A stretch of DNA of 64,000 nucleotides, taken from NCBI GenBank assembly GCA_028713125.1, contig JAQTOU010000002.1, positions 330,583 to 394,582 of the forward strand, written 5' to 3'. Numbering within the stretch: position 1 is the first letter of the stretch; each line of letters opens with the position of its first letter. The translations under genes were made by a program, and so were the position numbers. Under the pieces are notes generated by a model that saw nothing but the letters and a program-made list of their open reading frames with translations, was not told the origin of the DNA and did not search any database. The DNA is from Elusimicrobiales bacterium (GTDB taxonomy: Bacteria; Elusimicrobiota; Elusimicrobia; Elusimicrobiales; UBA9959). Below are positions 1 to 64,000 of the stretch, piece by piece.

Positions 1-406
1 TAAGTACAAGATCTTCATGGGTGATTCCGGCAGCCTGCTCTGCGGCTACGTGCTTGCGGTGATCGCGATGGGCACTAAATACACGGAAGTGAACCCGCTG
101 GGCGTCTACGCCCCGCTCATCATCCTCGCTGTGCCTATTTACGACACTCTTTTCGTCTCCGTGATGCGGCTCAGGCGCGGGCACTCCCCGTTCATCGGAA
201 GCCAGGACCATTTCGCGCTCCGCCTTGAAAAGATCGGCTTCTCCCGCCGCAAAGTGGTCCGCCTGACCTCCCTGGTCACGTTCGGGCTCGCGGTCTTCGC
301 CTGGATCATCACCCAGGTCCCGCTCGGCTGGGGCATCCTCATAGTGAGCGTGCTCGCAGTAGAATTCGTCCTGGTCAGCATGGCCATCGCAAAGATCAAA
401 ATATAA
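1..406 (+). CDS. WecA/MraY-type polyprenyl-phosphate glycosyl-1-phosphate transferase, C-terminal part
   Basis: Only the last ~134 codons are in the window. The frame is open from base 2, so the true start lies upstream and the ATG at 17 is internal. The visible part opens with the family motif FMGDSGS, followed by transmembrane segments. It also has the cytoplasmic R-GHSPF...DHFALRL segment, which corresponds to the conserved His loop of GT family 4 enzymes. These membrane enzymes move a sugar-1-phosphate from a UDP-sugar to undecaprenyl phosphate, starting O-antigen, teichoic-acid-like or exopolysaccharide synthesis. The substrate cannot be told from this fragment. MraY is less likely because the tail after the His loop is long and hydrophobic. 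Confidence 0.85.
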   Translation, partial: KYKIFMGDSGSLLCGYVLAVIAMGTKYTEVNPLGVYAPLIILAVPIYDTLFVSVMRLRRGHSPFIGSQDHFALRLEKIGFSRRKVVRLTSLVTFGLAVFAWIITQVPLGWGILIVSVLAVEFVLVSMAIAKIKI

Positions 407-430
407 TATTAACTGCGGAAGAGAAGAGCC

Positions 431-600
431 GCGAGATGCCCAGTCGGGGCGGCAAGGGTATGGGCCCTTCGCTCACGGGCTCGGAGCATTGTCGCTTCGC
501 TCCACACGCACACCGTGCTCGGCCCTCCTCTCTCGGCCTCCGCGCTTACGCAAGCGTCGGCCTCCGAGAGGTCGCTCAGAACCCATACCCTTGCCGCCCC
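431..600. repeat. Palindromic dispersed repeat, family 1, copy 1
   Basis: Perfect 19-bp inverted arms lie at 446-464 and 582-600 (ggggcggcaagggtatggg and its complement). The interior holds a second hairpin around 527-570 (ctctcggcctccg...cggcctccgagag). A second copy at 36961-37109 on the same strand shares most of this sequence, including the flank cgagatgc..agtcg just before the left arm, but lacks about 24 interior bases. No coding potential is evident. The structure resembles a small non-autonomous element (MITE or BIME-like); no transposase is visible. Confidence 0.85.
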
Positions 601-647
601 TCCGCTCACTTTATCAGACGCGCATTTTGCATTAAACCGAATAATCT

Positions 648-783
648 GGCGGAGACCGTACGGGCCGGGTTAGCAAAAACCCGTCGGAAGGCGAGGCTTG
701 CGTAGCGCCGAGCCTGAGACCGGCAGGCGCGCGCACGGTGTGCGCGACGCCGGTTTTGCGTTCCGGCCCGTACGGTAGGCCGC
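648..783. repeat. Palindromic dispersed repeat, family 2, copy 1
   Basis: Perfect 14-bp arms at 655-668 (accgtacgggccgg) and 763-776 enclose a GC-rich interior. Next to the arms are the characteristic ggttagcaaaa and cgcaaaacc-type boxes. A second copy at 22607-22736 keeps the boxes, the cacggtgtg interior and the arm geometry but has different outer arm bases. Together with the family 1 copy it fills the 391-bp gap 407-797, in which I see no gene. Confidence 0.8.
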
Positions 784-797
784 CACGCAAGCTGGTA

Positions 798-1190
798 TTA
801 TTCTGCCGTTATCTCGAACTTGGGCGGGTTGTCCATGGTGCGCTTTACGAGGCACTGTTCGGCGGCTTTTATTACGGCGTCTTTGTACTTGGGGGGGAAG
901 TCTTTCGGGAGGGTTATTTTCATGGCCGTCTTGGCCAGGAGGTGGGTGGCGGGGTCCTGTTCGAAGGAGACGGTTATTTTGAAGCCCTCGGCGCTCAGGC
1001 CGCGGGACTGGATGAAGCCAAGCGCGAAGATGCCGGCGCAGGTGCCTAAAGAGGCCAGGAAAAGGTCGAAGGGGGTGGGGGCCGAGGCTTCGCCGCCGCC
1101 GCCGGCGGGCTGGTCCGTCTTTATTTCGAAACCGTGCCACAGCGCTGTTACTTTCTTGCCGCCCGGGAACACTATTTCCATGTCGCTCAT
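798..1190 (-). CDS. OsmC family protein
   Basis: This 130-residue protein has the usual OsmC/YhfA length. It carries the two reactive cysteines of the family, one in SLGTCAGIF (middle) and one in AAEQCLVKRTM (C-terminal third). OsmC-like proteins are cytoplasmic dimers that reduce organic hydroperoxides with the two cysteines at the dimer interface. YhfA-type members are less well understood, and the sequence cannot say which applies. The ATG at 1190 has a good ribosome site (aggaga) just upstream. The gene is separated from the HD-GYP gene behind it by a terminator, so it is probably its own unit. Confidence 0.88.
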   Translation of the reverse strand: MSDMEIVFPGGKKVTALWHGFEIKTDQPAGGGGEASAPTPFDLFLASLGTCAGIFALGFIQSRGLSAEGFKITVSFEQDPATHLLAKTAMKITLPKDFPPKYKDAVIKAAEQCLVKRTMDNPPKFEITAE

Positions 1191-1238
1191 ATGGTCTCCT
1201 TATAATAAACCGCTTAAAACCTCTTAAATCTTGGATGC

Positions 1239-1266
1239 AAAAAGAGCCTGAAAGTTTCAGGCTCTT
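1239..1266 (-). terminator. Intrinsic terminator of the HD-GYP gene
   Basis: A 12-bp perfect inverted repeat (1242-1253 and 1255-1266, aagagcctgaaa and its complement) is followed, read on the minus strand, by a run of five T. It sits about 20 bases after the stop of the HD-GYP gene and before the OsmC start. Confidence 0.85.
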
Positions 1267-1287
1267 ATAATTGCCGGCAGCGATAGC

Positions 1288-2448
1288 CTAAAAACTGTGC
1301 CGGTGAAGCTCTTTGGTGATGCCGGGGATTATCGTGCTCTTCCCGTCGCCCAGGGCGTGCATCTTGAGGATCTCGCCGTAAACCTTCTCGAAAGCGTCCA
1401 CTACGGCCGGGTCGAAAGCTTTGCCCTTTTCCCCGTTTATATATTCCCGGGCCTTCTCCGGGTCCCATTTGGGCTTGTAGACGCGCTGCGAGCACAGGGC
1501 GTCGAAAACGTCCGCCACCGAGACGATGCGCGCGTAGATCGAGATCTGCTCGCCCTTAAGGCGGGAGGGGTAGCCGGTTCCGTCGAATTTCTCGTGGTGC
1601 GAGCTGGCCACCTTGCAGGCTATCTGCAGCAGGGAGCTCTCCGCATTGCACAGGATCTTGGCGCCGTAGATGGTGTGCTTTTTTATTTCCTCGAATTCTT
1701 CAGCCGTCAGCTTGCCCGGCTTCAGCAGGATAGCGTCGGCGATGCCGACCTTCCCGATATCGTGCAGCGGGCTCGCGTAGCGGATATTGTGCACCTCGCG
1801 CTCCGGCAGGCCGAGGCCGTGCGCTATCAGCGCCGAGTACTCGCTGATATGGCGCAGGTGGATGGCCGTGTCCTGCTGGTCGCGGTATTCGGCCGTGACG
1901 GCCAGGCGGTAAATGGTCTCGAGCTGCGAGTTCGAGAGGCTTTCATAAAGCTGGGCGTTCTCTATGCCCGAGGCCGCCAGCGAGCTGATAAGCTGCAGCA
2001 GGCCCTCGTCGTCGGTATTGAAGGGCTTGCCGGCCTTGTTCATGGCCTCGAAGACGCCGATGATGTGGCCGCTCACGTTCTTGAGCGGCATCGCCAGGAT
2101 GCTGCGGGTGCGGTAGCCGGTGAGCTTGTCTATGTCGTGGGTGAAGCGCTGGTCCTGGTAGGCGTCCTGGATGTTCAGCGTCACGCCGGTGGAGGCCACA
2201 TGCCCGACGATGCCCTTGCCGAAAGGCACGCGGATCTCGGTGTGCTGCATGCCCAGGGCCACCTTGGACCAGAGCTCGTTGGTCTGGCGGTCGAGAATGA
2301 AGACGCTGCAGCGGTCGCAGACCAGGATGGTCTTAACCTGCTCGGCGATGATCTCGAGCAGCTTGTTAAGATTCGTTTCCTTGGAGACGACTCCGCCGAA
2401 ATTCACAAGGAGGCGCAGGAAATTTTCTAATTCTTCGACCCTGGTCAT
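1288..2448 (-). CDS. GAF domain / HD-GYP cyclic-di-GMP phosphodiesterase
   Basis: 386 residues. A GAF sensor domain spans about 20-170 and an HD-GYP domain about 175-370. The metal-binding HDIGK motif is at 229-233 and the signature HHEKFDGTGYP at 284-294, so the active site looks complete. HD-GYP enzymes hydrolyse cyclic di-GMP (some act on cGAMP); GAF domains bind cyclic nucleotides or other small ligands. The protein is cytoplasmic, with no transmembrane segment. It stands alone between its own promoter and terminator. No diguanylate cyclase (GGDEF) is in this window, so its partner lies elsewhere. Confidence 0.93.
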   Translation of the reverse strand: MTRVEELENFLRLLVNFGGVVSKETNLNKLLEIIAEQVKTILVCDRCSVFILDRQTNELWSKVALGMQHTEIRVPFGKGIVGHVASTGVTLNIQDAYQDQRFTHDIDKLTGYRTRSILAMPLKNVSGHIIGVFEAMNKAGKPFNTDDEGLLQLISSLAASGIENAQLYESLSNSQLETIYRLAVTAEYRDQQDTAIHLRHISEYSALIAHGLGLPEREVHNIRYASPLHDIGKVGIADAILLKPGKLTAEEFEEIKKHTIYGAKILCNAESSLLQIACKVASSHHEKFDGTGYPSRLKGEQISIYARIVSVADVFDALCSQRVYKPKWDPEKAREYINGEKGKAFDPAVVDAFEKVYGEILKMHALGDGKSTIIPGITKELHRHSF

Positions 2449-2462
2449 AGCTTTATTTTAGC

Positions 2463-2491
2463 ATTATCGCTGTGAAATAATTGTTAATCAA
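2463..2491 (-). promoter_or_regulatory. Putative sigma70 promoter for the HD-GYP gene
   Basis: On the minus strand TTGATT (2486-2491) and GATAAT (2463-2468) are 17 bases apart. The predicted start of transcription lies only a few bases before the ATG at 2448, and no Shine-Dalgarno is visible, so the transcript may be leaderless or nearly so. Confidence 0.5.
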
Positions 2492-2525
2492 TCTTCAAAC
2501 CTTTTGCCGTAAATCCCTGTCGGAT

Positions 2526-4004
2526 TCAGCTCTTTTCGCCCTCGCCCGCCGCCTCGTTAAGGAAAACGCTGTAGTGCACCGCCCGGGCGGAGGGGTAGGC
2601 CTTCCTGAGCCCGGCCCCTATCTGTGCCAGGCAGGAAGTGGCTCCGACCACCACCGTATCCGCCTGTATCGAAGCGATGTTCCTAAGCTTGCGGTCCAGA
2701 ACTTTATTGGAGAGCTCCGGCTGGGTGAAAGCGAAGGCCCCGGCCCCGCCGCAGCACCAGTCGCTCTCCGGCAGCTCGCGGTATTTGCTCCCCGCCAGCT
2801 CGCGCAGGACTTCCCTGGGCTCCGTCCGTATCCCCTGGCCGTGGCAGGCTCGGCAGGAGTCGTGGTAGGTGACGCGGCCGGCTTTTTCCGCCGCCGTTTT
2901 GTCGGAGGTCACTTTCCCGGGGGGGATGAATTCCAGGATATCCTTGACCGCCGCCGAGAAAGCCCTGGCCCGCGGGCGCCAAGTCTCGTCGCCGGTAAAG
3001 AGCTGCTCGTAGGATTTCATGAAAGCCGCGCAGGACGAACAGTCCGCTATTACCGGGAAGTCCCCTGCTTCGGCTTTGAGCTCCTCGTAGCGGATTATAT
3101 TGCGCCGCGCGAACTCGCGGGCGTCCTCGAGACGGCCGTAATTATGGGCCATCAGGCCGCAGCAGGAATTATCTACGAAGATGCCCTCGCCGGAAGTTCT
3201 CTTGAGCACGCTTACCGTGGCGAGAGCCGTCTCTGTGAAAACATAGTTCGGCCCGCAAGCCGCGAAATAAGCCCAGTTCGCCCGCCCTTTCCCGCCCGGG
3301 GCCAGCGCCGCGTCCTTGCGCAGGATCTCCGCGGCGAAGCGCAGGGGCGTATGCTCTATGGCGCTCTCGGCTTCGGCCAGCCCGGGCATGCCGATGAAGT
3401 CGTAAAGGCCCATCTTGGCCGCCAGCCTCGGCAGGCCGGTCTTTTTCGCGAGGTAGGCAAGCTTGAGCCAGATGCCGAAAAGCCGCGGCGCGTTAAGAAG
3501 CCCGGCCACGGCCGCCCTGGCGAAGAAACCTTCGCCGTAGCCGGTAAGAGCGCGCCGGCCTTCGAGCACTATGTCGGGGGTGGGAACCTTGGCGTAGCAG
3601 GCGCTGGTGCAGGCGCCGCACAGCAGGCAGGTGGACAGGGACTCGGCCGCCTCCGCCGGGTTCTTTTCCCGGCCCTCGACCAGCATGCGCACGAACTGGT
3701 TGCGGCCGCGCGCCGAGATGGTCTCCCGGCCGGTAAGCATGTAAGTGGGGCAGGAGGTTTCGCAGTAGCCGCAGCGGTTGCACTGGGCGGCGGCGTCGTA
3801 AAGGTTCTTCTCTCCCAGGTCCGTAAGAAGGCTTGCGAGGTGCCTGCCGGAGTCCTCGTGCGGATAGAGCTCGTTTATCTCGTTATGGAAATGGCGGGCC
3901 GGCGCCTCCTCTCCGTGTTCCAGTTCCGGCGCGGTTTTAGGCCGCGCTTCGCCGCCTGTCAATTCGGTGTAGTTCATATCGGTAGAGCTTTTTTCTTCCT
4001 TCAT
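2526..4004 (-). CDS. Iron-sulfur oxidoreductase subunit, GlcF/LutA-like
   Basis: 492 residues. Two [4Fe-4S] motifs lie near the N-terminus: C75-C78-C81-C85 in CNRCGYCETSCP and C126-C129-C132-C136 in CLLCGACTSAC. Two cysteine-rich CCG domains follow (FVDNSCCGL and SDWCCGGAG). This is the build of the electron-transfer subunit of glycolate oxidase (GlcF) and of related D-lactate or 2-hydroxyacid oxidases. It starts inside the end of the flavoprotein gene (4-base ATGA overlap), so the two are translationally coupled and very probably form one complex. The protein is longer than E. coli GlcF (about 400 residues) because of an N-terminal extension of about 60 residues. The hydroxyacid oxidised cannot be read from sequence. 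Confidence 0.9.
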   Translation of the reverse strand: MKEEKSSTDMNYTELTGGEARPKTAPELEHGEEAPARHFHNEINELYPHEDSGRHLASLLTDLGEKNLYDAAAQCNRCGYCETSCPTYMLTGRETISARGRNQFVRMLVEGREKNPAEAAESLSTCLLCGACTSACYAKVPTPDIVLEGRRALTGYGEGFFARAAVAGLLNAPRLFGIWLKLAYLAKKTGLPRLAAKMGLYDFIGMPGLAEAESAIEHTPLRFAAEILRKDAALAPGGKGRANWAYFAACGPNYVFTETALATVSVLKRTSGEGIFVDNSCCGLMAHNYGRLEDAREFARRNIIRYEELKAEAGDFPVIADCSSCAAFMKSYEQLFTGDETWRPRARAFSAAVKDILEFIPPGKVTSDKTAAEKAGRVTYHDSCRACHGQGIRTEPREVLRELAGSKYRELPESDWCCGGAGAFAFTQPELSNKVLDRKLRNIASIQADTVVVGATSCLAQIGAGLRKAYPSARAVHYSVFLNEAAGEGEKS

Positions 4005-6097
4005 CCGTGCCCCTTATAGACCCAGGGGTTCAGCAAATTGCGCGGGTCGAACTCTCTTTTAAGCCTGCGGTGTATCTCGTCCGGCTCGAAGGCGTCCCAG
4101 TCCGGCGGCGTCTCCCCGGCGGCTTTGCGGTCCGGGGCCTGCCCGGCGGAAAGGGCGAAGGTGGCGGCTATTATTACGCCGTAGGCGCCCAGCGAGCCGC
4201 AGAAAAGCTTCACCGCGTCGTAGCCGGCCACGTTCTTTACGGTTTTCCCTCCCAGTTCGAGCAGCGAGCCGTCGGCCAGCGCGACCTCCAGCCCCAGCAG
4301 GTGGCCGCGTATGTCGGGGCAGGCTTTTGAGGCTATCAGCCCGCCTACGCTGCCTTTGAGTTCCGGCAGGTCGAGGTAAAAGCCGGCTTCCTTCAGCTGG
4401 CGGCCCAGATCCTCGAAGGACAGGCCGGCCTCGGCCCTCGCGGTCAGGTTCTCCCTGTCGATCTCGGCCCTGCCCTCGAGATGCCGCAGCTCCAGCGGCT
4501 TTGATCCTTCCATGATCCGCCCCGGGTTCAGCCTTGTCCCCAGGCCAGTCACCGCGGTCCTGGTCCCGGCGCCGAAGCGGAGCCGCAGCTCGTCGAGAAG
4601 CCCGCGCGCGGCTGGGCTCAGCGAGGCCCTGGAGGAAAACACCGAAGACGCTTCGGGGCCGGCAGACTGGCCCCCGAAAGCTTTTGAAGCCGTATCCCCG
4701 GCGGCCGCTTCGTTGGCCACCGGCAGTATCTTGTCGGGGTTGGCCAGCCCGGCCGGGTCGAAGGCCCGTTTTATCCCGTGAAAAAAATCCAGTTCTTCGC
4801 GGGTATACATCCAGTTCATAGCCACCCGCTTCTCGACTCCGATACCGTGCTCGCCGGAGATAGTCCCGCCGAGGCGGATGCAGGCTTTCAGTATCTCGTA
4901 GCCGGCTTTTTTCACGCGCTTGACTTCCTGTATGTCGCGGCGGTCGAAGATCATATTGGGATGGATATTCCCGTCCCCGGCGTGGAAGAGCAGGCCGGCC
5001 GTGAGCTTGTACTTCGAAATTATCGCGCGGGTTTCCCGCAGGGCCTCGGGCAGGCGCGGGCGCGGCACTACGCCGTCCTCCACCAGCACGTCTGGGGCCA
5101 GGCGGGCCATGGCCGGGTAGGCGCCTTTCCTGGCGGCCCAGAGCAGCTCGCGCTCGGCTTCGTCCCCTGCCACATTGAAAGCGGAGCAGGCTTTGCCCGC
5201 GCAGATCTTTCGCACGGCTTCCAGGTCCTTATCTATCTTCGCTTCGTCGGAGCCGTCCAGCTCTATTATCAGGACGGCCTCAGTGCCGTCCGGGAAAGTG
5301 TTCTCGCCGCCGCGCCGGGCGGCGTCCATCGAAACCTTGTCCATCGCCTCCAGGGCGCGTGGCAGTATGCCGCTGCTGATTATCCGCGTCACCGCTTCCA
5401 GGGCGCCGTCCAGGGAGGGGAAAGCCGCCGAGGCGGTCTTGATGCGCGCGGGGAGCGGGAGTATTTTGAGCCAGGCATTGATCACTATGCCCAGCGTGCC
5501 CTCGGAGCCCACTATAACGCTCATAAGGTCCGGGCCCTGGTCCCGGTAGGACCAGGTCTTTACCTCGCCTTCAGGGGTCACCACTTCCAGCTTCTCCACA
5601 TTATCAGTGGTGACGCCGTATTTCAGGCAGAGGGGGCCGCCGGCGTTCTCGCCGATATTCCCGCCGATGGTGGAGACTTTCTGGCTGGCGGGGTCCGGGG
5701 CGTAAAAGAAACCGAAGGGCTGCAGCGCTTTCTGGAGTTCGAGGTTGACCACTCCGGGTTCTACCAGGGCCAGGCGGGCGCCGGTGTCTATCTGCCGGAT
5801 CTTTTTAAGGCGGGCCAGGTTAAGGATGGCCCCGCCCTTGAGGGGGATGGTCCCACCGGAAAGATTCGTTCCGGCCAGGCGGGGCAGGAAGGGGATCCCG
5901 GCCCCGTAGAGAATTTTAACGACGGGGGCAACCTGCTCCGTAGAGGTAAAGTTTATTACCGCCTCGGGCCGCGCGCGCGCCATGCCGGCGTCGTAGGAGT
6001 ACATCAGTATCTCGGCCTCGTCCTCGCGGACGTTCTCCCTGCCGACTATGGATTCGAGCTGCGCGCGAACCGCGCCGATCCTGTTGTGTTTGAACAT
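4001..6097 (-). CDS. FAD-linked 2-hydroxyacid oxidase, GlcD-GlcE fusion
   Basis: 698 residues, against about 470 for a normal GlcD. Residues ~1-465 are a complete GlcD/D-lactate dehydrogenase: an FAD-binding PCMH domain, then the oxidase domain with HAGDGNIHP and ISGEHGIG near its end. After a short linker, residues ~500-690 form a second FAD-binding half (GTRLNPG, GSVGGLIAS, GKTVKNVAGYDAVKLF) that matches GlcE. The reading frame is continuous, so subunits D and E are one polypeptide. With GlcF downstream it should oxidise glycolate, lactate or a similar acid and pass electrons to quinone or another carrier. It follows the tryptophanase gene after 24 bases. Confidence 0.9.
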   Translation of the reverse strand: MFKHNRIGAVRAQLESIVGRENVREDEAEILMYSYDAGMARARPEAVINFTSTEQVAPVVKILYGAGIPFLPRLAGTNLSGGTIPLKGGAILNLARLKKIRQIDTGARLALVEPGVVNLELQKALQPFGFFYAPDPASQKVSTIGGNIGENAGGPLCLKYGVTTDNVEKLEVVTPEGEVKTWSYRDQGPDLMSVIVGSEGTLGIVINAWLKILPLPARIKTASAAFPSLDGALEAVTRIISSGILPRALEAMDKVSMDAARRGGENTFPDGTEAVLIIELDGSDEAKIDKDLEAVRKICAGKACSAFNVAGDEAERELLWAARKGAYPAMARLAPDVLVEDGVVPRPRLPEALRETRAIISKYKLTAGLLFHAGDGNIHPNMIFDRRDIQEVKRVKKAGYEILKACIRLGGTISGEHGIGVEKRVAMNWMYTREELDFFHGIKRAFDPAGLANPDKILPVANEAAAGDTASKAFGGQSAGPEASSVFSSRASLSPAARGLLDELRLRFGAGTRTAVTGLGTRLNPGRIMEGSKPLELRHLEGRAEIDRENLTARAEAGLSFEDLGRQLKEAGFYLDLPELKGSVGGLIASKACPDIRGHLLGLEVALADGSLLELGGKTVKNVAGYDAVKLFCGSLGAYGVIIAATFALSAGQAPDRKAAGETPPDWDAFEPDEIHRRLKREFDPRNLLNPWVYKGHG

Positions 6098-6121
6098 AGA
6101 TGTAATAAAGTCCGGTTTGTT

Positions 6122-7528
6122 TTAAGCCCGTACTCCGGCGCGCTCGCGGACGGGCCTAAGCTTTGCCGTGAAGTGGGGAAGTATCGCGGGCGCCTCCACC
6201 ACTTCCAGCCCTTTGATCCCTTTCTTGTTCTTCGAGAGCCAGCCTAAAACTTCTATCACGTAGTCTATATGGCTCTGCGTGTAGACGCGGCGCGGCATAG
6301 CCAGGCGTACCAGCTCCATCGGGGCGCCTATGAAGTGCCCGTCCCTGTCCCGCTTGCCGAACATCAGCGTGCCTATCTCAACGCCCCTGATGCCGCCCTC
6401 CAGGTAAAGCGCGCAGGCCAGCGCCTGCGCCGGGAACTGATGGGGCTTTATGTGCGGCAGGAATTTTTTCGCGTTGATGTAAACCCCGTGCCCGCCGGGC
6501 GGGTTGATTATGGGTACGCCGTGGTTGAGCAGGCCCTCGCCCAGGTATGCTGCCGAGCGGATGCGGTACTGCAGGTAGTTCTCGTCGAGGACCTCGCGCA
6601 GGCCGATGGCTATTGCTTCCAGGTCCCGCCCCGCCAGCCCGCCGTAGGTGCTGAAGCCCTCGGTGAGGATCAGCATCTGGCGCGCCTTGGCGGACCAGTC
6701 CTTGTTGTTCATGGCCAGGAAGCCTCCCATGTTGACCAGGGCGTCTTTCTTCGCGCTCATCCAGGTCCCGTCGGCCAGCTCGAACATGGCCTCCGCTATC
6801 TCGCGGACCGGGCACTGGGCGTAGCCCTTCTCGCGCAGCTTGATGAAATAAGCGTTCTCGGCGAAGCGCGCGCAGTCGAGGAACATAGGGATGCCGTATT
6901 TGCGGCACAGGTTCTGCACGGCCTTCAGGTTCTCCATCGAGACCGGCTGGCCGCCGAGGGAATTGTTGGTGACGGTCATCACGCAGAGCGGGATGTTCTT
7001 CGCGCCTTTTTCCCTGATGAACTTCTCCATCGCCGGCACGTCGGCATTGCCCTTGAACGGGGCGGGCTTGTCGAAGTCCAGGGCTTCCTTCACCGGGAAA
7101 TCCATAGCCTGGGCGCCGGAGAATTCAACGTTGGCGCGGGTGGTGTCGAAGTGGGAATTGGAAATTATGTATTTGCCTTTCCCGCCTATCACCCCGAAAA
7201 GTATCTTCTCGGCGGCGCGGCCCTGGTGCACAGGGATTATCTCGTCGAAGCCGGTCAGCCTGCGCACTTCGGTCTCGAAGTTGTAGTAGCTGCGCGCCCC
7301 GGCGTAGGATTCGTCGCCTACCATGATGCCGCCCCACTGCGCCGCGCTCATCGCGCCGGTGCCGCTGTCGGTCAGCAGGTCTATCAGCACTTTCTCGGCG
7401 CGGATATTGAAAAGGTTGTAATGCGCCTGCTCAAGTACCGTCAGCCTTTCTTCGCGGGTGGTCAGGCCCAGAGGCTCTACGCTCTTGATCTTGAAAGGCT
7501 CGATTATAGTGTTCCATTTCCATTCCAT
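6122..7528 (-). CDS. tnaA: Tryptophanase (tryptophan indole-lyase) family
   Basis: 468 residues, the normal length for the beta-eliminating lyase family. The PLP lysine is in MSAKKDALV. The substrate-side motif is FDTT, with Asp where tyrosine phenol-lyases have Thr. DCARFAENAYFIK, PHQFPAQALAC and YTQSHIDYVIE also read like TnaA rather than Tpl. The reaction would turn L-tryptophan into indole, pyruvate and ammonia, and serine or cysteine into pyruvate. Good ribosome site aaggag. It lies 12 bases after the DUF1646 gene and 24 before the hydroxyacid oxidase, so it is mid-operon. Specificity is inferred from motifs only; no TnaC-like leader peptide was seen. Confidence 0.88.
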   Translation of the reverse strand: MEWKWNTIIEPFKIKSVEPLGLTTREERLTVLEQAHYNLFNIRAEKVLIDLLTDSGTGAMSAAQWGGIMVGDESYAGARSYYNFETEVRRLTGFDEIIPVHQGRAAEKILFGVIGGKGKYIISNSHFDTTRANVEFSGAQAMDFPVKEALDFDKPAPFKGNADVPAMEKFIREKGAKNIPLCVMTVTNNSLGGQPVSMENLKAVQNLCRKYGIPMFLDCARFAENAYFIKLREKGYAQCPVREIAEAMFELADGTWMSAKKDALVNMGGFLAMNNKDWSAKARQMLILTEGFSTYGGLAGRDLEAIAIGLREVLDENYLQYRIRSAAYLGEGLLNHGVPIINPPGGHGVYINAKKFLPHIKPHQFPAQALACALYLEGGIRGVEIGTLMFGKRDRDGHFIGAPMELVRLAMPRRVYTQSHIDYVIEVLGWLSKNKKGIKGLEVVEAPAILPHFTAKLRPVRERAGVRA

Positions 7529-7540
7529 GGCAGTTTCTCC

Positions 7541-8590
7541 TTAGTGAACCAGCAGAGTCATCAGTACGAAATAGAGCAGCATAAGCGCGCCTCCGAAGGG
7601 CAGGGCGGCCTTGGCCCATTCGCGCGACTTTATCCCCAGCTTGGCGGAGCTGACGATGTTCGGGATATTGCCGGGGATCAGCATGCCGCCGGATATGAGC
7701 AGCCCCATCAGGATGAAAGTTATCTGCCTGTCGGTCATCACCGGCGCTATCTCGGCCGCGGCCAGCGTGGCGTTGTCGAGTATCGCTGAGACGGAGTTGG
7801 CCCAGTAAAGGGCCCAGGTCGGCATTTTGGAGACGAAACGTTCGGCCAGCGGGGAGAGCCCGGCGCCCAGGAAAATAAGCGCCATCACGAAGATGTACAC
7901 TTTGACCGCGCGCGTAAGGATGACTTTGTTCGTGTCGTGCGCGTCCTCCCTGAGGCCCGCCGCGCCGGTCTCGGCGGCCTTGGCGCCGCGGGCGGCCAGG
8001 GCCGAACAGAGTATCACTCCCGGGACTATCCAAAGCCCCACCTGCCTTATCAGATAGAAAAAATCGGCGTTGTGGGGCGGGCCCTTCAGCTTCGAGACCA
8101 CTATTGTAGAGAGAGGTTCCCCGAGCGGGGTAAGCGCCGCGCCCAGGCCTATGGCGTAGCAGGCATAAACGGTAAGCTTTACCTCGTATTCCCGGCTGAG
8201 TTTCAGCAGCGTCACTACCTCCGCCAGCATGATGGCGGCGACTATCGCGGTGAAAACGCTTGAGCCGAGGCCCAGTACCAGTACTATGACGAATATCGCC
8301 CCGCCGAGGCCGAGTTTTTTTGTAAGCGATTCCATCCAGCCGCGCAGATGGTGGCGCACCTCCCGGAAGATCCAGCCTACTATGCCGACGGCCGCGGTGA
8401 TCGCGATGGGCTCCCTTAAAGCCTCTTCAATGAGATGGACTTTCCATAGTCCCGAGATGGTGACGGCACAGATTCCCATTATAAAGAGAAAAGCTTCCAG
8501 TTCCTCCTCGACCTTTTTAACTGAAAAGGGCAGTATCAGGGTCAGGCCCATTATCACGGACAAACCGGCGATTATCAAGTAGTTTGACAT
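7541..8590 (-). CDS. DUF1646 family membrane transporter
   Basis: About 349 residues from the ATG at 8590, chosen because a gagga site precedes it; an open frame runs 21 codons further upstream without one. There are roughly ten hydrophobic segments and conserved patches such as GLGAALTPLGEPLSTI and SAILDNATLAA. These resemble the loops of NhaD/ArsB-type ion transporters, and DUF1646 members are annotated as putative cation or Na+/H+ antiporters. As the first gene of the apparent operon with tryptophanase and the GlcDEF-like complex, it may move a substrate, an ion or a product of that catabolism. The actual cargo is unknown. Confidence 0.85.
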   Translation of the reverse strand: MSNYLIIAGLSVIMGLTLILPFSVKKVEEELEAFLFIMGICAVTISGLWKVHLIEEALREPIAITAAVGIVGWIFREVRHHLRGWMESLTKKLGLGGAIFVIVLVLGLGSSVFTAIVAAIMLAEVVTLLKLSREYEVKLTVYACYAIGLGAALTPLGEPLSTIVVSKLKGPPHNADFFYLIRQVGLWIVPGVILCSALAARGAKAAETGAAGLREDAHDTNKVILTRAVKVYIFVMALIFLGAGLSPLAERFVSKMPTWALYWANSVSAILDNATLAAAEIAPVMTDRQITFILMGLLISGGMLIPGNIPNIVSSAKLGIKSREWAKAALPFGGALMLLYFVLMTLLVH

Positions 8591-8672
8591 TAGTATCCTC
8601 TTGGTGCGCGGTAACACGCGCGGCCGCCGCGCCGCCGGCTGATGCTTTGGCACGGCGCCGCGATAAGTATTG

Positions 8673-8681
8673 TGCTACAAT
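8673..8681 (+). promoter_or_regulatory. Putative extended -10 promoter for the patatin operon
   Basis: TGCTACAAT is an extended -10 element about 40 bases before the patatin ATG. No good -35 is seen. The AT-rich 8591-8718 interval must also hold the divergent promoter for the DUF1646 operon. Confidence 0.35.
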
Positions 8682-8718
8682 AGTATTCTATTAATTTAAA
8701 AAGGATATCAAAAGCGAT

Positions 8719-9654
8719 ATGTTCAAGTTCAAGCGGCCGGTGGGGCTTTTTCTTTGCGGCGGCGGCGCGCTGGGCTCCTGGCAGTCCGGGGTGCTGGCGG
8801 AGCTGGTGCGCCAGGGCCTGCATTTCGACGTCGTGGCCGGCTTCAGCGTGGGCGCCCTGAACGGCGCGGCCTACTGCTACAACAAGACCGGGGAGCTGCG
8901 CCAGGTCTGGCGCGATATGAAGCCGGAGACCGTCCTGAGCCTCAAGCCCAGGTATTACAATATCCCGCTCGAACTTTACCAGCAGCACGAAGGCAGCCTC
9001 GCGAACAAGTTCAATTTCTTTTTCCAGAACCAGCTGGCCAAGCTCACTCTTTTCTCCAACAAGCAGCTTTATAATCTCCTCAACGGCTGGCTGGTGAAAA
9101 GCGGCCCGCAGTTCCCCCGCAATATAAAATTTTACGTCATCAGCCACGCGGTGGAGATGAAGCTGCCGTATATCGTGCGTTTCGACGGCTCCACCCAGAG
9201 CCATAATCTGTCTTTTACCGACGCGCTGGTGGCCAGCTGCTCCATACCGATGATCTTCCCGCCGGTTCCGGTGGAGGAGCACGGCCGCAAGCACCACCTG
9301 GTGGACGGCGGCGTGATAGGCATCGCCACTATCAATTTGAGCATCTTCGAGGGCTGCCGCACCGTGATAATGATAGGCAATTCCCGCCCGGAGGACATGG
9401 ATTTCCACGGGAAGGGGCCGATCGGTTATTTCGAGCGCAAGGCGCGCCGCATGCTGGCCCTGCACACGCAGAAGATCTACGAGTCGCGCGTATTCCTGAA
9501 TTCGGAGCCCGACGTGTACCTGATAAAGCCGCCCACCGACCTCGGCCTCAACCTGCTCGAGTTCGACGGGGCCAAGTGCGAAAAAGCTTTCGACATCGGC
9601 GAAGCCGAAGCCAAACTCTTCCTGCACAACCTGGAGCAGCCCGCTAGACCGTGA
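8719..9654 (+). CDS. Patatin-like phospholipase
   Basis: 311 residues. The N-terminal glycine-rich oxyanion loop is CGGGALGSWQSG, the nucleophile elbow is GFSVGALNG (Ser of G-x-S-x-G), and the catalytic Asp is in VDGGV around residue 195. This is a complete Ser-Asp dyad of the RssA/patatin family, which releases fatty acids from lipids. No signal peptide or transmembrane segment is visible, so it is probably cytoplasmic. The start has a tidy aagga site. Its last four bases overlap the GTG start of the TauE/SafE gene, so the two are translated together. Confidence 0.92.
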   Translation: MFKFKRPVGLFLCGGGALGSWQSGVLAELVRQGLHFDVVAGFSVGALNGAAYCYNKTGELRQVWRDMKPETVLSLKPRYYNIPLELYQQHEGSLANKFNFFFQNQLAKLTLFSNKQLYNLLNGWLVKSGPQFPRNIKFYVISHAVEMKLPYIVRFDGSTQSHNLSFTDALVASCSIPMIFPPVPVEEHGRKHHLVDGGVIGIATINLSIFEGCRTVIMIGNSRPEDMDFHGKGPIGYFERKARRMLALHTQKIYESRVFLNSEPDVYLIKPPTDLGLNLLEFDGAKCEKAFDIGEAEAKLFLHNLEQPARP

Positions 9655-10502
9655 TCGAACTGACCGCCCTTAATTTTTCCATACTCCTCTTTTTCGGGGT
9701 CTTCATCGGCTTGCTCGGCTCCGCGCTGGGCGTGGGCGGGGGGATCTTCCTCGTCCCGTTCCTGGTGCTCGCCCTGAAGATCCCCATCCACCAGGCGGTC
9801 GCTGCTTCGCTGGTCGCCATCGTGGCCACCTCGAGCGCGGTGGCCTCTGTGAACGTCGAGCGCGGGCTCGCGAACATCAGGCTGGGGATAACGCTGGAAG
9901 TCACTACAGCCCTCGGTTCGATAGCGGGCGCGCTGATAGCCAGCCGGATCCCCGGGGCGACGGTGCAGCTCCTGTTCGCCCTCATGCTTTTCCCGGTCTC
10001 GATCCTGATGTTCATGAAAGGCCGGAGCGCCCTTAAAAGAATTCCCGCCACTGCCTCCCAGCTTTCCACGGACGCCGCAACTTCCTCCTTCGATTCCGCT
10101 TTTTTCGATCCCGCGGTCGATTCCCATACTCATTACCGGGTGAGGAATATGACGCCGGCCTCCGTAATTTCTTTTTTCGCGGGCTCCCTGTCGGGGCTGC
10201 TCGGGATAGGGGGCGGCGTGGTCCAGGTCCCGGTCATGAACCTGCTGTGCGGCGTGCCTATGAAAGCGGCGGCGGCTACGAGCAACTTTATCATAGGCGT
10301 TTCGGCCGCGGCGAGCGCCTATATTTATTTCCGGCAGGGGCTCATTCCCTTTAAGCTTACTTCCGTGATAGTGGTCGGTGTGCTTCTCGGTTCTTTCCTC
10401 GGCATCTACGCGCTTTACAAGGCCAGGTCGGAAAAATTGCAGATGGTGTTTTCAGCTTTCACCCTGCTGGTGGCGGTCAGGATGCTGATGAAGGCGATAT
10501 AA
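9651..10502 (+). CDS. TauE/SafE family anion exporter
   Basis: 283 residues starting with GTG in a GTGA overlap with the patatin gene. It has about eight transmembrane segments in two homologous halves; each half opens with a GLLGSALGVGGGIFLVP-like or GLLGIGGGVVQVP motif, the hallmark of the former DUF81 family. Members export sulfite, sulfoacetate or related anions across the inner membrane. The hydrophilic insert between the halves (~125-160) is Ser/Thr/Asp-rich and somewhat long. A DUF1634 gene follows with no gap, a frequent pairing for this family. Substrate unknown. Confidence 0.9.
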   Translation: MIELTALNFSILLFFGVFIGLLGSALGVGGGIFLVPFLVLALKIPIHQAVAASLVAIVATSSAVASVNVERGLANIRLGITLEVTTALGSIAGALIASRIPGATVQLLFALMLFPVSILMFMKGRSALKRIPATASQLSTDAATSSFDSAFFDPAVDSHTHYRVRNMTPASVISFFAGSLSGLLGIGGGVVQVPVMNLLCGVPMKAAAATSNFIIGVSAAASAYIYFRQGLIPFKLTSVIVVGVLLGSFLGIYALYKARSEKLQMVFSAFTLLVAVRMLMKAI

Positions 10503-10784
10503 ATGGAAGGCTTCAGCGAAAAACATTTCGGGAAACTGATACAGCGCACCCTGCAGGGAGGGATATTCCTGAGCCTTGTCCTGCTTTTCCTGGGGATAGG
10601 TCTTTCCATGGCCGGCTCTGCCGCGGGCGGAAGCCTGCTTAAGGCCGGAGTGCTGGCCCTGTTGCTCACCCCGGCGGCCAGGGTAACTATGCTCATCTAC
10701 GGCTACTGGCGCGGCGGGGAGAGATATTTCGCCCTGGCCTCCTTCGTGGTCCTGGCCCTGCTTGCCGTATCGCTGCTGGTTTAG
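10503..10784 (+). CDS. DUF1634 small membrane protein
   Basis: 93 residues with three hydrophobic segments (about 20-40, 44-65 and 74-93) and the conserved LLTPAARV-YGYWRGGERYF block of DUF1634. Its ATG directly follows the stop codon of the TauE/SafE gene. The constant genomic pairing of these two families suggests an accessory subunit of the exporter, but no function has been shown as far as I know. Confidence 0.85.
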   Translation: MEGFSEKHFGKLIQRTLQGGIFLSLVLLFLGIGLSMAGSAAGGSLLKAGVLALLLTPAARVTMLIYGYWRGGERYFALASFVVLALLAVSLLV

Positions 10785-10798
10785 GTAGCATATTAATT

Positions 10799-12046
10799 AT
10801 GAAAGCTCTCCTGCTTCTCTCGATGCTCTTCTGCGGGCCGGCCTCGGCGCAGCCGCCGTCCATACCCGCCGCCTCCTCAGCGGACGACGACGGCCTCGGC
10901 CCAGCGCTGGTGGACCTGCGCGCCTCCACCCGGCCCTTCACCCTTAGCCCCGGCGCCGACGAGCGCTACGATATCGGGATAGCCCTCATGTACCGGCTAG
11001 AGTTCGACAAGGCCGAGGCCAAGTTCCGCGAAGTGACCGTCCTGGATCCCGCGAGCCCGGCCGGTTACTGCGCGCTGGCCGCCCTTTCCTGGTGGCGCTA
11101 CTCGCAGAATTTCGACATGCAGACCGCCCTCAAGGACGTGGAGAAAGAGTTCCTTTTTAATTCTGACAAGGTCATAGAGCTTTCTAAAAAGATGATCGAC
11201 GAGGGGCGCGACCTGGACCAGGCCTATTTTTTCATGGGCAGTGCCTACGGGCTGCAGGGCCGTTGGTACGCGGTGCAGCGCAGCTGGTTCAAGGCCTACA
11301 GCCGGGGCAAGAAAGCCCGCAGGTTCCTGAAAAAGTGCGTCGAGACCAACCCGGCCATTTACGACGCTTATCTGGGGCTCGGGATCTTCGACTATTACGC
11401 GGCCACTTTGCCGGGCGCGCTCGGTTTCGCCGCCCACCTGTTCGCCGGCGGGGACAGGGTTCGGGGCATGGAATATGTGAAGATCGCCCGCGACAAGGGC
11501 CGCTTCTTCAAACTGGAAGCGCGCATTTTCCTCATAGAAATATATTCCCGGCATGAGCGCGACTTCAAGGCCGCTTTTGCCGAATGCGAGGCCCTGCGCG
11601 CGCAGGACCAGACGAACATGCTTTTCCGCCTCGCCGAGCTGATGACGCATGTGCAGGCGCAGGACTGGCAGGGCGCCCTCGCCAAAGCCGAAAGTTTCCT
11701 CGGGGCCTGGCAGGTGAACCCGCAGCGCGGGCTCGAGCAGCAGCTGGCCTCGGTCTACCTTGCCGCCGGAGATGCGCTGATAGGCCTGAAACGCTACGGG
11801 GACGCAATAATCTGGCTGTCCGGGGGTATAGAGAAGACCGGTTTCCCGGAGAAAGGCTGGGTAACTTACTGCTACCTGCGGCGGGCCCAGGCGCTGGATC
11901 TTGCCGGGCTCCGCGAGACGGCGCTGGCGGATTACAGGATAGCGCTCGACCGCCAGAATTTCTGGGACTCAAAAAAATACGCGAAGGCCGGCATAAAAAA
12001 GCCTTTGCCCTACCAGGAAGTCATGCTGCAGATGACCCAGGACTAG
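10799..12046 (+). CDS. Secreted TPR-like repeat protein, function unknown
   Basis: 415 residues with a Sec signal peptide (MKALLLLSMLFCGPASA, cut before QPPS). The rest is helical with tetratricopeptide-like repeats, for example YDIGIALMYRLEFDKAEAKFREVTVLDPASPAGY at ~58 and the block DAYLGLGIFDYYAATLPGAL. It should therefore sit in the periplasm and bind other proteins. It begins 14 bases after the DUF1634 gene and lies 42 bases before the nucleotidyltransferase. The shared transcription unit may be accidental. No specific family recognised. Confidence 0.85.
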   Translation: MKALLLLSMLFCGPASAQPPSIPAASSADDDGLGPALVDLRASTRPFTLSPGADERYDIGIALMYRLEFDKAEAKFREVTVLDPASPAGYCALAALSWWRYSQNFDMQTALKDVEKEFLFNSDKVIELSKKMIDEGRDLDQAYFFMGSAYGLQGRWYAVQRSWFKAYSRGKKARRFLKKCVETNPAIYDAYLGLGIFDYYAATLPGALGFAAHLFAGGDRVRGMEYVKIARDKGRFFKLEARIFLIEIYSRHERDFKAAFAECEALRAQDQTNMLFRLAELMTHVQAQDWQGALAKAESFLGAWQVNPQRGLEQQLASVYLAAGDALIGLKRYGDAIIWLSGGIEKTGFPEKGWVTYCYLRRAQALDLAGLRETALADYRIALDRQNFWDSKKYAKAGIKKPLPYQEVMLQMTQD

Positions 12047-12088
12047 GGCGAGGGGTCCGGCATCGGATATCCCGTTCAGGAGGGGCTT

Positions 12089-13108
12089 ATGAAAAAAATA
12101 GAATTTACCGCTGTGGTTCCGGTGGCGGGGACGGGGACGCGCCTGCGCCCGCACACTTATACCTATCCCAAGGTGATGCTGACCGTGGGCGACAAGCCCA
12201 TCATAGGCCATATCCTGGACGAGCTTTCCGCGGCCGGCATAAAGAAGATCTGCCTGGTCACCGGCTACCTCGGCGACAAGATCAAGCATTACGTCGGGAA
12301 TAACTACAAGCGCCTTGACGTCAGCTATGTGGAGCAGACCGAGCAGAAGGGCCTGGGCCACGCGATCTGGCTTACCCGGCGCTGCGTGACCGGCCCGGTG
12401 CTGGTGATGCTTGGCGATACCATATTGGACGCCGACCTTTCCAAGTTCATGGCCCCCGGCGATGACTGCCTCGCTGTCAAGGAAGTGAAGGACCCCCGCC
12501 GCTTCGGCGTGGTGGAAACCAAAGGCGGTTATATTTCGGCGATGGTCGAGAAGCCTGAAAAGCCGAAGACGAACCTGGCCATAGTCGGCATCTATTCTTT
12601 CCACAATTCTTCGCAGCTCTACAACAGCCTGCAGCGGCTGGTGGATTCCGGCCGGACCACCAGGGGCGAGATCCAGTTTACCGACGCGATGGCGCTGATG
12701 GTGAAAGAGGGGCACCGGATAAAGCCCGTGGCGATAGAAGGCTGGTACGATTGCGGCAAGCCGGAGACCCTGCTTGAGACCAACCGGCACATCCTGGATA
12801 AAAAGAAGTTTTTCCCGAAGGCGAAAAATTCCCTGATAATCCCGCCGGTCTATATTTCCCCGACGGCTAAAGTCGAGAATTCGATAGTGGGGCCTTACGC
12901 CTCAATAGGGGACGGGGCGCGGATAGACTCGGCTATAATCTCTGACTCGATAGTGAACGAGAACGCTTTTATCATCAATATGAACCTGAGCGGTTCGCTC
13001 GTCGGCCCCAGCGCCACCGTAGTGGGTCGGAAGGACCAGCTGAACGTGGGCGAGAACTCCGAGATCAGGTTCGATAAAAATATCTGCGAACCGGATATTA
13101 AGGAGTAA
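12089..13108 (+). CDS. Sugar-1-phosphate nucleotidyltransferase with C-terminal beta-helix
   Basis: 339 residues. The N-terminus holds the nucleotide-binding signature VPVAGTGTRLRPHT...PK of RmlA/GalU-type enzymes. Later blocks LVMLGDTILDADL and GWYDCGKPETLLETN fit the sugar- and metal-binding regions. The last ~80 residues (VYISPTAKVENSIVGPYASIGDGARI...) are left-handed beta-helix hexapeptide repeats. Such enzymes make dTDP-glucose, UDP-sugars or GDP-sugars for surface polysaccharides; the base and sugar cannot be fixed from sequence. Strong ribosome site (aggagg) before the ATG. It converges with the histidine kinase gene, 20 bases away. Confidence 0.9.
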   Translation: MKKIEFTAVVPVAGTGTRLRPHTYTYPKVMLTVGDKPIIGHILDELSAAGIKKICLVTGYLGDKIKHYVGNNYKRLDVSYVEQTEQKGLGHAIWLTRRCVTGPVLVMLGDTILDADLSKFMAPGDDCLAVKEVKDPRRFGVVETKGGYISAMVEKPEKPKTNLAIVGIYSFHNSSQLYNSLQRLVDSGRTTRGEIQFTDAMALMVKEGHRIKPVAIEGWYDCGKPETLLETNRHILDKKKFFPKAKNSLIIPPVYISPTAKVENSIVGPYASIGDGARIDSAIISDSIVNENAFIINMNLSGSLVGPSATVVGRKDQLNVGENSEIRFDKNICEPDIKE

Positions 13109-13128
13109 GGCGCGGGCTTTAACCCGGA

Positions 13129-15474
13129 TTATTCCGTCCCCGGCTTTATTTCCGCCTGAGGCAGAGTGAAGTAGAAGGTCGTGCCTTTGCCCACCTCGCT
13201 CTCCGCCCAGATCCTGCCGTTGTGAAGTTTCAGGAAATCGTTAACGATAACCAGGCCGAGGCCCACCCCTTCCATTGAGCGGCGCGAGTCCAGCTGCACG
13301 AATTTCTGAAAGAGCTTGCTCAGGTCCTCTTTAGGGATGCCGTGCCCGGTGTCCCTCACCCCTACAAGCACGTTCCCGTCCCGCTCCGGAGAGGGCGAGG
13401 CCGCCACGACCACGGACCCGCCTTCCGGCGTGGCCTTTATCGCGTTCGAAATAAGGTTGGTAAGCACCTGCACTATGCGGGGCGGGTCGGCCAGGGCGCA
13501 CAGGTCTTCGGCGGGGGGCCGCAGCGTGAGCGTTATCCCTTTCGTCCTGGCCCACGGCGTCAGCCCCTCCACAGCCTCCGTCATGATGCCGGATAAAAGC
13601 GCGGGGACCGGGTGCACGTCCATCTTGCCGGACTGGAGCTTTGAGAAATCCAGTATGCCGCGTATCATCTGGCTGAGGCGGTGGCTGTTCCTGATGCTGA
13701 TGTCCAGGAACTTGGTCTCCATAGGGTCCAGCTTTTTCGAGGAGGCCTCGGTGAGCATCTCGAGGGCCGAGGTGATGGAGGAGAGCGGCGACTGCAGGTC
13801 GTGGGTGATGCGGGAGAGGAACTCCTCCTGCATCCGCTGGGCCTCTTTATACTTCGTTATCTCCGGCATAGTGCTTAATTCTCCGACCACGCGGCCTTCG
13901 GCGTCCACCAGCATCGCGACGGAGCGCCGCATCGTCCGCCCCATGCTCTCGTCCCCCTGCACCTCCACCTCGCCGGAAATTATCTTTCCGCCGGAAAGGT
14001 CCATATCCTTTGAGAGGGTCAGGATATGCTCCCCCGGGCGGAGCTGCTCGCTTATATGCTTGCCCACGGCGTCCGCGAATTTCGTGCCGGCTATTTCCTC
14101 GGCGGCCGGGTTCATCATCAGGATCTTGCCGTCCTTGTCGACGATGACCTTGCCGTCCGCCACCCTGGACAGGACGTGTTCGGTGCGCGACCGCGTGTTC
14201 AGGGCCGCCTCTTTTTCCGCCGCCAGTGCCCTGGTGGATTCCGCTATCTGCTGCTCCATGGACTCGCGGAGCGACTTGATAGCGTCCTCGTAAGCGCGGG
14301 CGCGGTCCCTGGGATCTTTCACCGCCGATTCCACCAGCCCCTTGAGAATGCCGCCGAAACTCATGTTCGCCAGCAGGCTTTCCTGGGGCTTGCCGCCGCC
14401 GGGGCCTTCGGCCTCTTTTCCGCCGCCCGGGCCTTCCGCGGCTTTGCCGCCTCCGGGACCTTTACCGGGACCGCCGCCGGGTCCGGGCCCGAACATGGCA
14501 TCGGGGCCGGATTTCGCGCTCTCCGGTTCGGCGGTTTTTGCTCCGCCCTGCCCGCCGCCGGCCGCGGTCACCGGCCCGAACATCGAATCCGCATCTATCC
14601 TGACGGGCGGCGGCCGGTGCGCGTCCTTCGGCTCCTGGGCGGGCCTTGCCGGGGCCGGCCTGGGCTGCTGCACAGGCGCGGCTGCCTGCGGCCTTGCGGC
14701 CGCCGGCCTGGGCTGCTGGACCGGGGCCGCTGCCTGGGGTGCCGGGGCCGGCCTGGGCTGCTGGACAGGCGCTATATTCTGCGGCGCCCTTGCCGGGGCC
14801 GGCCTGGGCTGCTGCGGGGGCGCTGCCGACGGCCTGGCCTGGGGGCGGACCTGCAGTTCGGGAAAGATCTCCGGGACCGGCCTCTGGGCCGCCGGCCTCG
14901 CCGCCGGCTTGGCGGCAGGCGCCGCTTCGGGAGCGCCGCGGTATGGCTGAGCCTGGGGTCCGTAGCCGCCTTCCTTAACGTAATGCACGGCTTCCGGCCT
15001 GATATTAGTTACGCCTTTTCCGGCGAAAAATTCCTCCATGTAACCCGCGGGCCGGTTTTTGGCCTGGGCGGCAAGGAACTCGCACAGGGCGCCGATCTCG
15101 AAGGACTGCACCCCGTCCACGAAGGTCAGCCCCTGGATGCGGTGCGCCTTGAAAAAAGCGTTGAGGTTCTGGGATTCCTGGGTGACGGCGGGAACGGCGG
15201 TGTCGTTGAAAAGCCAGCTGTCGTTCGCGAAAGTAAGCGTTATCGAGGTTTCTTTTTTAGCGTCGAAAAGCATGCCCAGGAGCACGCCGCTCTTGCGCAG
15301 CGACTCTAGCACCACGGGGTGGCTCAGGGTATAAAGCGCGGTGTTCTTTATGGCCTTGGCCAGCCCCCCCAGGAACTCGGAGCAGAGCTCCGGGTAGGAG
15401 AGCGCGTATCTCTCGCTTCCCGGCGTATAGGGTTCATTGCCTTCCCCTGCGGTTTCCTGATTTAGCGGTATCAT
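13129..15474 (-). CDS. PAS sensor histidine kinase with Pro/Ala-rich linker
   Basis: About 781 residues from the ATG at 15474, preferred because tggggtg precedes it; a GTG at 15483 overlaps the previous stop. Order: an unrecognised globular domain (~1-165), a long Pro/Ala/Gly-rich low-complexity linker (~175-390) with repeated APVQQPRPAP-like units, a coiled helix, a PAS domain (~435-540), HisKA with the phospho-acceptor in RITHDLQSPL, and a HATPase domain (DTGHGIPKEDL, GVGLGLVIV). There is no transmembrane segment, so it is cytoplasmic. It directly follows, and probably overlaps, the REC-GspE ATPase gene, which suggests that the REC domain of that ATPase is its phosphorylation target. Confidence 0.92.
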   Translation of the reverse strand: MIPLNQETAGEGNEPYTPGSERYALSYPELCSEFLGGLAKAIKNTALYTLSHPVVLESLRKSGVLLGMLFDAKKETSITLTFANDSWLFNDTAVPAVTQESQNLNAFFKAHRIQGLTFVDGVQSFEIGALCEFLAAQAKNRPAGYMEEFFAGKGVTNIRPEAVHYVKEGGYGPQAQPYRGAPEAAPAAKPAARPAAQRPVPEIFPELQVRPQARPSAAPPQQPRPAPARAPQNIAPVQQPRPAPAPQAAAPVQQPRPAAARPQAAAPVQQPRPAPARPAQEPKDAHRPPPVRIDADSMFGPVTAAGGGQGGAKTAEPESAKSGPDAMFGPGPGGGPGKGPGGGKAAEGPGGGKEAEGPGGGKPQESLLANMSFGGILKGLVESAVKDPRDRARAYEDAIKSLRESMEQQIAESTRALAAEKEAALNTRSRTEHVLSRVADGKVIVDKDGKILMMNPAAEEIAGTKFADAVGKHISEQLRPGEHILTLSKDMDLSGGKIISGEVEVQGDESMGRTMRRSVAMLVDAEGRVVGELSTMPEITKYKEAQRMQEEFLSRITHDLQSPLSSITSALEMLTEASSKKLDPMETKFLDISIRNSHRLSQMIRGILDFSKLQSGKMDVHPVPALLSGIMTEAVEGLTPWARTKGITLTLRPPAEDLCALADPPRIVQVLTNLISNAIKATPEGGSVVVAASPSPERDGNVLVGVRDTGHGIPKEDLSKLFQKFVQLDSRRSMEGVGLGLVIVNDFLKLHNGRIWAESEVGKGTTFYFTLPQAEIKPGTE

Positions 15475-15479
15475 ATAGA

Positions 15480-17555
15480 TCACCCCATCATTATCTTGAA
15501 AGCTTCTGACAGAGAGGTCTGCCCCTGCCTTACGGCCTCGAGGGCGGACTGGCGCAGCGAGGTCATTCCTTCCTTGACGGCCAGTTCCGTAAGCAGGTCC
15601 ACATTATTGCTGGTGGTGATCAGCTGGCGCATCGCCGAGGTTTCCACCGGCATCACTTCAAAAACGGCCCTTCGGCCGGAATAGCCCCCGCTGCAGGAAT
15701 GGCAGCCCACGGGGTGATAGACTGTTTTTAGCAGCTCTATCTCTTTCGGATTCAGGAATTTTTTATCTTCGGCGGTAAGAGCGCCGGGCGCCCGGCACTG
15801 GGTGCAGAGCGTGCGCACCAGGCGCTGGGCTATGACCATTTTCACGCTGGCGGCCACCAGGTAGGGGGCCACGCCCATATGGGTGAGGCGGACTATGGTA
15901 GCCGGCGCGCTGTTCGTGTGCAGGGTGGAAAACACAAGGTGGCCGGTGATGGAGGCCTTTATCGCTATCTCGGCGGTCTCTACGTCGCGGATCTCTCCGA
16001 CCAGCATGATGTCGGGGTCCTGCCGCAGGAAAGCCCTGAGGGTGGATTCGAAAGTCAGTCCGATGGACGACAATATTTTTACCTGGTTCACGTTCGGAAC
16101 TTCGTACTCCACCGGGTCTTCCGCCGTCATTATATTAACGTCCGGCCGGTTCAGCACGTTGATCATCGTATAAAGCGTCGTTGTCTTTCCGCTGCCGGTG
16201 GGCCCCGTCACCAGCACCAGCCCGTTGGAGCCTTTAAGCGAGCCCTGCACGGCTTTAAGCTCGCGCGGCGTCAGGGCGAGCTGCGAAAGGCTGCTGTTAA
16301 GCTTGCTCTGGCCCAGTATGCGCATCACTATCTTCTCGCCTTTTATGCAGGGCAGGGTGCTGACCCTGAATTCGATCTTGTTCCCTTTTATCATCACGCG
16401 GAACTGGCCGTCCTGCGGCAGGCGCCTCTCGGTTATCACCAGGCTGCTCATGATCTTTATGCGGGCCGTCAGGCGCGGATGGATGGAAATGGGGAGGGTG
16501 GTCAGCTGCTTCAGCACGCCGTCCACGCGGGCCCTTACCAGAACCCGGTCCTCGAACGGCTCGATATGGATATCCGAAGCGCGCATTTCCACGGCCGCCA
16601 TAAGTATTTTATTCACGCGCTGGATAAGGGGGGAATCGCTCGCGAGGTTCTCAAGGCCCAGTGCGCTCTGCGGCTCTTCTTTGCGCGGGGCGCCGCTTTC
16701 AAGCATTTCCAGGTCCTGGTCGCCGGCCCCGGACAACATGTCTATTTCCGGGACTTCGGACTCCGGCTCGGGCGCGGGTTCGGGCATGACCTCGATCTCC
16801 GCCTCAGGCGCGGCTTCCGGGGCGGGCGCAGGTTCGGGTGCCGGCTCGGGAAGCGGCTCCGTTTCAGGGGGCAGCTGGGCTTCTGGCGGCAGTTCTACCG
16901 GAACTGCCTGAACAGGCGCGGGAGCGCGCTGGGGCATCTGCGGCGCCGGTTCGGGCTCATAAGCCGCATGCGGCTCCGGAGCGGCCATCTCGAACCTTTC
17001 TATTTCCAGCGAAACTGGTTCCGGGGCGCCGCTGGCCGGGGCAGGCCTGGGTTCCGGCCTGGGCGCGGGCCTGCTTTCGGGGACCGGGGGGCGCTTCACT
17101 TCGAAGATCCTGGCTATGCTCTCGAGCAGCTTGGCGTTCGATACCGGCTTCTCGAGAAAATCGGAAATATCCATGTTCAGGGTGCGCAGGTGCTGCCTGT
17201 TGGTGGCGCCGGTGAACATTATTATGCGGAGGCTGTGGGTTTCATAGTTGCTGCGCACTTCCTGTATAAGTTCATACCCGTTCATCTTGGGCATGTTAAA
17301 ATCTACCAGGATCAAGTCAGGCATGGATTTGGAGAGAACGGCAAGGGCTTCTTCGCCGTTGCCGGCTTCCAGGACCTTATAATGGTTAACGGTCAGGAGA
17401 TGCTTGACCAGCTCCCGGTAATCCTTGTTATCGTCGACGACCAGCACGGTCCTGGACGCCGGCGCCTGGCGCTGGCCGGGCTTTCCCGCGGCCTGTGCCG
17501 TCCTGGATGCCGGGTTCATCCCCGCCCCCGGATTATTCTGAGTGAACGTTTCCAT
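15480..17555 (-). CDS. Response-regulator receiver / GspE-PilB type ATPase fusion
   Basis: About 691 residues from the ATG at 17555, chosen because gagg lies eight bases upstream; a GTG two codons earlier has poorer spacing. Residues ~35-155 are a REC domain (VLVVDDNKDYRE, phospho-Asp in LILVDFNMPKMNGYE). An Ala/Pro/Glu-rich linker runs to ~290. The rest is a type II secretion/type IV pilus extension ATPase: Walker A GPTGSGKTTT, Walker B region IMLVGEIRDVETAE, and a tetracysteine zinc motif (CTQC...CHSC). The usual N-terminal MshEN-like domain is absent and the receiver stands in its place. It should power pilus or pseudopilus assembly under phosphorylation control. The kinase gene follows immediately. 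Confidence 0.93.
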   Translation of the reverse strand: METFTQNNPGAGMNPASRTAQAAGKPGQRQAPASRTVLVVDDNKDYRELVKHLLTVNHYKVLEAGNGEEALAVLSKSMPDLILVDFNMPKMNGYELIQEVRSNYETHSLRIIMFTGATNRQHLRTLNMDISDFLEKPVSNAKLLESIARIFEVKRPPVPESRPAPRPEPRPAPASGAPEPVSLEIERFEMAAPEPHAAYEPEPAPQMPQRAPAPVQAVPVELPPEAQLPPETEPLPEPAPEPAPAPEAAPEAEIEVMPEPAPEPESEVPEIDMLSGAGDQDLEMLESGAPRKEEPQSALGLENLASDSPLIQRVNKILMAAVEMRASDIHIEPFEDRVLVRARVDGVLKQLTTLPISIHPRLTARIKIMSSLVITERRLPQDGQFRVMIKGNKIEFRVSTLPCIKGEKIVMRILGQSKLNSSLSQLALTPRELKAVQGSLKGSNGLVLVTGPTGSGKTTTLYTMINVLNRPDVNIMTAEDPVEYEVPNVNQVKILSSIGLTFESTLRAFLRQDPDIMLVGEIRDVETAEIAIKASITGHLVFSTLHTNSAPATIVRLTHMGVAPYLVAASVKMVIAQRLVRTLCTQCRAPGALTAEDKKFLNPKEIELLKTVYHPVGCHSCSGGYSGRRAVFEVMPVETSAMRQLITTSNNVDLLTELAVKEGMTSLRQSALEAVRQGQTSLSEAFKIMMG

Positions 17556-17611
17556 AACCACGCCCTCGTATTGCGCCGCTCATTTTTACGCTGGCTCCCT
17601 GCTGCATAAAT

Positions 17612-17640
17612 AGTATACAGGCAGGGTCCGCTTTTTACAA
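17612..17640 (-). promoter_or_regulatory. Sigma70 promoter of the REC-GspE / kinase operon
   Basis: On the minus strand TTGTAA (17635-17640) and TATACT (17612-17617) are separated by exactly 17 bases, about 57 bases before the chosen start codon. Confidence 0.7.
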
Positions 17641-17696
17641 TTGGCGGATTCCCTTTTCTGCTGACTTTTATCCACTAGTCGGCTTACAATGGGGGC

Positions 17697-18425
17697 TTAA
17701 CGGCGGTGTTTACGTTCTTTGCAGCTCTTGCGGTAGCAGGAGGGGGTGGCTTTGGCGATCTTTTCGAACTGCCTTATGAAGGACTCGGTGTTCGCGTAGC
17801 CGAGCTTGGCCGAGATCTGTTTGACGCTGCTTCCGGTCGACCGGAGCATTTTCTTGGCCTGCGCCATCTTTACTTTAAGCTTATATTCATTAAAGCCCAT
17901 CCCGGTCTTTTCCCTGAACAGGCGGCTTAAATATTTCGGGCTCATGTACACGGTCAGCGCCGCGTCCTTTAGAGTTATCTTTTTAAAGCAGTTCCCTTCC
18001 AGGAACCACCGGACATGCTCTATTTTCCCCGCGATGTCCATGTCGTCGGGGCGGGCGGAGCCGGACCTCTTTAAAAGCTCTTTTTCTATAGCCTCCCGCA
18101 TCGTCTTTATATCGAAAGGCTTCTCTATGTAATTGTCGGCTTTTGCTATCAGAGCGTGGATGGCCACGTCCTTGGTGCTGAAGCCGGTCATTATAATGAC
18201 GCTTTTATCCGGCGCGATGGTCTTTATCTTTTCAAGCGCGGCCAGGCCGTCCATGCCGGGCATCTGGACGTCGAGGATCACCAGGTCCAGCTCGTTGGGC
18301 TTTTTAAGTATGTTCAGGGCCTCCTGCGCGCAGGACGCCTCGGTGATATCGTATTCCTCGTACCAGAGCTTGAAGTCCGTACGCAGGTCTTTATTGTCGT
18401 CTACAAGCAGTATTTTGCCGCGCAT
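17697..18425 (-). CDS. Response regulator with AraC-type DNA-binding domain
   Basis: 242 residues. The REC domain (~1-120) has the acidic pocket DD at 9-10, phospho-Asp in LVILDVQMPGMDG and Lys in IEKPF. After a short linker, ~140-235 form two helix-turn-helix units of the AraC family (ITLKDAALTVYMSPKYLSRLFREKTG and VKQISAKLGYANTESFIRQFEK). It should activate or repress promoters when phosphorylated. No kinase is directly beside it. The nearest are the GspE-linked kinase on one side and the phosphorelay at 26.5-31 kb, so its partner is undetermined. Confidence 0.92.
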   Translation of the reverse strand: MRGKILLVDDNKDLRTDFKLWYEEYDITEASCAQEALNILKKPNELDLVILDVQMPGMDGLAALEKIKTIAPDKSVIIMTGFSTKDVAIHALIAKADNYIEKPFDIKTMREAIEKELLKRSGSARPDDMDIAGKIEHVRWFLEGNCFKKITLKDAALTVYMSPKYLSRLFREKTGMGFNEYKLKVKMAQAKKMLRSTGSSVKQISAKLGYANTESFIRQFEKIAKATPSCYRKSCKERKHRR

Positions 18426-18465
18426 AATTTCCCCCGTCTATGCACGTATGCGGATGAATAAAAAA

Positions 18466-19986
18466 TCAGACCGTCCCGCGCAGGTAAAGAAGCGCTTTGC
18501 CTACCGTGTAGGATTCCTGCCCGGGCGGCAAAGCGTCCACAAGTTCCTTCGCCGAATCGAGGTTCTCTCCCAGCGTAACTATGGGCGGCTCCTCGTAACC
18601 TCCGGGCCGCACCTGCGGGAAGCCGCAAGCGGCGAGCAGGGCGTTGCACAGGCAGACGCGCCCGACCGTGTTCTGGACGCGGCCGCCCTTGGCGGTGAAA
18701 GCGTCGACGGCCTCGGCGGGGCAGCGGTAGCCCAGTTCCCCGGAGGGGGTTAAATAATTGACCTGCAGGAGGCCTACGTCGCACATCCGCTTCCGGGCCT
18801 GGTAAACGGCCGGGTCCGAAATAGTTCCGGGAACCTGGGCCACTTTGAACGGGAAACCCGTAGGCGAGACCATGGTGTTCGAAACTTTAAGTTCCCCGGC
18901 GGCCAGAAGCTTCATCACTTTGCTTCTCAGGGCGGGCGCCGTGCCGGATTGGCCGGAAAGGGCGAAGAGCGTTCCGAGCTGTACGCCGGAAGCGCCAAGA
19001 GCCCTGGCTTCGCGCAGGCGGGCCGGGCTGCCGAAGGAGCCCGCCAGCCAGAAGGGCAGCCCAAGGCCGGCTATAGCGCCGATATCGGCCTGGTCCTGGT
19101 CGGTGTAGACGAGGAGCGGCTGGCCGGCGGCGTCGAAGCGCATCTTGGCCGGCGCGGCGCTGTGCCCGCCGGCTTCGGAGCCTTCCACCACAAAACCGTA
19201 AGGGCGGGTAGCGGGATTTCCGGCCAGCGCGTCGGCCAGGCCGAAAGAAGAAACTATAGCGAGAAATTTGGGCGCTTCGAGGGCCGGGGCCGTCCCGCCC
19301 AGCAGAGTTTCCGGGCGCACCGTGGCGTAGAAGTTGCCGGAGTCCGAGCGGGAGCCGTAAACCTTGAAAGACATGGCCGTCGGCTCATGCCTTGAAAGCT
19401 TCTCTATCATCGCGGGGATCTCGTCCGGGCTGCCCGCCCCGACCAGCACGTAGGCCGCGCCGGCCAGCATCGCGCCGTAGAGCGCCCAGGGCAGGGGCCG
19501 CTCCACCTTGCGCAGGAAATTTATGCCTACCGGCTTGTCATGCCCTTCCTTGGCCAGCCAGACCTCGGCGAAATTAGCGGCCAGCACCAGGACCTGCATC
19601 TCGCGGGGGAGCTCCCAGAAAGAGTCCGGGCCCGGCTTGAAATTCTCTATGCGCGTGAGCCGGCAGGGGGAGACCGGTTTATAAGGGGTTCCGGGGGCGC
19701 GGCCGCCCTCGATATAATATTTATTGAAAAGTTCCCAGACGGGGCCCGCAAGCGAGGGCTGGCGCCGGACGAGTTCGGTGAAAGCGCGGCGCACATTGCC
19801 GCCGGGGTCTCCGTCCTGCAAAATGCGCGGGTAGACTATCTCCAGGGCCGTGCCCGAGACGACGCCGAGCCCGCCCATCATCGAGACTATCCTGGCCAGG
19901 ACCCACCAGGAAATGCGCACGCCCATGCCGCCGGAGATTATTTCGGGGTCGGGTCGGGCCGCAGGCGTTTTATTCTCAATGTTCAC
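18466..19986 (-). CDS. Nitronate monooxygenase / PfaD-like FMN enzyme
   Basis: 506 residues of a TIM-barrel flavoprotein. The motif VEGSEAGGHS in the middle carries the catalytic His of the nitronate monooxygenase group, and GASGVQLGTLFAL fits the FMN phosphate site. The protein is longer than class I nitronate monooxygenases (about 350). Its N-terminal GMGVRISWW-LARIVSMMGGLGVVSGTA block and its cysteine-bearing C-terminus are closer to PfaD-type and 2-nitropropane-dioxygenase-like proteins, some of which act as enoyl reductases in lipid synthesis. No polyketide or fatty-acid synthase gene is near, so a role in detoxification or in an unlinked lipid pathway is equally possible. Confidence 0.85.
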   Translation of the reverse strand: MNIENKTPAARPDPEIISGGMGVRISWWVLARIVSMMGGLGVVSGTALEIVYPRILQDGDPGGNVRRAFTELVRRQPSLAGPVWELFNKYYIEGGRAPGTPYKPVSPCRLTRIENFKPGPDSFWELPREMQVLVLAANFAEVWLAKEGHDKPVGINFLRKVERPLPWALYGAMLAGAAYVLVGAGSPDEIPAMIEKLSRHEPTAMSFKVYGSRSDSGNFYATVRPETLLGGTAPALEAPKFLAIVSSFGLADALAGNPATRPYGFVVEGSEAGGHSAAPAKMRFDAAGQPLLVYTDQDQADIGAIAGLGLPFWLAGSFGSPARLREARALGASGVQLGTLFALSGQSGTAPALRSKVMKLLAAGELKVSNTMVSPTGFPFKVAQVPGTISDPAVYQARKRMCDVGLLQVNYLTPSGELGYRCPAEAVDAFTAKGGRVQNTVGRVCLCNALLAACGFPQVRPGGYEEPPIVTLGENLDSAKELVDALPPGQESYTVGKALLYLRGTV

Positions 19987-20020
19987 GTTAACCTTTATTT
20001 TACAAAACTTTGTTTGTGCC

Positions 20021-20046
20021 GTAACAGGCGCTATGCGCTACAGACG
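20021..20046. repeat. Short dispersed repeat with cgctatgcg core
   Basis: The sequence gtaacaggcgctatgcgct followed by .cagacg recurs almost exactly at 51361-51386. The core cgctatgcg is found twice more nearby at 51274 and 51323. It lies in the 76-base gap between the nitronate monooxygenase and DctM genes. Confidence 0.6.
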
Positions 20047-20062
20047 GCCTGAACTGACCAGC

Positions 20063-21325
20063 TTACCCGCCCGCCCCTATCAGGCTTAACGAAGGCAGGT
20101 AGGTCACAAGCGCCAGCATCACCAGCAGTATAAGCAGGAAAGGCCCGGTGGCGCGGTAGAGTTCCGGGAGCTTCTTGTTAAAGCGGGAGCTGGCCAGGAA
20201 AAGATTCAGGCCCAGCGGCGGCAGCATATAGCCGATCTCCAGGTTAAGCAGGAAAATTATGCCAAGGTGTACCGGGTTAATGCCGTACCCGGCCGCCACC
20301 GGAACTATGATCGGGACCACGATGATGATAGCCGAGAAGATCTCTATCATGTTGATGACCAGAAGGAAAGCGTTGAGCAGAAGCAGGAACACTATCTTGC
20401 TGGAGACGTAGACGTGCAGCCAGTCGAAGAGTTTCTTCGGTATCTCCGCGTCTATCAGGTAGCTGGTAAAACCCAGCGCCGTACCAAGCACCATGAAGAT
20501 AGCGCCCACCAGAAGCATGCTCTTTACCGCCACGCGCGGGATATCGCCGAAAAGCTTCAGGTCCCTGTAGATAAAGACTTCGGTGACCAGAACGTAGAAA
20601 GCCATCACGGAGGCGGCCTCGCTGGCCGTGAACATCCCCATGTAAATGCCGCCGATTATCACGAAAGGCAGCGGTATTTCCCAGGCCGCGGCGCGGGCGG
20701 CTTTCCTGAATTCGGCCATGTGGAAAGGCTTGCCCTTTATTCCCGCTTTTCGCGCGGTATACAGGGCGTAGACGGAGAGGGCGAGCAGGAGCAGCGCTCC
20801 CGGGAGCACGCCGGCCTTGAAAAGCCTGTCTATGTCTATCTTGGCAACCAGGCCGTAGAGGATTATAGGCAGGCTGGGGGGGAAAAGCAGGCCCAGGCTG
20901 CCGGTGGTCGTAAGAAGGCCCAGTGTGAATTTCTCGGGGTAGCCCTGCTTCGAGAGCATAGGGTAGAGCAGGCCGCCCAGGGCTATGATGGTGACGCCCG
21001 AGGCCCCGGTAAAAGCCGTGAAAAGGGCTGTGGTGAAAAGCGCTACGATGGCCAGTCCGCCCGGCATCGCGCCGAACATGGCCTCGGCCAGGGCCAGCAT
21101 CCGCTGTGGGGCCTTGCTTTCGGCCAGCATATAGCCGGAAAAAGTGAAAAGCGGTATGGCTATCAGGGCCGGCAGCGAGGCCAGGCGCAGCATCTCCACT
21201 ATTACCGCCGAGGAATCTATGCCCGCGCCCGCGAAAAGCAGGATGGAGCCGCCGCCGATCAGTGTGAAGACCGGCGAGCCCAGGAAGGCCAGGAAAAGGA
21301 TAAGGGGGACGATGAGGAAAACCAT
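20063..21325 (-). CDS. dctM: TRAP transporter large permease (DctM)
   Basis: 420 residues with about 11-12 transmembrane segments and DctM landmarks: TLIGGGSILLFAGAG near the N-terminus, SAFTGASG-type motif AFTGASGVTIIALGGLLYP, and SLGLLFPPSLPIILYG. It couples substrate uptake to Na+ or H+ flow together with DctQ and a periplasmic binding protein. It overlaps the DctQ stop by one base (TGATG). No binding protein gene is adjacent; the only one in the window is DctP at 33.5 kb. Confidence 0.95.
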   Translation of the reverse strand: MVFLIVPLILFLAFLGSPVFTLIGGGSILLFAGAGIDSSAVIVEMLRLASLPALIAIPLFTFSGYMLAESKAPQRMLALAEAMFGAMPGGLAIVALFTTALFTAFTGASGVTIIALGGLLYPMLSKQGYPEKFTLGLLTTTGSLGLLFPPSLPIILYGLVAKIDIDRLFKAGVLPGALLLLALSVYALYTARKAGIKGKPFHMAEFRKAARAAAWEIPLPFVIIGGIYMGMFTASEAASVMAFYVLVTEVFIYRDLKLFGDIPRVAVKSMLLVGAIFMVLGTALGFTSYLIDAEIPKKLFDWLHVYVSSKIVFLLLLNAFLLVINMIEIFSAIIIVVPIIVPVAAGYGINPVHLGIIFLLNLEIGYMLPPLGLNLFLASSRFNKKLPELYRATGPFLLILLVMLALVTYLPSLSLIGAGG

Positions 21326-21825
21326 CAGAAGGGCCCCTCGAAATGGTCTTCAGGGCGGAAGATCCCTATCACGGTGTGGACGCCTATCAGGGCGAAAGCG
21401 ACCGGGATAACTATCTCCGCCCAGCCGCCCGGGACGCCGAGATGGCCTATATAGAAAGCTATGGAGCCGGCGGCGAACTCGTCGCGGATGAACTTCCAGG
21501 CGGCGTAGAAAAGGAGGCCGGAGGCGGCGGCAGTGAAGACGTCCGCGAAAGTCTCCAGCGGCCGGCGTATCGCTTTAGGGGCCAGTTTTACGAAGGTTTC
21601 CAGCGCGAAGTGGTGGGAATAGCGCGCGGCCAGGGCGGCCCCGGTCAGGCCGGCCCAGAGCACCATGTGCCTGAGCAGCGGGTCCAGCCAGACTATGCCG
21701 GAATGGAAGAAGATGCGCAGCAGAACCTGCATGAAAGAAAGCGCGACCATGGCGAAGATCAGCCCAACCACAAGGGCCTTTTCAGTATTCACGATGTAAT
21801 TTTCTATTTTAAACAGAACGCGCAT
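21325..21825 (-). CDS. dctQ: TRAP transporter small permease (DctQ)
   Basis: 166 residues with four transmembrane segments and the family motif VWLDPLLRHMVLWAGLTGAALAARYSHHFALE, which is typical of DctQ (RW or R-x-x-x-W, GA..A.....H). It forms the membrane complex with DctM. It is the first gene of the pair. Upstream, 21826-22020 holds only a GC-rich hairpin near 21900-21935 (ccggcggctttccgccg) and the ferritin promoter region. Confidence 0.92.
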   Translation of the reverse strand: MRVLFKIENYIVNTEKALVVGLIFAMVALSFMQVLLRIFFHSGIVWLDPLLRHMVLWAGLTGAALAARYSHHFALETFVKLAPKAIRRPLETFADVFTAAASGLLFYAAWKFIRDEFAAGSIAFYIGHLGVPGGWAEIVIPVAFALIGVHTVIGIFRPEDHFEGPF

Positions 21826-22020
21826 ATAATTATTATCCTAAATGCCCGCCCTCGTCCGCAAGGGGACGAAGCGGCGCGAACTGACCGGTATGAAGGACAG
21901 GCCGGCGGCTTTCCGCCGCCCCGGCCCGGACGGTGAAAAACAGCGGTTATTTTTTGTATGATGACTTCAGGATGAGGGCAGTTCCGGTTTAGCTTTAGAC
22001 TTATCGCAACGGAGGATAAA

Positions 22021-22551
22021 ATGAAAATAAACAAGAAAATTGAGGACGCCATAAACAAACAGATCAACGCCGAAATTTATTCGGCCTACCTGTACCTGGG
22101 CATGTCTTCGCGCTGCACCGAAATGAACCTGAAAGGCATGGCCCACTGGCTTTACGTCCAGGCCCAGGAAGAGATGACCCACGCGATGAAGTTCTACCGC
22201 TTCGTCCTGGACCGCGCCGGGCATCCCGTGATGCCCGCTATCGAGGGCGTCAGCACCGACTGGAAGACCCCGCTCGAGATGTTCGCCGCCGCCTACGAGC
22301 ACGAGAAGAAAGTGACCGGGATGATCAACAATATCGTCGACATCGCCCTGTCCGAGCGCGACCACGCCACCGCCAGCATGCTCAACTGGTTCGTCGACGA
22401 GCAGGTCGAGGAAGAAGCCAACTCCTCCGAGATCACCGAGAAGCTCAAGCAGATCGGCGAGTCCAAAGAAGGCCTCTTCATGCTGGACAAGGAACTCTCG
22501 GTCCGCGTCTTCGTGGACAACACCCAGCCCGCCGGCAAAGCGCAGCCTTAA
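22021..22551 (+). CDS. ftnA: Ferritin, bacterial non-haem type
   Basis: 176 residues, normal for FtnA. The ferroxidase ligands are visible: Glu in QINAEIYSAYLYL, the EE-x-x-H group in AQEEMTHAMKF, and the Glu pair in VDEQVEEEANSSEI. It stores iron as a 24-subunit shell and limits Fenton chemistry. Strong ribosome site (cggagga). It is monocistronic, with a family 2 repeat downstream. Together with OsmC, flavodiiron protein and the ferritin-like fragment at the window end it suggests oxygen-exposed anaerobic growth. Confidence 0.95.
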   Translation: MKINKKIEDAINKQINAEIYSAYLYLGMSSRCTEMNLKGMAHWLYVQAQEEMTHAMKFYRFVLDRAGHPVMPAIEGVSTDWKTPLEMFAAAYEHEKKVTGMINNIVDIALSERDHATASMLNWFVDEQVEEEANSSEITEKLKQIGESKEGLFMLDKELSVRVFVDNTQPAGKAQP

Positions 22552-22606
22552 ACTGCGGGTCTTTCTGTTATCACGGTCCTTCCGTTCATCCGCGTGTTAA
22601 TTCCGC

Positions 22607-22736
22607 GGCGTGGCGGGGGGGCCGGGTTAGCAAAACCCTCGGAGAGCCCGCCGGTTGCATAGCCCGGCGGGCGAACACGGAGCGAGGCCACGGTGTGGCC
22701 GAACGCGTTTTGCGTTCCGGCCCCCCTGACACGCCA
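22607..22736. repeat. Palindromic dispersed repeat, family 2, copy 2
   Basis: Imperfect 19-bp outer arms at 22607-22625 and 22718-22736 (ggcgtggcgggggggccgg against ggcgtgtcaggggggccgg in complement). It has internal gttagcaaaac and gcgttttgcg boxes, a central gcccgccgg...ccggcgggc hairpin and the cacggtgtgg segment also found in the copy at 648-783. It fills the interval between ferritin and fhs. Confidence 0.8.
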
Positions 22737-22768
22737 AGCGTCAAAACCAGCAATTTCGTATTTAAATT

Positions 22769-24442
22769 ATGCCAACAGACATCGAGATATCCCGCAACGT
22801 AAAACTTAAGCATATCAGGGAAATAGGCGCGCAGCTGGGCGTGCCGGAAGACGACCTGGTGCTTTACGGCAAGCATAAAGCCAAACTTCCTCTTAGACTG
22901 ATAGACCTCGGGAAAGCCGCGACCAAAAAGCTCATCCTCGTTTCCGCGATCTCCCCTACGCCCGCCGGCGAAGGCAAAACCACCGTTTCAATAGGCCTCT
23001 CGCTCGGGCTGAATAAAATCGGCAAAAAAACCACCGTCGTCCTCCGCGAGCCCTCGCTCGGGCCCGTCTTCGGCATGAAGGGCGGCGCCACCGGCGGCGG
23101 CCATTCCCAGGTCCTGCCGATGGAAGACATAAACCTCCACTTCACCGGCGACTTCGCCGCCATCGAGAAGGCGCATAACCTCCTGGCCGCCCTCATCGAC
23201 AACAATATCCAGAATAAAAAGAGCAACCTCGGCATCGACCCCCGCACCGTCACCTGGCGGCGCGTGATGGACATGAACGACCGGTCCCTGCGCAAGATCA
23301 TCGTCGGCCTGGGCGGGACCATGTCCGGCGTTCCGCGCGAAACAGGCTTCGACATCGTCGCCGCCTCCGAGGTGATGGCGATCCTCTGCCTCTCGAACGA
23401 CCTGAAGCATCTGAAAGAAAAGCTCGGCAATATCTTTATCGGCTATACCTACGACAAAAAGCCGGTTTATGCGCGCGACCTTAAAGCCAACGGCGCCATG
23501 GCGGCTCTCCTCAAGGACGCCATCCTTCCCAACCTGGTCCAGACCAGCGAGGGGACGCCCGCCATCATCCACGGCGGGCCTTTCGCCAATATAGCCCACG
23601 GCTGCAATTCGATAATCGCCACCCGGATGGGCCTGACCCTGTCGGATTATGTCGTTACCGAGGCGGGCTTCGCCTTCGAACTGGGCGCTGAAAAATTCCT
23701 GGACATCAAGTGCCGCTACGCCGGGCTCTGCCCGAGCGCCGCCGTGCTGGTGGCCACCGTCAGGGCCCTCAAATACCACGGCGGCGTCGGCCTTAAAGAG
23801 CTTAACAAGCCGGACGCCGAAGCCGTCCGGCGCGGCCTGCCCAACCTCGAGAAACACATCGAGAATATGAAGCAGTTCGAGCTTTCCCCGGTGATAGCTT
23901 TGAACAAATTCGCTTCCGATACCGAAGAAGAAATGGCCGTCATTAAAGAGCGGTGCAAAGAACTCGGCGTGCCCGTGGCCGTGGCAGACGTGTGGGGGCA
24001 GGGCGGGGCCGGGGCCCTGGAGCTGGCCGGGCTGGTCTCCAAAGCCGTCGAGGCCGTGAAGACCTGCGGCTTCAAGCCCGTCTACGAATGGGAATGGCCT
24101 GTCGAGAAAAAGATAGAGGCCATCGCCGGGAAAATGTACGGCGCGAAACATATAGACTATACGCCGAAAGCTAAAAAAGACCTCGAAAAAATAATCGGGC
24201 TGGGCCTGGATAAGCTGCCCGTCTGCATAGCTAAAACCCAGAAATCCCTGTCCGATAACCCGGACCTGATAGGCCGGCCAAAGGATTTCGTCGTTACCGT
24301 GCGTGAAATAGAGATAGCGGCCGGGGCGGGATTCCTTATCCCTATCACCGGCGATATCATGCGCATGCCGGGCCTGCCCGAGCATCCTTCCTCCGAGAAT
24401 ATCGATATAGACGAGAACGGGAACATCACCGGCCTGTTCTAG
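22769..24442 (+). CDS. fhs: Formate-tetrahydrofolate ligase
   Basis: 557 residues, the full length of the family. The ATP site is TPAGEGKTTVSIGLSLGLN. Other blocks EPSLGPVFGMKGGATGGGHSQV, NIAHGCNSI and GAGFLIPITGDIMRMPGLP are all typical. It makes 10-formyl-THF from formate, THF and ATP for purine synthesis or the methyl branch of acetogenic carbon flow. No other folate or Wood-Ljungdahl gene is nearby. No Shine-Dalgarno is visible before the ATG. Confidence 0.97.
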   Translation: MPTDIEISRNVKLKHIREIGAQLGVPEDDLVLYGKHKAKLPLRLIDLGKAATKKLILVSAISPTPAGEGKTTVSIGLSLGLNKIGKKTTVVLREPSLGPVFGMKGGATGGGHSQVLPMEDINLHFTGDFAAIEKAHNLLAALIDNNIQNKKSNLGIDPRTVTWRRVMDMNDRSLRKIIVGLGGTMSGVPRETGFDIVAASEVMAILCLSNDLKHLKEKLGNIFIGYTYDKKPVYARDLKANGAMAALLKDAILPNLVQTSEGTPAIIHGGPFANIAHGCNSIIATRMGLTLSDYVVTEAGFAFELGAEKFLDIKCRYAGLCPSAAVLVATVRALKYHGGVGLKELNKPDAEAVRRGLPNLEKHIENMKQFELSPVIALNKFASDTEEEMAVIKERCKELGVPVAVADVWGQGGAGALELAGLVSKAVEAVKTCGFKPVYEWEWPVEKKIEAIAGKMYGAKHIDYTPKAKKDLEKIIGLGLDKLPVCIAKTQKSLSDNPDLIGRPKDFVVTVREIEIAAGAGFLIPITGDIMRMPGLPEHPSSENIDIDENGNITGLF

Positions 24443-24456
24443 AAGCCTGGGCGGTC

Positions 24457-25254
24457 TTAAACCAGTTCCGGCGCGATCTGCCTGAAGCGCTCCGCCAGCA
24501 GGGCGGGGAGCCCCGGGTGCGCGCCTATCAAAGGCGAAAGCTTCCACTTCAGGTCCGCGGGCGCGTGTTCGCGGCAGATCTCCGCCACGTCGCCGCCGGT
24601 GCCGGCGTGACGGCCGGGGAGCAGGAACTGCATGAGCACTATAGCCTCACCGCGCGCTTTGCCGATAGCCGACTCGAGCAGCGGTTCGTTGAAGGCGTAG
24701 TTGTCGCCGGGGCGCCGCTCCATGGAGCAGGCCGTCAGCTCCTCGCCCGAAAGTTTCAGATCGCTTCTCAATTCCGCGGCCAGGGCGTCGCGCACAGCGG
24801 TCATTTCGCGGGAGGGGGAGCCGTGGTCGCAAAGCAAAACGCTGCCTTTTCCGCGCGCCCAGCCGGCCGCCATAAGATTTTCGAGCAGGATCTTCCTTAC
24901 CGCCCCGTCGGACCCGTAGAGGGTCGGGGCCGCGCGCAGCCGGAGCCAGGCGCCGGCCTCCCGGGCCTGTTCAGGTATTGACTCAGTGACCGTCCGGCTT
25001 GGGCCGAGGAAAAGCGGGATTACGATAAGTTCTTCGGCGCCGTCCATCGCGGCCGCCTTTGCCGCGTCTTTGAACAGTACCGCCGGCTCGCCGCCGAGCA
25101 GCTCCGGCGCGACCTTGCCGGAATGAAGTACCGAAACGGGCCGCACTTCGTGGCCGATAAGTTTTCCAAGCGATACGGCGAGGGAGCGGAGGGCGATAGT
25201 GGAGCCCGGCTCCAGCGAGCCGTTGTCCGTCAGCAATATCCTGAATTTTGTCAT
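24457..25254 (-). CDS. Sirohydrochlorin chelatase, CbiX-like
   Basis: 265 residues built of two similar halves, as in long CbiX/SirB chelatases. The C-terminal half keeps both expected histidine sites, VLLCDHGSP and FLLPGRHAGTGGDVAEI. The N-terminal half has LLTDNGS where an active half would have GHGS. Activity therefore probably rests on the C-terminal half. The enzyme would insert cobalt, nickel or iron into sirohydrochlorin (cobalamin, F430-like or sirohaem path). No other tetrapyrrole gene is adjacent; the window does contain a B12-binding radical SAM protein. It converges with fhs, 14 bases away. Confidence 0.82.
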   Translation of the reverse strand: MTKFRILLTDNGSLEPGSTIALRSLAVSLGKLIGHEVRPVSVLHSGKVAPELLGGEPAVLFKDAAKAAAMDGAEELIVIPLFLGPSRTVTESIPEQAREAGAWLRLRAAPTLYGSDGAVRKILLENLMAAGWARGKGSVLLCDHGSPSREMTAVRDALAAELRSDLKLSGEELTACSMERRPGDNYAFNEPLLESAIGKARGEAIVLMQFLLPGRHAGTGGDVAEICREHAPADLKWKLSPLIGAHPGLPALLAERFRQIAPELV

Positions 25255-25299
25255 AGTCGGCGGCCCCGAAATCAGGGGGCTGAAGCCTGTCCTATTTAA

Positions 25300-26433
25300 C
25301 TAAATTATGTCCTCGTCTTCCACGGGCGGGAACCAGCGCTGGGCGGCGAAGGCGGGAATGACCGCGCTGGCTATAAGCACGCCGGTCAGCACGGAGTACT
25401 GCCCGGCGTCGAGGAAACCGGAATTAAGCCCGAACAAGGCCGCCATCAGGCCGAAGGTCAGGCCCGTCGACATAAGCAGCGTGAAGTAGCCGCTGTTCCG
25501 CGGATAGAACTTCCGCGCAAGGAAATAGACGCCCGCGAACTTGGCGCCCTGCTTCACCAGGAAAAGGGCCGCGAACAGCCCCGCCGCCGCCCAAAGCGCC
25601 GGCAGGGAAACTTTCATCCCCGCCACTATGAAGAAGAAAGGCGTGATGAAAGCGTAAGCCACCGTGCGCAGGCGGTTCTTCACCGCGGCTTCCGCGGACC
25701 CGCTCCTGAAATGGCCGCTCATAAGAAGGCCGAAGAGGAAAGCCGGCAGCATCGCCTGGCCCGCGCCAAGCTCCGCCAGGTAGATGAAGGCCAGCAGCAT
25801 GAAAAAAATATATTTTATCTCCGGCTCTATCACCTTGCCGGCCAGCGCCGGGTGCCCGATTATCCTTCCGGAGAAGCGCCAGGCGAAAGCCAGGAAAACT
25901 CCGGAGACGGCCAGGAAAACAAGCGTGTAAAGGCCCGGCCTGAGGAAAACCGCGCTTAGCGCCAGCGCCGTCAGGGTATTCGTGAGGAAGGTGCAGGCCA
26001 TCAGCAGTTTCCCTGTCTTCGAGCCGGCGCGGCCAGTCTCCGTCAATACCGAGTAAACCACGGCGAGTGAAGTTTCGGAGAGCGCTATGCCGCCTATGGC
26101 CGAGGCAGGCGCGCTCCAGCCGGGTATATATCTGCAGAAAAGAAAGCCGGCCGCCAGCGGCGCGAAGAAAGAGGAGAAGCTTATCAGCCCGGCCTGCCTT
26201 AGATTAGCCTTAAGCAGTTTCCCGTCCACTTCGGCGCCGGCCAGGAAGGTCAGCACGATCCCGCCGAAGCCGGCCATATAGACCATCCAGTCCTGCGCCC
26301 GCAGACCGAGGTTCCCGGCCGCGAGGCCTAGCAGAATTTCGAAAATAGCCACCGAGAGCCCGAGCCGCAGGCTCAGAACGCTCGCCGCGAAAATTATAAG
26401 CCCGGCTATCAAAGGCGCTTTGTCAGGTTCCAT
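25300..26433 (-). CDS. CPA2-type cation/proton antiporter
   Basis: 377 residues with about 11-12 hydrophobic segments of the Na+/H+ exchanger fold. These include the N-terminal pair LSLRLGLSVAIFEILLGLAAG, the FLAGAEVDGKLLK re-entrant region, and GIALSETSLAVVYSVL. It ends after the membrane domain, with no TrkA/RCK regulatory tail, so it is a short exchanger. It probably exports Na+ or K+ against protons. It stands alone: its upstream neighbour is a kinase gene closed by a terminator. Confidence 0.88.
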   Translation of the reverse strand: MEPDKAPLIAGLIIFAASVLSLRLGLSVAIFEILLGLAAGNLGLRAQDWMVYMAGFGGIVLTFLAGAEVDGKLLKANLRQAGLISFSSFFAPLAAGFLFCRYIPGWSAPASAIGGIALSETSLAVVYSVLTETGRAGSKTGKLLMACTFLTNTLTALALSAVFLRPGLYTLVFLAVSGVFLAFAWRFSGRIIGHPALAGKVIEPEIKYIFFMLLAFIYLAELGAGQAMLPAFLFGLLMSGHFRSGSAEAAVKNRLRTVAYAFITPFFFIVAGMKVSLPALWAAAGLFAALFLVKQGAKFAGVYFLARKFYPRNSGYFTLLMSTGLTFGLMAALFGLNSGFLDAGQYSVLTGVLIASAVIPAFAAQRWFPPVEDEDII

Positions 26434-26450
26434 TTTTCCCTCTCTCCATA

Positions 26451-26479
26451 AATAAAAACCTCTACCTTTAGGGTAGAGG
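26451..26479 (-). terminator. Intrinsic terminator of the phosphorelay operon
   Basis: The stem cctctacc/ggtagagg (26459-26466 and 26472-26479) is followed by T-rich sequence when read on the minus strand (plus-strand aataaaaa). It lies about 75 bases after the REC-PAS kinase stop. Confidence 0.8.
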
Positions 26480-26554
26480 TCATTAGTCCCCGCGGACGGT
26501 TCCCCCGGGCTTCCGGGGCGGCGGACATCATCGCCTTGGATTAATTATATCAAT

Positions 26555-28063
26555 TCACTGGCTGCCCGTTCCCTGCTTTTCGCCCGTATCCGCGGGGTCC
26601 TCCTCGTGCAGGAGCTTCGGCAGGGTAAAGGTGAAGGTCGTGCCTATTCCCGGCTCGCTTGAGACGGCCAGCGTCCCGTTATGCCGCCTCAGGATCTCCT
26701 TGACTATGAAAAGTCCCAGGCCGGTTCCTTTTTCTTCTTCCGCCACGGGTTTTCCGAACCGCATGAACTTCTGGAAAAGGCTGGGCTGGTTCTCCTTCGG
26801 AATTCCGGTGCCGGTATCTTTGACATAGCACTCGATGCGGTCGCCCTCCTGCGTCACGCCTATCTCCACGCTGCCTTTCGCGGTGAATTTCAGGGCATTG
26901 CTCAGCAGGTTCGTGAACACCTCGGTTATCCCGTCGGTATCCAGCAGGGTTTCTATCTTCGCGGCCGAGTAGCGCCTTATAAGCTCGATGTTCCGGGTTT
27001 TAGCCCTGGGGGTGAACCTCTCTATTGCTTCGTCGGCGAGCCCGACCACGTCCGCCAGGGTTTTCTTGAAGCGGGAGGGGCCGGATTTCATCCGCGACAT
27101 TTCAAGGAGCTTGCTTATGATCCTGTCCAGGCGCTGGGCGTCTTTATAGGAGACGGTGAGAAGCATCTTTTCCTCCTCCGACAGGCGCCTGCCGCCGTCT
27201 TCCAGGACCATGCCTATCCCGGCGGTGATCGAGGTCAGCGGGGACCGCAGCTCATGCGAGACTAAAGAGGCGAAATCGTCCCTCAGCTGCTCCACCTGCT
27301 TGCGCTCGGTGATGTCCCTGGCGACGACCACGACCCGCCTGGGCAGGCCGGCGGTCAGCACGGGCACGCATTTTATCTCCAGCACGCATTGCCGGTTACA
27401 CCAGACGCAGGGCTCTTCGGCGGTGATTATCCGGCCCTCCGAAAGCGCCTGCAGGCATAATTTTTCGCATTTCTGCGGCAGGGCCGAGACCACCTCCGGC
27501 AGTTTCCTGCCCGTGACCTCCGCGCGGGGGTCCTCCGGCCTGAGCGCCGCTTTAAAAGCCGGGTTCGCCATGATGACGCGCAGGTCCTGGTCGAACACCA
27601 CGATAGCGTCGTCCAGCGCGTCTATCAGCGTGCGGTACCTCTCCTCGGAGGCGCGGAGGCTGACCTCTATCCCGTTGCGCTCTATGGCGTACATTATCGC
27701 GCGGGCCAGGGTTTCCGGGTTGATCGATTTTTTCAGGAGGTAGTCCTGCGCTCCCCTGCGCATGGCCTCCTCGGCGACGGCGTCGTTCTCCAGCCCGGTA
27801 AGGAGCACCACCGGCGTATCCGGCGCGCGGCTGTGGACGGCGGTGAAGGTTTCCAGCCCCGCGCTGTCGGGCAGGAAGAGGTCGGACAGGATTATGTCGA
27901 AATTCGTTTTTTTTAGCTGCTCCAGCGCCTGCGCGAGGTTTTCGGCGCTGCCGACTTCGAAATCCCGCCCGTGGGCCGAGGCTTCGGCCAGGAAAGCGTC
28001 CATCAGCCTGAGGTAAGGTTTTTCATCCTCGATTATGAGCACTTTGATCTTCAGCGTTTCCAT
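26555..28063 (-). CDS. Hybrid REC-PAS-histidine kinase
   Basis: 502 residues from the ATG at 28063, chosen because ggagg stands ten bases before it and the upstream extension overlaps the preceding gene. Order: REC (~5-130, IIEDEKPYLR, phospho-Asp in IILSDLFLPDSAG), PAS (~145-270), HisKA with acceptor His in LVSHELRSPLTSI (~285), and HATPase (KDTGTGIPKENQ, GTGLGLFIVKEIL). The receiver-first order lets an upstream kinase modulate this one. It follows the single-domain regulator gene by two bases and is closed by a terminator. Cytoplasmic; no membrane segment. Confidence 0.92.
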   Translation of the reverse strand: METLKIKVLIIEDEKPYLRLMDAFLAEASAHGRDFEVGSAENLAQALEQLKKTNFDIILSDLFLPDSAGLETFTAVHSRAPDTPVVLLTGLENDAVAEEAMRRGAQDYLLKKSINPETLARAIMYAIERNGIEVSLRASEERYRTLIDALDDAIVVFDQDLRVIMANPAFKAALRPEDPRAEVTGRKLPEVVSALPQKCEKLCLQALSEGRIITAEEPCVWCNRQCVLEIKCVPVLTAGLPRRVVVVARDITERKQVEQLRDDFASLVSHELRSPLTSITAGIGMVLEDGGRRLSEEEKMLLTVSYKDAQRLDRIISKLLEMSRMKSGPSRFKKTLADVVGLADEAIERFTPRAKTRNIELIRRYSAAKIETLLDTDGITEVFTNLLSNALKFTAKGSVEIGVTQEGDRIECYVKDTGTGIPKENQPSLFQKFMRFGKPVAEEEKGTGLGLFIVKEILRRHNGTLAVSSEPGIGTTFTFTLPKLLHEEDPADTGEKQGTGSQ

Positions 28064-28065
28064 AG

Positions 28066-28512
28066 TTAACAAGCCTCCGGAAGCCTTGCCACCGTAAACC
28101 AGAAATTCTCTATCGCCCTGGCCACCTTCCCGAATTCCGCGAGGTCTATCGGTTTTACGATATAGCAGTTCGCGTGGGAATCGTAAGCGCTCTCCACGTC
28201 CGACTGCATAAAGGAGTTCGTGAGTATGATGACAGGGATGCGCTTCAGTTCCTTGTCGCCTTTGATCTCGGCCAGCACGTCCAGCCCGCTTTTCCCGGGC
28301 AGGTTCAGGTCCAGCAGCACCAGGTTCGTCTTCGGCTTGCCGGCGTGGCCGCCCTCGCGGCGCAGGAAGGCGAGCGCCTCGTCCCCTGTCCGCGCCACGT
28401 TCAGATTGAAGCGGCTCCGCCACACGCCCAGAACTTCGCGGGCGAGCCGGATATCCGCCGGGTTATCTTCTACGAGCAATATTTCTACCGAGTTCTTTTT
28501 ATTTTCCTGCAT
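28066..28512 (-). CDS. Single-domain response regulator, Rcp1-like
   Basis: 148 residues, REC only. Acidic residues in LLVEDNPADIRLAREVL, phospho-Asp in LVLLDLNLPGKSGLDV, switch Thr in VIILTNSF and Lys in YIVKPID. The NPADI-R and LPGKSG style is that of Rcp1/CheY-like shuttles paired with phytochrome- and PAS-type kinases. It has no output domain, so it probably relays phosphate. Its start overlaps the end of the PocR-PAS kinase gene by 14 bases, and the hybrid kinase gene begins two bases after its stop. Confidence 0.93.
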   Translation of the reverse strand: MQENKKNSVEILLVEDNPADIRLAREVLGVWRSRFNLNVARTGDEALAFLRREGGHAGKPKTNLVLLDLNLPGKSGLDVLAEIKGDKELKRIPVIILTNSFMQSDVESAYDSHANCYIVKPIDLAEFGKVARAIENFWFTVARLPEAC

Positions 28513-30967
28513 TCAGGCCCGCTTTCCGTCCTTCGGGGACGGGGCTTCGTCTCGCTACGCTGAAATAGATGGCGGTCCCTTTCCCCGGCGCGGATTCCAG
28601 CCAGATGCGCCCGCCGTGGTTTTCCACTATCTTTTTACACAGGGCCAGCCCGACGCCGGTCCCCGGGTACTCTTCCCGCGAGTGCAGCCGCTGGAAGATC
28701 TTGAAAACGCGCTCCGAGAATTTCGGGTCCACGCCTATCCCGTTATCGCTTACTTTGAAAATGTATTCGCCCTGGGCGGCTTCGCAGGTGACAGAGACCC
28801 GCGGGGGCTCGTCCCTCCGGAATTTGATCGCGTTGCCGACCAGGTTCTGCATCAGGTGCATCATCTGGGACTTGTTCGCAATGACCACCGGCAGGCGGGC
28901 ACAGGTGACCGAGGCTTTGGTCTCTTCGATGGAGCTTTTCAGCAGGAAGAGCACCTGGCCCATGACCTTGTCCAGGTCCACCTCCTGCAGCTCTTCCGGG
29001 TTCGCTCCCTCCCGAAGGTAATACATAAGATCTTCCAGCATTTTCTGCATCAGCTTGCCGCCGTTCGTCACGTAGCCGAGGAATTCCTGCGCCGCGCCGT
29101 CCAGTTTCCCGGCCAGACGCTTTTCCAGCAGCTGCGAGTAGCTCCTGACCATGCGCAGCGGCTCCTGCAGGTCGTGGGCGATGAGGCTGTTGAACTGCAT
29201 TATCTCGGAGTTGGTGCTCTGCAGCTCCTTCATAAGTTTGCGCTGGGCGCGGTCGTTCTCTTTCCGCTCGGTGATATCCTGCAGCGCTATAATGAGCCCC
29301 GGCTGGCCCGCGGGCGAGTGCCTGAAGCCGGCCGCGGAGACTTCCGCGCTGATAAGCCGGCCGTCCCGGCCCGTAAACATCAGCTCCAGGCTGCGCGGCG
29401 CCGGCTCCCCGTTCACTACCCTGGGGAGCCATTTCAAGACGGAGGCTTTATCGTCGGCATGGGCGAATTCGGGGAAGCCGCGGTGCAGGAGTTCGCCCAT
29501 GGAGTAGCCCAGGATGGAGCACATTGCGCCGTTGGCCGTCAGGATGCGCCCTTCCGTATCGGCCAGGCACATCCCGACGGGAGCGCTCTCGAAGGTCACC
29601 CTGAACTTTTCCTCGCTTTCCTTCAAGGCCCTTTCCGCCTGCTTTCGCTCGGTAATGTCCCTCACCACGCGCAGGATGAATTTCTCTCCCTCAAGTTCCA
29701 GGGCGTGGGCGTGGGCTTCCACCGGTATTATGCCGCCGTCAGCGCGCAGATGTTCCGCTCCGAATACGGCCTTCCCCTGCTCGAACGCGTATTTTGTCTG
29801 CGCGGCGAATTCGCGCGCCGAAGCCGGGGTAAGCAGCTGCCGGAAATTCATGTCGCTGATCTCCTCTTCGGTGTACCCCAGCTGCGCATACGCCGCTTCA
29901 TTGGCGTAGACTATGCGCCCTTCGGGGTCATGGAGATAGATCGCGTCTTTTACCGAGTCAAGCAGCGTAGCCTTAAGTTCATTTCCCTCTTCGAGGCGCT
30001 TGCGCTCGGTAATATCCCTGCTGATCCCCCTGTAGCCGGCGAAGCGGCCGGCTTCGTCGAAAATGGGGTTCCCGCTCGATTCCAGTACCTTCTCGCGGCA
30101 GTCTTTATGGGTGGACCCGCTTTCGATATTGCGGAAAGGTTTTTTATTGAGCAGGCTGGAGGTAAAGCGTCTGGCTGCGGCTTCATCTCCCGCGCAGATA
30201 AATTCGAGGAGGCTTCTCCCAAGCGCCTCGCGGGTCTCGTAACCCAGGAGGTCTTTGACCTTCGGACTGATATAAACGACTTTATCGGTCCCGTCCGTCT
30301 CCCAGACCAGGTCGGGAAGGGTTTCGGCCAGTGATAAGAACTTCCTCTCCGAAACCTTCAGCCGCTCCGCTACCGCGCTTATAGATCTTTCCAGCCTTTC
30401 CGCTTTTCCCTCCGATGCGAGCAAGGCGTATTTCTGCTCCGCCAGGAGCGAGACCTGTTCCGCAAGGCAGGCCGTAAGGCTCCTTAGTTTTTCTTCGGGG
30501 GCCACGGGGACTTCCTTCAGGGCTTCGAGGTATTTCACCTCGTCGAACCCGTATTGCGCCGCCTGGTTTTTAAAGCGCTGCGTGTCGGGTTCGCCCAGTA
30601 GGACCTGGCCGGCGGCGATACTGGCTATGTGTTTTCCATCCAGCATCACCGGCATGGCGCAGTACGCCAGCCCGTGGTCGCAGGTGTACACGGTCTGCTG
30701 TCCGGAGGAATTAAGACCGCTCAGCAGGCGTATCGAGCTTTTCCTGCAGCACTCCTCGGAAGCGGGGCAGGATTTATGGAATTTATGGCAGAAGTCGCGC
30801 AAAGAGGGGGCTATGAGGGTGCTCTTTCCCGGGTGGTCCAGGAAAGTTATAGTAAAACCCGTGGCCCGGGTGAACTTCTCGAAAATGCCGCGCATTCTCT
30901 CAAGGTCCACCAGGTCCGGAACGGGAGACTTCCCGTCCGCGAGGTCGATACCGGCTTCTTGTTCCAT
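28499..30967 (-). CDS. PocR / triple-PAS sensor histidine kinase
   Basis: 822 residues. A PocR ligand-binding domain (~20-175) has the cysteine-rich core FCHKFHKSCPASEECC and TYTC-type motif VYTCDHGLAYCAMPV. Three PAS domains follow at about 210-340, 345-465 and 470-595, each ending in the DITERK PAC signature. The phospho-acceptor is in LIAHDLQEPLRMVRSYSQLLEK and the HATPase has SDNGIGVDP and GTGVGLALCKKIV. The kinase end resembles Cph1/phytochrome-type kinases. PocR domains are thought to bind small hydrocarbon derivatives. No membrane segment is visible. First gene of a three-gene phosphorelay. Confidence 0.92.
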   Translation of the reverse strand: MEQEAGIDLADGKSPVPDLVDLERMRGIFEKFTRATGFTITFLDHPGKSTLIAPSLRDFCHKFHKSCPASEECCRKSSIRLLSGLNSSGQQTVYTCDHGLAYCAMPVMLDGKHIASIAAGQVLLGEPDTQRFKNQAAQYGFDEVKYLEALKEVPVAPEEKLRSLTACLAEQVSLLAEQKYALLASEGKAERLERSISAVAERLKVSERKFLSLAETLPDLVWETDGTDKVVYISPKVKDLLGYETREALGRSLLEFICAGDEAAARRFTSSLLNKKPFRNIESGSTHKDCREKVLESSGNPIFDEAGRFAGYRGISRDITERKRLEEGNELKATLLDSVKDAIYLHDPEGRIVYANEAAYAQLGYTEEEISDMNFRQLLTPASAREFAAQTKYAFEQGKAVFGAEHLRADGGIIPVEAHAHALELEGEKFILRVVRDITERKQAERALKESEEKFRVTFESAPVGMCLADTEGRILTANGAMCSILGYSMGELLHRGFPEFAHADDKASVLKWLPRVVNGEPAPRSLELMFTGRDGRLISAEVSAAGFRHSPAGQPGLIIALQDITERKENDRAQRKLMKELQSTNSEIMQFNSLIAHDLQEPLRMVRSYSQLLEKRLAGKLDGAAQEFLGYVTNGGKLMQKMLEDLMYYLREGANPEELQEVDLDKVMGQVLFLLKSSIEETKASVTCARLPVVIANKSQMMHLMQNLVGNAIKFRRDEPPRVSVTCEAAQGEYIFKVSDNGIGVDPKFSERVFKIFQRLHSREEYPGTGVGLALCKKIVENHGGRIWLESAPGKGTAIYFSVARRSPVPEGRKAGLNAGK

Positions 30968-31377
30968 TAAATACGTCCCCGTGAGAAACGCTGAATTCGA
31001 GTCCGCCGCCGCTTCAATCCGGCGCGCCCGCGCGCATCCGGCGGGCCAGCAGCAGGAGGCGCGCGGCTTCGAGATAAAGAGAAAAATCCAGCGCCTGCCC
31101 GGAACGCGGCCTGGCCGCTTTTTCCGGGGACGGGGCGCGCCCCGTCTTCACGGAGCTGTTTTGTCTTTCTTTGGTTTTCATCTGCCCCCCTCGCAGCCCG
31201 CCGGAAATATCCGGCGGCGCCTCCCGGGAAAACGCCCGGGGCCGCGCCTGGCCGGTTCCGGCAGGCTGCAACCCTACCCCAAGGGTAGTCTAAATTTTTA
31301 TCTATATGGTTGGAATACCCAAATAGGGCTAGAAGGCCTTTAAAAAAGTGGTTAGCCCTAAAAGGCTACCCGGACTC
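30968..31377. other. Intergenic region with inverted repeats
   Basis: 410 bases between the NarL-like regulator and the PocR kinase, both minus. It holds a perfect 8-bp inverted repeat tagggcta/tagcccta (31324-31331, 31353-31360) near the regulator stop. It also holds a small palindrome, ctaccccaagggtag (31274-31288), and a weak small open frame (listed separately). The operon promoter for the PocR kinase should be here, but I could not pick a convincing one. Confidence 0.5.
31014..31181 (-). CDS. Possible small protein, 55 residues
   Basis: Open frame starting at an ATG with a G-rich stretch (ggggggc) just upstream. The product begins MKTKERQNSSVKTGRAPSP and is basic with a hydrophobic, Leu-rich C-terminus (YLEAARLLLLARRMRAG). 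No family recognised. It sits in the leader of the PocR kinase operon, where a small basic protein or chance open frame are both plausible. Codon use in this GC-rich DNA does not decide. Confidence 0.25.
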   Translation of the reverse strand: MKTKERQNSSVKTGRAPSPEKAARPRSGQALDFSLYLEAARLLLLARRMRAGAPD

Positions 31378-32031
31378 TTATAACTTCACCAGTTTTTCCC
31401 TGACGGCGTAGCGCACCAGGTCGGTCTGCTTGTGGATGTTCAGCTTGCGCGCAATATTGTTCCGGTGCGCGTGGACGGTATTGGCGGAGATCTTCAGTTC
31501 CCGTGCGATCTGCTTGTTGGCCAGGCCCTCGGCTATGAGCTGCACTATCTCCCGCTCTTTCGAAGTAAGCTGTCCCGCGGGCGCGGGCTCCGAAGCGTCC
31601 GCGGCCCTGCCCTGCAGCGTCTCGGTCATGAAGCCGTGCAGGGCGGGGCTGAGATAGTGGCCTCCTTTGTGCACTTCGCGGACGGCCTTGATGACCTCGT
31701 CGGCCGCGCATTCTTTGAGGAGGTAGCCTTTCGCGCCCGTTTTCATGGCCTTTGTGACGGTGGGCTTGTCGTCGTACATGCTGAGGAAGATTATCTTCGC
31801 GTCCTTCTCCGAGCGCAGCAGCCGCGCGGCCGTGTCTATGCCGTTCAGCCCCGGCATGGCGATGTCGAGCAGGTAGACGTCGGCCGGCTTTTTCCGCGCC
31901 AGCTCCAGCAGCTTTTTTCCGCTGGGGACCTCCCCGGTTATAATTATGTCCCTGGCGTTCTTTTCGAGCAGAAGTTTCAGGCCTTCCATCACAAGGGAAT
32001 GATCGTCCGCGATAATGACTTTGATAGGCAT
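31378..32031 (-). CDS. NarL/LuxR-family response regulator
   Basis: 217 residues. The REC domain (~1-125) has IIADDHSLVMEGLK and phospho-Asp in VYLLDIAMPGLNG. A LuxR-type helix-turn-helix follows (~148-212, LTSKEREIVQLIAEGLANKQIARELKISANTVHAHRNNI). It should bind DNA as a dimer when phosphorylated by the kinase gene that ends one base upstream of its start. The targets are unknown; candidate palindromes lie in the 31.27-31.36 kb gap. Confidence 0.95.
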   Translation of the reverse strand: MPIKVIIADDHSLVMEGLKLLLEKNARDIIITGEVPSGKKLLELARKKPADVYLLDIAMPGLNGIDTAARLLRSEKDAKIIFLSMYDDKPTVTKAMKTGAKGYLLKECAADEVIKAVREVHKGGHYLSPALHGFMTETLQGRAADASEPAPAGQLTSKEREIVQLIAEGLANKQIARELKISANTVHAHRNNIARKLNIHKQTDLVRYAVREKLVKL

Positions 32032-32032
32032 A

Positions 32033-33223
32033 TTATTCCTTGACCAGGCCGGGGTCGAGGGGGAAATCCCCTTTTACCACGGTCCCGAAACCGGGAGTCG
32101 ATTCTACCGAAAGGGAGGCGTACAGTGATTCCGCTTCCTCCCGCATGATGCGGAGGCCCAGGGTGGGGTTCCGGTCAAGGAACTCCCGGTCGTCCGCGTC
32201 GAAGCCTTTCCCGTCGTCGGCGACGGAGAATTTCAGCCGCCCGCCGGCGCAGCTCAGCCCGATCTTTATCGAGCGCGCTCCCGAATGTTTGACTGCGTTG
32301 TTCAGCGATTCCTGGATGATCCTGTAGGCAAGTATCCTGACCAGGTCGTCGATCTTCTTCTCGTCGGGAAGGCGGATGGAGCACTGCGTCTTTACCGCCG
32401 TGCAGCGCTCCGTCCTGGTCGCGAGTTCGGCGACGGCGCCGGCCAGGCCGGAGACGCCCATGGCCGGCGGCCTGATGTCATGGCAGATATTGCGCAGCGC
32501 GGCGGCCAGCCCGCGCGCCGCTTTTTTCGTCTCCTCCAGCCTGGCGGCGGCGCGGCCGGGCTCGTTCCCCACCACTTCCTGGTGAGCCAGGGAAAGGGAA
32601 GAGCTGAGCAGCATTATATGGGAGCCTAGTTCGTCGTGGAGAAGGCTGGAGATGCGCTTCTTTTCGTCCTCCCTGGCGCGTATCACCTGGCGCGCCACCA
32701 GCCTCAGCTGGCCCGCCGCAAGCTTATGCGAACTTATATCACGGGCTATGCCAAGCGTGCCGAGGACCTCCCCGTTCCTCCCGAAGAGCGGCGTTTTGAC
32801 TATTTCCGACCACCGGTCTTCGCCCCCTTCCCGCGCGGAGTTGAAAACCGCGCGGTCGGGCAGGCCGGAGTCCATGACTTTCCTGTCCTGTTCGGCGTAG
32901 GAAGCGGCCACTTTACGCGGCCAGACTTCCCAGTCGGTCTTCCCTATCAGGTCGCGGTGGCTTACCCCGCAGGCGCCGGCGAAAGAGTGGCTGGCCGAAA
33001 TGAACCGTCCCCCGCTGTCTTTTATCCAGGCGAGTTCCGGCACATTGGCGAAAAGGGCTTTGCGGCGGTTCTTTATCCTGCCGCGGCGTTGTAGCTCCGC
33101 GCCGCCCCGGGCGCCTTCACCGAGTACGGGCCCTCCAAGCCGGTCGAAAAAGTCGAATTGGGGCGCGCCTGTCGGCTGCCCCGGTCGTACAATGGCTGCG
33201 CTTGGTTTATTGTGCCGCTTCAT
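32033..33223 (-). CDS. PAS sensor histidine kinase, NarX/HisKA_3 type
   Basis: 396 residues. A basic, poorly conserved N-terminus is followed by a PAS domain (~55-165, LFANVPELAWIKDSGGRFISAS..., PAC ending LGIARDISSHK). The HisKA_3 dimerisation domain has acceptor His in SSLLHDELGSHIMLLSSSL, and the HATPase has ADDGKGFDADD and LGLRIMREEAESL. No transmembrane segments are seen, so this is a soluble member of the NarX/DegS group. Paired with the NarL-like regulator: the next gene starts two bases later. The promoter at about 33.4 kb leaves a leader of roughly 170 bases. Confidence 0.92.
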   Translation of the reverse strand: MKRHNKPSAAIVRPGQPTGAPQFDFFDRLGGPVLGEGARGGAELQRRGRIKNRRKALFANVPELAWIKDSGGRFISASHSFAGACGVSHRDLIGKTDWEVWPRKVAASYAEQDRKVMDSGLPDRAVFNSAREGGEDRWSEIVKTPLFGRNGEVLGTLGIARDISSHKLAAGQLRLVARQVIRAREDEKKRISSLLHDELGSHIMLLSSSLSLAHQEVVGNEPGRAAARLEETKKAARGLAAALRNICHDIRPPAMGVSGLAGAVAELATRTERCTAVKTQCSIRLPDEKKIDDLVRILAYRIIQESLNNAVKHSGARSIKIGLSCAGGRLKFSVADDGKGFDADDREFLDRNPTLGLRIMREEAESLYASLSVESTPGFGTVVKGDFPLDPGLVKE

Positions 33224-33402
33224 CTTCGTCCCCCGTATAAAATCACGCGGATAATATTTCCGCGGACAGCAGATCGGTGAAGCCTTAAAGCGTTATTTTA
33301 CAGCTCACTTGCCTTGCCGTGCGGGCGCGAAACCGCGCCGCGGCGGCGAAAAGCGTGAACAGTGAACAGTGAAAAGTGAACAGTTAACCCTTACCCAAAA
33401 TT

Positions 33403-33430
33403 ATTATACAAAAAACAATGCCGGTGTCCA
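33403..33430 (-). promoter_or_regulatory. Putative promoter of the NarX/NarL-like pair
   Basis: On the minus strand TGGACA (33425-33430) and a perfect TATAAT (33403-33408) are 16 bases apart. The direct repeats at 33355-33385 lie just downstream of the predicted transcription start. Confidence 0.55.
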
Positions 33431-33485
33431 GTTAAGAGTAAGGGCCTTAATATAAGGAAGGGATTTTAAGCGCGGGCGGGGCGTG

Positions 33486-33523
33486 AAATAAAAACGGCCC
33501 GGCCCCGTGCGGGACCGGGCCGT
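33486..33523 (-). terminator. Intrinsic terminator of the MalQ-TatT-DctP operon
   Basis: The strong GC stem acggcccgg...ccgggccgt (33494-33523) is followed on the minus strand by TTTTTATTT, ten bases after the DctP stop. Confidence 0.9.
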
Positions 33524-33532
33524 TCAGGGCTT

Positions 33533-34546
33533 TCAGTTCTTTTTGGCTGCGCGGAAGGCTTTAAGGGCGGCTTCCACTTTATCCAGCAGTTCCCTGGCGT
33601 AGAGCTTGCCTACCAAAGAGAGCCGGGCCTGTTCGCCGGCCCGCTCGAATTCCGCCGTCACGGCCGGGCCGGCGGGGTCGGTGAACTGCAGTTTCTTCGA
33701 CTTAAGAATGGCTATGGATTGCTCATTGTCCTTGCGGCTCTGCAGGGTCAGGGCCCTGAAATGCTTCTCGCCCAGTTCCAGCAGGATCTTCTGGTCTTCT
33801 TTGGACAGCGCGTCGAAGGTTTTTTTGGAGATCACGGCCGCTCCCGAAGCGTTGGTTATGGGCAGGGAGAAAACATATTTCATGCGCGAGAACCACTGCA
33901 GCGCTATCACGGAAAGGGGGGAGCCGTAGACCCCGTTCAGCATGCCGGTCTGCAGCGAGGTCATCACGTCCATTACGGAGAGGGGGATGGGTTTTACTTT
34001 GAGCGCGGCGAACATCGCTTCCGCTATCGGGTCGCCTTCCCAGAGCCACATCTTCAGGTTCTTCAGGTCTTCCGGCTTGGTGACCGGCGAGTTGGAGAAA
34101 ATATTGACATTGCCGACCTCCGCCCAGCCCAGGAGTATATAGCCCTTGCTTTCGAAGATCTTGCGGAAGTCCGCGTCGAAGGTCTTGTAAATATGGTCTA
34201 TTTCCTGGGCGTTCTTGAAAAGAAAAGGCGTGTCCAGCAGGCGCGCCTCCGGCGCTATCTCGCCCAGGCCCACCCCGGTGAAGCCGCCGGCCTGCAGCTG
34301 GCCGAGGCGGATCTTGCGCACCACGTCTTTCTCGTCGCCTGAAATGCCGCCGGCGTAAAGCTTGAATTTTACGCGGTTGCCGGTCCTGGAGGAGGCTTCT
34401 ATGGTGAACTGCTTCATGGCTTTCATCCAGGTAGAGCCGTCAGGGGCCAGCGTGGCGAACTTCACCATGGTCTCGGCCCGGGCGGCGCCGGCGCCGAGGG
34501 CGAGGAGCAAAGCGCAAAGAGCGGCCGATTTTCTAAAATAGTTCAT
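33533..34546 (-). CDS. dctP: TRAP transporter periplasmic binding protein (DctP/TatP type)
   Basis: 337 residues with a Sec signal peptide (MNYFRKSAALCALLLALGAGAARA). The DctP fold is shown by VKFATLAPDGSTWMKAMKQF, YAGGISGDEKDVVRKIRLGQLQAG and SLQTGMLNGVYGSPLSV. Classical DctPs have a carboxylate-clamping Arg in a LKGLKIRV-type segment. Here that region reads LKNLKMWLWEGDP, so the Arg is missing and the cargo may not be a simple carboxylate. Its start overlaps the TatT gene by 14 bases. This arrangement matches TatT-associated TRAP systems known from Treponema. The membrane subunits are not in this operon; a DctQ/DctM pair is 12 kb away. Confidence 0.93.
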   Translation of the reverse strand: MNYFRKSAALCALLLALGAGAARAETMVKFATLAPDGSTWMKAMKQFTIEASSRTGNRVKFKLYAGGISGDEKDVVRKIRLGQLQAGGFTGVGLGEIAPEARLLDTPFLFKNAQEIDHIYKTFDADFRKIFESKGYILLGWAEVGNVNIFSNSPVTKPEDLKNLKMWLWEGDPIAEAMFAALKVKPIPLSVMDVMTSLQTGMLNGVYGSPLSVIALQWFSRMKYVFSLPITNASGAAVISKKTFDALSKEDQKILLELGEKHFRALTLQSRKDNEQSIAILKSKKLQFTDPAGPAVTAEFERAGEQARLSLVGKLYARELLDKVEAALKAFRAAKKN

Positions 34547-35369
34547 CTTTTTTCTCCAGTAGTTTCTTCGCTTTTATTTTGGCCACTTCGTCCGCCAGCC
34601 TGGCGTTCCCCTCGCGGGGCTCGGCCGAGAGCACCGAGTTGAGCAGCTTTTCGAAAAGTTCGGGGTCCTGCGCGGCCACGGCGGCCAGCTTTGCGTAGAG
34701 GAAGCGGTTCAGCAGGAAGTTCTCCCCGGCGCCGGTCAGCGCAAGCTCGAAATGTTTTTTGGCCTTGTCGGGGTCGCCGCCGAACATGCGCGGGCGCAGG
34801 GAATAATAGGCCCCCATCAGGCTCTGGGCGCCGTTGTAATAGAAAGAAGGGTCCAGCTCCAGCAGTTTTTCTATGGCCGGTTCCAAAGTGGGCAGCTCGG
34901 CCAGGACCTCGGGCTTGTCGCGGTTGAGGTTTATGTAGAGGGCCTTGCAGAAAGTGTTCCAGAACAGCGGCGGCACGTCGGACTTCTTCGCGGCCGCCGA
35001 AGAGGCCCCTTTAAGCGCGCGGGCGGCATAGGCTTCGCCCTTGGAGTAAAAACCGGAGGCCCGCTCCGGGCTCTCGTCCTCGACGAACATCAGCGCGTAG
35101 CCGCAGAAGCCCTGCGAGGCGTTCACCAGCAGGGCCTTATTGCCCGGGTCGCTCTGCAGAAGTATTTCCATCAGCTGCAGATTGGCCGGCAGGGCTTCCT
35201 TCGCGTACTGCGCGTCGGCCTGGCTGAAGACGGCGGGGAGGCCTTTGTCTATAACGCCGGAGGTGACGCGCGCCGCCGTGCGGTTCAGCGAGCAGGCGGA
35301 CAGGGCGCTCAGCGCCAGCAGGCAGAGGCCGCGGGTCAGGCAGCTTTTTAAAGTGGCCGGTTCTTTCAT
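34533..35369 (-). CDS. TRAP-associated TatT-family lipoprotein
   Basis: 278 residues from the ATG at 35369, preceded by gggag. The start is chosen because it gives a lipoprotein signal (LCLLALSALSAC, Cys ~24) and a 4-base overlap with malQ. The mature part is helical: YALMFVEDESPERASGFYSKGEAYA and LDPSFYYNGAQSLMGAYYSLRPRMFGGDPDKAKKHFELAL are TatT hallmarks. In Treponema pallidum, TatT is a trimeric TPR-like lipoprotein that binds the TRAP binding protein and may hand it hydrophobic ligands. Its coupling with dctP here fits that role. Confidence 0.9.
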   Translation of the reverse strand: MKEPATLKSCLTRGLCLLALSALSACSLNRTAARVTSGVIDKGLPAVFSQADAQYAKEALPANLQLMEILLQSDPGNKALLVNASQGFCGYALMFVEDESPERASGFYSKGEAYAARALKGASSAAAKKSDVPPLFWNTFCKALYINLNRDKPEVLAELPTLEPAIEKLLELDPSFYYNGAQSLMGAYYSLRPRMFGGDPDKAKKHFELALTGAGENFLLNRFLYAKLAAVAAQDPELFEKLLNSVLSAEPREGNARLADEVAKIKAKKLLEKKDELF

Positions 35370-36925
35370 TTTCTTTTCTCCCGGACCAGGGCCGCGAAGC
35401 TTGCGGCGGTGTCCGCGTGTTTTTTCAGGAAATTTTCCGCGGGGGTGGGGAAGCGGTAGGTCCAGTTCTGGTCTCCCAGCGTGCCGGGGGTGTTCACCCG
35501 CTCCCTGGAGCCGAAGATATCCTGTATGGGCAGGATCACTATGCGCGACCCGGCCCCGAGCAGCGAGGCCAGAAGCTTGCCGCTCGCCTTCGAAAAAACG
35601 GGCGGCCGGGAGTCCTCTCCCGAAGCCAGCTTCCAGAAAAGTTTTTTCTCCGCGGGGTCCACCGTGTCCCACCAGTCGGCCAGGGGCTCATTGTCATGGG
35701 TGGAGGAGGTGGCCAGCGAGACGGGGGTATAGGCCGTGGGATCGGTGTAATTGCCGTCTTTGCCTTTTTCCCAGCGCATCACTTTGTAGCCGGGAATGTT
35801 CAGCTCCGCAAGCACCTCGCCGACGTAGGGGGGGATGAGGCCCAGGTCCTCCGCGACCGGGAGCATATGGCTGGCGCCGGCCACGGCCTGCAGGAACCTT
35901 TTGCCGCGCTCGCGCTGGCCCCTCTCGTCCTTTATGTCGAAATCAGGCTTGAGCGCCACGTCATGCGGTATGACCCAGGTGCGGAAGAAGCCCACCATAT
36001 GGTCTATGCGGAAGAGGTCGTAAAATTCGGCGGCTTTTTTTACTTTGGAGCGCCACCACTCGAAATTGTTCTCCTCGACGGCGCCCCAGTTGTAGGCCGG
36101 CAGGCCCCAGCGCTGGCCCGTCTCGCTGAAAGCGTCGGGCGGGGCGCCTATCTCGCGCTCTATGTCGAACTCGGCCTGGCGGGCCCAGACGTCGGAGCTT
36201 TCCTGGTTGACCATGAATGGCAGGTCGCCGAGCAGCTTTATCCCGAGCTCGGCCGCGCGGGCGCGCGCCGCGGTCCATTGGCGGTGGATGGCCCACTGCA
36301 GGTATTTGAAAAAGTGTATCTGGTTCTCTTCGCGGACGTGTATTTCCCGCAGGGCCGCCTGGTCGCGCGTTTTAAGGGGCTCCTCCCAGTGGGTCCAGGA
36401 GGTCCAGCTGTGCGTGTCCTTCAGCCGGCGGAAGACCGCGTAATCGTCGAGCCAGCCGGCATTGGCCTGGCAGAAAGCCCTGAACTCCGCGGCCAGGGCG
36501 GAATCTTTAAGGATATGGTTCTGGTGGAAATGGGTGTAGACTTTCCAGAGGGTGGTGAACTTGAGGTCGCGCACCTCGCTGTATATCACGGTCTTGGAAA
36601 GGCGCAGCCGCTTTATGCTGGCCTGGAAGCGGCGGGAGTTTATTTCTTCTTTCAGGGCGGCCGAGCCCTGGAGCTCCGGGAGCTCGTCCACGGCTATGTA
36701 GATGGGGTCGAGCGCGAAGGCGGAGAGGGCGGTATAGGGGCAGGAGACGCCGGGGGGCATTTCGTTGATGGGGAGGACCTGCAGCAGGTCTATGTTCATC
36801 GCCTTGAGCGCGTCGAACCAGAGGGTCATGGAGCGGGTGTCGCCGATGCCCCAGTCCTTTTTGTGGCGCATGGAGAAAAGGGGGAAGAGAGTTCCTGTGT
36901 GATTCTTTTCTAGTAAAGGGTGCAT
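35366..36925 (-). CDS. malQ: 4-alpha-glucanotransferase (amylomaltase, GH77)
   Basis: 519 residues, normal for GH77. The catalytic nucleophile is in FRIDHMVGFFRTW, the acid/base in VAEDLG and the third carboxylate in THDNEPLADWW. Other GH77 blocks: KDWGIGD near the start, and SCPYTALSAFALDPIYI. It transfers glucan chains between alpha-1,4-glucans, as in glycogen or maltodextrin metabolism. It is the first gene of a unit with TatT and DctP; the next gene starts inside its stop codon. That link to a TRAP system is unexpected for a glucan enzyme and may reflect expression rather than function. Confidence 0.95.
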   Translation of the reverse strand: MHPLLEKNHTGTLFPLFSMRHKKDWGIGDTRSMTLWFDALKAMNIDLLQVLPINEMPPGVSCPYTALSAFALDPIYIAVDELPELQGSAALKEEINSRRFQASIKRLRLSKTVIYSEVRDLKFTTLWKVYTHFHQNHILKDSALAAEFRAFCQANAGWLDDYAVFRRLKDTHSWTSWTHWEEPLKTRDQAALREIHVREENQIHFFKYLQWAIHRQWTAARARAAELGIKLLGDLPFMVNQESSDVWARQAEFDIEREIGAPPDAFSETGQRWGLPAYNWGAVEENNFEWWRSKVKKAAEFYDLFRIDHMVGFFRTWVIPHDVALKPDFDIKDERGQRERGKRFLQAVAGASHMLPVAEDLGLIPPYVGEVLAELNIPGYKVMRWEKGKDGNYTDPTAYTPVSLATSSTHDNEPLADWWDTVDPAEKKLFWKLASGEDSRPPVFSKASGKLLASLLGAGSRIVILPIQDIFGSRERVNTPGTLGDQNWTYRFPTPAENFLKKHADTAASFAALVREKRK

Positions 36926-36960
36926 AATAAATATTGCATGGTTTACGCTGTACTCATGTC

Positions 36961-37109
36961 GAGATGCGTAGTCGTGGGCCTGGCAAGGGTATGGGCCCGT
37001 CGCTCACGGGCTCTCGCACACCGTGCTCGGCCCTCCTCTCTCGGCCTCCGCGCTTATGCAAGCGTCGGCCTCCGAGAGGTCGCTCCGAACCCATACCCTT
37101 GCCACCCCT
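36961..37109. repeat. Palindromic dispersed repeat, family 1, copy 2
   Basis: Perfect 15-bp arms tggcaagggtatggg at 36981-36995 and their complement at 37090-37104, with the same interior hairpin as the copy at 446-600 (ctctcggcctccg...). It lies between malQ and ridA. Compared with copy 1 it has lost about 24 interior bases and differs at a few positions. Confidence 0.85.
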
Positions 37110-37136
37110 CTGAAGCGTAAACCTTTCTTAAAACGA

Positions 37137-37514
37137 CTATCTGGCCGCGATCGCTTCGATCTCCACCAGGGCGGCTTTGGGGAGGGCTTTTACCTCTACC
37201 GTGGCGCGCGCGGGGGGATTTTTTGCGAAAAATTTTCCGTAGACTTCGTTCATCTGGGCGAACTGGGAGAGGTCGGCCATGTAGACGGTGGTCTTTAAGA
37301 TGTTTTCGAGGGCGAGGCCCTGGGACTGGAGGATGTGTTCCAGGTTCTTTATTACGCTTTCGGTCTGGGCCTTTATTTCGGCGGGGGCCATGACGCCTGT
37401 GGCCGCGTCTACGGGGAGCTGGCCGGAGATGAAGAGGAGGCCGGCGGCTTCGACGGCCTGCGAGTAGGGGCCGATGGCGGCGGGGGCTTTGTCGGTGGAA
37501 ATTATTTTTTTCAT
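37137..37514 (-). CDS. ridA: RidA family reactive imine deaminase
   Basis: 125 residues, the normal length. Family marks: [26 protein letters not shown] at the N-terminus, [29 protein letters not shown] in the middle and [22 protein letters not shown] with the substrate-binding Arg at the end. It hydrolyses reactive enamine/imine intermediates formed by PLP enzymes such as serine/threonine dehydratases; the tryptophanase in this window could also yield such species. Translationally coupled to the DUF6485 gene (ATGA overlap). Confidence 0.95.
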
Positions 37515-37708
37515 GGTTTTTTAGTCGTGAGGATGAAGTTTGCGACGGATCGGTCGTAGCTCCGTTCGGCTTCGGGGGTAAAGTAGCAGCCGGGGAGCTC
37601 GCCGTTTTCGCGGTGATAGGTCACGCAATCGCAGCAAATCCCCTTGCGGGAGCAGGGTTCATAGGTGCAGGAGCAGCTTTTAGCGTTAGTCTCTTTCTTG
37701 CAGTTCAT
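37511..37708 (-). CDS. Small cysteine-rich protein, DUF6485-like
   Basis: 65 residues with eight cysteines (3, 12, 14, 19, 25, 26, 28, 41) in a pattern like [17 protein letters not shown], followed by GELPGCYF. It looks like a small cytosolic metal-binding protein; similar proteins are annotated DUF6485. It is the first gene of the pair with ridA. Zinc or an Fe-S cluster are both possible ligands. The function is unknown. Confidence 0.8.
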
Positions 37709-37891
37709 ATCCCGGAAATTACCGATATTATATATTACAAAAGTTTGGGATTATTGTTCAGGTTTAATCTGGGGCTGGCGGCGGGACAAAAAACCACGTA
37801 TACTATATTTGGAAATTTAAGCCGGGGGCCGTTTCCTGTCCGTCCCGCGCCTTTCCCGGCCGGTTCCCTAACGCTGATTTGAGGGTTGGTT

Positions 37892-39421
37892 ATGCAAAAT
37901 AAAGCGAATAAACCTATTATCGTCCTTGCTGTGGCTTTGACCGCCTTTATCTCCGCGGGGTTCCTTCTGCTGGTGCAGATCGGGACCAGCGCCAGGAAAA
38001 ATTCCCAGACTCTTTCCGGCTTCAATTTCCGCGGCGCTCCCGCCCCCGGATCCACGGTCGTTAATGATCTCGAGCGGGGCGGGGCGGCGGTAATGAAGAA
38101 AGGGGAAGACCTTTACAGCAGCTTTTTCGGCGGTGGGGAGCAGGCCGCCTCCCCTTCGGGCCGGAGCGAGACCGCGCGGCAGGAATACGGCCGCAAAGCG
38201 GACTCCGCGGAGTCCGCGGACGCCTCCGATAATTCCGAAAGCGACGCTTTCGAGGAATACTATAAGAAAAATTATTCCTCCCAGCGCGGTAAGACCGCGG
38301 AAAGCGGGCCGGCTTCCTGGGCGAGCATGGGCGGCGGCGGGTCGGTCTCCGGCGGGGGCTCCGACGTCGGTTCCGGCGAGGCTCCGGCGCAGGAGGGCTA
38401 CCGTAAAGTTTCCAAGAAAGGGGAGGCGGATAAATCAGCCTCTTCCGAGCCGGGTTCTTCTCCAGGCGCCGTGCCGGGCGGGCCTTCCGCGGGCGCGGCC
38501 CCGGGGCTACAGGCCTCCCTCCCCTGGAAAAAAAACTCGGGCGACTCCAGGCTGGATTTCGGCAGGCAGCCCGCCCTCGAGGGGGCTAAATCCGATAAGC
38601 AGGCCTATAAAGGCGGAAACCTGTCCGGGATGGCGGGCCAGAAGGCCGCCGCTTCCCTCGACGGCGCCGCGGAGGGCATGAAGGCCGGGGCTCAAAGCAA
38701 TTATAATTCAAAGATGTCCGGGGATGCGGCCTCAGCGGGGGGCTCCGCTTCCGGGGGCGGGTCTTCTTCGGGCGGCGGCTCCTCTCCTTCCGGGAAAGCC
38801 TCTCCCGCCGCTTCGACGCCCGCCGCGGTTTCCGCGGCCGACGCGGCCAAAGCCAGCTCAGGCACCGCGACCGAAGCCGCCGTGGACTCTTATGAGGGAG
38901 AATATACCCGGCCCAAGGCTGAAGACCAGGACCTTTTCGCTTCCGTGGTAACTGAAAAGCAGAACGGGCTTGACGGCAAGTTCATCCTGTCCGAGGAGGC
39001 CGCGGACGATCCCGAAGAGTCGCAGCTGAAGGCCCGCACCGTAGCCGAAAGCGCCGCCACCAAAGAAACCGCGGCGCCGGATCCGGCGAATTTGAATAAT
39101 TTATCGGAAACGCGCAAGACGGAACTGAAGAGGGATATCCATACCTTCATGAAAAAAGTGGAGAACAGGTACGGAAAAATGACCGACATCCAGCGCATCT
39201 CCTGCGCGACGACCCCCGAGATCTGCAAGGATCATGAAGTGACGGGAAGCTATATGACCATGGCGACGAAAGACGGCGCGAAGCTCAACCTGGGCGTAAA
39301 GTATATCGATAAAAGGTGGCGGCGCTATACCATGGACTTCAAGGCGCCGCCCGGCTCGGCCAAGCCGGCGAAGCCGCCCGCCGAAGAAGAGTTCGTGGAC
39401 GAAGAGGTCCTGGCGGAATAG
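37892..39421 (+). CDS. Protein A: anchored low-complexity envelope protein, unrecognised
   Basis: 509 residues from the ATG at 37892, which has gaggg seven bases upstream. A short basic tail leads into one transmembrane segment (~9-30), so the N-terminus should be inside and the rest outside. Residues ~60-390 are extremely rich in Ser, Gly, Ala and Pro (SASGGGSSSGGGSSPSG and similar) and look disordered. The last ~100 residues appear folded: a helix KTELKRDIHTFMKKVENRYGKM, then a two-cysteine segment SCATTPEICKDHEV and a beta-rich stretch ending in an acidic tail. No family recognised. Same build as proteins B-G further on; first of that group in the window. Confidence 0.88.
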   Translation: MQNKANKPIIVLAVALTAFISAGFLLLVQIGTSARKNSQTLSGFNFRGAPAPGSTVVNDLERGGAAVMKKGEDLYSSFFGGGEQAASPSGRSETARQEYGRKADSAESADASDNSESDAFEEYYKKNYSSQRGKTAESGPASWASMGGGGSVSGGGSDVGSGEAPAQEGYRKVSKKGEADKSASSEPGSSPGAVPGGPSAGAAPGLQASLPWKKNSGDSRLDFGRQPALEGAKSDKQAYKGGNLSGMAGQKAAASLDGAAEGMKAGAQSNYNSKMSGDAASAGGSASGGGSSSGGGSSPSGKASPAASTPAAVSAADAAKASSGTATEAAVDSYEGEYTRPKAEDQDLFASVVTEKQNGLDGKFILSEEAADDPEESQLKARTVAESAATKETAAPDPANLNNLSETRKTELKRDIHTFMKKVENRYGKMTDIQRISCATTPEICKDHEVTGSYMTMATKDGAKLNLGVKYIDKRWRRYTMDFKAPPGSAKPAKPPAEEEFVDEEVLAE

Positions 39422-39519
39422 AGGCCGCCCCGCGCCGCCTGGCCGTTTGGCGGGCATAGCTCTTGTTGCGGCACAGTCATAGCCTTGCCCGGGCTCGCAT
39501 AATAATCAATAATTTATAA

Positions 39520-40890
39520 ATGCGGGACACCATACATTTTTCAGGCATCGGCGGGGTCGGCATGAGCGCGCTGGCGCAGGTGGCGGCCATGGAAGGGCGC
39601 CCTGTCAGCGGCTCCGACAGGGATTTCGACCGCGGGCGCAATCTCGGCGTGAAAACCGCGCTGGAGAAGCTGGGTATAAAGATCTATCCGCAGGACGGGT
39701 CCGGCATAAACGCCGCCACTTGCGAACTGGCCCTCTCCACCGCCATCGAAGACACCAACCCCGAGGTCGTCAAAGCGAAAGAGCTGGGGCTTAAAATAAG
39801 CCACCGCTCGGAGCTCCTCGCCGCCCAGGTCAACCGTTTCGAGACCATAGCCGTAGCCGGGACCAGCGGGAAATCCACCGCGGCCGCCATGCTTTTCTCC
39901 GTCCTTGAGGCCGGGGGGCTCGGGCCTTCCATAATAACCGGCGGCGCGCTGGGCGTCCTTAAGGAGCGCGGCCTCATCGGAAACGCTTTCCGCGGCAGCG
40001 GCAATATCCTCGTGGTGGAAGCCGACGAGTCCGACGGGACCATAGTGCGCTACAAACCTAAGACCGGCCTGCTTCTAAATATCAGCAAAGACCACAAGGA
40101 CCTCGAAGAGCTCAATAAAATTTTCAGCGAGTTCGCCGGCAACTGCGGCCGCCTGCTGGTGAACGCCGACGACGCTCCCTCGGCCGCGCTGCTGCCCGCC
40201 GCGGAAAAATTCGGCTTCGGCTCCGGCGCCTGGCGGGTCACGGAGATCAGGGCCGGGCTTTTCTCCTCCGAATTCAAAATAAACGGCGTCGGGTTCAGCC
40301 TGCCCGCGCCGGGGCTTTACAATATAGAGAACGCGCTGGCCGCCTGCGCCGCCGCTTCGGTCTACGGCGTCAGTCTGGAGGCCGCCGCCGCCGGGCTTAA
40401 AAATTTCCGCGGCGTAGAGCGCCGCTTCGTCCTGGTGGGCGAAAAGAACGGCGTGACCGTGATAGACGACTACGCCCATAACCCGGCCAAGATCTCCGCG
40501 CTTCTCAAAGCCCTGCACCAGGCGCCCGGCAGGCGGCTGCTGGCCGTTTACCAGCCGCACGGCTTTACGCCCACCCGCCACCTTAAAGCCGAGCTGATAG
40601 AAAGTTTCGCCTCGGGCCTGAACGCGGAGGACGTCCTCCTCATGCCCGAGATCTATTATGCCGGCGGAACCGCGAACAAGAATATTTCCTCCAAAGATAT
40701 CTCCGACGCGGTGGCCGCGAGCGGCCGCAACGCTGTCTATTATGAGAACCGCGCCGACATCCCCGCCGCCGTTTCCAAGCTGGCCAGGCCGGGGGATATA
40801 GTCGCCGTGATGGGCGCGCGCGACGCCACGCTCGCGGCTTTCGCCGCCGAGGTCCTGCAAGCCCTGCCGGGCCCTGTGCCCGTTCCCTAG
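39520..40890 (+). CDS. murC: UDP-N-acetylmuramate-L-alanine ligase
   Basis: 456 residues. The N-terminal Rossmann motif is IHFSGIGGVGMSALA, the ATP loop AVAGTSGKSTAAAML, and the central ligase block GVERRFV...VIDDYAHNPAKI. All are typical of MurC (Mpl would be the main alternative). The enzyme adds L-Ala to UDP-MurNAc in peptidoglycan synthesis. No other mur gene is adjacent, which is unusual since murC normally sits in the dcw cluster. No Shine-Dalgarno is visible: the sequence before the ATG is AT-rich (aataatttataa), so initiation may be leaderless. Confidence 0.85.
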   Translation: MRDTIHFSGIGGVGMSALAQVAAMEGRPVSGSDRDFDRGRNLGVKTALEKLGIKIYPQDGSGINAATCELALSTAIEDTNPEVVKAKELGLKISHRSELLAAQVNRFETIAVAGTSGKSTAAAMLFSVLEAGGLGPSIITGGALGVLKERGLIGNAFRGSGNILVVEADESDGTIVRYKPKTGLLLNISKDHKDLEELNKIFSEFAGNCGRLLVNADDAPSAALLPAAEKFGFGSGAWRVTEIRAGLFSSEFKINGVGFSLPAPGLYNIENALAACAAASVYGVSLEAAAAGLKNFRGVERRFVLVGEKNGVTVIDDYAHNPAKISALLKALHQAPGRRLLAVYQPHGFTPTRHLKAELIESFASGLNAEDVLLMPEIYYAGGTANKNISSKDISDAVAASGRNAVYYENRADIPAAVSKLARPGDIVAVMGARDATLAAFAAEVLQALPGPVPVP

Positions 40891-40895
40891 CTGTT

Positions 40896-41074
40896 ATGGC
40901 CAAAGTCACGGTAATGAACTATACCACCCTCAGGAAAAGCCCGGTGATCTCTATTCCAGGCGGCATTTCGTGATGACGCTGAACCCGGAAATATTGGATA
41001 ATAAAAAGACCGCTTCGGTGCCGGTGAAGGACGGAGACATCCAGCACGTTTTCCCGCCGGTATCCGGCGGCTGA
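40896..41074 (+). pseudogene. Remnant of a MoaD/ThiS-like sulfur-carrier gene
   Basis: The ATG at 40896 opens a frame beginning MAKVTVMNYTTLRK, like the first strand of MoaD, which stops at 40974. In the -1 frame, reached across the AAAA run at 40935-40938, the sequence continues to 41074 and ends VPVKDGDIQHVFPPVSGG. That is the classic C-terminus of MoaD-like ubiquitin-fold carriers with the reactive Gly-Gly. Joined, the two parts give only about 59 residues against ~80, so an internal stretch is missing too. A decayed gene is the simplest reading; a sequencing error alone would not explain the short length. Confidence 0.55.
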
Positions 41075-41087
41075 CCAAGGAGAAAAT

Positions 41088-42266
41088 ATGAAACCAGTCA
41101 AGATAACCGACGGAGTATACTCGCTGCGCCTGAACCATTTCAACCGGCACTTATTCGACTCTCTTATCCCGCTGCCGGACGGAACCAGCTATAATGCCTA
41201 CCTGGTCAAGGGGTCCGAAAAAACGGCGCTGATAGACCCGGGCGAGCCTGAAAAGGCGGAAATGATCCTGGATTATCTCAAGGACGAGAAAAAAATAGAC
41301 TATGTGATCTCGCATCATGCCGAGCAGGACCATTCGGGGAACATCCCGCTGGTGCTGGCGCGCCACCCGGAAGCAAAAGTGGTGACCAATCCGAAGTGCA
41401 AAGAGCTGCTGATGACGCACCTGCACATCCCGGCGGATAAATTCATCGAGGTGAAGGACGGGGAGACGCTTTCGCTGGGGGGGAAGACCCTGGAATTCGT
41501 TTATATGCCGTGGGTGCACTGGCCCGAGACGATGGGGACTTACCTGCGCGAGGATAAATGCCTTTTCTCCTGCGACTTTTTCGGTTCGCATATCGCAAGC
41601 AACGCCCTCTTTTCGGAGGAGCACCGCTCTTACGAGCCCATGAAGCGCTATTACGCGGAGATCATGATGCCGTTCCGCTCCAATATAAAGACGCACCTGG
41701 AGCGGCTTTCGAAATACGAGATCTCTTTTATCGCCCCCAGCCACGGGCAGGTGCACAATAACTCCAAATTCGTCATGGATATGTACAGGGACTGGGTCCT
41801 GAGCGAGCCGCGCAGCAAAGTGCTGGTGGCTTATATCTCGATGCACGGCAGCACTTTGCTTATGGTGAACCGCCTCGTCAGCCGCCTGCAGGAGGCGGGT
41901 ATCTGCGTGGAAAAACTGAACCTGGAGCAGTTCGACGAAGGCCGCGTGGCGATGGCGCTCGTCGACGCCGCCACCATAGTCATCGGAACGCCGACCGTCC
42001 TTACGGGCCCGCACCCCAAGACAGTTTACGCCGCTTACCTGGCGAACCTGCTGCGCCCCAAGGCCAAATTCGTTTCCGTCATCGGTTCCTTCGGCTGGGG
42101 CGGGCGGGCCGTGGAAACCATAGCCGGCCTTATTCCTAATATAAAGGCCGAGGTTCTGAAGCCTGTTATAGTCAAGGGGATGCCCACCGAGGCGGACCTT
42201 AAACAGGTGGACGAGCTGGCGGCCATGATAGTCGAAAAGCACAGCGGCCTGGCCCTCTGCGCCTAG
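41088..42266 (+). CDS. Flavodiiron protein (A-type flavoprotein)
   Basis: 392 residues. The N-terminal metallo-beta-lactamase-like domain carries the diiron ligands: H-x-E-x-D-H in HHAEQDHSGN, His in WVHWPE, Asp in CDFFGSH and His in PSHGQVH. The C-terminal flavodoxin domain begins LVAYISMHGSTLLMVNRLV. Such proteins reduce O2 to water or NO to N2O in anaerobes, taking electrons from rubredoxin or similar donors. Good ribosome site aaggag. Everything needed for activity is present. No electron donor gene is adjacent. Confidence 0.95.
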   Translation: MKPVKITDGVYSLRLNHFNRHLFDSLIPLPDGTSYNAYLVKGSEKTALIDPGEPEKAEMILDYLKDEKKIDYVISHHAEQDHSGNIPLVLARHPEAKVVTNPKCKELLMTHLHIPADKFIEVKDGETLSLGGKTLEFVYMPWVHWPETMGTYLREDKCLFSCDFFGSHIASNALFSEEHRSYEPMKRYYAEIMMPFRSNIKTHLERLSKYEISFIAPSHGQVHNNSKFVMDMYRDWVLSEPRSKVLVAYISMHGSTLLMVNRLVSRLQEAGICVEKLNLEQFDEGRVAMALVDAATIVIGTPTVLTGPHPKTVYAAYLANLLRPKAKFVSVIGSFGWGGRAVETIAGLIPNIKAEVLKPVIVKGMPTEADLKQVDELAAMIVEKHSGLALCA

Positions 42267-42279
42267 GCTGGCCTGGGCC

Positions 42280-42308
42280 TTGAAATTTCCCGTTTCGTCT
42301 GCTAGACT
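42280..42308 (+). promoter_or_regulatory. Sigma70 promoter of protein B gene
   Basis: TTGAAA (42280-42285) and TAGACT (42303-42308) are exactly 17 bases apart. It is followed by a leader hairpin (42321-42366) and the protein B start at 42399. Confidence 0.7.
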
Positions 42309-42320
42309 CTAAAAGACGGA

Positions 42321-42366
42321 ACCTGCTTTTTCAGTTTCCCCTGCACGGGGAAGGGTGAAAAACAGG
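42321..42366 (+). promoter_or_regulatory. Leader hairpin before protein B
   Basis: A long RNA stem can form: outer cctg-tttttca / tgaaaaa-cagg and inner ttcccc/ggggaa. The outer CCTG...CAGG pairing also occurs in the leaders of the protein C and protein F genes. Confidence 0.5.
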
Positions 42367-42398
42367 CATGCATCTTTTCTGGTTACAGGGGGCGGTTT

Positions 42399-43613
42399 AT
42401 GCAGGACAATTCAAGAGATAAAAAAAAGACCCTTGTAGTTTCGGTGCTCGCTTTCCTTTTTATCGGCGGGGGTGTTTTTCTCTTCTTCATAATACAGGGC
42501 TCTAACGACCTGACAGGCAAGGGCAAGAGCAGCTTTACCTACGGCGCCGCCGCCAGGGAAGGGGTCTCTTCTTTCTTCAAGAGCATAGGCGTGGTCCCGG
42601 ACGAAGAGGCCATCCGCGAGATCAGGAAAGACGGCATATTGGCCGCCTATGGATTTATGCCGGACGGCAAAACCGCCGGCGACTTATCCGATTGGATGGC
42701 GAAAGATGGCGCGGCCTCCCCGGCCCAGGCGCCGGGCGGTTCCGCGGCCAGACCGTCAGCGGTGCCTAATATGTCCAAGGCTTCCATGTCCCAGCCGGGC
42801 GGCGGCGGGGGCAGCTCTCAATCCTCCGGCTCCTCCTCAAGGTTCGGCGGCGGCGACAATTCCCGCGCCACCTCCGTTTCGGCTTCCGCTAAGACCGCGG
42901 GTACCGGCGCCGCCGGAAAGGGCACGCTGGGCGCGCTTAAGAACGCGCGCGCCATGCTCGGCGAGGGCCTCAGGTCCGATTCCGCCATGACGGCGCGCAG
43001 CAAGTGGGGGCAGAGCTTCGGCGTCGGAGGGAGCGGCGGAAAGTCCGGAGAGCTCGCCTATAATAAATCCGGCCTGGTCGGGCTGGATAAGATCAAGAGC
43101 GGCGAGATCGCCAGTTTGAAGATGGATAAAAAAGGCGCCGGACTCGCGCCCGAGGCGGGGGCTTTCGAGCGCGACAAGAACGCCGAGAGCAAGGACGCGA
43201 ATCTGCAGGCCAAGAACGCAGAGAGCAAAGCGAACATGGAGAACGAGGCTAAAAAAGCCGCCGCCCAGGCTGCTCTTGACGGGCTTGGTAAAGGGCTGAA
43301 TAGCAGCACCCCCAAAGACCCTACAGGCGATGGTAAAGCTACTCCGCCGGGCGCGCCTATCACCGAAGAAGAAAATGCCTTAGCGAAGACCCTTACGACC
43401 GGCACGCAGTCCCTTAGCGACGGCAGCACGTTCGCGAATTCAACCGTTGTCGTCAGCAGAAATCCTGACGGCGGGGCCACTTTCAACATAACGGGCGCGG
43501 TAACACCTGCCCCGGGTTCGACAGAGCCTCCGGCCGGTTATACCTTCACCGTGTCCAAGAACCCTGACGGAACAGTGACAGCGGGCGAGTTCGTATGGAA
43601 AACTGCCCCTTGA
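42399..43613 (+). CDS. Protein B: anchored low-complexity envelope protein, unrecognised
   Basis: 404 residues. A charged tail (MQDNSRDKKK) and one transmembrane segment (~11-33) give an N-in anchor. A short conserved-looking stretch follows (SSFFKSIGVVPDEEAIREIRKDGILAAYGF), then Gly/Ser/Ala-rich sequence with a more structured middle (LGALKNARAMLGEGLRSDSAMTARSKWGQSF). An Ala/Lys/Glu-rich helical part (~255-300) precedes a C-terminal beta-like segment of about 70 residues (SDGSTFANSTVVVSRNPDGGATFNITGAV). Matches the overall build of proteins A and C-G. No family recognised. Its stop codon overlaps the -35 box of the protein C promoter. Confidence 0.88.
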   Translation: MQDNSRDKKKTLVVSVLAFLFIGGGVFLFFIIQGSNDLTGKGKSSFTYGAAAREGVSSFFKSIGVVPDEEAIREIRKDGILAAYGFMPDGKTAGDLSDWMAKDGAASPAQAPGGSAARPSAVPNMSKASMSQPGGGGGSSQSSGSSSRFGGGDNSRATSVSASAKTAGTGAAGKGTLGALKNARAMLGEGLRSDSAMTARSKWGQSFGVGGSGGKSGELAYNKSGLVGLDKIKSGEIASLKMDKKGAGLAPEAGAFERDKNAESKDANLQAKNAESKANMENEAKKAAAQAALDGLGKGLNSSTPKDPTGDGKATPPGAPITEEENALAKTLTTGTQSLSDGSTFANSTVVVSRNPDGGATFNITGAVTPAPGSTEPPAGYTFTVSKNPDGTVTAGEFVWKTAP

Positions 43614-43638
43614 CAAGTCAACTTTTGTCTGGTATAAC
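43610..43638 (+). promoter_or_regulatory. Sigma70 promoter of the protein C-D-E operon
   Basis: Consensus TTGACA (43610-43615), 17-base spacer and TATAAC (43633-43638). The first spacer bases agtcaa and the downstream leader closely match the promoter before protein F at 49307. Confidence 0.85.
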
Positions 43639-43660
43639 ATCACTGTAAAATCAACTTTGA

Positions 43661-43687
43661 CCTGAACGTCCCGGGGACTGTGTCAGG
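43661..43687 (+). promoter_or_regulatory. Leader hairpin before protein C
   Basis: cctga...tcagg pairs around an inner gtcccggggac palindrome. The flanking words cctgaac and tgtgtcagg recur at the same distance from the promoter in the protein F leader (49355-49383). Confidence 0.55.
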
Positions 43688-43740
43688 AAAAGTTTAAAGT
43701 TATTTTGCGGCAAACGAGGTCGGGTCTAACAGGCGGAGTT

Positions 43741-44685
43741 ATGATAAAAATACAGGCTAAAAAGAACAAGTCAAAGCAATACGTTATAGGCGGTACTGTA
43801 GCCGTCATCGTGCTTGGGCTCTGGATCTCGCTTCCGCTCATGAACGGTTCCTCGCTGGACTCTTCCTCTTCGTCCGCGAATCCCTATGGCTCCAGGGCGG
43901 CCAACCTGTCCCTGCTGGGGAGCGAGTTCTCCGGTGAGGGCGGCGCCCCCGGCTCCCCGATGAGCGGCGCGATGATAGACAATCCCGCTACTTCGGGCGA
44001 GGATATCGCCTCTTCCCTTTTTCAGTCGGGCCCGGGCGAGGAAGCTCCCGCCGAAGCCACGGCTGACGCGTCGGCGTCCGCTCCCGCCGTTTCCGGTTCC
44101 GGTTCCGGTTCGGGCTCTGGCTCGGCCGGCGCCCCTTCGGCTTCAGGCCCCAAGGGCAAGCTCAGCGCCGCGGCTTCTATCACCGGAGGCAATGCCAACT
44201 CGATGTCTTCCGGCGGCAAGCACGACAAATTCTTCGGCTCCGGAAATCAGAAATCCGATTTCGCCCCGGCCGCGCCCGCCGACCTTAAGAAAATGGCCGG
44301 CCAGGACAAGAGAAGCGGGCTGGTGGCCATGCTGGGCAATAGCGCCGAGAAGAGCAGCCTTGCGGCCAAGTCGGGCAATGTGGACGGGGCCAAGGGCGGC
44401 GCTTCCTCGGCTTTCGCCAATACGGTAAAGGGTACCGGCGGCACGGATCTTAACAGCGACCTTGAAAACAAGAGCATAGGGGCCGGCCTGCAGATGGGCC
44501 AGACCGCCCAGGACCTCAAAAAGAGCGATCCCAGCCTGAGCAAGACCAAGATCACCCCGCCTTCAAAACCGGAGGATGTCACCGACAAAGACGAAGAGAT
44601 GAAGAACCAGATAAAGATGATGATAATAAAGATGGTTCTGCAGATGGCGCTCGGCGCGGTGTTCCAGGGGATGGTCCCCGCCTAA
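43741..44685 (+). CDS. Protein C: anchored low-complexity envelope protein, unrecognised
   Basis: 314 residues from the ATG at 43741, which has ggcggag upstream; an earlier in-frame ATG at 43705 lacks one and lies in the leader. A Lys-rich tail (IKIQAKKNKSKQ) is followed by a transmembrane segment (~14-34) and Ser/Gly/Ala-rich sequence including an (SG)n run near 120. A partly ordered region SGLVAMLGNSAEKSSLAAKSGNVDGAKGGASSAFANT comes next. The motif DPSL..TKITPPSKPEDV is shared with protein D. It ends in a hydrophobic, Met-rich helix (~285-314) that could enter the membrane. First gene of the C-D-E operon; D follows after 25 bases. Confidence 0.88.
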   Translation: MIKIQAKKNKSKQYVIGGTVAVIVLGLWISLPLMNGSSLDSSSSSANPYGSRAANLSLLGSEFSGEGGAPGSPMSGAMIDNPATSGEDIASSLFQSGPGEEAPAEATADASASAPAVSGSGSGSGSGSAGAPSASGPKGKLSAAASITGGNANSMSSGGKHDKFFGSGNQKSDFAPAAPADLKKMAGQDKRSGLVAMLGNSAEKSSLAAKSGNVDGAKGGASSAFANTVKGTGGTDLNSDLENKSIGAGLQMGQTAQDLKKSDPSLSKTKITPPSKPEDVTDKDEEMKNQIKMMIIKMVLQMALGAVFQGMVPA

Positions 44686-44710
44686 TTTCAGACTTTACCG
44701 GGAGGAGTTT

Positions 44711-46216
44711 ATGAACAACTATAATGAGAAAGAAGAAAAGAAAGGCGGGTTCGGCGCCGCGCTTTCGGGGCTTTTCAGGGGAGGCTCCTCGGTAGCGGGC
44801 AGCGCCTCCTCCGGGATGGGTTCGGCCGGCGGCGGCCTGGCCGGTCTCTTCGCGACCAAGGCCGGCATAGTAGGCATGGTCCTGGGCGGCGCCACCATAG
44901 CCGCCGGCGTCGGGGTGATCTACAACTTCATCGGGCCCTCGTCTAAGCCAGTATATTCCCCTGAGCTCTTCCAGAACAGCTACTACGAGGAAGAATCCTC
45001 GAAGGCCGGGCTTGAGAGGACCAATTCGCGCGACGCCTCCGCGGCGGCTTCCTCTACGCTTGATATGTTCAAGGAGCAGGCTAAAAAAGACGGCTTAGGC
45101 GGCCTGGCGGCGGAAGCCGGCGACGGCTCTAACGCTTCATCAGAAGTCCCGGCGGCTCCCGCGGACGCTTCCGCGGATTCGGCGGCGGCCGCTCCCGGAG
45201 CTGAAGGCGGCGCGGCCGGCGGGTCGGGCGGCGGCATGCCCAAGATGCAGGCTTCATCCGGCTTCGGAAGCAAGGGCGGCGGCGCGGGAGGGGGAGGCAG
45301 CAGCTCTTCCATTCCCAGGATGCAGTCCGGCGGCGGGCTCAGCGGCGGGATAGGCGCGCAGTTCGGGTCGGTCTACAGGCCGCCGGCGCAGGCCAACGGC
45401 GGCAAGACTTCGGCCATGACCGCTTCGGCCGCGAGGGTAAAAAGCTCTCCGAAGTACGCGATCCCCAATGTCAATAAAAAAGGCGCATACGGCCAGGCCA
45501 AGTTCGCTGGCAAAATGGGCAATAAGGCGGCTTTCTCCGCCGACGCTTCCGGCTCGCGCACCGAGGCTACGAACGCTTTTTCAGGCGAGACCACGGGCGC
45601 TGGCGACGTGGGCGCCCCTGCCTCGGGCGCGGGCCTGGGCGGAGCCGGGGTTTCTAACGGAGCGGGTCTTAAAGGCAATGACCCGAGCCTGAACAGCAAT
45701 GAATCCACCCCCCCGAAGGTTCCTACTCCCGAGGACGTGGACCCCTGGCAGAAAGAGGAAGACGCCGCCATGAACGGCATGATGTGGGCGGCCGGGCTTA
45801 TACTTGTCACCAAGCTCCTCGGCAAGCTGGCCAAAACCGTGCCTTTCGTATATTACATCGCCGTGGCTACGGCTCTTGCGGCAATAGGATTTGCCCTCAA
45901 GGTGGTGATGGCCGGCTTCAAGATGTACAGTGAGTTCGGCCAGAAGATGATGGGCGGTATATACATCGTTACCGGCCTGATGCTTGCATACCAGGCTTGG
46001 GAAGCTCTGTGCGGCCTGGAGCAGGGCGCGGATGCGGACACCAGCAAGAGTTTAAATGATCAAAAAGGCGCGGACGGCAAAGCCTTGGGTAATGGCAAGC
46101 CTGGTGACACTCGCTCTATCACCAACAATGGCAATACTACGAACTACACCGGGGACGGGAAGGGCGGTTGGTCCAGCAAACCTATGGGCGACATGAGCAT
46201 GGGGAAATTGTTTTAA
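44711..46216 (+). CDS. Protein D: polytopic low-complexity envelope protein, unrecognised
   Basis: 501 residues; strong ggaggag site. The cytoplasmic tail starts MNNYNEKEEKKGG, like proteins E and G. First membrane segment ~51-73, then the motif TLDMFK at 116-121 (shared with E) and a long Gly/Ser/Ala-rich external part with IPRMQS at 201-206 (shared with G). A DPSL...TPPKVPTPEDV motif is shared with C. About 355-440 holds two or three more membrane segments, with GQKMMGGIYIVTG matching GQTMMGGIYVLGG in E. A polar Gly/Asn tail follows. Probably a paralogue of E. No family recognised. Confidence 0.9.
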   Translation: MNNYNEKEEKKGGFGAALSGLFRGGSSVAGSASSGMGSAGGGLAGLFATKAGIVGMVLGGATIAAGVGVIYNFIGPSSKPVYSPELFQNSYYEEESSKAGLERTNSRDASAAASSTLDMFKEQAKKDGLGGLAAEAGDGSNASSEVPAAPADASADSAAAAPGAEGGAAGGSGGGMPKMQASSGFGSKGGGAGGGGSSSSIPRMQSGGGLSGGIGAQFGSVYRPPAQANGGKTSAMTASAARVKSSPKYAIPNVNKKGAYGQAKFAGKMGNKAAFSADASGSRTEATNAFSGETTGAGDVGAPASGAGLGGAGVSNGAGLKGNDPSLNSNESTPPKVPTPEDVDPWQKEEDAAMNGMMWAAGLILVTKLLGKLAKTVPFVYYIAVATALAAIGFALKVVMAGFKMYSEFGQKMMGGIYIVTGLMLAYQAWEALCGLEQGADADTSKSLNDQKGADGKALGNGKPGDTRSITNNGNTTNYTGDGKGGWSSKPMGDMSMGKLF

Positions 46217-46246
46217 ACTTGCGGGCGGGCGGTTCTTGGAGGTTTT

Positions 46247-47737
46247 ATGAACGACAATCTGCCGGAAATAAACTTTAAGGAAAAGAAGGAAAAAAAGGGC
46301 GGCGCGCTCGGCTGGCTCAGGGGCCGGCTGGGCATGGGCACCCGCGGCGCTATGGGCGAGGCCGGGCTAAGTCCCTCGGCCATGAACGTGGGCAGGGCCC
46401 TCGGAACCGCCAAGTTCGGCGCTTCCTCCGGCGGGCTCATGGGGCTGCTGGCCGGCAAACTCGGCCTGATAGCGACCATTGCCGCGGTGGCCGTGGCTAG
46501 CGGGCTTTATGTCGCAAATAACGCTCCCGCGCCGAGCACCAGTACGGGCGCTTTCAGTTCCGACAGCGGCAAGAATTATGTGCCCGCTATATTAAGGAGC
46601 CAGGCCGCCAACCAGGGGTCCTCCCTTGATATGTTCAAGGACACCAACAAGGGCACCGGCCTGTCTATGGACGCCGACGCCGCAAAGGCCGCCGCTGACA
46701 AAGCCGCGGCAGATAAGGCCGCCGCCGCGAAGGCCGCCGAAGCGGACGCCACCGCGCAGAACCCGGAACAGCCCGCCGCCGATCAGGGGAACGGCGCCGG
46801 CGATATGATGGGCAAACTGCAGGGCGGCTCCATGGGGTCCCTTACCAGTTCTCTCGGCGGAGGCTCCAGCAAGTTCTCCGGCGCGGGCGGCTTCAACAAT
46901 AAATTCAACCAGGGATCGATGGGCGCGAAAACAGGCTTCAGTTCCGGCATAGGCGCCGGCTTCTCCGGCATGCCCAAGTTCGATTCCCGCAAGGGCAAGA
47001 TGCTGGCCATGAAGGGCTCGGCCCGCCCCGTATTCTCCGGCGCAAAGGGCGGAAAGGGCGGAACGTACGGCCCTAAGTCCTTAAACCAGGCCAAGGGCCT
47101 GAAGGCCATGCAGAAAACTTATTCCGGCACGAACGTGGACTCTGCGCGCTCCACCCAGGATAAAGCCTGGACCGGCGCGACCGCCGAAGGCGACGTGGGC
47201 GCCGGCGGGGCCGGCCTTGGCGACGGCGGCGCGGGCGTGATGACTTCTCCCTCGCTGGATAACGGCGGGGCCAGCGGCGGCGGCGGCGGCACCGGTGCCG
47301 CGGCAGAGCCTCTCGTGCCCGATGCGAATCCCCCGTCCGATGACAGCCCCTGGAAAGGAATGCCCGAAAAAGCCATGGGGCTTATCCTGATGTCGTGTAT
47401 GCTGACCGTGGCCGGCGCCGCGCTTATAAAGGCGTCAAATGCCGCTACCGTTGCCGTAGGCGTTGCGGGCGGCGTTATGCGTATCATGGGTATGATACTT
47501 TGCGGTATCGCCGCGGTTCTCGCTGCGGCGGCCCTCGTGATCGGTATACAGCTAATGGCCAGCCATGGACAAACGATGATGGGCGGCATATACGTTCTGG
47601 GCGGCGGACTTGCCGCGGCCGGGGCGATAATGGGCATGCTGGGCGAACCCGGTACGGCTTTGACCGCTAATGCTCAGATGCTGCTTGCAGCCGCCGCTTT
47701 GGGATCTTTGTTCGGCGGCATGATGGGCGGGAAGTAA
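46247..47737 (+). CDS. Protein E: polytopic low-complexity envelope protein, unrecognised
   Basis: 496 residues; ggagg site. The tail is MNDNLPEINFKEKKEKKGG. First membrane segment ~65-90, SLDMFK at 127-132, then an Ala/Lys/Asp helix (AAKAAADKAAADKAAAAKAA) reminiscent of TolA. A Gly-rich external part contains FNNKFNQGSMGAKTGFSSG and the GDVGAGGAGLG stretch also seen in D. The C-terminal ~125 residues carry about four membrane segments and the GQTMMGGIYVLGG motif. It ends GGMMGGK. Last gene of the C-D-E operon, followed by a hairpin at 47759-47782. Function unknown. Confidence 0.9.
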   Translation: MNDNLPEINFKEKKEKKGGALGWLRGRLGMGTRGAMGEAGLSPSAMNVGRALGTAKFGASSGGLMGLLAGKLGLIATIAAVAVASGLYVANNAPAPSTSTGAFSSDSGKNYVPAILRSQAANQGSSLDMFKDTNKGTGLSMDADAAKAAADKAAADKAAAAKAAEADATAQNPEQPAADQGNGAGDMMGKLQGGSMGSLTSSLGGGSSKFSGAGGFNNKFNQGSMGAKTGFSSGIGAGFSGMPKFDSRKGKMLAMKGSARPVFSGAKGGKGGTYGPKSLNQAKGLKAMQKTYSGTNVDSARSTQDKAWTGATAEGDVGAGGAGLGDGGAGVMTSPSLDNGGASGGGGGTGAAAEPLVPDANPPSDDSPWKGMPEKAMGLILMSCMLTVAGAALIKASNAATVAVGVAGGVMRIMGMILCGIAAVLAAAALVIGIQLMASHGQTMMGGIYVLGGGLAAAGAIMGMLGEPGTALTANAQMLLAAAALGSLFGGMMGGK

Positions 47738-47758
47738 ACTCTCTTCAGCCTTGTTCAT

Positions 47759-47782
47759 CCCACCACCTGCCCGGGTGGTGGG
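47759..47782 (+). terminator. Hairpin after the C-D-E operon
   Basis: A perfect 9-bp stem cccaccacc/ggtggtggg stands 21 bases after the protein E stop. There is no T run after it, so it may be a weak or Rho-assisted terminator, or may only stabilise the 3' end. Confidence 0.5.
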
Positions 47783-47840
47783 TCCGGGTCCGCGGTGTTT
47801 CCCTGATATCGCTTCCCTGTGTTTCCAATAAGCTAGTTCC

Positions 47841-49208
47841 ATGAAAATAGCCCTGATCAACCCGCCTTTCCCTCCGCCGCCTTTATGGATACTCCTTGCA
47901 ACAAGAAGTTACAATTACCCTCTGGGCCTGGCTTACCTGGCGGCTTATGTGCGGCGGGCCGGCCATAAAGTCAAATTATTCGATCCTGAACCCCTCCGGA
48001 TGACTACGGAGCAGATGTGGAAGGAAGTGGCGGAATTCGGGCCTGACCTTGTCGGCATCACTTCGGTAACCCCTAATTTCCCGGCGGCCCGCGAGCTGGC
48101 CCTTGAAGCTAAGAAACGCTTTGACTGTCTAGTGGTCATGGGCGGGCCGCATCCTAACGCGCTTCCGCGTTCGACTTTGCTCGGCGTGCCCGGCCTTGAC
48201 GCCGTGATACTCGGCGAGGGGGAGATCCCCCTGGCGGCCCTCGCTGCCGAGTTCGACTCCGCAGGGAAAGTCGATTTCAATAAAATACCCGGGGCCGCTT
48301 TCCTGGAGGCCTGGAAATACAAGGAGACCGCCCGCCCCGAGCTGATAGCCGACCTGGATACCCTCCCCTCCCCGGCGCGGGACCTGGCGGACATGCGCTT
48401 GTATTATCCGAACCGCTGGTTTTTCGGCGGTAAAAAAAGCACTACGCTCCTTTCCAGCCGGGGCTGCCCGGGGCAGTGCACGTTCTGCGCCAATATCTGC
48501 ATGGGCCGGAAATTCCGCCCGAACAGCCCGGAATATGTCGTAGCGGAGATGGCCGACCTGGTGAAGAAATACGGCCTCAGGCATTTCAAGATCTATGACG
48601 ACTGTTTTACGGCGAACGCGGGCCGGGCCGCGGCGATCTGCGACCTTCTCATCGGGGCGAAACTGAATATTACCTGGGAAATAATGGGCCGCGTTAATAC
48701 GCTGCTGGACGAGGCCCTGATAGTGAAAATGAAGCGGGCCGGCTGCAGGCACATTATCCTGGGGATCGAGACCGGCAGCCAGCGCATACTTAACCTTATG
48801 AAAAAAGGGACCACGCTCGCCATGGCCGAGGAATGCTGCTCCAAGCTGCGCAAGCACGGGATCCCTTATTCCAACTCGTTCATAATCGGCAATGACGGCG
48901 ACACGGAGGAAACCATCCTCGAGACTATCGCCTTCGCTAAAAAATTAAAATCCGGCGTCGCCGCATTCGTGGTTATGATGCCGTTCCCCGGAACGCCGCT
49001 GTTCGATAAATATTTCAAGGATTACGATAAGCCCGAGACGGATTGGACCAACTGGTGTTCTATGGTGGAGGAGCGGCCGTATGAGCCGAGGCAGACAAAC
49101 CTCTCGATGAAAGACCTTATGCGCTTAAAGATAAAAGCTGACAGCAGTTTTTACAATAGCCCCTCCCAGGTCTGGCGCGGCCTGGTGTCTACTATTAAAC
49201 AGGGCTGA
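47841..49208 (+). CDS. B12-binding radical SAM protein
   Basis: 455 residues. A B12-binding-like Rossmann domain (~1-150: INPPFPPPP, GPDLVGITSVTPNFPAA, VVMGGPHPNALP, GEGE) is followed by a radical SAM core with the cluster cysteines in SSRGCPGQCTFCANICMG (C-x3-C-x2-C) and GIETGSQRILNLMKKG. This class covers methylases, methylthiotransferases and ring-forming enzymes acting on small molecules, lipids or proteins. The substrate is unknown. It sits between the C-D-E operon and protein F, with no clear ribosome site. A role in modifying the anchored proteins is conceivable but unsupported beyond position. Confidence 0.9.
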   Translation: MKIALINPPFPPPPLWILLATRSYNYPLGLAYLAAYVRRAGHKVKLFDPEPLRMTTEQMWKEVAEFGPDLVGITSVTPNFPAARELALEAKKRFDCLVVMGGPHPNALPRSTLLGVPGLDAVILGEGEIPLAALAAEFDSAGKVDFNKIPGAAFLEAWKYKETARPELIADLDTLPSPARDLADMRLYYPNRWFFGGKKSTTLLSSRGCPGQCTFCANICMGRKFRPNSPEYVVAEMADLVKKYGLRHFKIYDDCFTANAGRAAAICDLLIGAKLNITWEIMGRVNTLLDEALIVKMKRAGCRHIILGIETGSQRILNLMKKGTTLAMAEECCSKLRKHGIPYSNSFIIGNDGDTEETILETIAFAKKLKSGVAAFVVMMPFPGTPLFDKYFKDYDKPETDWTNWCSMVEERPYEPRQTNLSMKDLMRLKIKADSSFYNSPSQVWRGLVSTIKQG

Positions 49209-49306
49209 TTTCCATGGCCGATAGGGAAGAGTTCGCCCGGTCGGTCGCGCCGGAGGCAGGGTTCAAACTATGATCAGTTCAATGTCCCGCCGTGCAGTTG
49301 CGCCCC

Positions 49307-49335
49307 TTGACAAGTCAAGCATTTTCTATTACAAT
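49307..49335 (+). promoter_or_regulatory. Sigma70 promoter of protein F gene
   Basis: TTGACA (49307-49312), 17-base spacer starting agtcaa, and TACAAT (49330-49335). It is near-identical in layout to the C-D-E promoter. The protein F start is about 165 bases downstream, leaving a long leader. Confidence 0.8.
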
Positions 49336-49354
49336 ATAGATATCAATTGCTTTG

Positions 49355-49383
49355 CCCTGAACTTATTCAATATTGTGTCAGGG
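49355..49383 (+). promoter_or_regulatory. Leader hairpin before protein F
   Basis: ccctga (49355-49360) pairs with tcaggg (49378-49383) around a caatattg palindrome. The words ccctgaac and tgtgtcagg match the protein C leader although the loop differs, which suggests the pairing itself is conserved. Confidence 0.55.
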
Positions 49384-49500
49384 GAGGTTTAGGTTCTTTT
49401 TATAATATGATGCAGGGGGGCGGCGCGGGTTTCGCCTTAAAGCCCGACGTTAAAACTGCATTATCAGAAGTTCCGGACAGGGGTTGGATAGGGAGGGTAT

Positions 49501-51051
49501 ATGGGCAGCAAATTCGTAGAAAAACATAAACGCAAATCGGTTCTGGCCGCCCTGATGTTCCTTTTCAACGGCAGGCTCAAGTACGTGAGCATAATGCTGG
49601 TTGTCCTTATGCTTTCCGTGCCTTTCGTCATCTCCGGCGAAACTCTTGGCAGGATCATAGAACTGCGCCCTGTAGCCGCCTTCCTTAGGACGGTGGGCCT
49701 CGGCAGCATGGTTTCGGTCATGAACCCCAAATACTCCAACGACATGCTCCGCGCCGCCCTTGACAAAGCGGCGGAGGACAGCGCGCAGAACTCCTTCTGG
49801 GCTAAGTTCCTCAAGAGCATAAACGCCACTTTGCCCCCCGGCGGCGGGCCGGACTCGCTGGCCATGCTGCGCGGGAGCAAGGATGAGATCTTTGGCCCGC
49901 TCCAGCTCAATGAGGGGAAGGACGGCAAGCGCGGGCCCGGCCAGGTCAAAGGCGCGGTTAACGACGAGGAAAGGGAGCGCGGCGAGACCGGCGACGACGT
50001 AAATCTCGAGGGCCTTCTGGCCGGCGGGCCCGGCGGCCCCGGCGGGGCGGGCGGTCCCGGCGGCGAAGGCAGCGGCCTTTACGGGGACCTGATGGGCCAG
50101 AATATGTCAGGCAATTTCGGCGGCGGCGGAGCTGGTTCGGGCTCGGGGCCCTATATAGACCGCAGCAAAATGGGCGCCGGCGGCGCCGGAAGTCGCGGCT
50201 CGGGCATGTACGGCAATGTGATGGGGCAGTCGGCCAGCAAAGTCCCGGTGCCCGGTTCTCCCTCCAAGGTAAATACCAAGAAAATGGGCCGCGTCTCAGG
50301 CTTCTCCTGGAAGAACGTGGGCTACAAGACCAGCAATGCAAAGATGAACGTCCAGATGAGCTCGAAGAAGCCGATGTTCCAGCTGGCCCAGACCTTCGCT
50401 ATGACGGACGCGGCTTTCCGGTCCAAGGATTCCGCTTACGAGTACCAGGCGGCTTACGTAGGGACCACATACGACGGCAACGACTCCAACCTGGACGTGA
50501 TACAGACCGACTCCGCCTCGCCCGTTGTCCCGGACACCTCTTATACCGGCGACGTCATGACCAATGCTACGGGCCTGCAGAACGAGGCCCTGAAATGCTC
50601 ACAGGCGCAGGGCACTCATGGGGCCGCGATGTCCAGCGACGGCAAGCAGATGGAAGAGATCGGAAAGTCGATGGGCTCGCCCCCTTCCTGCTGCAGCAGC
50701 AGAGTGGGCGCCTGGAACAGCAAGATAGACCGGGTGCTAGCGCTTTGCCATGACTTTAACATGCACGAGGCGCAGTTGTCCGCCGCCTGCCAGAGCGCCA
50801 GCAGCCCAATGACTTGCGGTTACGGCAAGTATAAAATAAGCCCCTGTTCCTGGCTGAGGTGCTTCCTGGCCTTCCTGCTGATGCTTCTGTTCTCATTTAT
50901 CCTGTTGCCTCTTGCCGTGCTTTCCGCCGCGTTCGGCGGGGATTTTATGGGGCCTTTCAAGTTCGTCTTCAGCGCGGTAACCGGTCAGAAACCCATGTCG
51001 ATAGATCCGCAGGATGCGGCGGACCTCGCGAAGATCCAGAAGCTAAAGTAG
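49501..51051 (+). CDS. Protein F: anchored envelope protein with Cys-rich C-terminus, unrecognised
   Basis: 516 residues; gggaggg site before the ATG. A basic tail (KFVEKHKRKS) and a membrane segment (~28-46) precede a region that looks folded (MNPKYSNDMLRAALDKAAEDS). A Gly/Pro-rich collagen-like run (GGPGGPGGAGGPGGEG, ~175-192) follows, with two near-repeats GSGLYGDLMGQN and GSGMYGNVMGQS. After a Met/Lys-rich middle (SSKKPMFQLAQTFAMTDAAF) comes a cysteine-rich stretch (seven Cys from PPSCCSS to SWLRCF). A second membrane segment lies at ~456-482, with a short tail. Same class as A-E and G. No family recognised. Confidence 0.9.
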   Translation: MGSKFVEKHKRKSVLAALMFLFNGRLKYVSIMLVVLMLSVPFVISGETLGRIIELRPVAAFLRTVGLGSMVSVMNPKYSNDMLRAALDKAAEDSAQNSFWAKFLKSINATLPPGGGPDSLAMLRGSKDEIFGPLQLNEGKDGKRGPGQVKGAVNDEERERGETGDDVNLEGLLAGGPGGPGGAGGPGGEGSGLYGDLMGQNMSGNFGGGGAGSGSGPYIDRSKMGAGGAGSRGSGMYGNVMGQSASKVPVPGSPSKVNTKKMGRVSGFSWKNVGYKTSNAKMNVQMSSKKPMFQLAQTFAMTDAAFRSKDSAYEYQAAYVGTTYDGNDSNLDVIQTDSASPVVPDTSYTGDVMTNATGLQNEALKCSQAQGTHGAAMSSDGKQMEEIGKSMGSPPSCCSSRVGAWNSKIDRVLALCHDFNMHEAQLSAACQSASSPMTCGYGKYKISPCSWLRCFLAFLLMLLFSFILLPLAVLSAAFGGDFMGPFKFVFSAVTGQKPMSIDPQDAADLAKIQKLK

Positions 51052-55279
<4,228 letters not shown>

Positions 55280-55310
55280 ATAGCAGCGGTACAGTTTTTT
55301 GGAGGTAAAA

Positions 55311-56264
55311 GTGAAAGTTTTCAATAGCGTTTTTGCGGGACTTATAGGTTGCGTTCTTGCCGCGGGTGCCTTTCCGCCCGCGGCCGCGGCCCAGGTCAAA
55401 ACGGCCGGGCCTGAATACCTGGGACAGATACAAAAGTACGAGAAGGGCGAGCGCGGCGTCGCTTTTGACGTCGGGCTGGCCTTTTATCACGGTATCTCCG
55501 GCGCCCCTCTTAATTACCAGAAGGCGCAGGAATGGTTCGCGAAAGCGGCCGGGAACGGCGACATCTACGCGGCCGTAAAACTGGCGGATATGTACATTTC
55601 CGGCCAGGGGATACCCATAAGCAAGGCGGAAGCCCTGAAATGGTACCGGAAAGCGGCCGAGGCCGGTAACCCGGAGGCCCAGGAAAAGCTCGGGGACATG
55701 TACTATAGCGGAGAAGCCGGGAAGCGCGATCACTCCGAGGCCGCCAAGTGGTACCGGAAAGCTTCCGAACAAGAATTGACGCCGGGACCTTTTGCCAAGC
55801 TCGGACGGATCTATTTGATCGCTGACGGCGTGAAAGTGGATTACCCCGAGGCCTTGAAGTGCTACCTTAAGGCCGACGAACTGGGAGATAAAACAGCCGC
55901 GGGCTATATCGCCGATATCTATAAAGCCGATATAGGCGTAAAAAAAGACCTTTCCAAGTCTTACGAGTGGTTAGTGAAGGGCTCTCTTAAGGGTGAGCCT
56001 ATGGCGATGAACAAACTGGCCGAAGCTTATTTCTCAGGAGAAGGCGTTGGCAGGAACTATGTTGAAGCCTATAAATGGCTGGCAGTAGTCACCGCGAAGG
56101 TAAATAACCCTTCAGCCGAGCTTCTGCTGGCGCAGGTCACCAAGAAGCTTAGTGCCGGAGAACTTGCCAGTGCGAAAAAGCAGGCTTCAGCGCTGGTAAA
56201 TAAATATGTGACAACTAACGACCGGGAACAAAAAGCGTACGAAAAAACTCTTAAGGGCAAATAA
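55311..56264 (+). CDS. Sel1-repeat secreted protein
   Basis: 317 residues from the GTG at 55311, which has ggagg six bases upstream. A Sec signal is present (VFAGLIGCVLAAGAFPPAAAA). LIGC could act as a lipobox, so lipoprotein or soluble periplasmic protein are both possible. The mature part consists of about six Sel1-like (SLR) repeats, such as AAVKLADMYISGQGIPISKAEALKWYRKAAEAGN and SYEWLVKGSLKGEPMAMNKLAEAYFSGEG. These form a helical solenoid for protein binding. It directly follows protein G and ends at a strong terminator, so the pair is probably one unit and this protein may bind G. Confidence 0.9.
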   Translation: MKVFNSVFAGLIGCVLAAGAFPPAAAAQVKTAGPEYLGQIQKYEKGERGVAFDVGLAFYHGISGAPLNYQKAQEWFAKAAGNGDIYAAVKLADMYISGQGIPISKAEALKWYRKAAEAGNPEAQEKLGDMYYSGEAGKRDHSEAAKWYRKASEQELTPGPFAKLGRIYLIADGVKVDYPEALKCYLKADELGDKTAAGYIADIYKADIGVKKDLSKSYEWLVKGSLKGEPMAMNKLAEAYFSGEGVGRNYVEAYKWLAVVTAKVNNPSAELLLAQVTKKLSAGELASAKKQASALVNKYVTTNDREQKAYEKTLKGK

Positions 56265-56282
56265 CAATACAGTACTGAATCG

Positions 56283-56315
56283 CCCCGCGGGAATGTTCCC
56301 GCGGGGCCGTTTTTT
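56283..56315 (+). terminator. Strong intrinsic terminator after the G / Sel1 unit
   Basis: An 11-bp perfect stem ccccgcgggaa/ttcccgcgggg with a two-base loop, then ccg and six T, 18 bases after the Sel1 gene stop. Confidence 0.95.
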
Positions 56316-56334
56316 ATATGCCCGCCGGGGAGTA

Positions 56335-58194
56335 CTACAAAGTATCTCGGATCCAGGTCTTTTTTACTTTATCGAATTCCTGCCGCTTCACCCGAACAGT
56401 GGTTCCCAATAACATATTATGCATCCATTTTTTTACAGCCCGTACCCGGAGGTTCTCCGAGGGGGAGGGCGGCGCTATGGCATCTTCATAAACAAACCAG
56501 AAATACTCCCCGGGTGACTGGACCAGGATGAAATCGTCCGCGGACCCGACCGCCACACCCTTCCTCCCCGGGGCTGACAGGCTGCCGCCCCAATAGCTCT
56601 GGGGAATTGGCAGGCCAAGCAGGGAGAGGATGGTAGGCCCCAGGTCGATATGGCTGCCCACGATATCCCGGCCAAGCCGCAGACGCGAGCGGCCGTCCTT
56701 TAAAGCGAAAATAAGCGGGATGCGCCAGTTCATATAGTCTTCATTGTCCATGAAGGAGGCCGTTTCTCCATAGGCCGGCCTGTGGTCGGCGGTGACCAGT
56801 ACCAGAGTTCCTTCGTCGAAAAGTCCCCGCCTCTCAAGTTCCTCGAAAAACCACCCGATAGCTTTGTCCGTAGAATAAAGGGACCGCAAGAGCCTGCCTT
56901 CCGCCGATGCTACGGCTTTCGGAAGTTCGGCCTCGGGGATGTCGCAATAATAAGGCGGATGCATATCCATCAGCGAAACCAGTGCGATGACAGGCCTTGT
57001 CTTTTCCGCTTCAAGCACTTTCAGCGTCTCTCCCAGAACCTCTTTATCGTGGTAACCCCACTCAAGGTCGGGCAGTTTACGCCCCGCGGCCATCTCCTCA
57101 GCCCCGATGAAATGGTCAGGGGAATAAAGTCTTGGGTAGAGCGAAACCGAATCCTGGTAAAAATGGGAAGTCCCGCGCAGCATATAGGAGCGGAAGCCGG
57201 CCTTGCGCAGAAGGGGGAAAAGCGGGCTTAGGCGGCTCCCGGCTACCGAGTCCACGTCATAGAGCGGCCTGGACAGCAGGATCGAGTAGAGGGCCTCCTC
57301 CGTCGGCATCGCGCCGCCCCAGTAATGGTCCAGCGAGGGATATTTTTCCACGAGCGAATCCAGGGTAGGAGTTGTACCTGGAGGGATCCTCGGGTTCCAG
57401 CGGTGTATATAAGCTCTGGGCAGTGACTCCGAAGCGATGATAACTATCCTTTTAAAGTTGAGCCGCGGGCCGGCCTCCATGCCGCCGGTCTGTCTGCCCA
57501 GCCACATAGCGCGCAGGGCTTCCAGTTCTTCTTTGGAATATTCAAAGCGCTCTCCGGAAATAACCTCGTGGCGCGGGCCGGCAGCGGCCCGGGCAAGTGA
57601 GACAAAGGAAGGGGATTTGATGAGAGAAATGCCGCGGTTGCGGCCGAAGTTTATAAAGCCTATATTGGATTCCCCCTCCGGGAACCGGGGAACAGCCAGA
57701 GTAAGAACGATTAAAGCCGCGGAGGCTATACCGAGAAAGGCGTTCATCCGCCAGGAGGGAGCAGGGGCGGCGGCCGCTTTCATTGCCGTGGCGGAGGCGC
57801 GCAGCCCCAGGAAGATCATCGCCGCGCAGGCCGCCAAAGCCGCGGCCGCATACATGGTATATGGATATGCAAGGTGGCTTCGCACTGAAAGCAGCTCTAT
57901 GTTCCTGAGCAGTATTCCGTCTATGCGGTTATTCGCGATCAGGAAATAGGCGGTATCGAGAACTATCAGCACGGCTATGGACGCGGTGTAGAAGGCAAGC
58001 CCCCTGCCCAGCCGGCTGCGCCAGGCGGCGCGGCGGCCGGCCAGCCAGTATAACAGCAGGGCCGGCAAAGCGTCAGCAAGCGTCCCCAGCAGCGCGGCCG
58101 AGACGGAATAAGCAGTATTCCCTATGCGCAGAGCGTGCGCCATCAGCAGCCTCTGCGCCAATGAAAGTGTCGCGATGAAAAGGAATGAGTTCAT
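56335..58194 (-). CDS. LTA synthase / sulfatase family membrane enzyme
   Basis: 619 residues. Five or so transmembrane segments (~1-165) are followed by a periplasmic alkaline-phosphatase-fold domain. Likely metal and nucleophile residues: Glu in IIASESLPRAY, the nucleophile Thr in GGAMPTEEALYS, Asp-His in VTADHRPAYGE, and DMHPPYY. Relatives transfer glycerophosphate (LtaS) or phosphoethanolamine, or release cyclic-glucan substituents (OpgB/OpgE-like). In a Gram-negative-type cell a phosphoglycerol or phosphoethanolamine transferase acting on lipid, glycan or glycoprotein is likely. It is transcribed away from the beta-barrel gene and convergent with the envelope cluster. Confidence 0.88.
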   Translation of the reverse strand: MNSFLFIATLSLAQRLLMAHALRIGNTAYSVSAALLGTLADALPALLLYWLAGRRAAWRSRLGRGLAFYTASIAVLIVLDTAYFLIANNRIDGILLRNIELLSVRSHLAYPYTMYAAAALAACAAMIFLGLRASATAMKAAAAPAPSWRMNAFLGIASAALIVLTLAVPRFPEGESNIGFINFGRNRGISLIKSPSFVSLARAAAGPRHEVISGERFEYSKEELEALRAMWLGRQTGGMEAGPRLNFKRIVIIASESLPRAYIHRWNPRIPPGTTPTLDSLVEKYPSLDHYWGGAMPTEEALYSILLSRPLYDVDSVAGSRLSPLFPLLRKAGFRSYMLRGTSHFYQDSVSLYPRLYSPDHFIGAEEMAAGRKLPDLEWGYHDKEVLGETLKVLEAEKTRPVIALVSLMDMHPPYYCDIPEAELPKAVASAEGRLLRSLYSTDKAIGWFFEELERRGLFDEGTLVLVTADHRPAYGETASFMDNEDYMNWRIPLIFALKDGRSRLRLGRDIVGSHIDLGPTILSLLGLPIPQSYWGGSLSAPGRKGVAVGSADDFILVQSPGEYFWFVYEDAIAPPSPSENLRVRAVKKWMHNMLLGTTVRVKRQEFDKVKKTWIRDTL

Positions 58195-58442
58195 ATACCT
58201 AATGGATCCGCAGGGAACATCAGGAGTAATTATCGCAAATTAATGGCCCGATCTCAGCTGGCCGCGCCCGGCATTCCATCCGCCGCTTTGTACTTGGGGC
58301 CGGTTAAAGAGGCCGGTTTTTTTTTAATTGCCTGCCTCTAAAATCGTATAATATAGTACAGTTTTAGCTTGGAAACTCTGTTTATCAGTCAGGCCACCGG
58401 ATAACTTAAGGAAAGCGCTGATATAGAAAAGGGGATAAAAAA
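58195..58442. other. Divergent intergenic region with promoter
   Basis: 248 bases between the sulfatase (minus) and the beta-barrel gene (plus). A perfect TATAAT at 58347-58352 probably serves the plus gene; its -35 is weak (ttaatt). Just upstream a short GGCC hairpin followed by nine T (58300-58325) looks like a terminator without an obvious gene before it on this strand. Confidence 0.45.
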
Positions 58443-59300
58443 ATGAAAAAACTTATTATTGCGGTGACGATGCTGGCGGGGCTGGGGCTCAACGCGGCGG
58501 CTTATTTTGACGGCGGGGTGACCGGGATCAGCGGCCCGCACGGCTATAGCGGAACCAAGCTGGACCTGGTAATAGGTTCCGGCAACCTTGCGATAGAGCC
58601 CTCTCTGGCCAGCTACAAGTCGAACGCGATCGACACCACGCGCGTCTACGGCCTGCGCGGCGCCTGGGAAGCCGAGAAGTACACCATCGCCGGCCTGGTC
58701 GGCACGACCCCCGAGGTCAACGGCTATTCCAACAGCTTTTTCGGCGGCGACGTAACCTTCTCCCTTACCCCCGGCTCCGGCGGCCATTCCCGCCTTGCCG
58801 GGCCCGGTTCCCGCGGCGGCGCGCGCAGCGGCGAGGGCGTGACCCGCATCGACGTCGGCGCGGGCTTCAAGCAGACCATGCACACCCAGACCCGGGCCGT
58901 CGGTTCCGACCTGAAAACCTCGCAGAGCGAAGGCTCACTGTTCGCCGGGGCTAAAGTCCTGATGCTGAACGTTTCCGCCTCCTATACCGGCTACAAGTAC
59001 GGCGACGACAATGCGACCCCTGTAGGCTTCGTTCCCGGCCTCAGCTTCGCCCTGGGGGCCTTCCCCAAGTCCAGCGTTAATTTCAAAGTGGACCTGCCTT
59101 CCACCCTCCCGATGCTTACGCCTTTCGTGTCCTATACCGGCACGAAATACAAGTTCGGCACTAAGGACAGCTCCGCCTACCTGTTCGGCGCCTACATCGA
59201 CCTGAGCATGGTGACGGCCAATGTCAGCTACCAGATCTTCGACAGCGGCGCTTCCAAAAACGACAATTTCATGTCGATCGGCGCCGGAGTTAAGTTCTAA
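58443..59300 (+). CDS. Small outer-membrane beta-barrel-like protein
   Basis: 285 residues with a signal peptide (MKKLIIAVTMLAGLGLNAAA, cut before YFDGG). The rest alternates polar and hydrophobic residues in strands such as YTIAGLVGTTPEVNGYSNSFFGGDVTF, SEGSLFAGAKVLMLNVSASYTGYKYG and VTANVSYQIFDSGASKNDNFMSIGAGVKF. It ends in a Phe, the usual last residue of outer-membrane barrels. About 10-12 strands could fit. A Gly/Arg/Ser-rich loop lies near residues 115-140. Specific function unknown. It is followed by a long palindromic element. Confidence 0.85.
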   Translation: MKKLIIAVTMLAGLGLNAAAYFDGGVTGISGPHGYSGTKLDLVIGSGNLAIEPSLASYKSNAIDTTRVYGLRGAWEAEKYTIAGLVGTTPEVNGYSNSFFGGDVTFSLTPGSGGHSRLAGPGSRGGARSGEGVTRIDVGAGFKQTMHTQTRAVGSDLKTSQSEGSLFAGAKVLMLNVSASYTGYKYGDDNATPVGFVPGLSFALGAFPKSSVNFKVDLPSTLPMLTPFVSYTGTKYKFGTKDSSAYLFGAYIDLSMVTANVSYQIFDSGASKNDNFMSIGAGVKF

Positions 59301-59317
59301 AAGAGGTTTTCAGACCA

Positions 59318-59453
59318 AGGGTGGACGGGGTTCTCCCCCCTCGAACCCTTTGGGGAAGAGGGGGGCCCCGCCATAATTTCCCAAGGCGGGGGGGAAACCG
59401 CGCAACGGTTTCCCAACTTCCAGGGTTCGCGGGGGGAGAGCCCCGGCCGCCCT
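59318..59453. repeat. Long GC-rich inverted repeat
   Basis: 32-base arms at 59318-59349 and 59422-59453 match at 28 of 32 positions when one is complemented. A further hairpin (cccaaggcggggg..., gaaacc/ggtttc) lies inside. Size and build resemble repeat families 1 and 2 although the sequence differs. It fills the gap between the beta-barrel gene and dnaX and may also end transcription of the former. Confidence 0.75.
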
Positions 59454-59469
59454 GAGAGCGAAAAAAACT

Positions 59470-61212
59470 ATGTACGAAAATCTTGCCACTAAGTACCGCC
59501 CCGGAGACCTCACTGAGGTCATGGGGCAGGAAACCATCAAGCAGACCATCCTGAACGCCGTGAAGATGGGGCGGATAGCCCACTCCTACGTGTTCTACGG
59601 CCCGCGCGGCTGCGGCAAGACCACCATAGCGAGGATCCTGGCCAGGAGCCTCAACTGCCACAAGCCCAAGGACGGCGTTCCCTGCGGGAAATGCCCCTCC
59701 TGCACGGAGATAGCGGAATCCAAGTCCCTCGACGTCATAGAGATAGACGCGGCCTCGAATACCGGGGTGGACAAGGTCCGCAGCGTGATCATCGAGCAGG
59801 TCAGCTTCGCGCCTTCGCGCGACAAATACAAGATCTATATCCTCGACGAAGTGCACATGCTTTCCTCCGGCGCTTTCAACGCCCTGCTCAAGACCGTGGA
59901 AGAGCCGCCCGCTCACGTGGTTTTCATCATGGCCACCACGGAGCACGGCAAGGTCCCGCTCACCATCCTTTCCCGCTCCCAGTGTTTCCGCTTCCGCCCT
60001 ATTTCCGAGGCGGATATCATCTCCAGGCTGAAAGAGATAACCGAGGCCGAAAAGATAAAGACCGAGTCTGAGGCGCTTAAGATCATAGCCCGCGCCGCCG
60101 GCGGCGCGATGCGCGACGCGATAACGCTGCTGGACCGCGCGGCCTCTTTCGGCCGCGGGGAAGTAAAAACCGACGTCCTGAACGATCTGCTCGGGCACCC
60201 CGGCGAAGCGGTGGTAAATTCGATGGCGCTGGCGCTGGTGAACCGCGACGCGCCGGCGCTTCATTCCGCTTTCGAGAAGCTTAATTCCGAGGGGTACGAC
60301 CCGCTCGCGGCGCTGCGGGAGCTCCGTAATAATTTTTCAGAGGCTTTCCTGGCCGCGCAGGGCTTTTCCAAGGATGCCGCGCCGATCAAGGGCCTGCCGC
60401 CCGGCACGCCGCCCGCCCTGCTCGCCCGCCTTTCCCGCAAGCTTAACGTCATAATAGAGGAAGTTAAATTTTCCGATTCGCTCGCTATAGCTTCGGAAGT
60501 GGCGCTGTTCACTCTTATCGAGGTTCCGCAGGACCTGGAAGGGCTGCTCAGGAAGCTGGAGGGCCTGGAGGCCCGGCTTTCTTCAGGAGCCCTTCCCGAA
60601 CCGCCTTCCGCCGGCGGTCAAAAAAAAAATGAGGCTCTAGCCCCGCAGCCGGCCCCTGTGTCCGTCCGCGGCGTTCCGGCCCCCGCCCCTCAACCCGCTC
60701 CTGCCGCGCCCGTATCGGCGCATTCAAGCCCGGCTGCCCCAACTGCGGCCCCGGCCGACGCCTGGAAGAGAATGCTTGGCCAGGTCTCCTCTAAAAAGCC
60801 CGGGCTGTATAATATAATGCTATCGGTGAAGATAGTTTTTTCCGAAGAGAACAAATGGCGGCTTCTGAGCGCCAATAAGTTCGAAACGGCCATGATCGAA
60901 AAGGCCAGGCCGGAGCTGGAAGAGATGCTGGAGCGCTTCGCCGGGAGAAAAGTAACGCTGGTCCCGGAACTTGTCCAGCCCGCGGCGCAGGCGCCGGAGG
61001 AGCAGGCTTCCTCCTTCAGCGAAAGCGACCTGCCGCCAGGCGAGGAAGAGACGGTGCTCGAGGACTCCCTCGAGGCGGAGGGCGCGCACGAAACCGCGGC
61101 CGCGCCGAAGCACGACGGCCCGAAGCCGGTCTCGGCCGAGACCGAGCCCGAGCTGAAGCACCTGACCAAGGTTTTTCACGGCCGCATCGTAAAGATAAAT
61201 AAAGTCAAATGA
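59470..61212 (+). CDS. dnaX: DNA polymerase III subunit gamma/tau
   Basis: 580 residues. The clamp-loader ATPase core has YRPGDLTEVMGQE, Walker A GPRGCGKTTIAR, four zinc cysteines in CHKPKDGVPCGKCPSC, Walker B IYILDEVHMLS and sensor LTILSRSQCFRFRP. Domain III runs to ~370. Residues ~370-440 are Ala/Pro-rich, and a C-terminal part of ~140 residues represents tau, though shorter than in E. coli. It loads the sliding clamp in the replisome. No frameshift site for a separate gamma was identified. Overlaps recR by four bases. Confidence 0.96.
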   Translation: MYENLATKYRPGDLTEVMGQETIKQTILNAVKMGRIAHSYVFYGPRGCGKTTIARILARSLNCHKPKDGVPCGKCPSCTEIAESKSLDVIEIDAASNTGVDKVRSVIIEQVSFAPSRDKYKIYILDEVHMLSSGAFNALLKTVEEPPAHVVFIMATTEHGKVPLTILSRSQCFRFRPISEADIISRLKEITEAEKIKTESEALKIIARAAGGAMRDAITLLDRAASFGRGEVKTDVLNDLLGHPGEAVVNSMALALVNRDAPALHSAFEKLNSEGYDPLAALRELRNNFSEAFLAAQGFSKDAAPIKGLPPGTPPALLARLSRKLNVIIEEVKFSDSLAIASEVALFTLIEVPQDLEGLLRKLEGLEARLSSGALPEPPSAGGQKKNEALAPQPAPVSVRGVPAPAPQPAPAAPVSAHSSPAAPTAAPADAWKRMLGQVSSKKPGLYNIMLSVKIVFSEENKWRLLSANKFETAMIEKARPELEEMLERFAGRKVTLVPELVQPAAQAPEEQASSFSESDLPPGEEETVLEDSLEAEGAHETAAAPKHDGPKPVSAETEPELKHLTKVFHGRIVKINKVK

Positions 61213-61802
61213 AAGCTCTTGAAAAGATCATCGGCGTTTTCCGCAAGTTCCCCGGGGTGGGCCCCAAGCAGGCGGAGCGCTTCGCCCTCTACGTAGTGAG
61301 GGCCTCGAACCCGGAGATAGAGAACCTGGTGGAGGCCCTGCGCGGCGTCAAAGCTTCGGTAAAGCACTGTTCTGAGTGCTATAACTACGCCGAGGGCGAC
61401 CTCTGCCCCGTCTGCTCGGACCCTAATAGGGACCGCTCGCTGATCTGCGTGGTGGAACGTCCGCAGGACCTGGCCGCTATCGAAAAGGCTAAAAGTTTCT
61501 CCGGGGTCTACCATGTGCTGCACGGCGCGGTCTCCCCGGCCTCCGGCGTGCAGCCGGACCAGATAAAATTAAAAGAGCTGCTGGACCGCGTGCGCGCGGC
61601 CGACGGCGCCGTCAAAGAGATCATCGTGGCCACCAATCCCGACGCCGACGGCGAGGCCACCGCGATGTACCTGATCCGCCTCCTGAAGCCCTATGTGGAC
61701 AGGATCACCCGCATAGCCTACGGCATGCCGCTGGGCGGGGACATAGACTACATGGACGAGGTCACCCTCGGCTACGCCCTTAAAGGGCGCGTTAAAATTT
61801 AA
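61209..61802 (+). CDS. recR: Recombination mediator protein RecR
   Basis: 197 residues, the normal length. A helix-hairpin-helix (FRKFPGVGPKQAERFALYV) is followed by a four-cysteine zinc finger (CSECYNYAEGDLCPVC), the Toprim domain (LICVVERPQDLAAIE, ATNPDADGEATAMYL) and the C-terminal Walker B-like GMPLGGDIDYMDEVTL. With RecF/RecO it loads RecA on gapped DNA. dnaX-recR linkage is classic, but the small ybaB/ebfC gene usually found between them is missing. Confidence 0.97.
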   Translation: MKALEKIIGVFRKFPGVGPKQAERFALYVVRASNPEIENLVEALRGVKASVKHCSECYNYAEGDLCPVCSDPNRDRSLICVVERPQDLAAIEKAKSFSGVYHVLHGAVSPASGVQPDQIKLKELLDRVRAADGAVKEIIVATNPDADGEATAMYLIRLLKPYVDRITRIAYGMPLGGDIDYMDEVTLGYALKGRVKI

Positions 61803-61872
61803 CCTCACCGTCCTTCACCAACATTCTACGCCGTAACTCTTCTAAGCTTATTCGCGGACACTTTTACGCGCT

Positions 61873-63852
61873 ATGCTTTTTTCCTATTACCGCAGGCCGC
61901 TTTTCCTGCTGCTCCTGCTTTACGCGGGCGGTATACTCCTGTTCAGGGATTTTTTCATCAAGCCGCCGGAGGCGCTGCCTTTCGCCCTGCCGCGCTCCGG
62001 CGTACTTATCGAGGGTCGCGTGGCCGAGTACCCGGCGGCCGCGCCCGGCGGAGCGCGGTTCGCTCTTGAAACCTCCAGGGTCTACGGACGGCCGCTCAGG
62101 ACCGGCCTGATGGTTTACGCCCGCTCGCCCGCGGCGGCCTCTTACGGCGACAGGGTGTCGTTTCTCGCCGACCTGGACGCGCCTCCGGGCGCTTCTGTCC
62201 CTGGCAGCCTGGACTGGGCGGAGTATCTTCTGGACCGGGGCGTGGTAGCCCAGGCCCGCGCGCGGGAGCTGGAGATCTCGGCCCCGGCCAATGCTTTTAT
62301 CCGGCTGGCGAGGAGGTTCCGGTATTCCGCGATGAGCGCTTTCGAGGCGGGGCTGCCCCCGGAAGCCGCGTCCGTGCTAGGCGGGGTCGTCCTGGGCGAG
62401 AAGAAGAGCGTTCCGCCGGGGCTTAAGACGGCTTTCCAGGATTCAGGCGCGATGCACCTGCTGGTGGCTTCAGGCTCGAATGTGGGGTTCGTCGTGGCCG
62501 TGGTCTATTTCCTCTGCGCCCGCTTGGGCCTGAAGAAAAAACGGTCCGGCCTGGCGGCCCTGGCCCTCGCAGGGTTCTATGTGACGGCCGCCGGGATGGA
62601 TACGCCGCTGGTGCGCGCCTATATCATGTTCTCCGCCGGGCTTTGCGCCTGGGTTCTGCGCCGGGAGGCGGGCGCTTTCCACGCGCTTACCGCCGCCTGC
62701 CTGCTCATCCTCGCTTTGTGGCCCCGCTATATTTTCGACGCGGGCTTCCTGATGTCCGCTCTCGCCGCTTACGGGCTGATCGTCGGCATGGCGCTTTGGG
62801 GCCGGTACGCTAAAAAAGGAGGCCTGGCCGGCTACGCCGCGGGTTTGTTCCTGATGAGTTTTTTCGCCCAGCTTTGCCTCTACCCGCTGCTGGCGGTTTA
62901 TTTCCATAAAATTTCCTTGATCTCCCTGGTCTCGAACATGGTCCTGGTCCCGGCCTCCGGCCTGGCGATGGGGCTGGGGTTCCTGCTCGCCCTGCTCTCC
63001 GGGGCCGGGGCTGTCTTTACGGGTCTTGCCTATGTGACGGGGCATTTTATGGAAGCCTTTATCGGCGCGGTCAGGTTTTTCGCCGGGCTGCCTTTTTCCT
63101 CGGTCAGCGTGGCGGAGCCGTCCTCCTGGTTCGTGGCTGGCTTTTTTGTGCTGGCTTTGGCCTTGCTCCACGCTCCGCTGCTCGGGTTCAGCAGCCGCAG
63201 GCTTTACCTCGTCTCCGCCTTCGGGCTGCTTTTGATCTCAGCCGGCCCGCTCATGAAAGTTTCGGCCGCGGGCCCAGTTAAATGCAGGGCCGTTCTTTTC
63301 GGGGATTCTAACACCTCGAGCGCCCTGATCAGGGTTCCCTCCGGGCTATTCCTGGTCAACCCGGGGGTGAACGGGAAAAAGCTGGCGGACTCGGTTTTTA
63401 CGGAGGGCTCCCGCACTTTGGAGGGGATAATCCTGACCTCGCTGGAGGAGAAGAATTTCAGCGGGCTGGGGGACCTGTCCGGCTCCGTCGCGATAAAGAA
63501 GGTTTTTCTGCCGTACGGGCCGCGCGAGGGCGGTTTAAAGAAGATCCTCGCGGGACTCGAAAAGAGCGGCGCGCGCATTTATAGAGTGTGGCCGGGTGAA
63601 GTTCCTGGGCCGGAGCTTAAGGTGGCGGCTGGCTGGGGCGGGCGGGGGGCGGGATACTCCGGCCGGGGCGACGTCCTGGACTGGGAGGTGGAGACTGTAA
63701 CTATAAGAAAGGAGGGCGGGCATGCGGAGCGGGCCTGCTCCTGTACCGAATGCCCGGCTCCCGTTTCGGTCCAAAAAGGAAAGACGGTCGCCCTGGAATT
63801 CGGGCTTCCCGCCGCTTCCTGCGTAAAACCGGAAAATAAAGATTCTATTTAA
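61873..63852 (+). CDS. comEC: ComEC/Rec2-type DNA uptake channel with degenerate C-terminal domain
   Basis: 659 residues. The N-terminus has two membrane segments and an OB-like domain (~40-140). The competence domain (~195-480) has many membrane segments and the DSGAMHLLVASGSNVGFV and GMDTPLVRAYIMFSAGLCAW motifs that define ComEC. The C-terminal ~180 residues keep the place of the metallo-beta-lactamase-like domain but not its metal site. Where active domains read TH-x-D-x-DH-x-GG, this has TSLEEKNFSGLGDL, and the DAG motif is NPG. It should still form the single-strand DNA channel across the inner membrane. The last eight bases overlap the convergent gene. Confidence 0.9.
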   Translation: MLFSYYRRPLFLLLLLYAGGILLFRDFFIKPPEALPFALPRSGVLIEGRVAEYPAAAPGGARFALETSRVYGRPLRTGLMVYARSPAAASYGDRVSFLADLDAPPGASVPGSLDWAEYLLDRGVVAQARARELEISAPANAFIRLARRFRYSAMSAFEAGLPPEAASVLGGVVLGEKKSVPPGLKTAFQDSGAMHLLVASGSNVGFVVAVVYFLCARLGLKKKRSGLAALALAGFYVTAAGMDTPLVRAYIMFSAGLCAWVLRREAGAFHALTAACLLILALWPRYIFDAGFLMSALAAYGLIVGMALWGRYAKKGGLAGYAAGLFLMSFFAQLCLYPLLAVYFHKISLISLVSNMVLVPASGLAMGLGFLLALLSGAGAVFTGLAYVTGHFMEAFIGAVRFFAGLPFSSVSVAEPSSWFVAGFFVLALALLHAPLLGFSSRRLYLVSAFGLLLISAGPLMKVSAAGPVKCRAVLFGDSNTSSALIRVPSGLFLVNPGVNGKKLADSVFTEGSRTLEGIILTSLEEKNFSGLGDLSGSVAIKKVFLPYGPREGGLKKILAGLEKSGARIYRVWPGEVPGPELKVAAGWGGRGAGYSGRGDVLDWEVETVTIRKEGGHAERACSCTECPAPVSVQKGKTVALEFGLPAASCVKPENKDSI

Positions 63853-64000
63853 TGTGCGGGTAGGCGGCGCGCAGTTTGGCCTCGTGAGCGCGCTCCTCGG
63901 TTACGAGCTTGTGCAGGCGCGCGCGCTTCCAGGCTTCAGGGAAGGCCTCTTCGAACAGCTGGTAAAAATTCGCCGCTATCACTTCCTGGCGCATCGCGTA
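63845..64000 (-). CDS. Ferritin-like / rubrerythrin-type protein, C-terminal fragment
   Basis: Only the last ~51 codons are in the window; the gene continues past base 64000. The visible peptide is helical: AMRQEVIAANFYQLFEEAF followed by LHKLVTEERAHEAKLRAAYP and a stop at 63845-63847. The spaced Glu and E-x-x-H pattern is that of the second metal-binding helix in rubrerythrin and ferritin-like diiron proteins. Its end overlaps the comEC stop convergently. Identification rests on a short piece and is tentative. Confidence 0.55.
   Translation of the reverse strand, partial: YAMRQEVIAANFYQLFEEAFPEAWKRARLHKLVTEERAHEAKLRAAYPHIK

Follow-up and report, generated by a model that had tools for sequence, protein, structure and literature searches.

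The window, a stretch of 64,000 nucleotides from an Elusimicrobiales bacterium, encodes a receiver (REC) domain fused in one chain to a PilB/GspE-type extension ATPase (here REC-PilB), followed by an overlapping gene for a soluble histidine kinase. The two proteins probably form a two-component system with the type IV pilus extension motor as its output; for this reading we infer the phosphotransfer, the platform, the sign of the control and its structural route. The features of the cluster, in window positions, are:

17697 to 18425, minus strand: REC-AraC response regulator directly upstream of REC-PilB (Pfam Response_reg and HTH_18)
15480 to 17561, minus strand: REC-PilB, receiver domain fused to a PilB/GspE-type extension ATPase, 693 amino acids, GTG start
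17115 to 17447, minus strand: REC domain, residues 39–149 (Pfam PF00072 Response_reg, E = 2.9e-26)
17301 to 17303, minus strand: codon of the phospho-acceptor Asp87, invariant in the homologue alignment
16662 to 17096, minus strand: Pro/Ala/Glu-rich linker, residues 156–300, predicted to be disordered (pLDDT mostly below 55), no MshEN
15498 to 16643, minus strand: T2SSE ATPase (N2D and CTD), residues 307–688 (PF00437, E = 6.9e-130)
15480 to 15483, minus strand: GTGA overlap of the ATPase stop and the kinase GTG start, shared by 14 of 32 loci
13129 to 15483, minus strand: soluble histidine kinase, 784 amino acids, with N-terminal domain, Pro/Ala/Gly linker, PAS, HisKA and HATPase_c
14992 to 15396, minus strand: N-terminal domain of the kinase, residues 30–164, no Pfam family, conserved in partner kinases
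13627 to 13830, minus strand: HisKA of the kinase, residues 552–619 (Pfam, 54.0 bits, above the gathering score)
13153 to 13488, minus strand: HATPase_c of the kinase, residues 666–777 (Pfam, 108.3 bits, above the gathering score)

The REC domain scores 92.2 bits in Pfam against a gathering cut-off of 30.2, which classes it as a response regulator, and all receiver residues are present: the acidic pair D43/D44, the phospho-Asp D87, T117 and K138. The T2SSE domain scores 433.4 bits (gathering cut-off 24.9). Its motifs are complete (Walker A, Walker B, Asp box, His box and two CxxC pairs) and include GPTGSGKTT, LVGEIRDVET and RLPQDG. MshEN/T2SSE_N (PF05157) is absent from the protein in Pfam at E ≤ 0.001, and REC and the linker are found in its place, in agreement with the original prediction that REC replaces the normal N-terminal domain of the ATPase. 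In the AlphaFold model (mean pLDDT 71.5), REC and the ATPase are folded, REC with a pLDDT of about 90 over most of the domain, and residues 156–300 are unstructured. The best PDB match of the model is PilB of Geobacter metallireducens (5tsh, E = 9e-46, Foldseek). The gene had been placed at 15480–17555; 17555 is indeed an in-frame ATG and an alternative start, six bases after the GTG, but the open reading frame runs to that GTG at 17561. One promoter-like site (a 9-of-12 match at 17640–17612) lies upstream of the gene and was not counted as evidence.

A scan of named genome contigs retained 79 loci. REC and ATPase are in one frame in 27 of them, with titles of Elusimicrobia, Elusimicrobiota, Elusimicrobiales or 'bacterium'; no REC was found on any PilB-like frame of the remaining 52. 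Nine of the 149 genomes sampled from the phylum have the N-terminal fusion (the window genome and eight others), and in a plasmid search none of the best 5000 records covers 80% of the query. After removal of identical duplicates (L110, L111, L112, L116 and L118), 32 distinct REC-PilB proteins were counted. The phospho-Asp and the Lys are present in all 32 and the Thr/Ser in 31; loss of the Asp, named beforehand as the outcome that would speak against the prediction, was not seen. The gap between REC and T2SSE ranges from 58 to 157 residues, and the linker is poorly conserved and of variable length. For three pairs of homologues, dN/dS is 0.047, 0.098 and 0.068 in REC and 0.139, 0.215 and 0.177 in the linker, which shows purifying selection. 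The lineage conserves both the fusion and the gene order, and the dN/dS of REC is 0.05–0.10; the REC–ATPase fusion is therefore judged from sequence not to be a chance event, and the genes for REC-PilB and the kinase are assigned to a lineage of Elusimicrobiota.

The next gene had been predicted to encode an overlapping, cytosolic PAS kinase, and the GTGA overlap, the PAS, HisKA and HATPase_c domains and the lack of any transmembrane-type hydrophobic segment in the kinase (top Kyte–Doolittle 19-residue mean 1.19) all agree with this. The Pro/Ala-rich linkers expected in both proteins are present as well. In 31 of the 32 loci, the same strand encodes the kinase N-terminal domain downstream of REC-PilB, with the GTGA overlap in 14, an ATG 1–6 bases past the stop in seven and an intervening stretch of approximately 0.7–0.9 kb in ten. 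The kinase catalytic domain is found in 28 of the 29 loci with enough contig; the exception, L032, has no kinase within 8 kb and has Met at the Thr/Ser site. The intervening gene encodes 244–260 amino acids in L033–L037; that of L036, the only one of these tested, is a TPR protein. The available part of one report describes recruitment of PilB by the TPR protein SgmX in Myxococcus (PMC11580455). The N-terminal domain of the kinase has no PDB match at E ≤ 0.001 (Foldseek) and none with Z ≥ 5 (VIA-align, best 4.4), which is not proof of a new fold. An orphan kinase encoded in the same genome also has this domain, and an HD-domain protein gives a weak match to it. The orphan paralogue (L100, 10991–13048, minus strand; C35, 163–166 kb) has a PilT-like gene (8811–10259) within 1 kb. 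As the kinase is soluble, its cue may be cytoplasmic or membrane-associated.

No T2SSF or secretin match falls within the window, its list of open reading frames holds no pilin, and no platform, pilin or secretin gene adjoins REC-PilB in the lists for the window and nine distant loci. The machine of the motor had been expected elsewhere, and the genome (G000; 3.48 Mb, 39 contigs) does contain a type IVa pilus machine. T2SSE gives 11 matches there, platform genes occur in three regions, and four secretins are encoded. On contig C26, pilM, pilO and a PilQ-type secretin with AMIN are found together (profile matches to PilM_2, PilO, secretin and AMIN), and the frames between them, read by eye, resemble pilN and pilP. 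PilC (T2SSF) adjoins PilT on C15, approximately 94 kb from the window. On C11, a PilB with MshEN is close to PilA-like pilin and prepilin peptidase-like (PilD) frames (L093, by eye); another part of C11 encodes a GspE accompanied by a T2SSF and a secretin of its own, and C35 carries a Tad locus. At L096 on C35 (7861–10080, plus strand), a CbiA/MinD-like domain is fused to a Tad-type ATPase in one 739-residue chain, presumably TadZ-CpaF-like. The type IVa pilus assembly genes are thus present and dispersed. Since the platform genes are all at other places, REC-PilB is predicted to be an extension motor that lacks its own platform. Apart from the Tad system, the genome has just two platform genes; one of these is already paired with a GspE, which leaves the PilC next to PilT as the only GspE-free one. 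With a dispersed type IVa machine in the same genome, REC-PilB most likely serves that machine as an additional extension motor under kinase control, its platform assigned by elimination from the gene inventory.

Alternatively, the motor could drive not a retractable type IV pilus but a pseudopilus like that of type II secretion, which we regard as unlikely. REC-PilB scores below the curated cut-offs of both equivalog models, with 517.9 bits against 675.65 for TIGR02538 (type IV-A PilB; its N1 part is unmatched) and 485.0 bits against 630.25 for TIGR02533 (GspE). The GspE-like L104 and L108 are its sisters in a quick tree (SH-aLRT 95), a relation not settled in the careful tree described below; the neighbours of L104, by eye, are a T2SSF-like protein and short pilin-like proteins. 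However, the PilB model scores above the GspE model, the nearest solved fold is a PilB, a PilT-like gene is directly upstream of REC-PilB in two of the 32 loci, and the platform left by elimination adjoins PilT. An energy link to A-G-rich proteins, left open in the original prediction, is unsupported: nothing was found, synteny having been compared for eight window proteins, none of them A-G-rich.

Two further fusions of REC to extension ATPases are encoded in the same genome, one with a C-terminal REC and one with a dead N-terminal REC. The first (L092, 8536–10722, minus strand; C11, 279–281 kb) is MshEN-T2SSE-REC with an intact phospho-Asp; directly behind it, a 377-residue HATPase_c protein (7400–8533, minus strand) makes a second motor–kinase pair, with REC at the other end. 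This type occurs in 13 of the 149 genomes of the phylum, G120 included, and retains the Asp in all 13; a related kinase adjoins in two. The second (L095, 9069–11156, minus strand; C26, 264–266 kb) is REC-(weak MshEN)-T2SSE with Arg at the phospho-Asp position, and a pilin-like gene (7678–8559) adjoins it. Its type is found in six of the 149 genomes and has relatives with a second, C-terminal REC. In L144–L149, from other Elusimicrobiota, REC is present at both ends of the ATPase with intact phospho-sites (L144 has two RECs in front, L149 is interrupted by a stop codon), and kinase frames are close to L146 and L147. The survey of such fusions that had been proposed gave at least one of three types (the N-terminal fusion of the window, the L092 type and the L095 type) in 20 of 149 genomes of the phylum, and Nitrospirota forms in addition. 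Among 15 genomes outside the phylum reached through loci, REC-MshEN-T2SSE occurs in two, G150 and G155, reached via L040 (titled Thermodesulfovibrionia) and L055 (titled Nitrospiraceae). The Nitrospirota fusions L135, L136 and L137 have 817–843 residues, with a double zinc ribbon in L135. A HATPase frame is upstream (445–450 residues in L135 and L137, 208 in L136), and a REC gene is downstream in all three. At least ten of 100 sampled genomes of the phylum of G150 have matches spanning REC to ATPase, of which the locus of G150 alone was inspected. L134 and L142 (in the genomes of L040 and L071) are MshEN-T2SSE with a degenerate C-terminal REC, in which Asp, Thr and Lys are all missing from the aligned positions. 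The further fusions in the genome, the double-REC relatives and the Nitrospirota forms therefore indicate that fusion of REC to pilus motors is recurrent.

The careful tree contains 65 ATPase domains and was built after removal of most near-copies and of the rows of eight loci, the majority of them long branches. The N-type, the Nitrospirota N-type, the Elusimicrobiota C-type (eight rows) and the double-REC type form separate clades, each with support of 100/100, and their deep order is not settled; in the quick tree, the ATPase of G120 groups with the double-REC type. The REC label requires two changes in the quick tree or three in the careful tree, for fusions that were sampled on purpose. 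Because the N-type clade branches from within REC-free ATPases, the trees indicate at least two separate acquisitions of REC, and we give no count of origins beyond that.

In the mechanism that we propose, the N-terminal and PAS domains of the soluble kinase would detect a cue in the cytoplasm, and the kinase would phosphorylate Asp87 in the REC of the ATPase. Phosphorylated REC would then alter REC–REC or REC–partner contacts. With a tether that is long, unstructured and variable, a direct push on the ATPase would not be expected; instead of rigid allostery, control would most likely consist in favouring or preventing assembly of the hexamer, or its docking or placement at the base of the pilus. 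REC-PilB would compete with the other extension ATPases of the genome for the type IVa platform (PilC on C15). Alternatively, REC could serve for docking or localisation without being phosphorylated, with the kinase acting elsewhere; the same long, poorly conserved linker (58–157 residues), which argues for a tether, speaks for this. The RECs of FimX and FrzS, by the available text of the reports, act without key residues (PMC11656802, PMC11580455), and the phospho-Asp is lost in the paralogous L095 fusion and in two Nitrospirota C-terminal RECs. The N-terminal fusion, however, keeps both Asp and Lys in every distinct homologue and is adjoined by the kinase in all but one locus, and we hold a phosphorylation-free module to be improbable.

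The kinase-gated motor need not be the sole output. The original prediction set a switch on the motor against one on transcription. Its first half agrees with a REC in the motor chain and an adjoining kinase; the second overlooked the REC-AraC regulator, an orthologue of which is found in 18 of 27 related contig loci, with some REC gene upstream of REC-PilB in 23 of 32. REC-AraC is probably a second output of the cluster and, since it is immediately upstream, a transcriptional branch probably coexists; through this regulator, the kinase that adjoins REC-PilB may act on transcription too. In L031, L034, L035, L036, L113 and L114, upstream sequence is visible and contains no REC gene, yet the kinase or its N-terminal domain follows REC-PilB, which is therefore the constant partner. 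That the kinase mainly serves REC-AraC, with REC-PilB a secondary target or merely co-regulated, would fit the frequent upstream REC gene but has little likelihood, as distant loci without REC-AraC still keep the kinase with REC-PilB and the overlapping neighbour of REC-PilB is the kinase, not the regulator.

Among the closest known systems, as far as the available part of the report describes it, is one in Synechocystis, where the PATAN-CheY-like response regulator PixE acts directly on PilB1 (PMC7690835). The likeness is a receiver-containing regulator acting directly on a pilus extension ATPase, as we propose for REC-PilB; PixE, however, is a separate PATAN protein, whereas REC-PilB has REC in the ATPase chain and an overlapping histidine kinase. 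No PATAN domain, which we take to be listed in Pfam as DUF4388, is among the Pfam matches of REC-PilB. MshE-type ATPases (MshEN-PilB/GspE) have the same T2SSE motor and, according to the text available, are gated by c-di-GMP via their N-terminal domain (PMC10333796); REC-PilB has no MshEN and has a phosphorylatable REC instead. The REC-bearing FimX and the pseudo-REC protein FrzS are described, in the accessible parts of the reports, as governing PilB placement (PMC11656802, PMC11580455). They resemble REC-PilB as REC-containing proteins of type IV pilus control, but act in trans and without a phospho-site, whereas the site of REC-PilB is intact and in cis. The MshEN-T2SSE-REC and double-REC (REC-..-T2SSE-REC) forms of Elusimicrobiota and the REC-MshEN-T2SSE form of Nitrospirota are likewise fusions of REC to an extension ATPase, some with a kinase nearby, but differ from REC-PilB in domain order and fall in separate clades. 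No REC-PilB or REC-GspE fusion is described in the portions of the literature covered by our search, the scope of which excluded subscription papers and preprints. Domain databases may list the REC and T2SSE architecture. Within these sources, a response regulator acting on PilB in trans is known, and no phosphorylatable REC in cis with its own kinase was found.

Known control of pilus extension consists of c-di-GMP acting on the motor or of separate adaptor proteins. A REC in cis with a kinase in the next frame would let a single protein pair be used to probe phosphorylation of a hexameric motor, and the cell could switch a molecular machine on or off directly, not only through gene expression. 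The three different REC fusions in one genome are natural variants, one with a dead receiver, and the repeated occurrence of such fusions in both Elusimicrobiota and Nitrospirota points to a solution of general use. It is conceivable, although we lean slightly against it, that REC-fused extension ATPases are recurrent, overlooked phosphorylation-gated pilus motors, and that differently gated motors (by phosphorylation, by c-di-GMP, by both or with a dead REC) share one platform per cell. If so, the choice of motor would itself be a signalling decision.

Follow-up and report, generated by a model that had tools for sequence, protein, structure and literature searches.

In the window (a stretch of 64,000 nucleotides from an Elusimicrobiales bacterium), all seven large open reading frames of the original prediction, A to G, were present as described. 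Homologues are kept across genera at the protein level, indicating that A to G are real genes. The features of the locus, including three neighbouring or inserted genes, are as follows:

37892..39421, + strand: protein A, anchored and low-complexity, with a C-terminal domain; recognised at the genus level only, with its homologue beside mpl
42399..43613, + strand: protein B, with an anchor, a conserved 170-275 module and a variable C-terminus; syntenic across the family
43741..44685, + strand: protein C, with a short tail, an anchor, the motif APGSPMSGxMIDNPATSGED and a hydrophobic C-terminal helix; syntenic across the family
44711..46216, + strand: protein D, with a K-rich tail, a Gly-rich anchor, a long linker and a C-terminal bundle of three long helices; paralogue of E
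46247..47737, + strand: protein E, a D paralogue with C-terminal membrane helices
47841..49208, + strand: B12-binding radical-SAM gene (Pfam), a variable insert between E and F
49501..51051, + strand: protein F, with an anchor, an SGFSWKNVGY motif, a conserved Cys-rich segment and C-terminal hydrophobic segments
51608..52642, + strand: constant platform of protein G (residues 1-345), comprising tail, anchor and a 33-residue motif
52643..55279, + strand: hypervariable C-terminal cassette of protein G (residues 346-1223), comprising a coiled coil, an S/P/T stalk and a Cys-containing, beta-rich end
55299..56264, + strand: Sel1-repeat protein with a signal peptide (Pfam Sel1, 2e-37), in a variable partner slot directly 3' of G
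58443..59300, + strand: protein of ~285 aa with a signal peptide and an apparently beta-barrel-like sequence, conserved near G

Searches of Pfam, NCBIfam, PHROGs and PADLOC gave no informative match for A to G, in agreement with the claim that they belong to no recognisable family, and a PDB sequence search with the D and G profiles found no credible match. The AF2 models had low mean confidence (52 and 61, the latter for the G C-terminus). The plan said to be shared by the seven proteins was retained as a mostly basic tail leading into a single N-terminal membrane segment and then a Gly/Ser/Ala-rich stretch; the C-terminal modules of D, E, and G proved to be the variable part, the conserved part of these three being the tail, the anchor, and the low-complexity stretch with defined motifs. 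The gaps of 25 and 30 bp within C-D-E are compatible with the proposed operon. Common promoters and leaders, also proposed, were not borne out, as the upstream regions have at most 10-11-mers in common and promoter-like sites are few. A prepilin motif (G/A + xxxxE before a hydrophobic helix) was not seen when the N-termini of B to G were read, as had been predicted.

Conservation and paralogy of the gene set

Among 39 loci surveyed in relatives, the order B-C-D-E-F-G is the same across the family. Almost all genera sampled in the family have the six genes together, and they recur in further families of the class, as the original prediction had required in its own test. Thus, the idea of one trans-envelope assembly stands for these six genes, although not as a stand-alone new system, since other families have the B to G genes beside Tad genes. 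Protein A and the Sel1 protein, both counted as parts of the assembly, did not recur with them. A homologue of A adjoins mpl in nine of the 39 loci, all within the genus, placing A outside the conserved set; its weak hhalign match to B is confined to the N-terminus. The Sel1 gene also follows G in loci L099 and L058 and is absent from most others, indicating a variable insert and not a conserved partner. The radical-SAM gene, found at the E-F position in three of 39 loci, probably lies outside the system.

Profile comparison against locally shuffled controls groups B, C, D, E, and G into a single family of paralogues: D and E are paralogous (E=1e-47), B is related to C and G, and C is related to D. 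Protein F is tied only weakly to this family, and its homologues occur in nearly all genomes of the family labelled f1. Profile matches to C were found in families f1, f2, f9, and f13-f15, and those to G in 120 of 341 genomes of the phylum, every one within the class. A VirB2/TrbC-like pilin was suspected by eye for the C-terminal helices of D and E and was rejected, as there was no Pfam match and Foldseek of the D model returned generic helical bundles alone (best E 0.13). In this model, the three C-terminal helices have a pLDDT of about 90 and the remainder is mostly low.

Protein G combines a constant and a variable part. Residues 1-345 share 94% identity with the nearest relative (L099), whereas the C-terminal ~880 aa share 30%; the drop is sharp at about codon 360, and the edge is also sharp in the DNA. 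The cassette types are out of step with phylogeny, and f14 genomes contain up to four G copies each. The C-terminus gave a low-confidence model (pLDDT 61) with no significant Foldseek match. Weak matches of G to IgA-binding, SMC, and DndD proteins were rejected as repeat or coiled-coil matches.

Tad genes in the window genome and in related families

The window genome has the components of a Tad/Flp pilus on another contig (C35), which carries the Tad core and a TadG-TadE-FtsH-X run, B to G being on the window contig. By Pfam, the core includes TadE (1.9e-9), RcpC/CpaB (2e-14), the secretin RcpA (5.9e-42), the platform proteins TadB and TadC (T2SSF in two adjoining genes), and a TadZ-TadA fusion of 739 aa (L168:14861-17080; T2SSE 1.2e-62 with an N-terminal MinD-like CbiA domain), in addition to a TadG-like protein. 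Two Flp-like pilins were recognised by reading, including the 63 aa RKGQNTVEYLLML protein; the Pfam Flp_Fap model itself gave no match. The gene X at this locus is a B homologue. B to G and the Tad genes are not linked in the window's own family, and therefore the Tad link rests on the relatives and on X.

Elsewhere in the class, outside this family, C to G homologues come after TadG, TadE, and an FtsH-like protease. A bridging contig (L186) has RR-TadG-TadE-FtsH-X(B-like)-C-D in one run (C, 4e-28; D, 5e-25), and L146/L173 carry on a single contig the CpaF end, TadB, TadC, HK/RRs, TadG, TadE, FtsH, C, D/E-like genes, F, and G. Beyond these, B to G homologues adjoin TadG-TadE in about ten loci, with TadG-TadE-FtsH next to members of this anchored family in L155, L162, L164, L172, L174, and L175, and TadG-TadE followed by G-type genes in the gut loci L159-L161 and L171. 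The adjacency occurs in families f2, f9, f14, and f15. Every family with G has the strong TadE of the operon, and G is absent from the families that lack it. This TadE also occurs without detectable C or G in f10, f11, and an E. minutum-like genome, suggesting that the accessory set is dispensable there or has diverged beyond detection.

We know of no described tad locus with the B to G family or with an operon-encoded FtsH-like M41 protease, and a Tad locus split in two is uncommon. Tad systems have been reported in Elusimicrobia (Denise et al. 2019, PMC6668835), and the parts of that paper drawn on here do not mention an accessory anchored family.

A probable Tad-associated role for B to G and its alternatives

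The conserved order of the genes, the fact that B, C, D, E, and G are paralogues, the contiguity with Tad genes elsewhere, the co-distribution with TadE, and the constant and variable structure of G suggest that B to G are likely to be lineage-specific, inner-membrane-anchored accessory subunits of the Tad (type IVc) pilus of the class Elusimicrobia. The link to Tad is well supported, and from it we infer the following arrangement. An ancestral operon would have been split in the window family into the Tad core with TadG, TadE, the FtsH-like protease, and X on the one side and B to G on the other. Each B to G protein would be anchored in the inner membrane, its K-rich tail pointing into the cytoplasm. 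There, a shared IPxLK-type motif, clear in the D, E, and G proteins from related families, may dock on a common partner such as the platform, the FtsH-like protease, or TadZ-TadA. The extended Gly/Ser/Ala part would cross the periplasm around the pilus channel, and D and E would re-enter the membrane via their C-terminal helix bundle. Protein G would be an exchangeable contact module whose C-terminal part determines what the machine touches or delivers, like the minor-pilin tips of other Tad pili.

A comparable case is Kil of Myxococcus, a predation pilus of Tad-like type whose tips are exchangeable (PMC8460266, PMC12075869). Kil likewise has its Tad core spread over two gene clusters, many unknown proteins, and an outward-facing C-terminal module that diversifies, and its multiple tip sets per genome resemble the several G copies in f14. 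Kil also features an associated needleless T3SS and FHA proteins. However, the tips of Kil are minor pilins of the TadE/F/G type that carry a prepilin site, whereas G does not resemble a pilin and its cytoplasmic tail is 50-75 aa long. Tentatively, the locus might represent a Tad machine of a new class, specific to this lineage, whose trans-periplasmic apparatus is formed by paralogous non-pilin anchored proteins and whose contact or effector module is the polymorphic G with its large exchangeable cassette; if so, it would give Elusimicrobiota a contact-dependent weapon or a specific adhesion system.

It is unlikely that G is itself a polymorphic effector that the Tad machine delivers or displays upon contact, as a Kil-like weapon of predation or competition, with B to F as a loading platform and the variable secreted gene that follows G (Sel1 in the window) as immunity protein or chaperone. 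As in the polymorphic toxins CDI and Rhs, the N-terminus of G is constant, its C-terminus is sharply exchanged, and the downstream gene, often encoding a signal peptide, is variable; Sel1 follows G in three of six loci with the window's cassette type. The copy number in f14 and the killing of prey by the Myxococcus Tad apparatus (PMC8460266, PMC12075869) would also fit. However, no toxin or trafficking domain was recognised in G by Pfam and family searches or by structure search, and the gene 3' of G varies without a consistent link to cassette type, the same type occurring without Sel1 in L045, L050, and L052. Moreover, the cassette of about 500-1000 aa is very large, usual toxin tips being far smaller.

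An independent trans-envelope assembly for adhesion or a surface layer, doing no more than lie beside Tad genes in some lineages, is consistent with the separate locus in the window family, where no Tad gene was recognised in the examined part of the window; the Tad adjacency repeated in four families, the B homologue X at the Tad locus, and the family-level co-distribution make it improbable. TonB/TolA-like energy transducers linking a motor in the inner membrane with the outer membrane would share the plan of a short tail, one anchor, and a long extended periplasmic part, and E has a weak compositional tolA_full match, but this reading is very improbable given that Pfam found no TonB or TolA C-terminal domain, no ExbB/ExbD-like gene was noticed beside the cluster, and D and E terminate in membrane helices.

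Tad pili are known chiefly from a few model bacteria, and there is current interest in their specialisation for different kinds of contact. As accessory subunits of a Tad pilus, B to G would mean that in a largely uncultivated group the Tad operon gained a whole non-pilin anchored family and a dedicated membrane protease, and that one added protein, G, exchanges its outer part between close relatives, which would offer a clue to what the Elusimicrobiota contact or attack. A Tad context is thereby offered for function-less genes in dozens of genomes. In addition, the gene at 58443..59300 has no Pfam match, many relatives have similar genes in the interval from G to dnaX, and its product is a possible outer-membrane partner.

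Recurrence and paralogy of the anchored proteins

The seven open reading frames A–G were present in the window (genome of 3.48 Mb, 39 contigs) at the predicted positions, and gave no informative match in Pfam, NCBIfam, PHROGs or PADLOC.

Anchored proteins of the window (start, strand, motif conserved in alignments)
A: 37892, plus strand
B: 42399, plus strand
C: 43741, plus strand, APGSPMSGxMIDNPATSGED
D: 44711, plus strand, LDMFxEQAKKDG
E: 46247, plus strand, VPAILRSQ...SLDMFKDTNKG
F: 49501, plus strand, SGFSWKNVGY and a Cys-rich segment
G: 51608, plus strand, 33-residue motif

Of 121 genomes, 54 had a homologue of F; they comprised most members of the window's family and, with weak matches, two genomes from a second family. 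Thirty-nine neighbourhoods around F were retrieved and searched with the window proteins, and the order B-C-D-E-F-G was kept in nearly every sampled genus, given a long enough contig. Orthologues, including the window, numbered 32 (B), 36 (C), 36 (D), 37 (E), 40 (F), 40 (G) and 10 (A), the F and G counts being high by construction of the locus set. A was confined to the window's genus, and the Sel1-repeat protein that follows G (55299–56264) was found at one locus. Therefore, the joint recurrence elsewhere that the original system idea called for held for B–G and failed for A and Sel1. A B12-binding radical-SAM gene (47841–49208) lies between E and F in the window and, among the relatives, at only three loci.

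In D, E and G, column conservation and alignments revealed strict motifs across the tail, the anchor and the region described as low-complexity, which is therefore not a featureless linker. Profile–profile comparison, controlled with locally shuffled columns of unchanged composition, linked D–E (1e-47), C–D (2e-9), B–C (9e-6), B–G (1e-5) and C–E (2e-5). Because these scores were well above the shuffled ones, the profiles identify B, C, D, E and G as one diversified family. F was linked weakly (D–F, 1e-3) and the A–B match (6e-4) was limited to the N-terminal 59 residues, which leaves F and A as candidate members.

Association with Tad loci

In distant families, the homologues of C-D-E-F-G are preceded by genes for a TadE-like pseudopilin, a TadG-like protein and an FtsH-like AAA/M41 protease. 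A single contig of one genome (G233; L146, L173) carried the end of CpaF, TadB, TadC, further genes, a histidine kinase (HK), response regulators (RRs), TadG, TadE, FtsH-like, C, D/E-like, F and G. Gut loci (L159–L161, L171) had HK-RR-RR-TadG-TadE, then anchored proteins and a G-sized gene.

In the window genome, TadE of the same operon type was located on a contig (C35) separate from that of B–G, together with RcpC, a secretin, a TadZ–TadA fusion, TadB, TadC and two pilins:
Flp-like pilin 1: 63 aa, RKGQNTVEYLLMLAVVV
Flp-like pilin 2: KGQTTIEYLL

After these core genes came HK, RRs, TadG, TadE, FtsH-like and X, an anchored protein of 497 aa related to B (hhalign 6e-5, shuffled controls far lower). 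In five more loci of the window's family, X likewise stood behind TadE, accompanied by the FtsH-like gene wherever that gene was detected. A bridging order, RR-TadG-TadE-FtsH-X-C-D on one strand, was found in L186 (family f9), whose C and D matched the window proteins at 4e-28 and 5e-25. The simplest history would be a single ancestral operon, which in the window's family came apart between X and C.

The fusion (L168:14861–17080, 739 aa) joins TadZ-like (MinD-type) and TadA ATPase domains, and the adjoining secretin is unusually short (240 aa). The FtsH-like AAA+M41 gene occupied the gap between TadE and the anchored proteins inside the Tad operon at L169:11788–13590 and in L146, L155, L162, L164, L172–L175 and L186.

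Protein G and the proposed trans-periplasmic layer

Between G and its nearest relative (L099), residues 1–345 were 94% identical and 346–1223 30%, close to the genus-wide pair average of 26%. The DNA was mostly 87–98% identical to about codon 360 (one 72% stretch) and about 40% beyond. L041/L043 and L036/L065 showed the same pattern (92% in the constant part vs 26% and 24% in the cassette); L032/L033 had a common cassette (93% and 81%). The terminal 230 residues fell into several types cutting across genera, the window's type occurring also in L099, L045, L050, L052 and L058. For B residues 276–404 and the D tail (from about 434), no alignment to the proteins of the nearest relative was obtained.

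The gene position following G was often taken by a variable secreted protein, Sel1 in the window. Another secreted protein, with beta-barrel-like sequence (58443–59300), is a possible outer-membrane partner; in many relatives it is encoded in the interval from G to dnaX. A conserved gene starting MKKSDYLKDTVKHIEI, by eye resembling a deoxyhypusine-synthase relative, was seen behind G in many relatives (L039, L040, L045–L050, others), but none was noticed at that place in the window.

The results show directly the gene order, the paralogy, the association with Tad genes and the division of G into a constant and a variable part. From hydropathy and the basic tails, the anchors are predicted to be N-in and the rest of each protein periplasmic. 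In related families, the D, E and G tails have a common short "IPxLK + Lys-rich" element, which suggests a single cytoplasmic partner. The predicted model of D, disordered save short helices and a C-terminal three-helix bundle (pLDDT about 90), is consistent with D having both termini membrane-embedded and a long loop through the periplasm linking them. The anchored proteins are inferred to build a layer of the Tad machine that is fixed in the inner membrane and crosses the periplasm, which the operon's FtsH-like protease would assemble or quality-control; the G cassette would undergo diversifying exchange since it is the part that contacts the outside.

Tad systems have already been reported in Elusimicrobia (PMC6668835). 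A limited literature search found no description of the accessory family, FtsH-like partner or polymorphic G. The nearest functional parallel is the Kil pilus of Myxococcus, whose Tad apparatus is divided between two clusters and specialised by exchangeable tips (PMC8460266, PMC12075869); those tips are minor pilins and G is not.

Distribution of G and TadE

The profile of G residues 1–345 matched 120 of 341 phylum genomes, all within the window's class (families f1, f2, f9 and f12–f15), and named relatives in an all-bacteria collection were all Elusimicrobia/Elusimicrobiota. Small-genome order neighbours look like gut Elusimicrobiaceae. Strong TadE was restricted to f1, f2 and f9–f15, with matches of 2e-5 or weaker elsewhere. 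No family had G without strong TadE; TadE without detectable C or G occurred in f10, f11 and the L170 genome (1,643,562 bp), which we take to be Elusimicrobium minutum-like. The latter retained HK-RR-RR-TadG-TadE, and its accessory half seems lost or unrecognisable. Genomes of f14 (e.g., G184; L150, L151) had as many as four G copies, and one f2 genome carried a tandem duplicate of G (L060:1709–6737).
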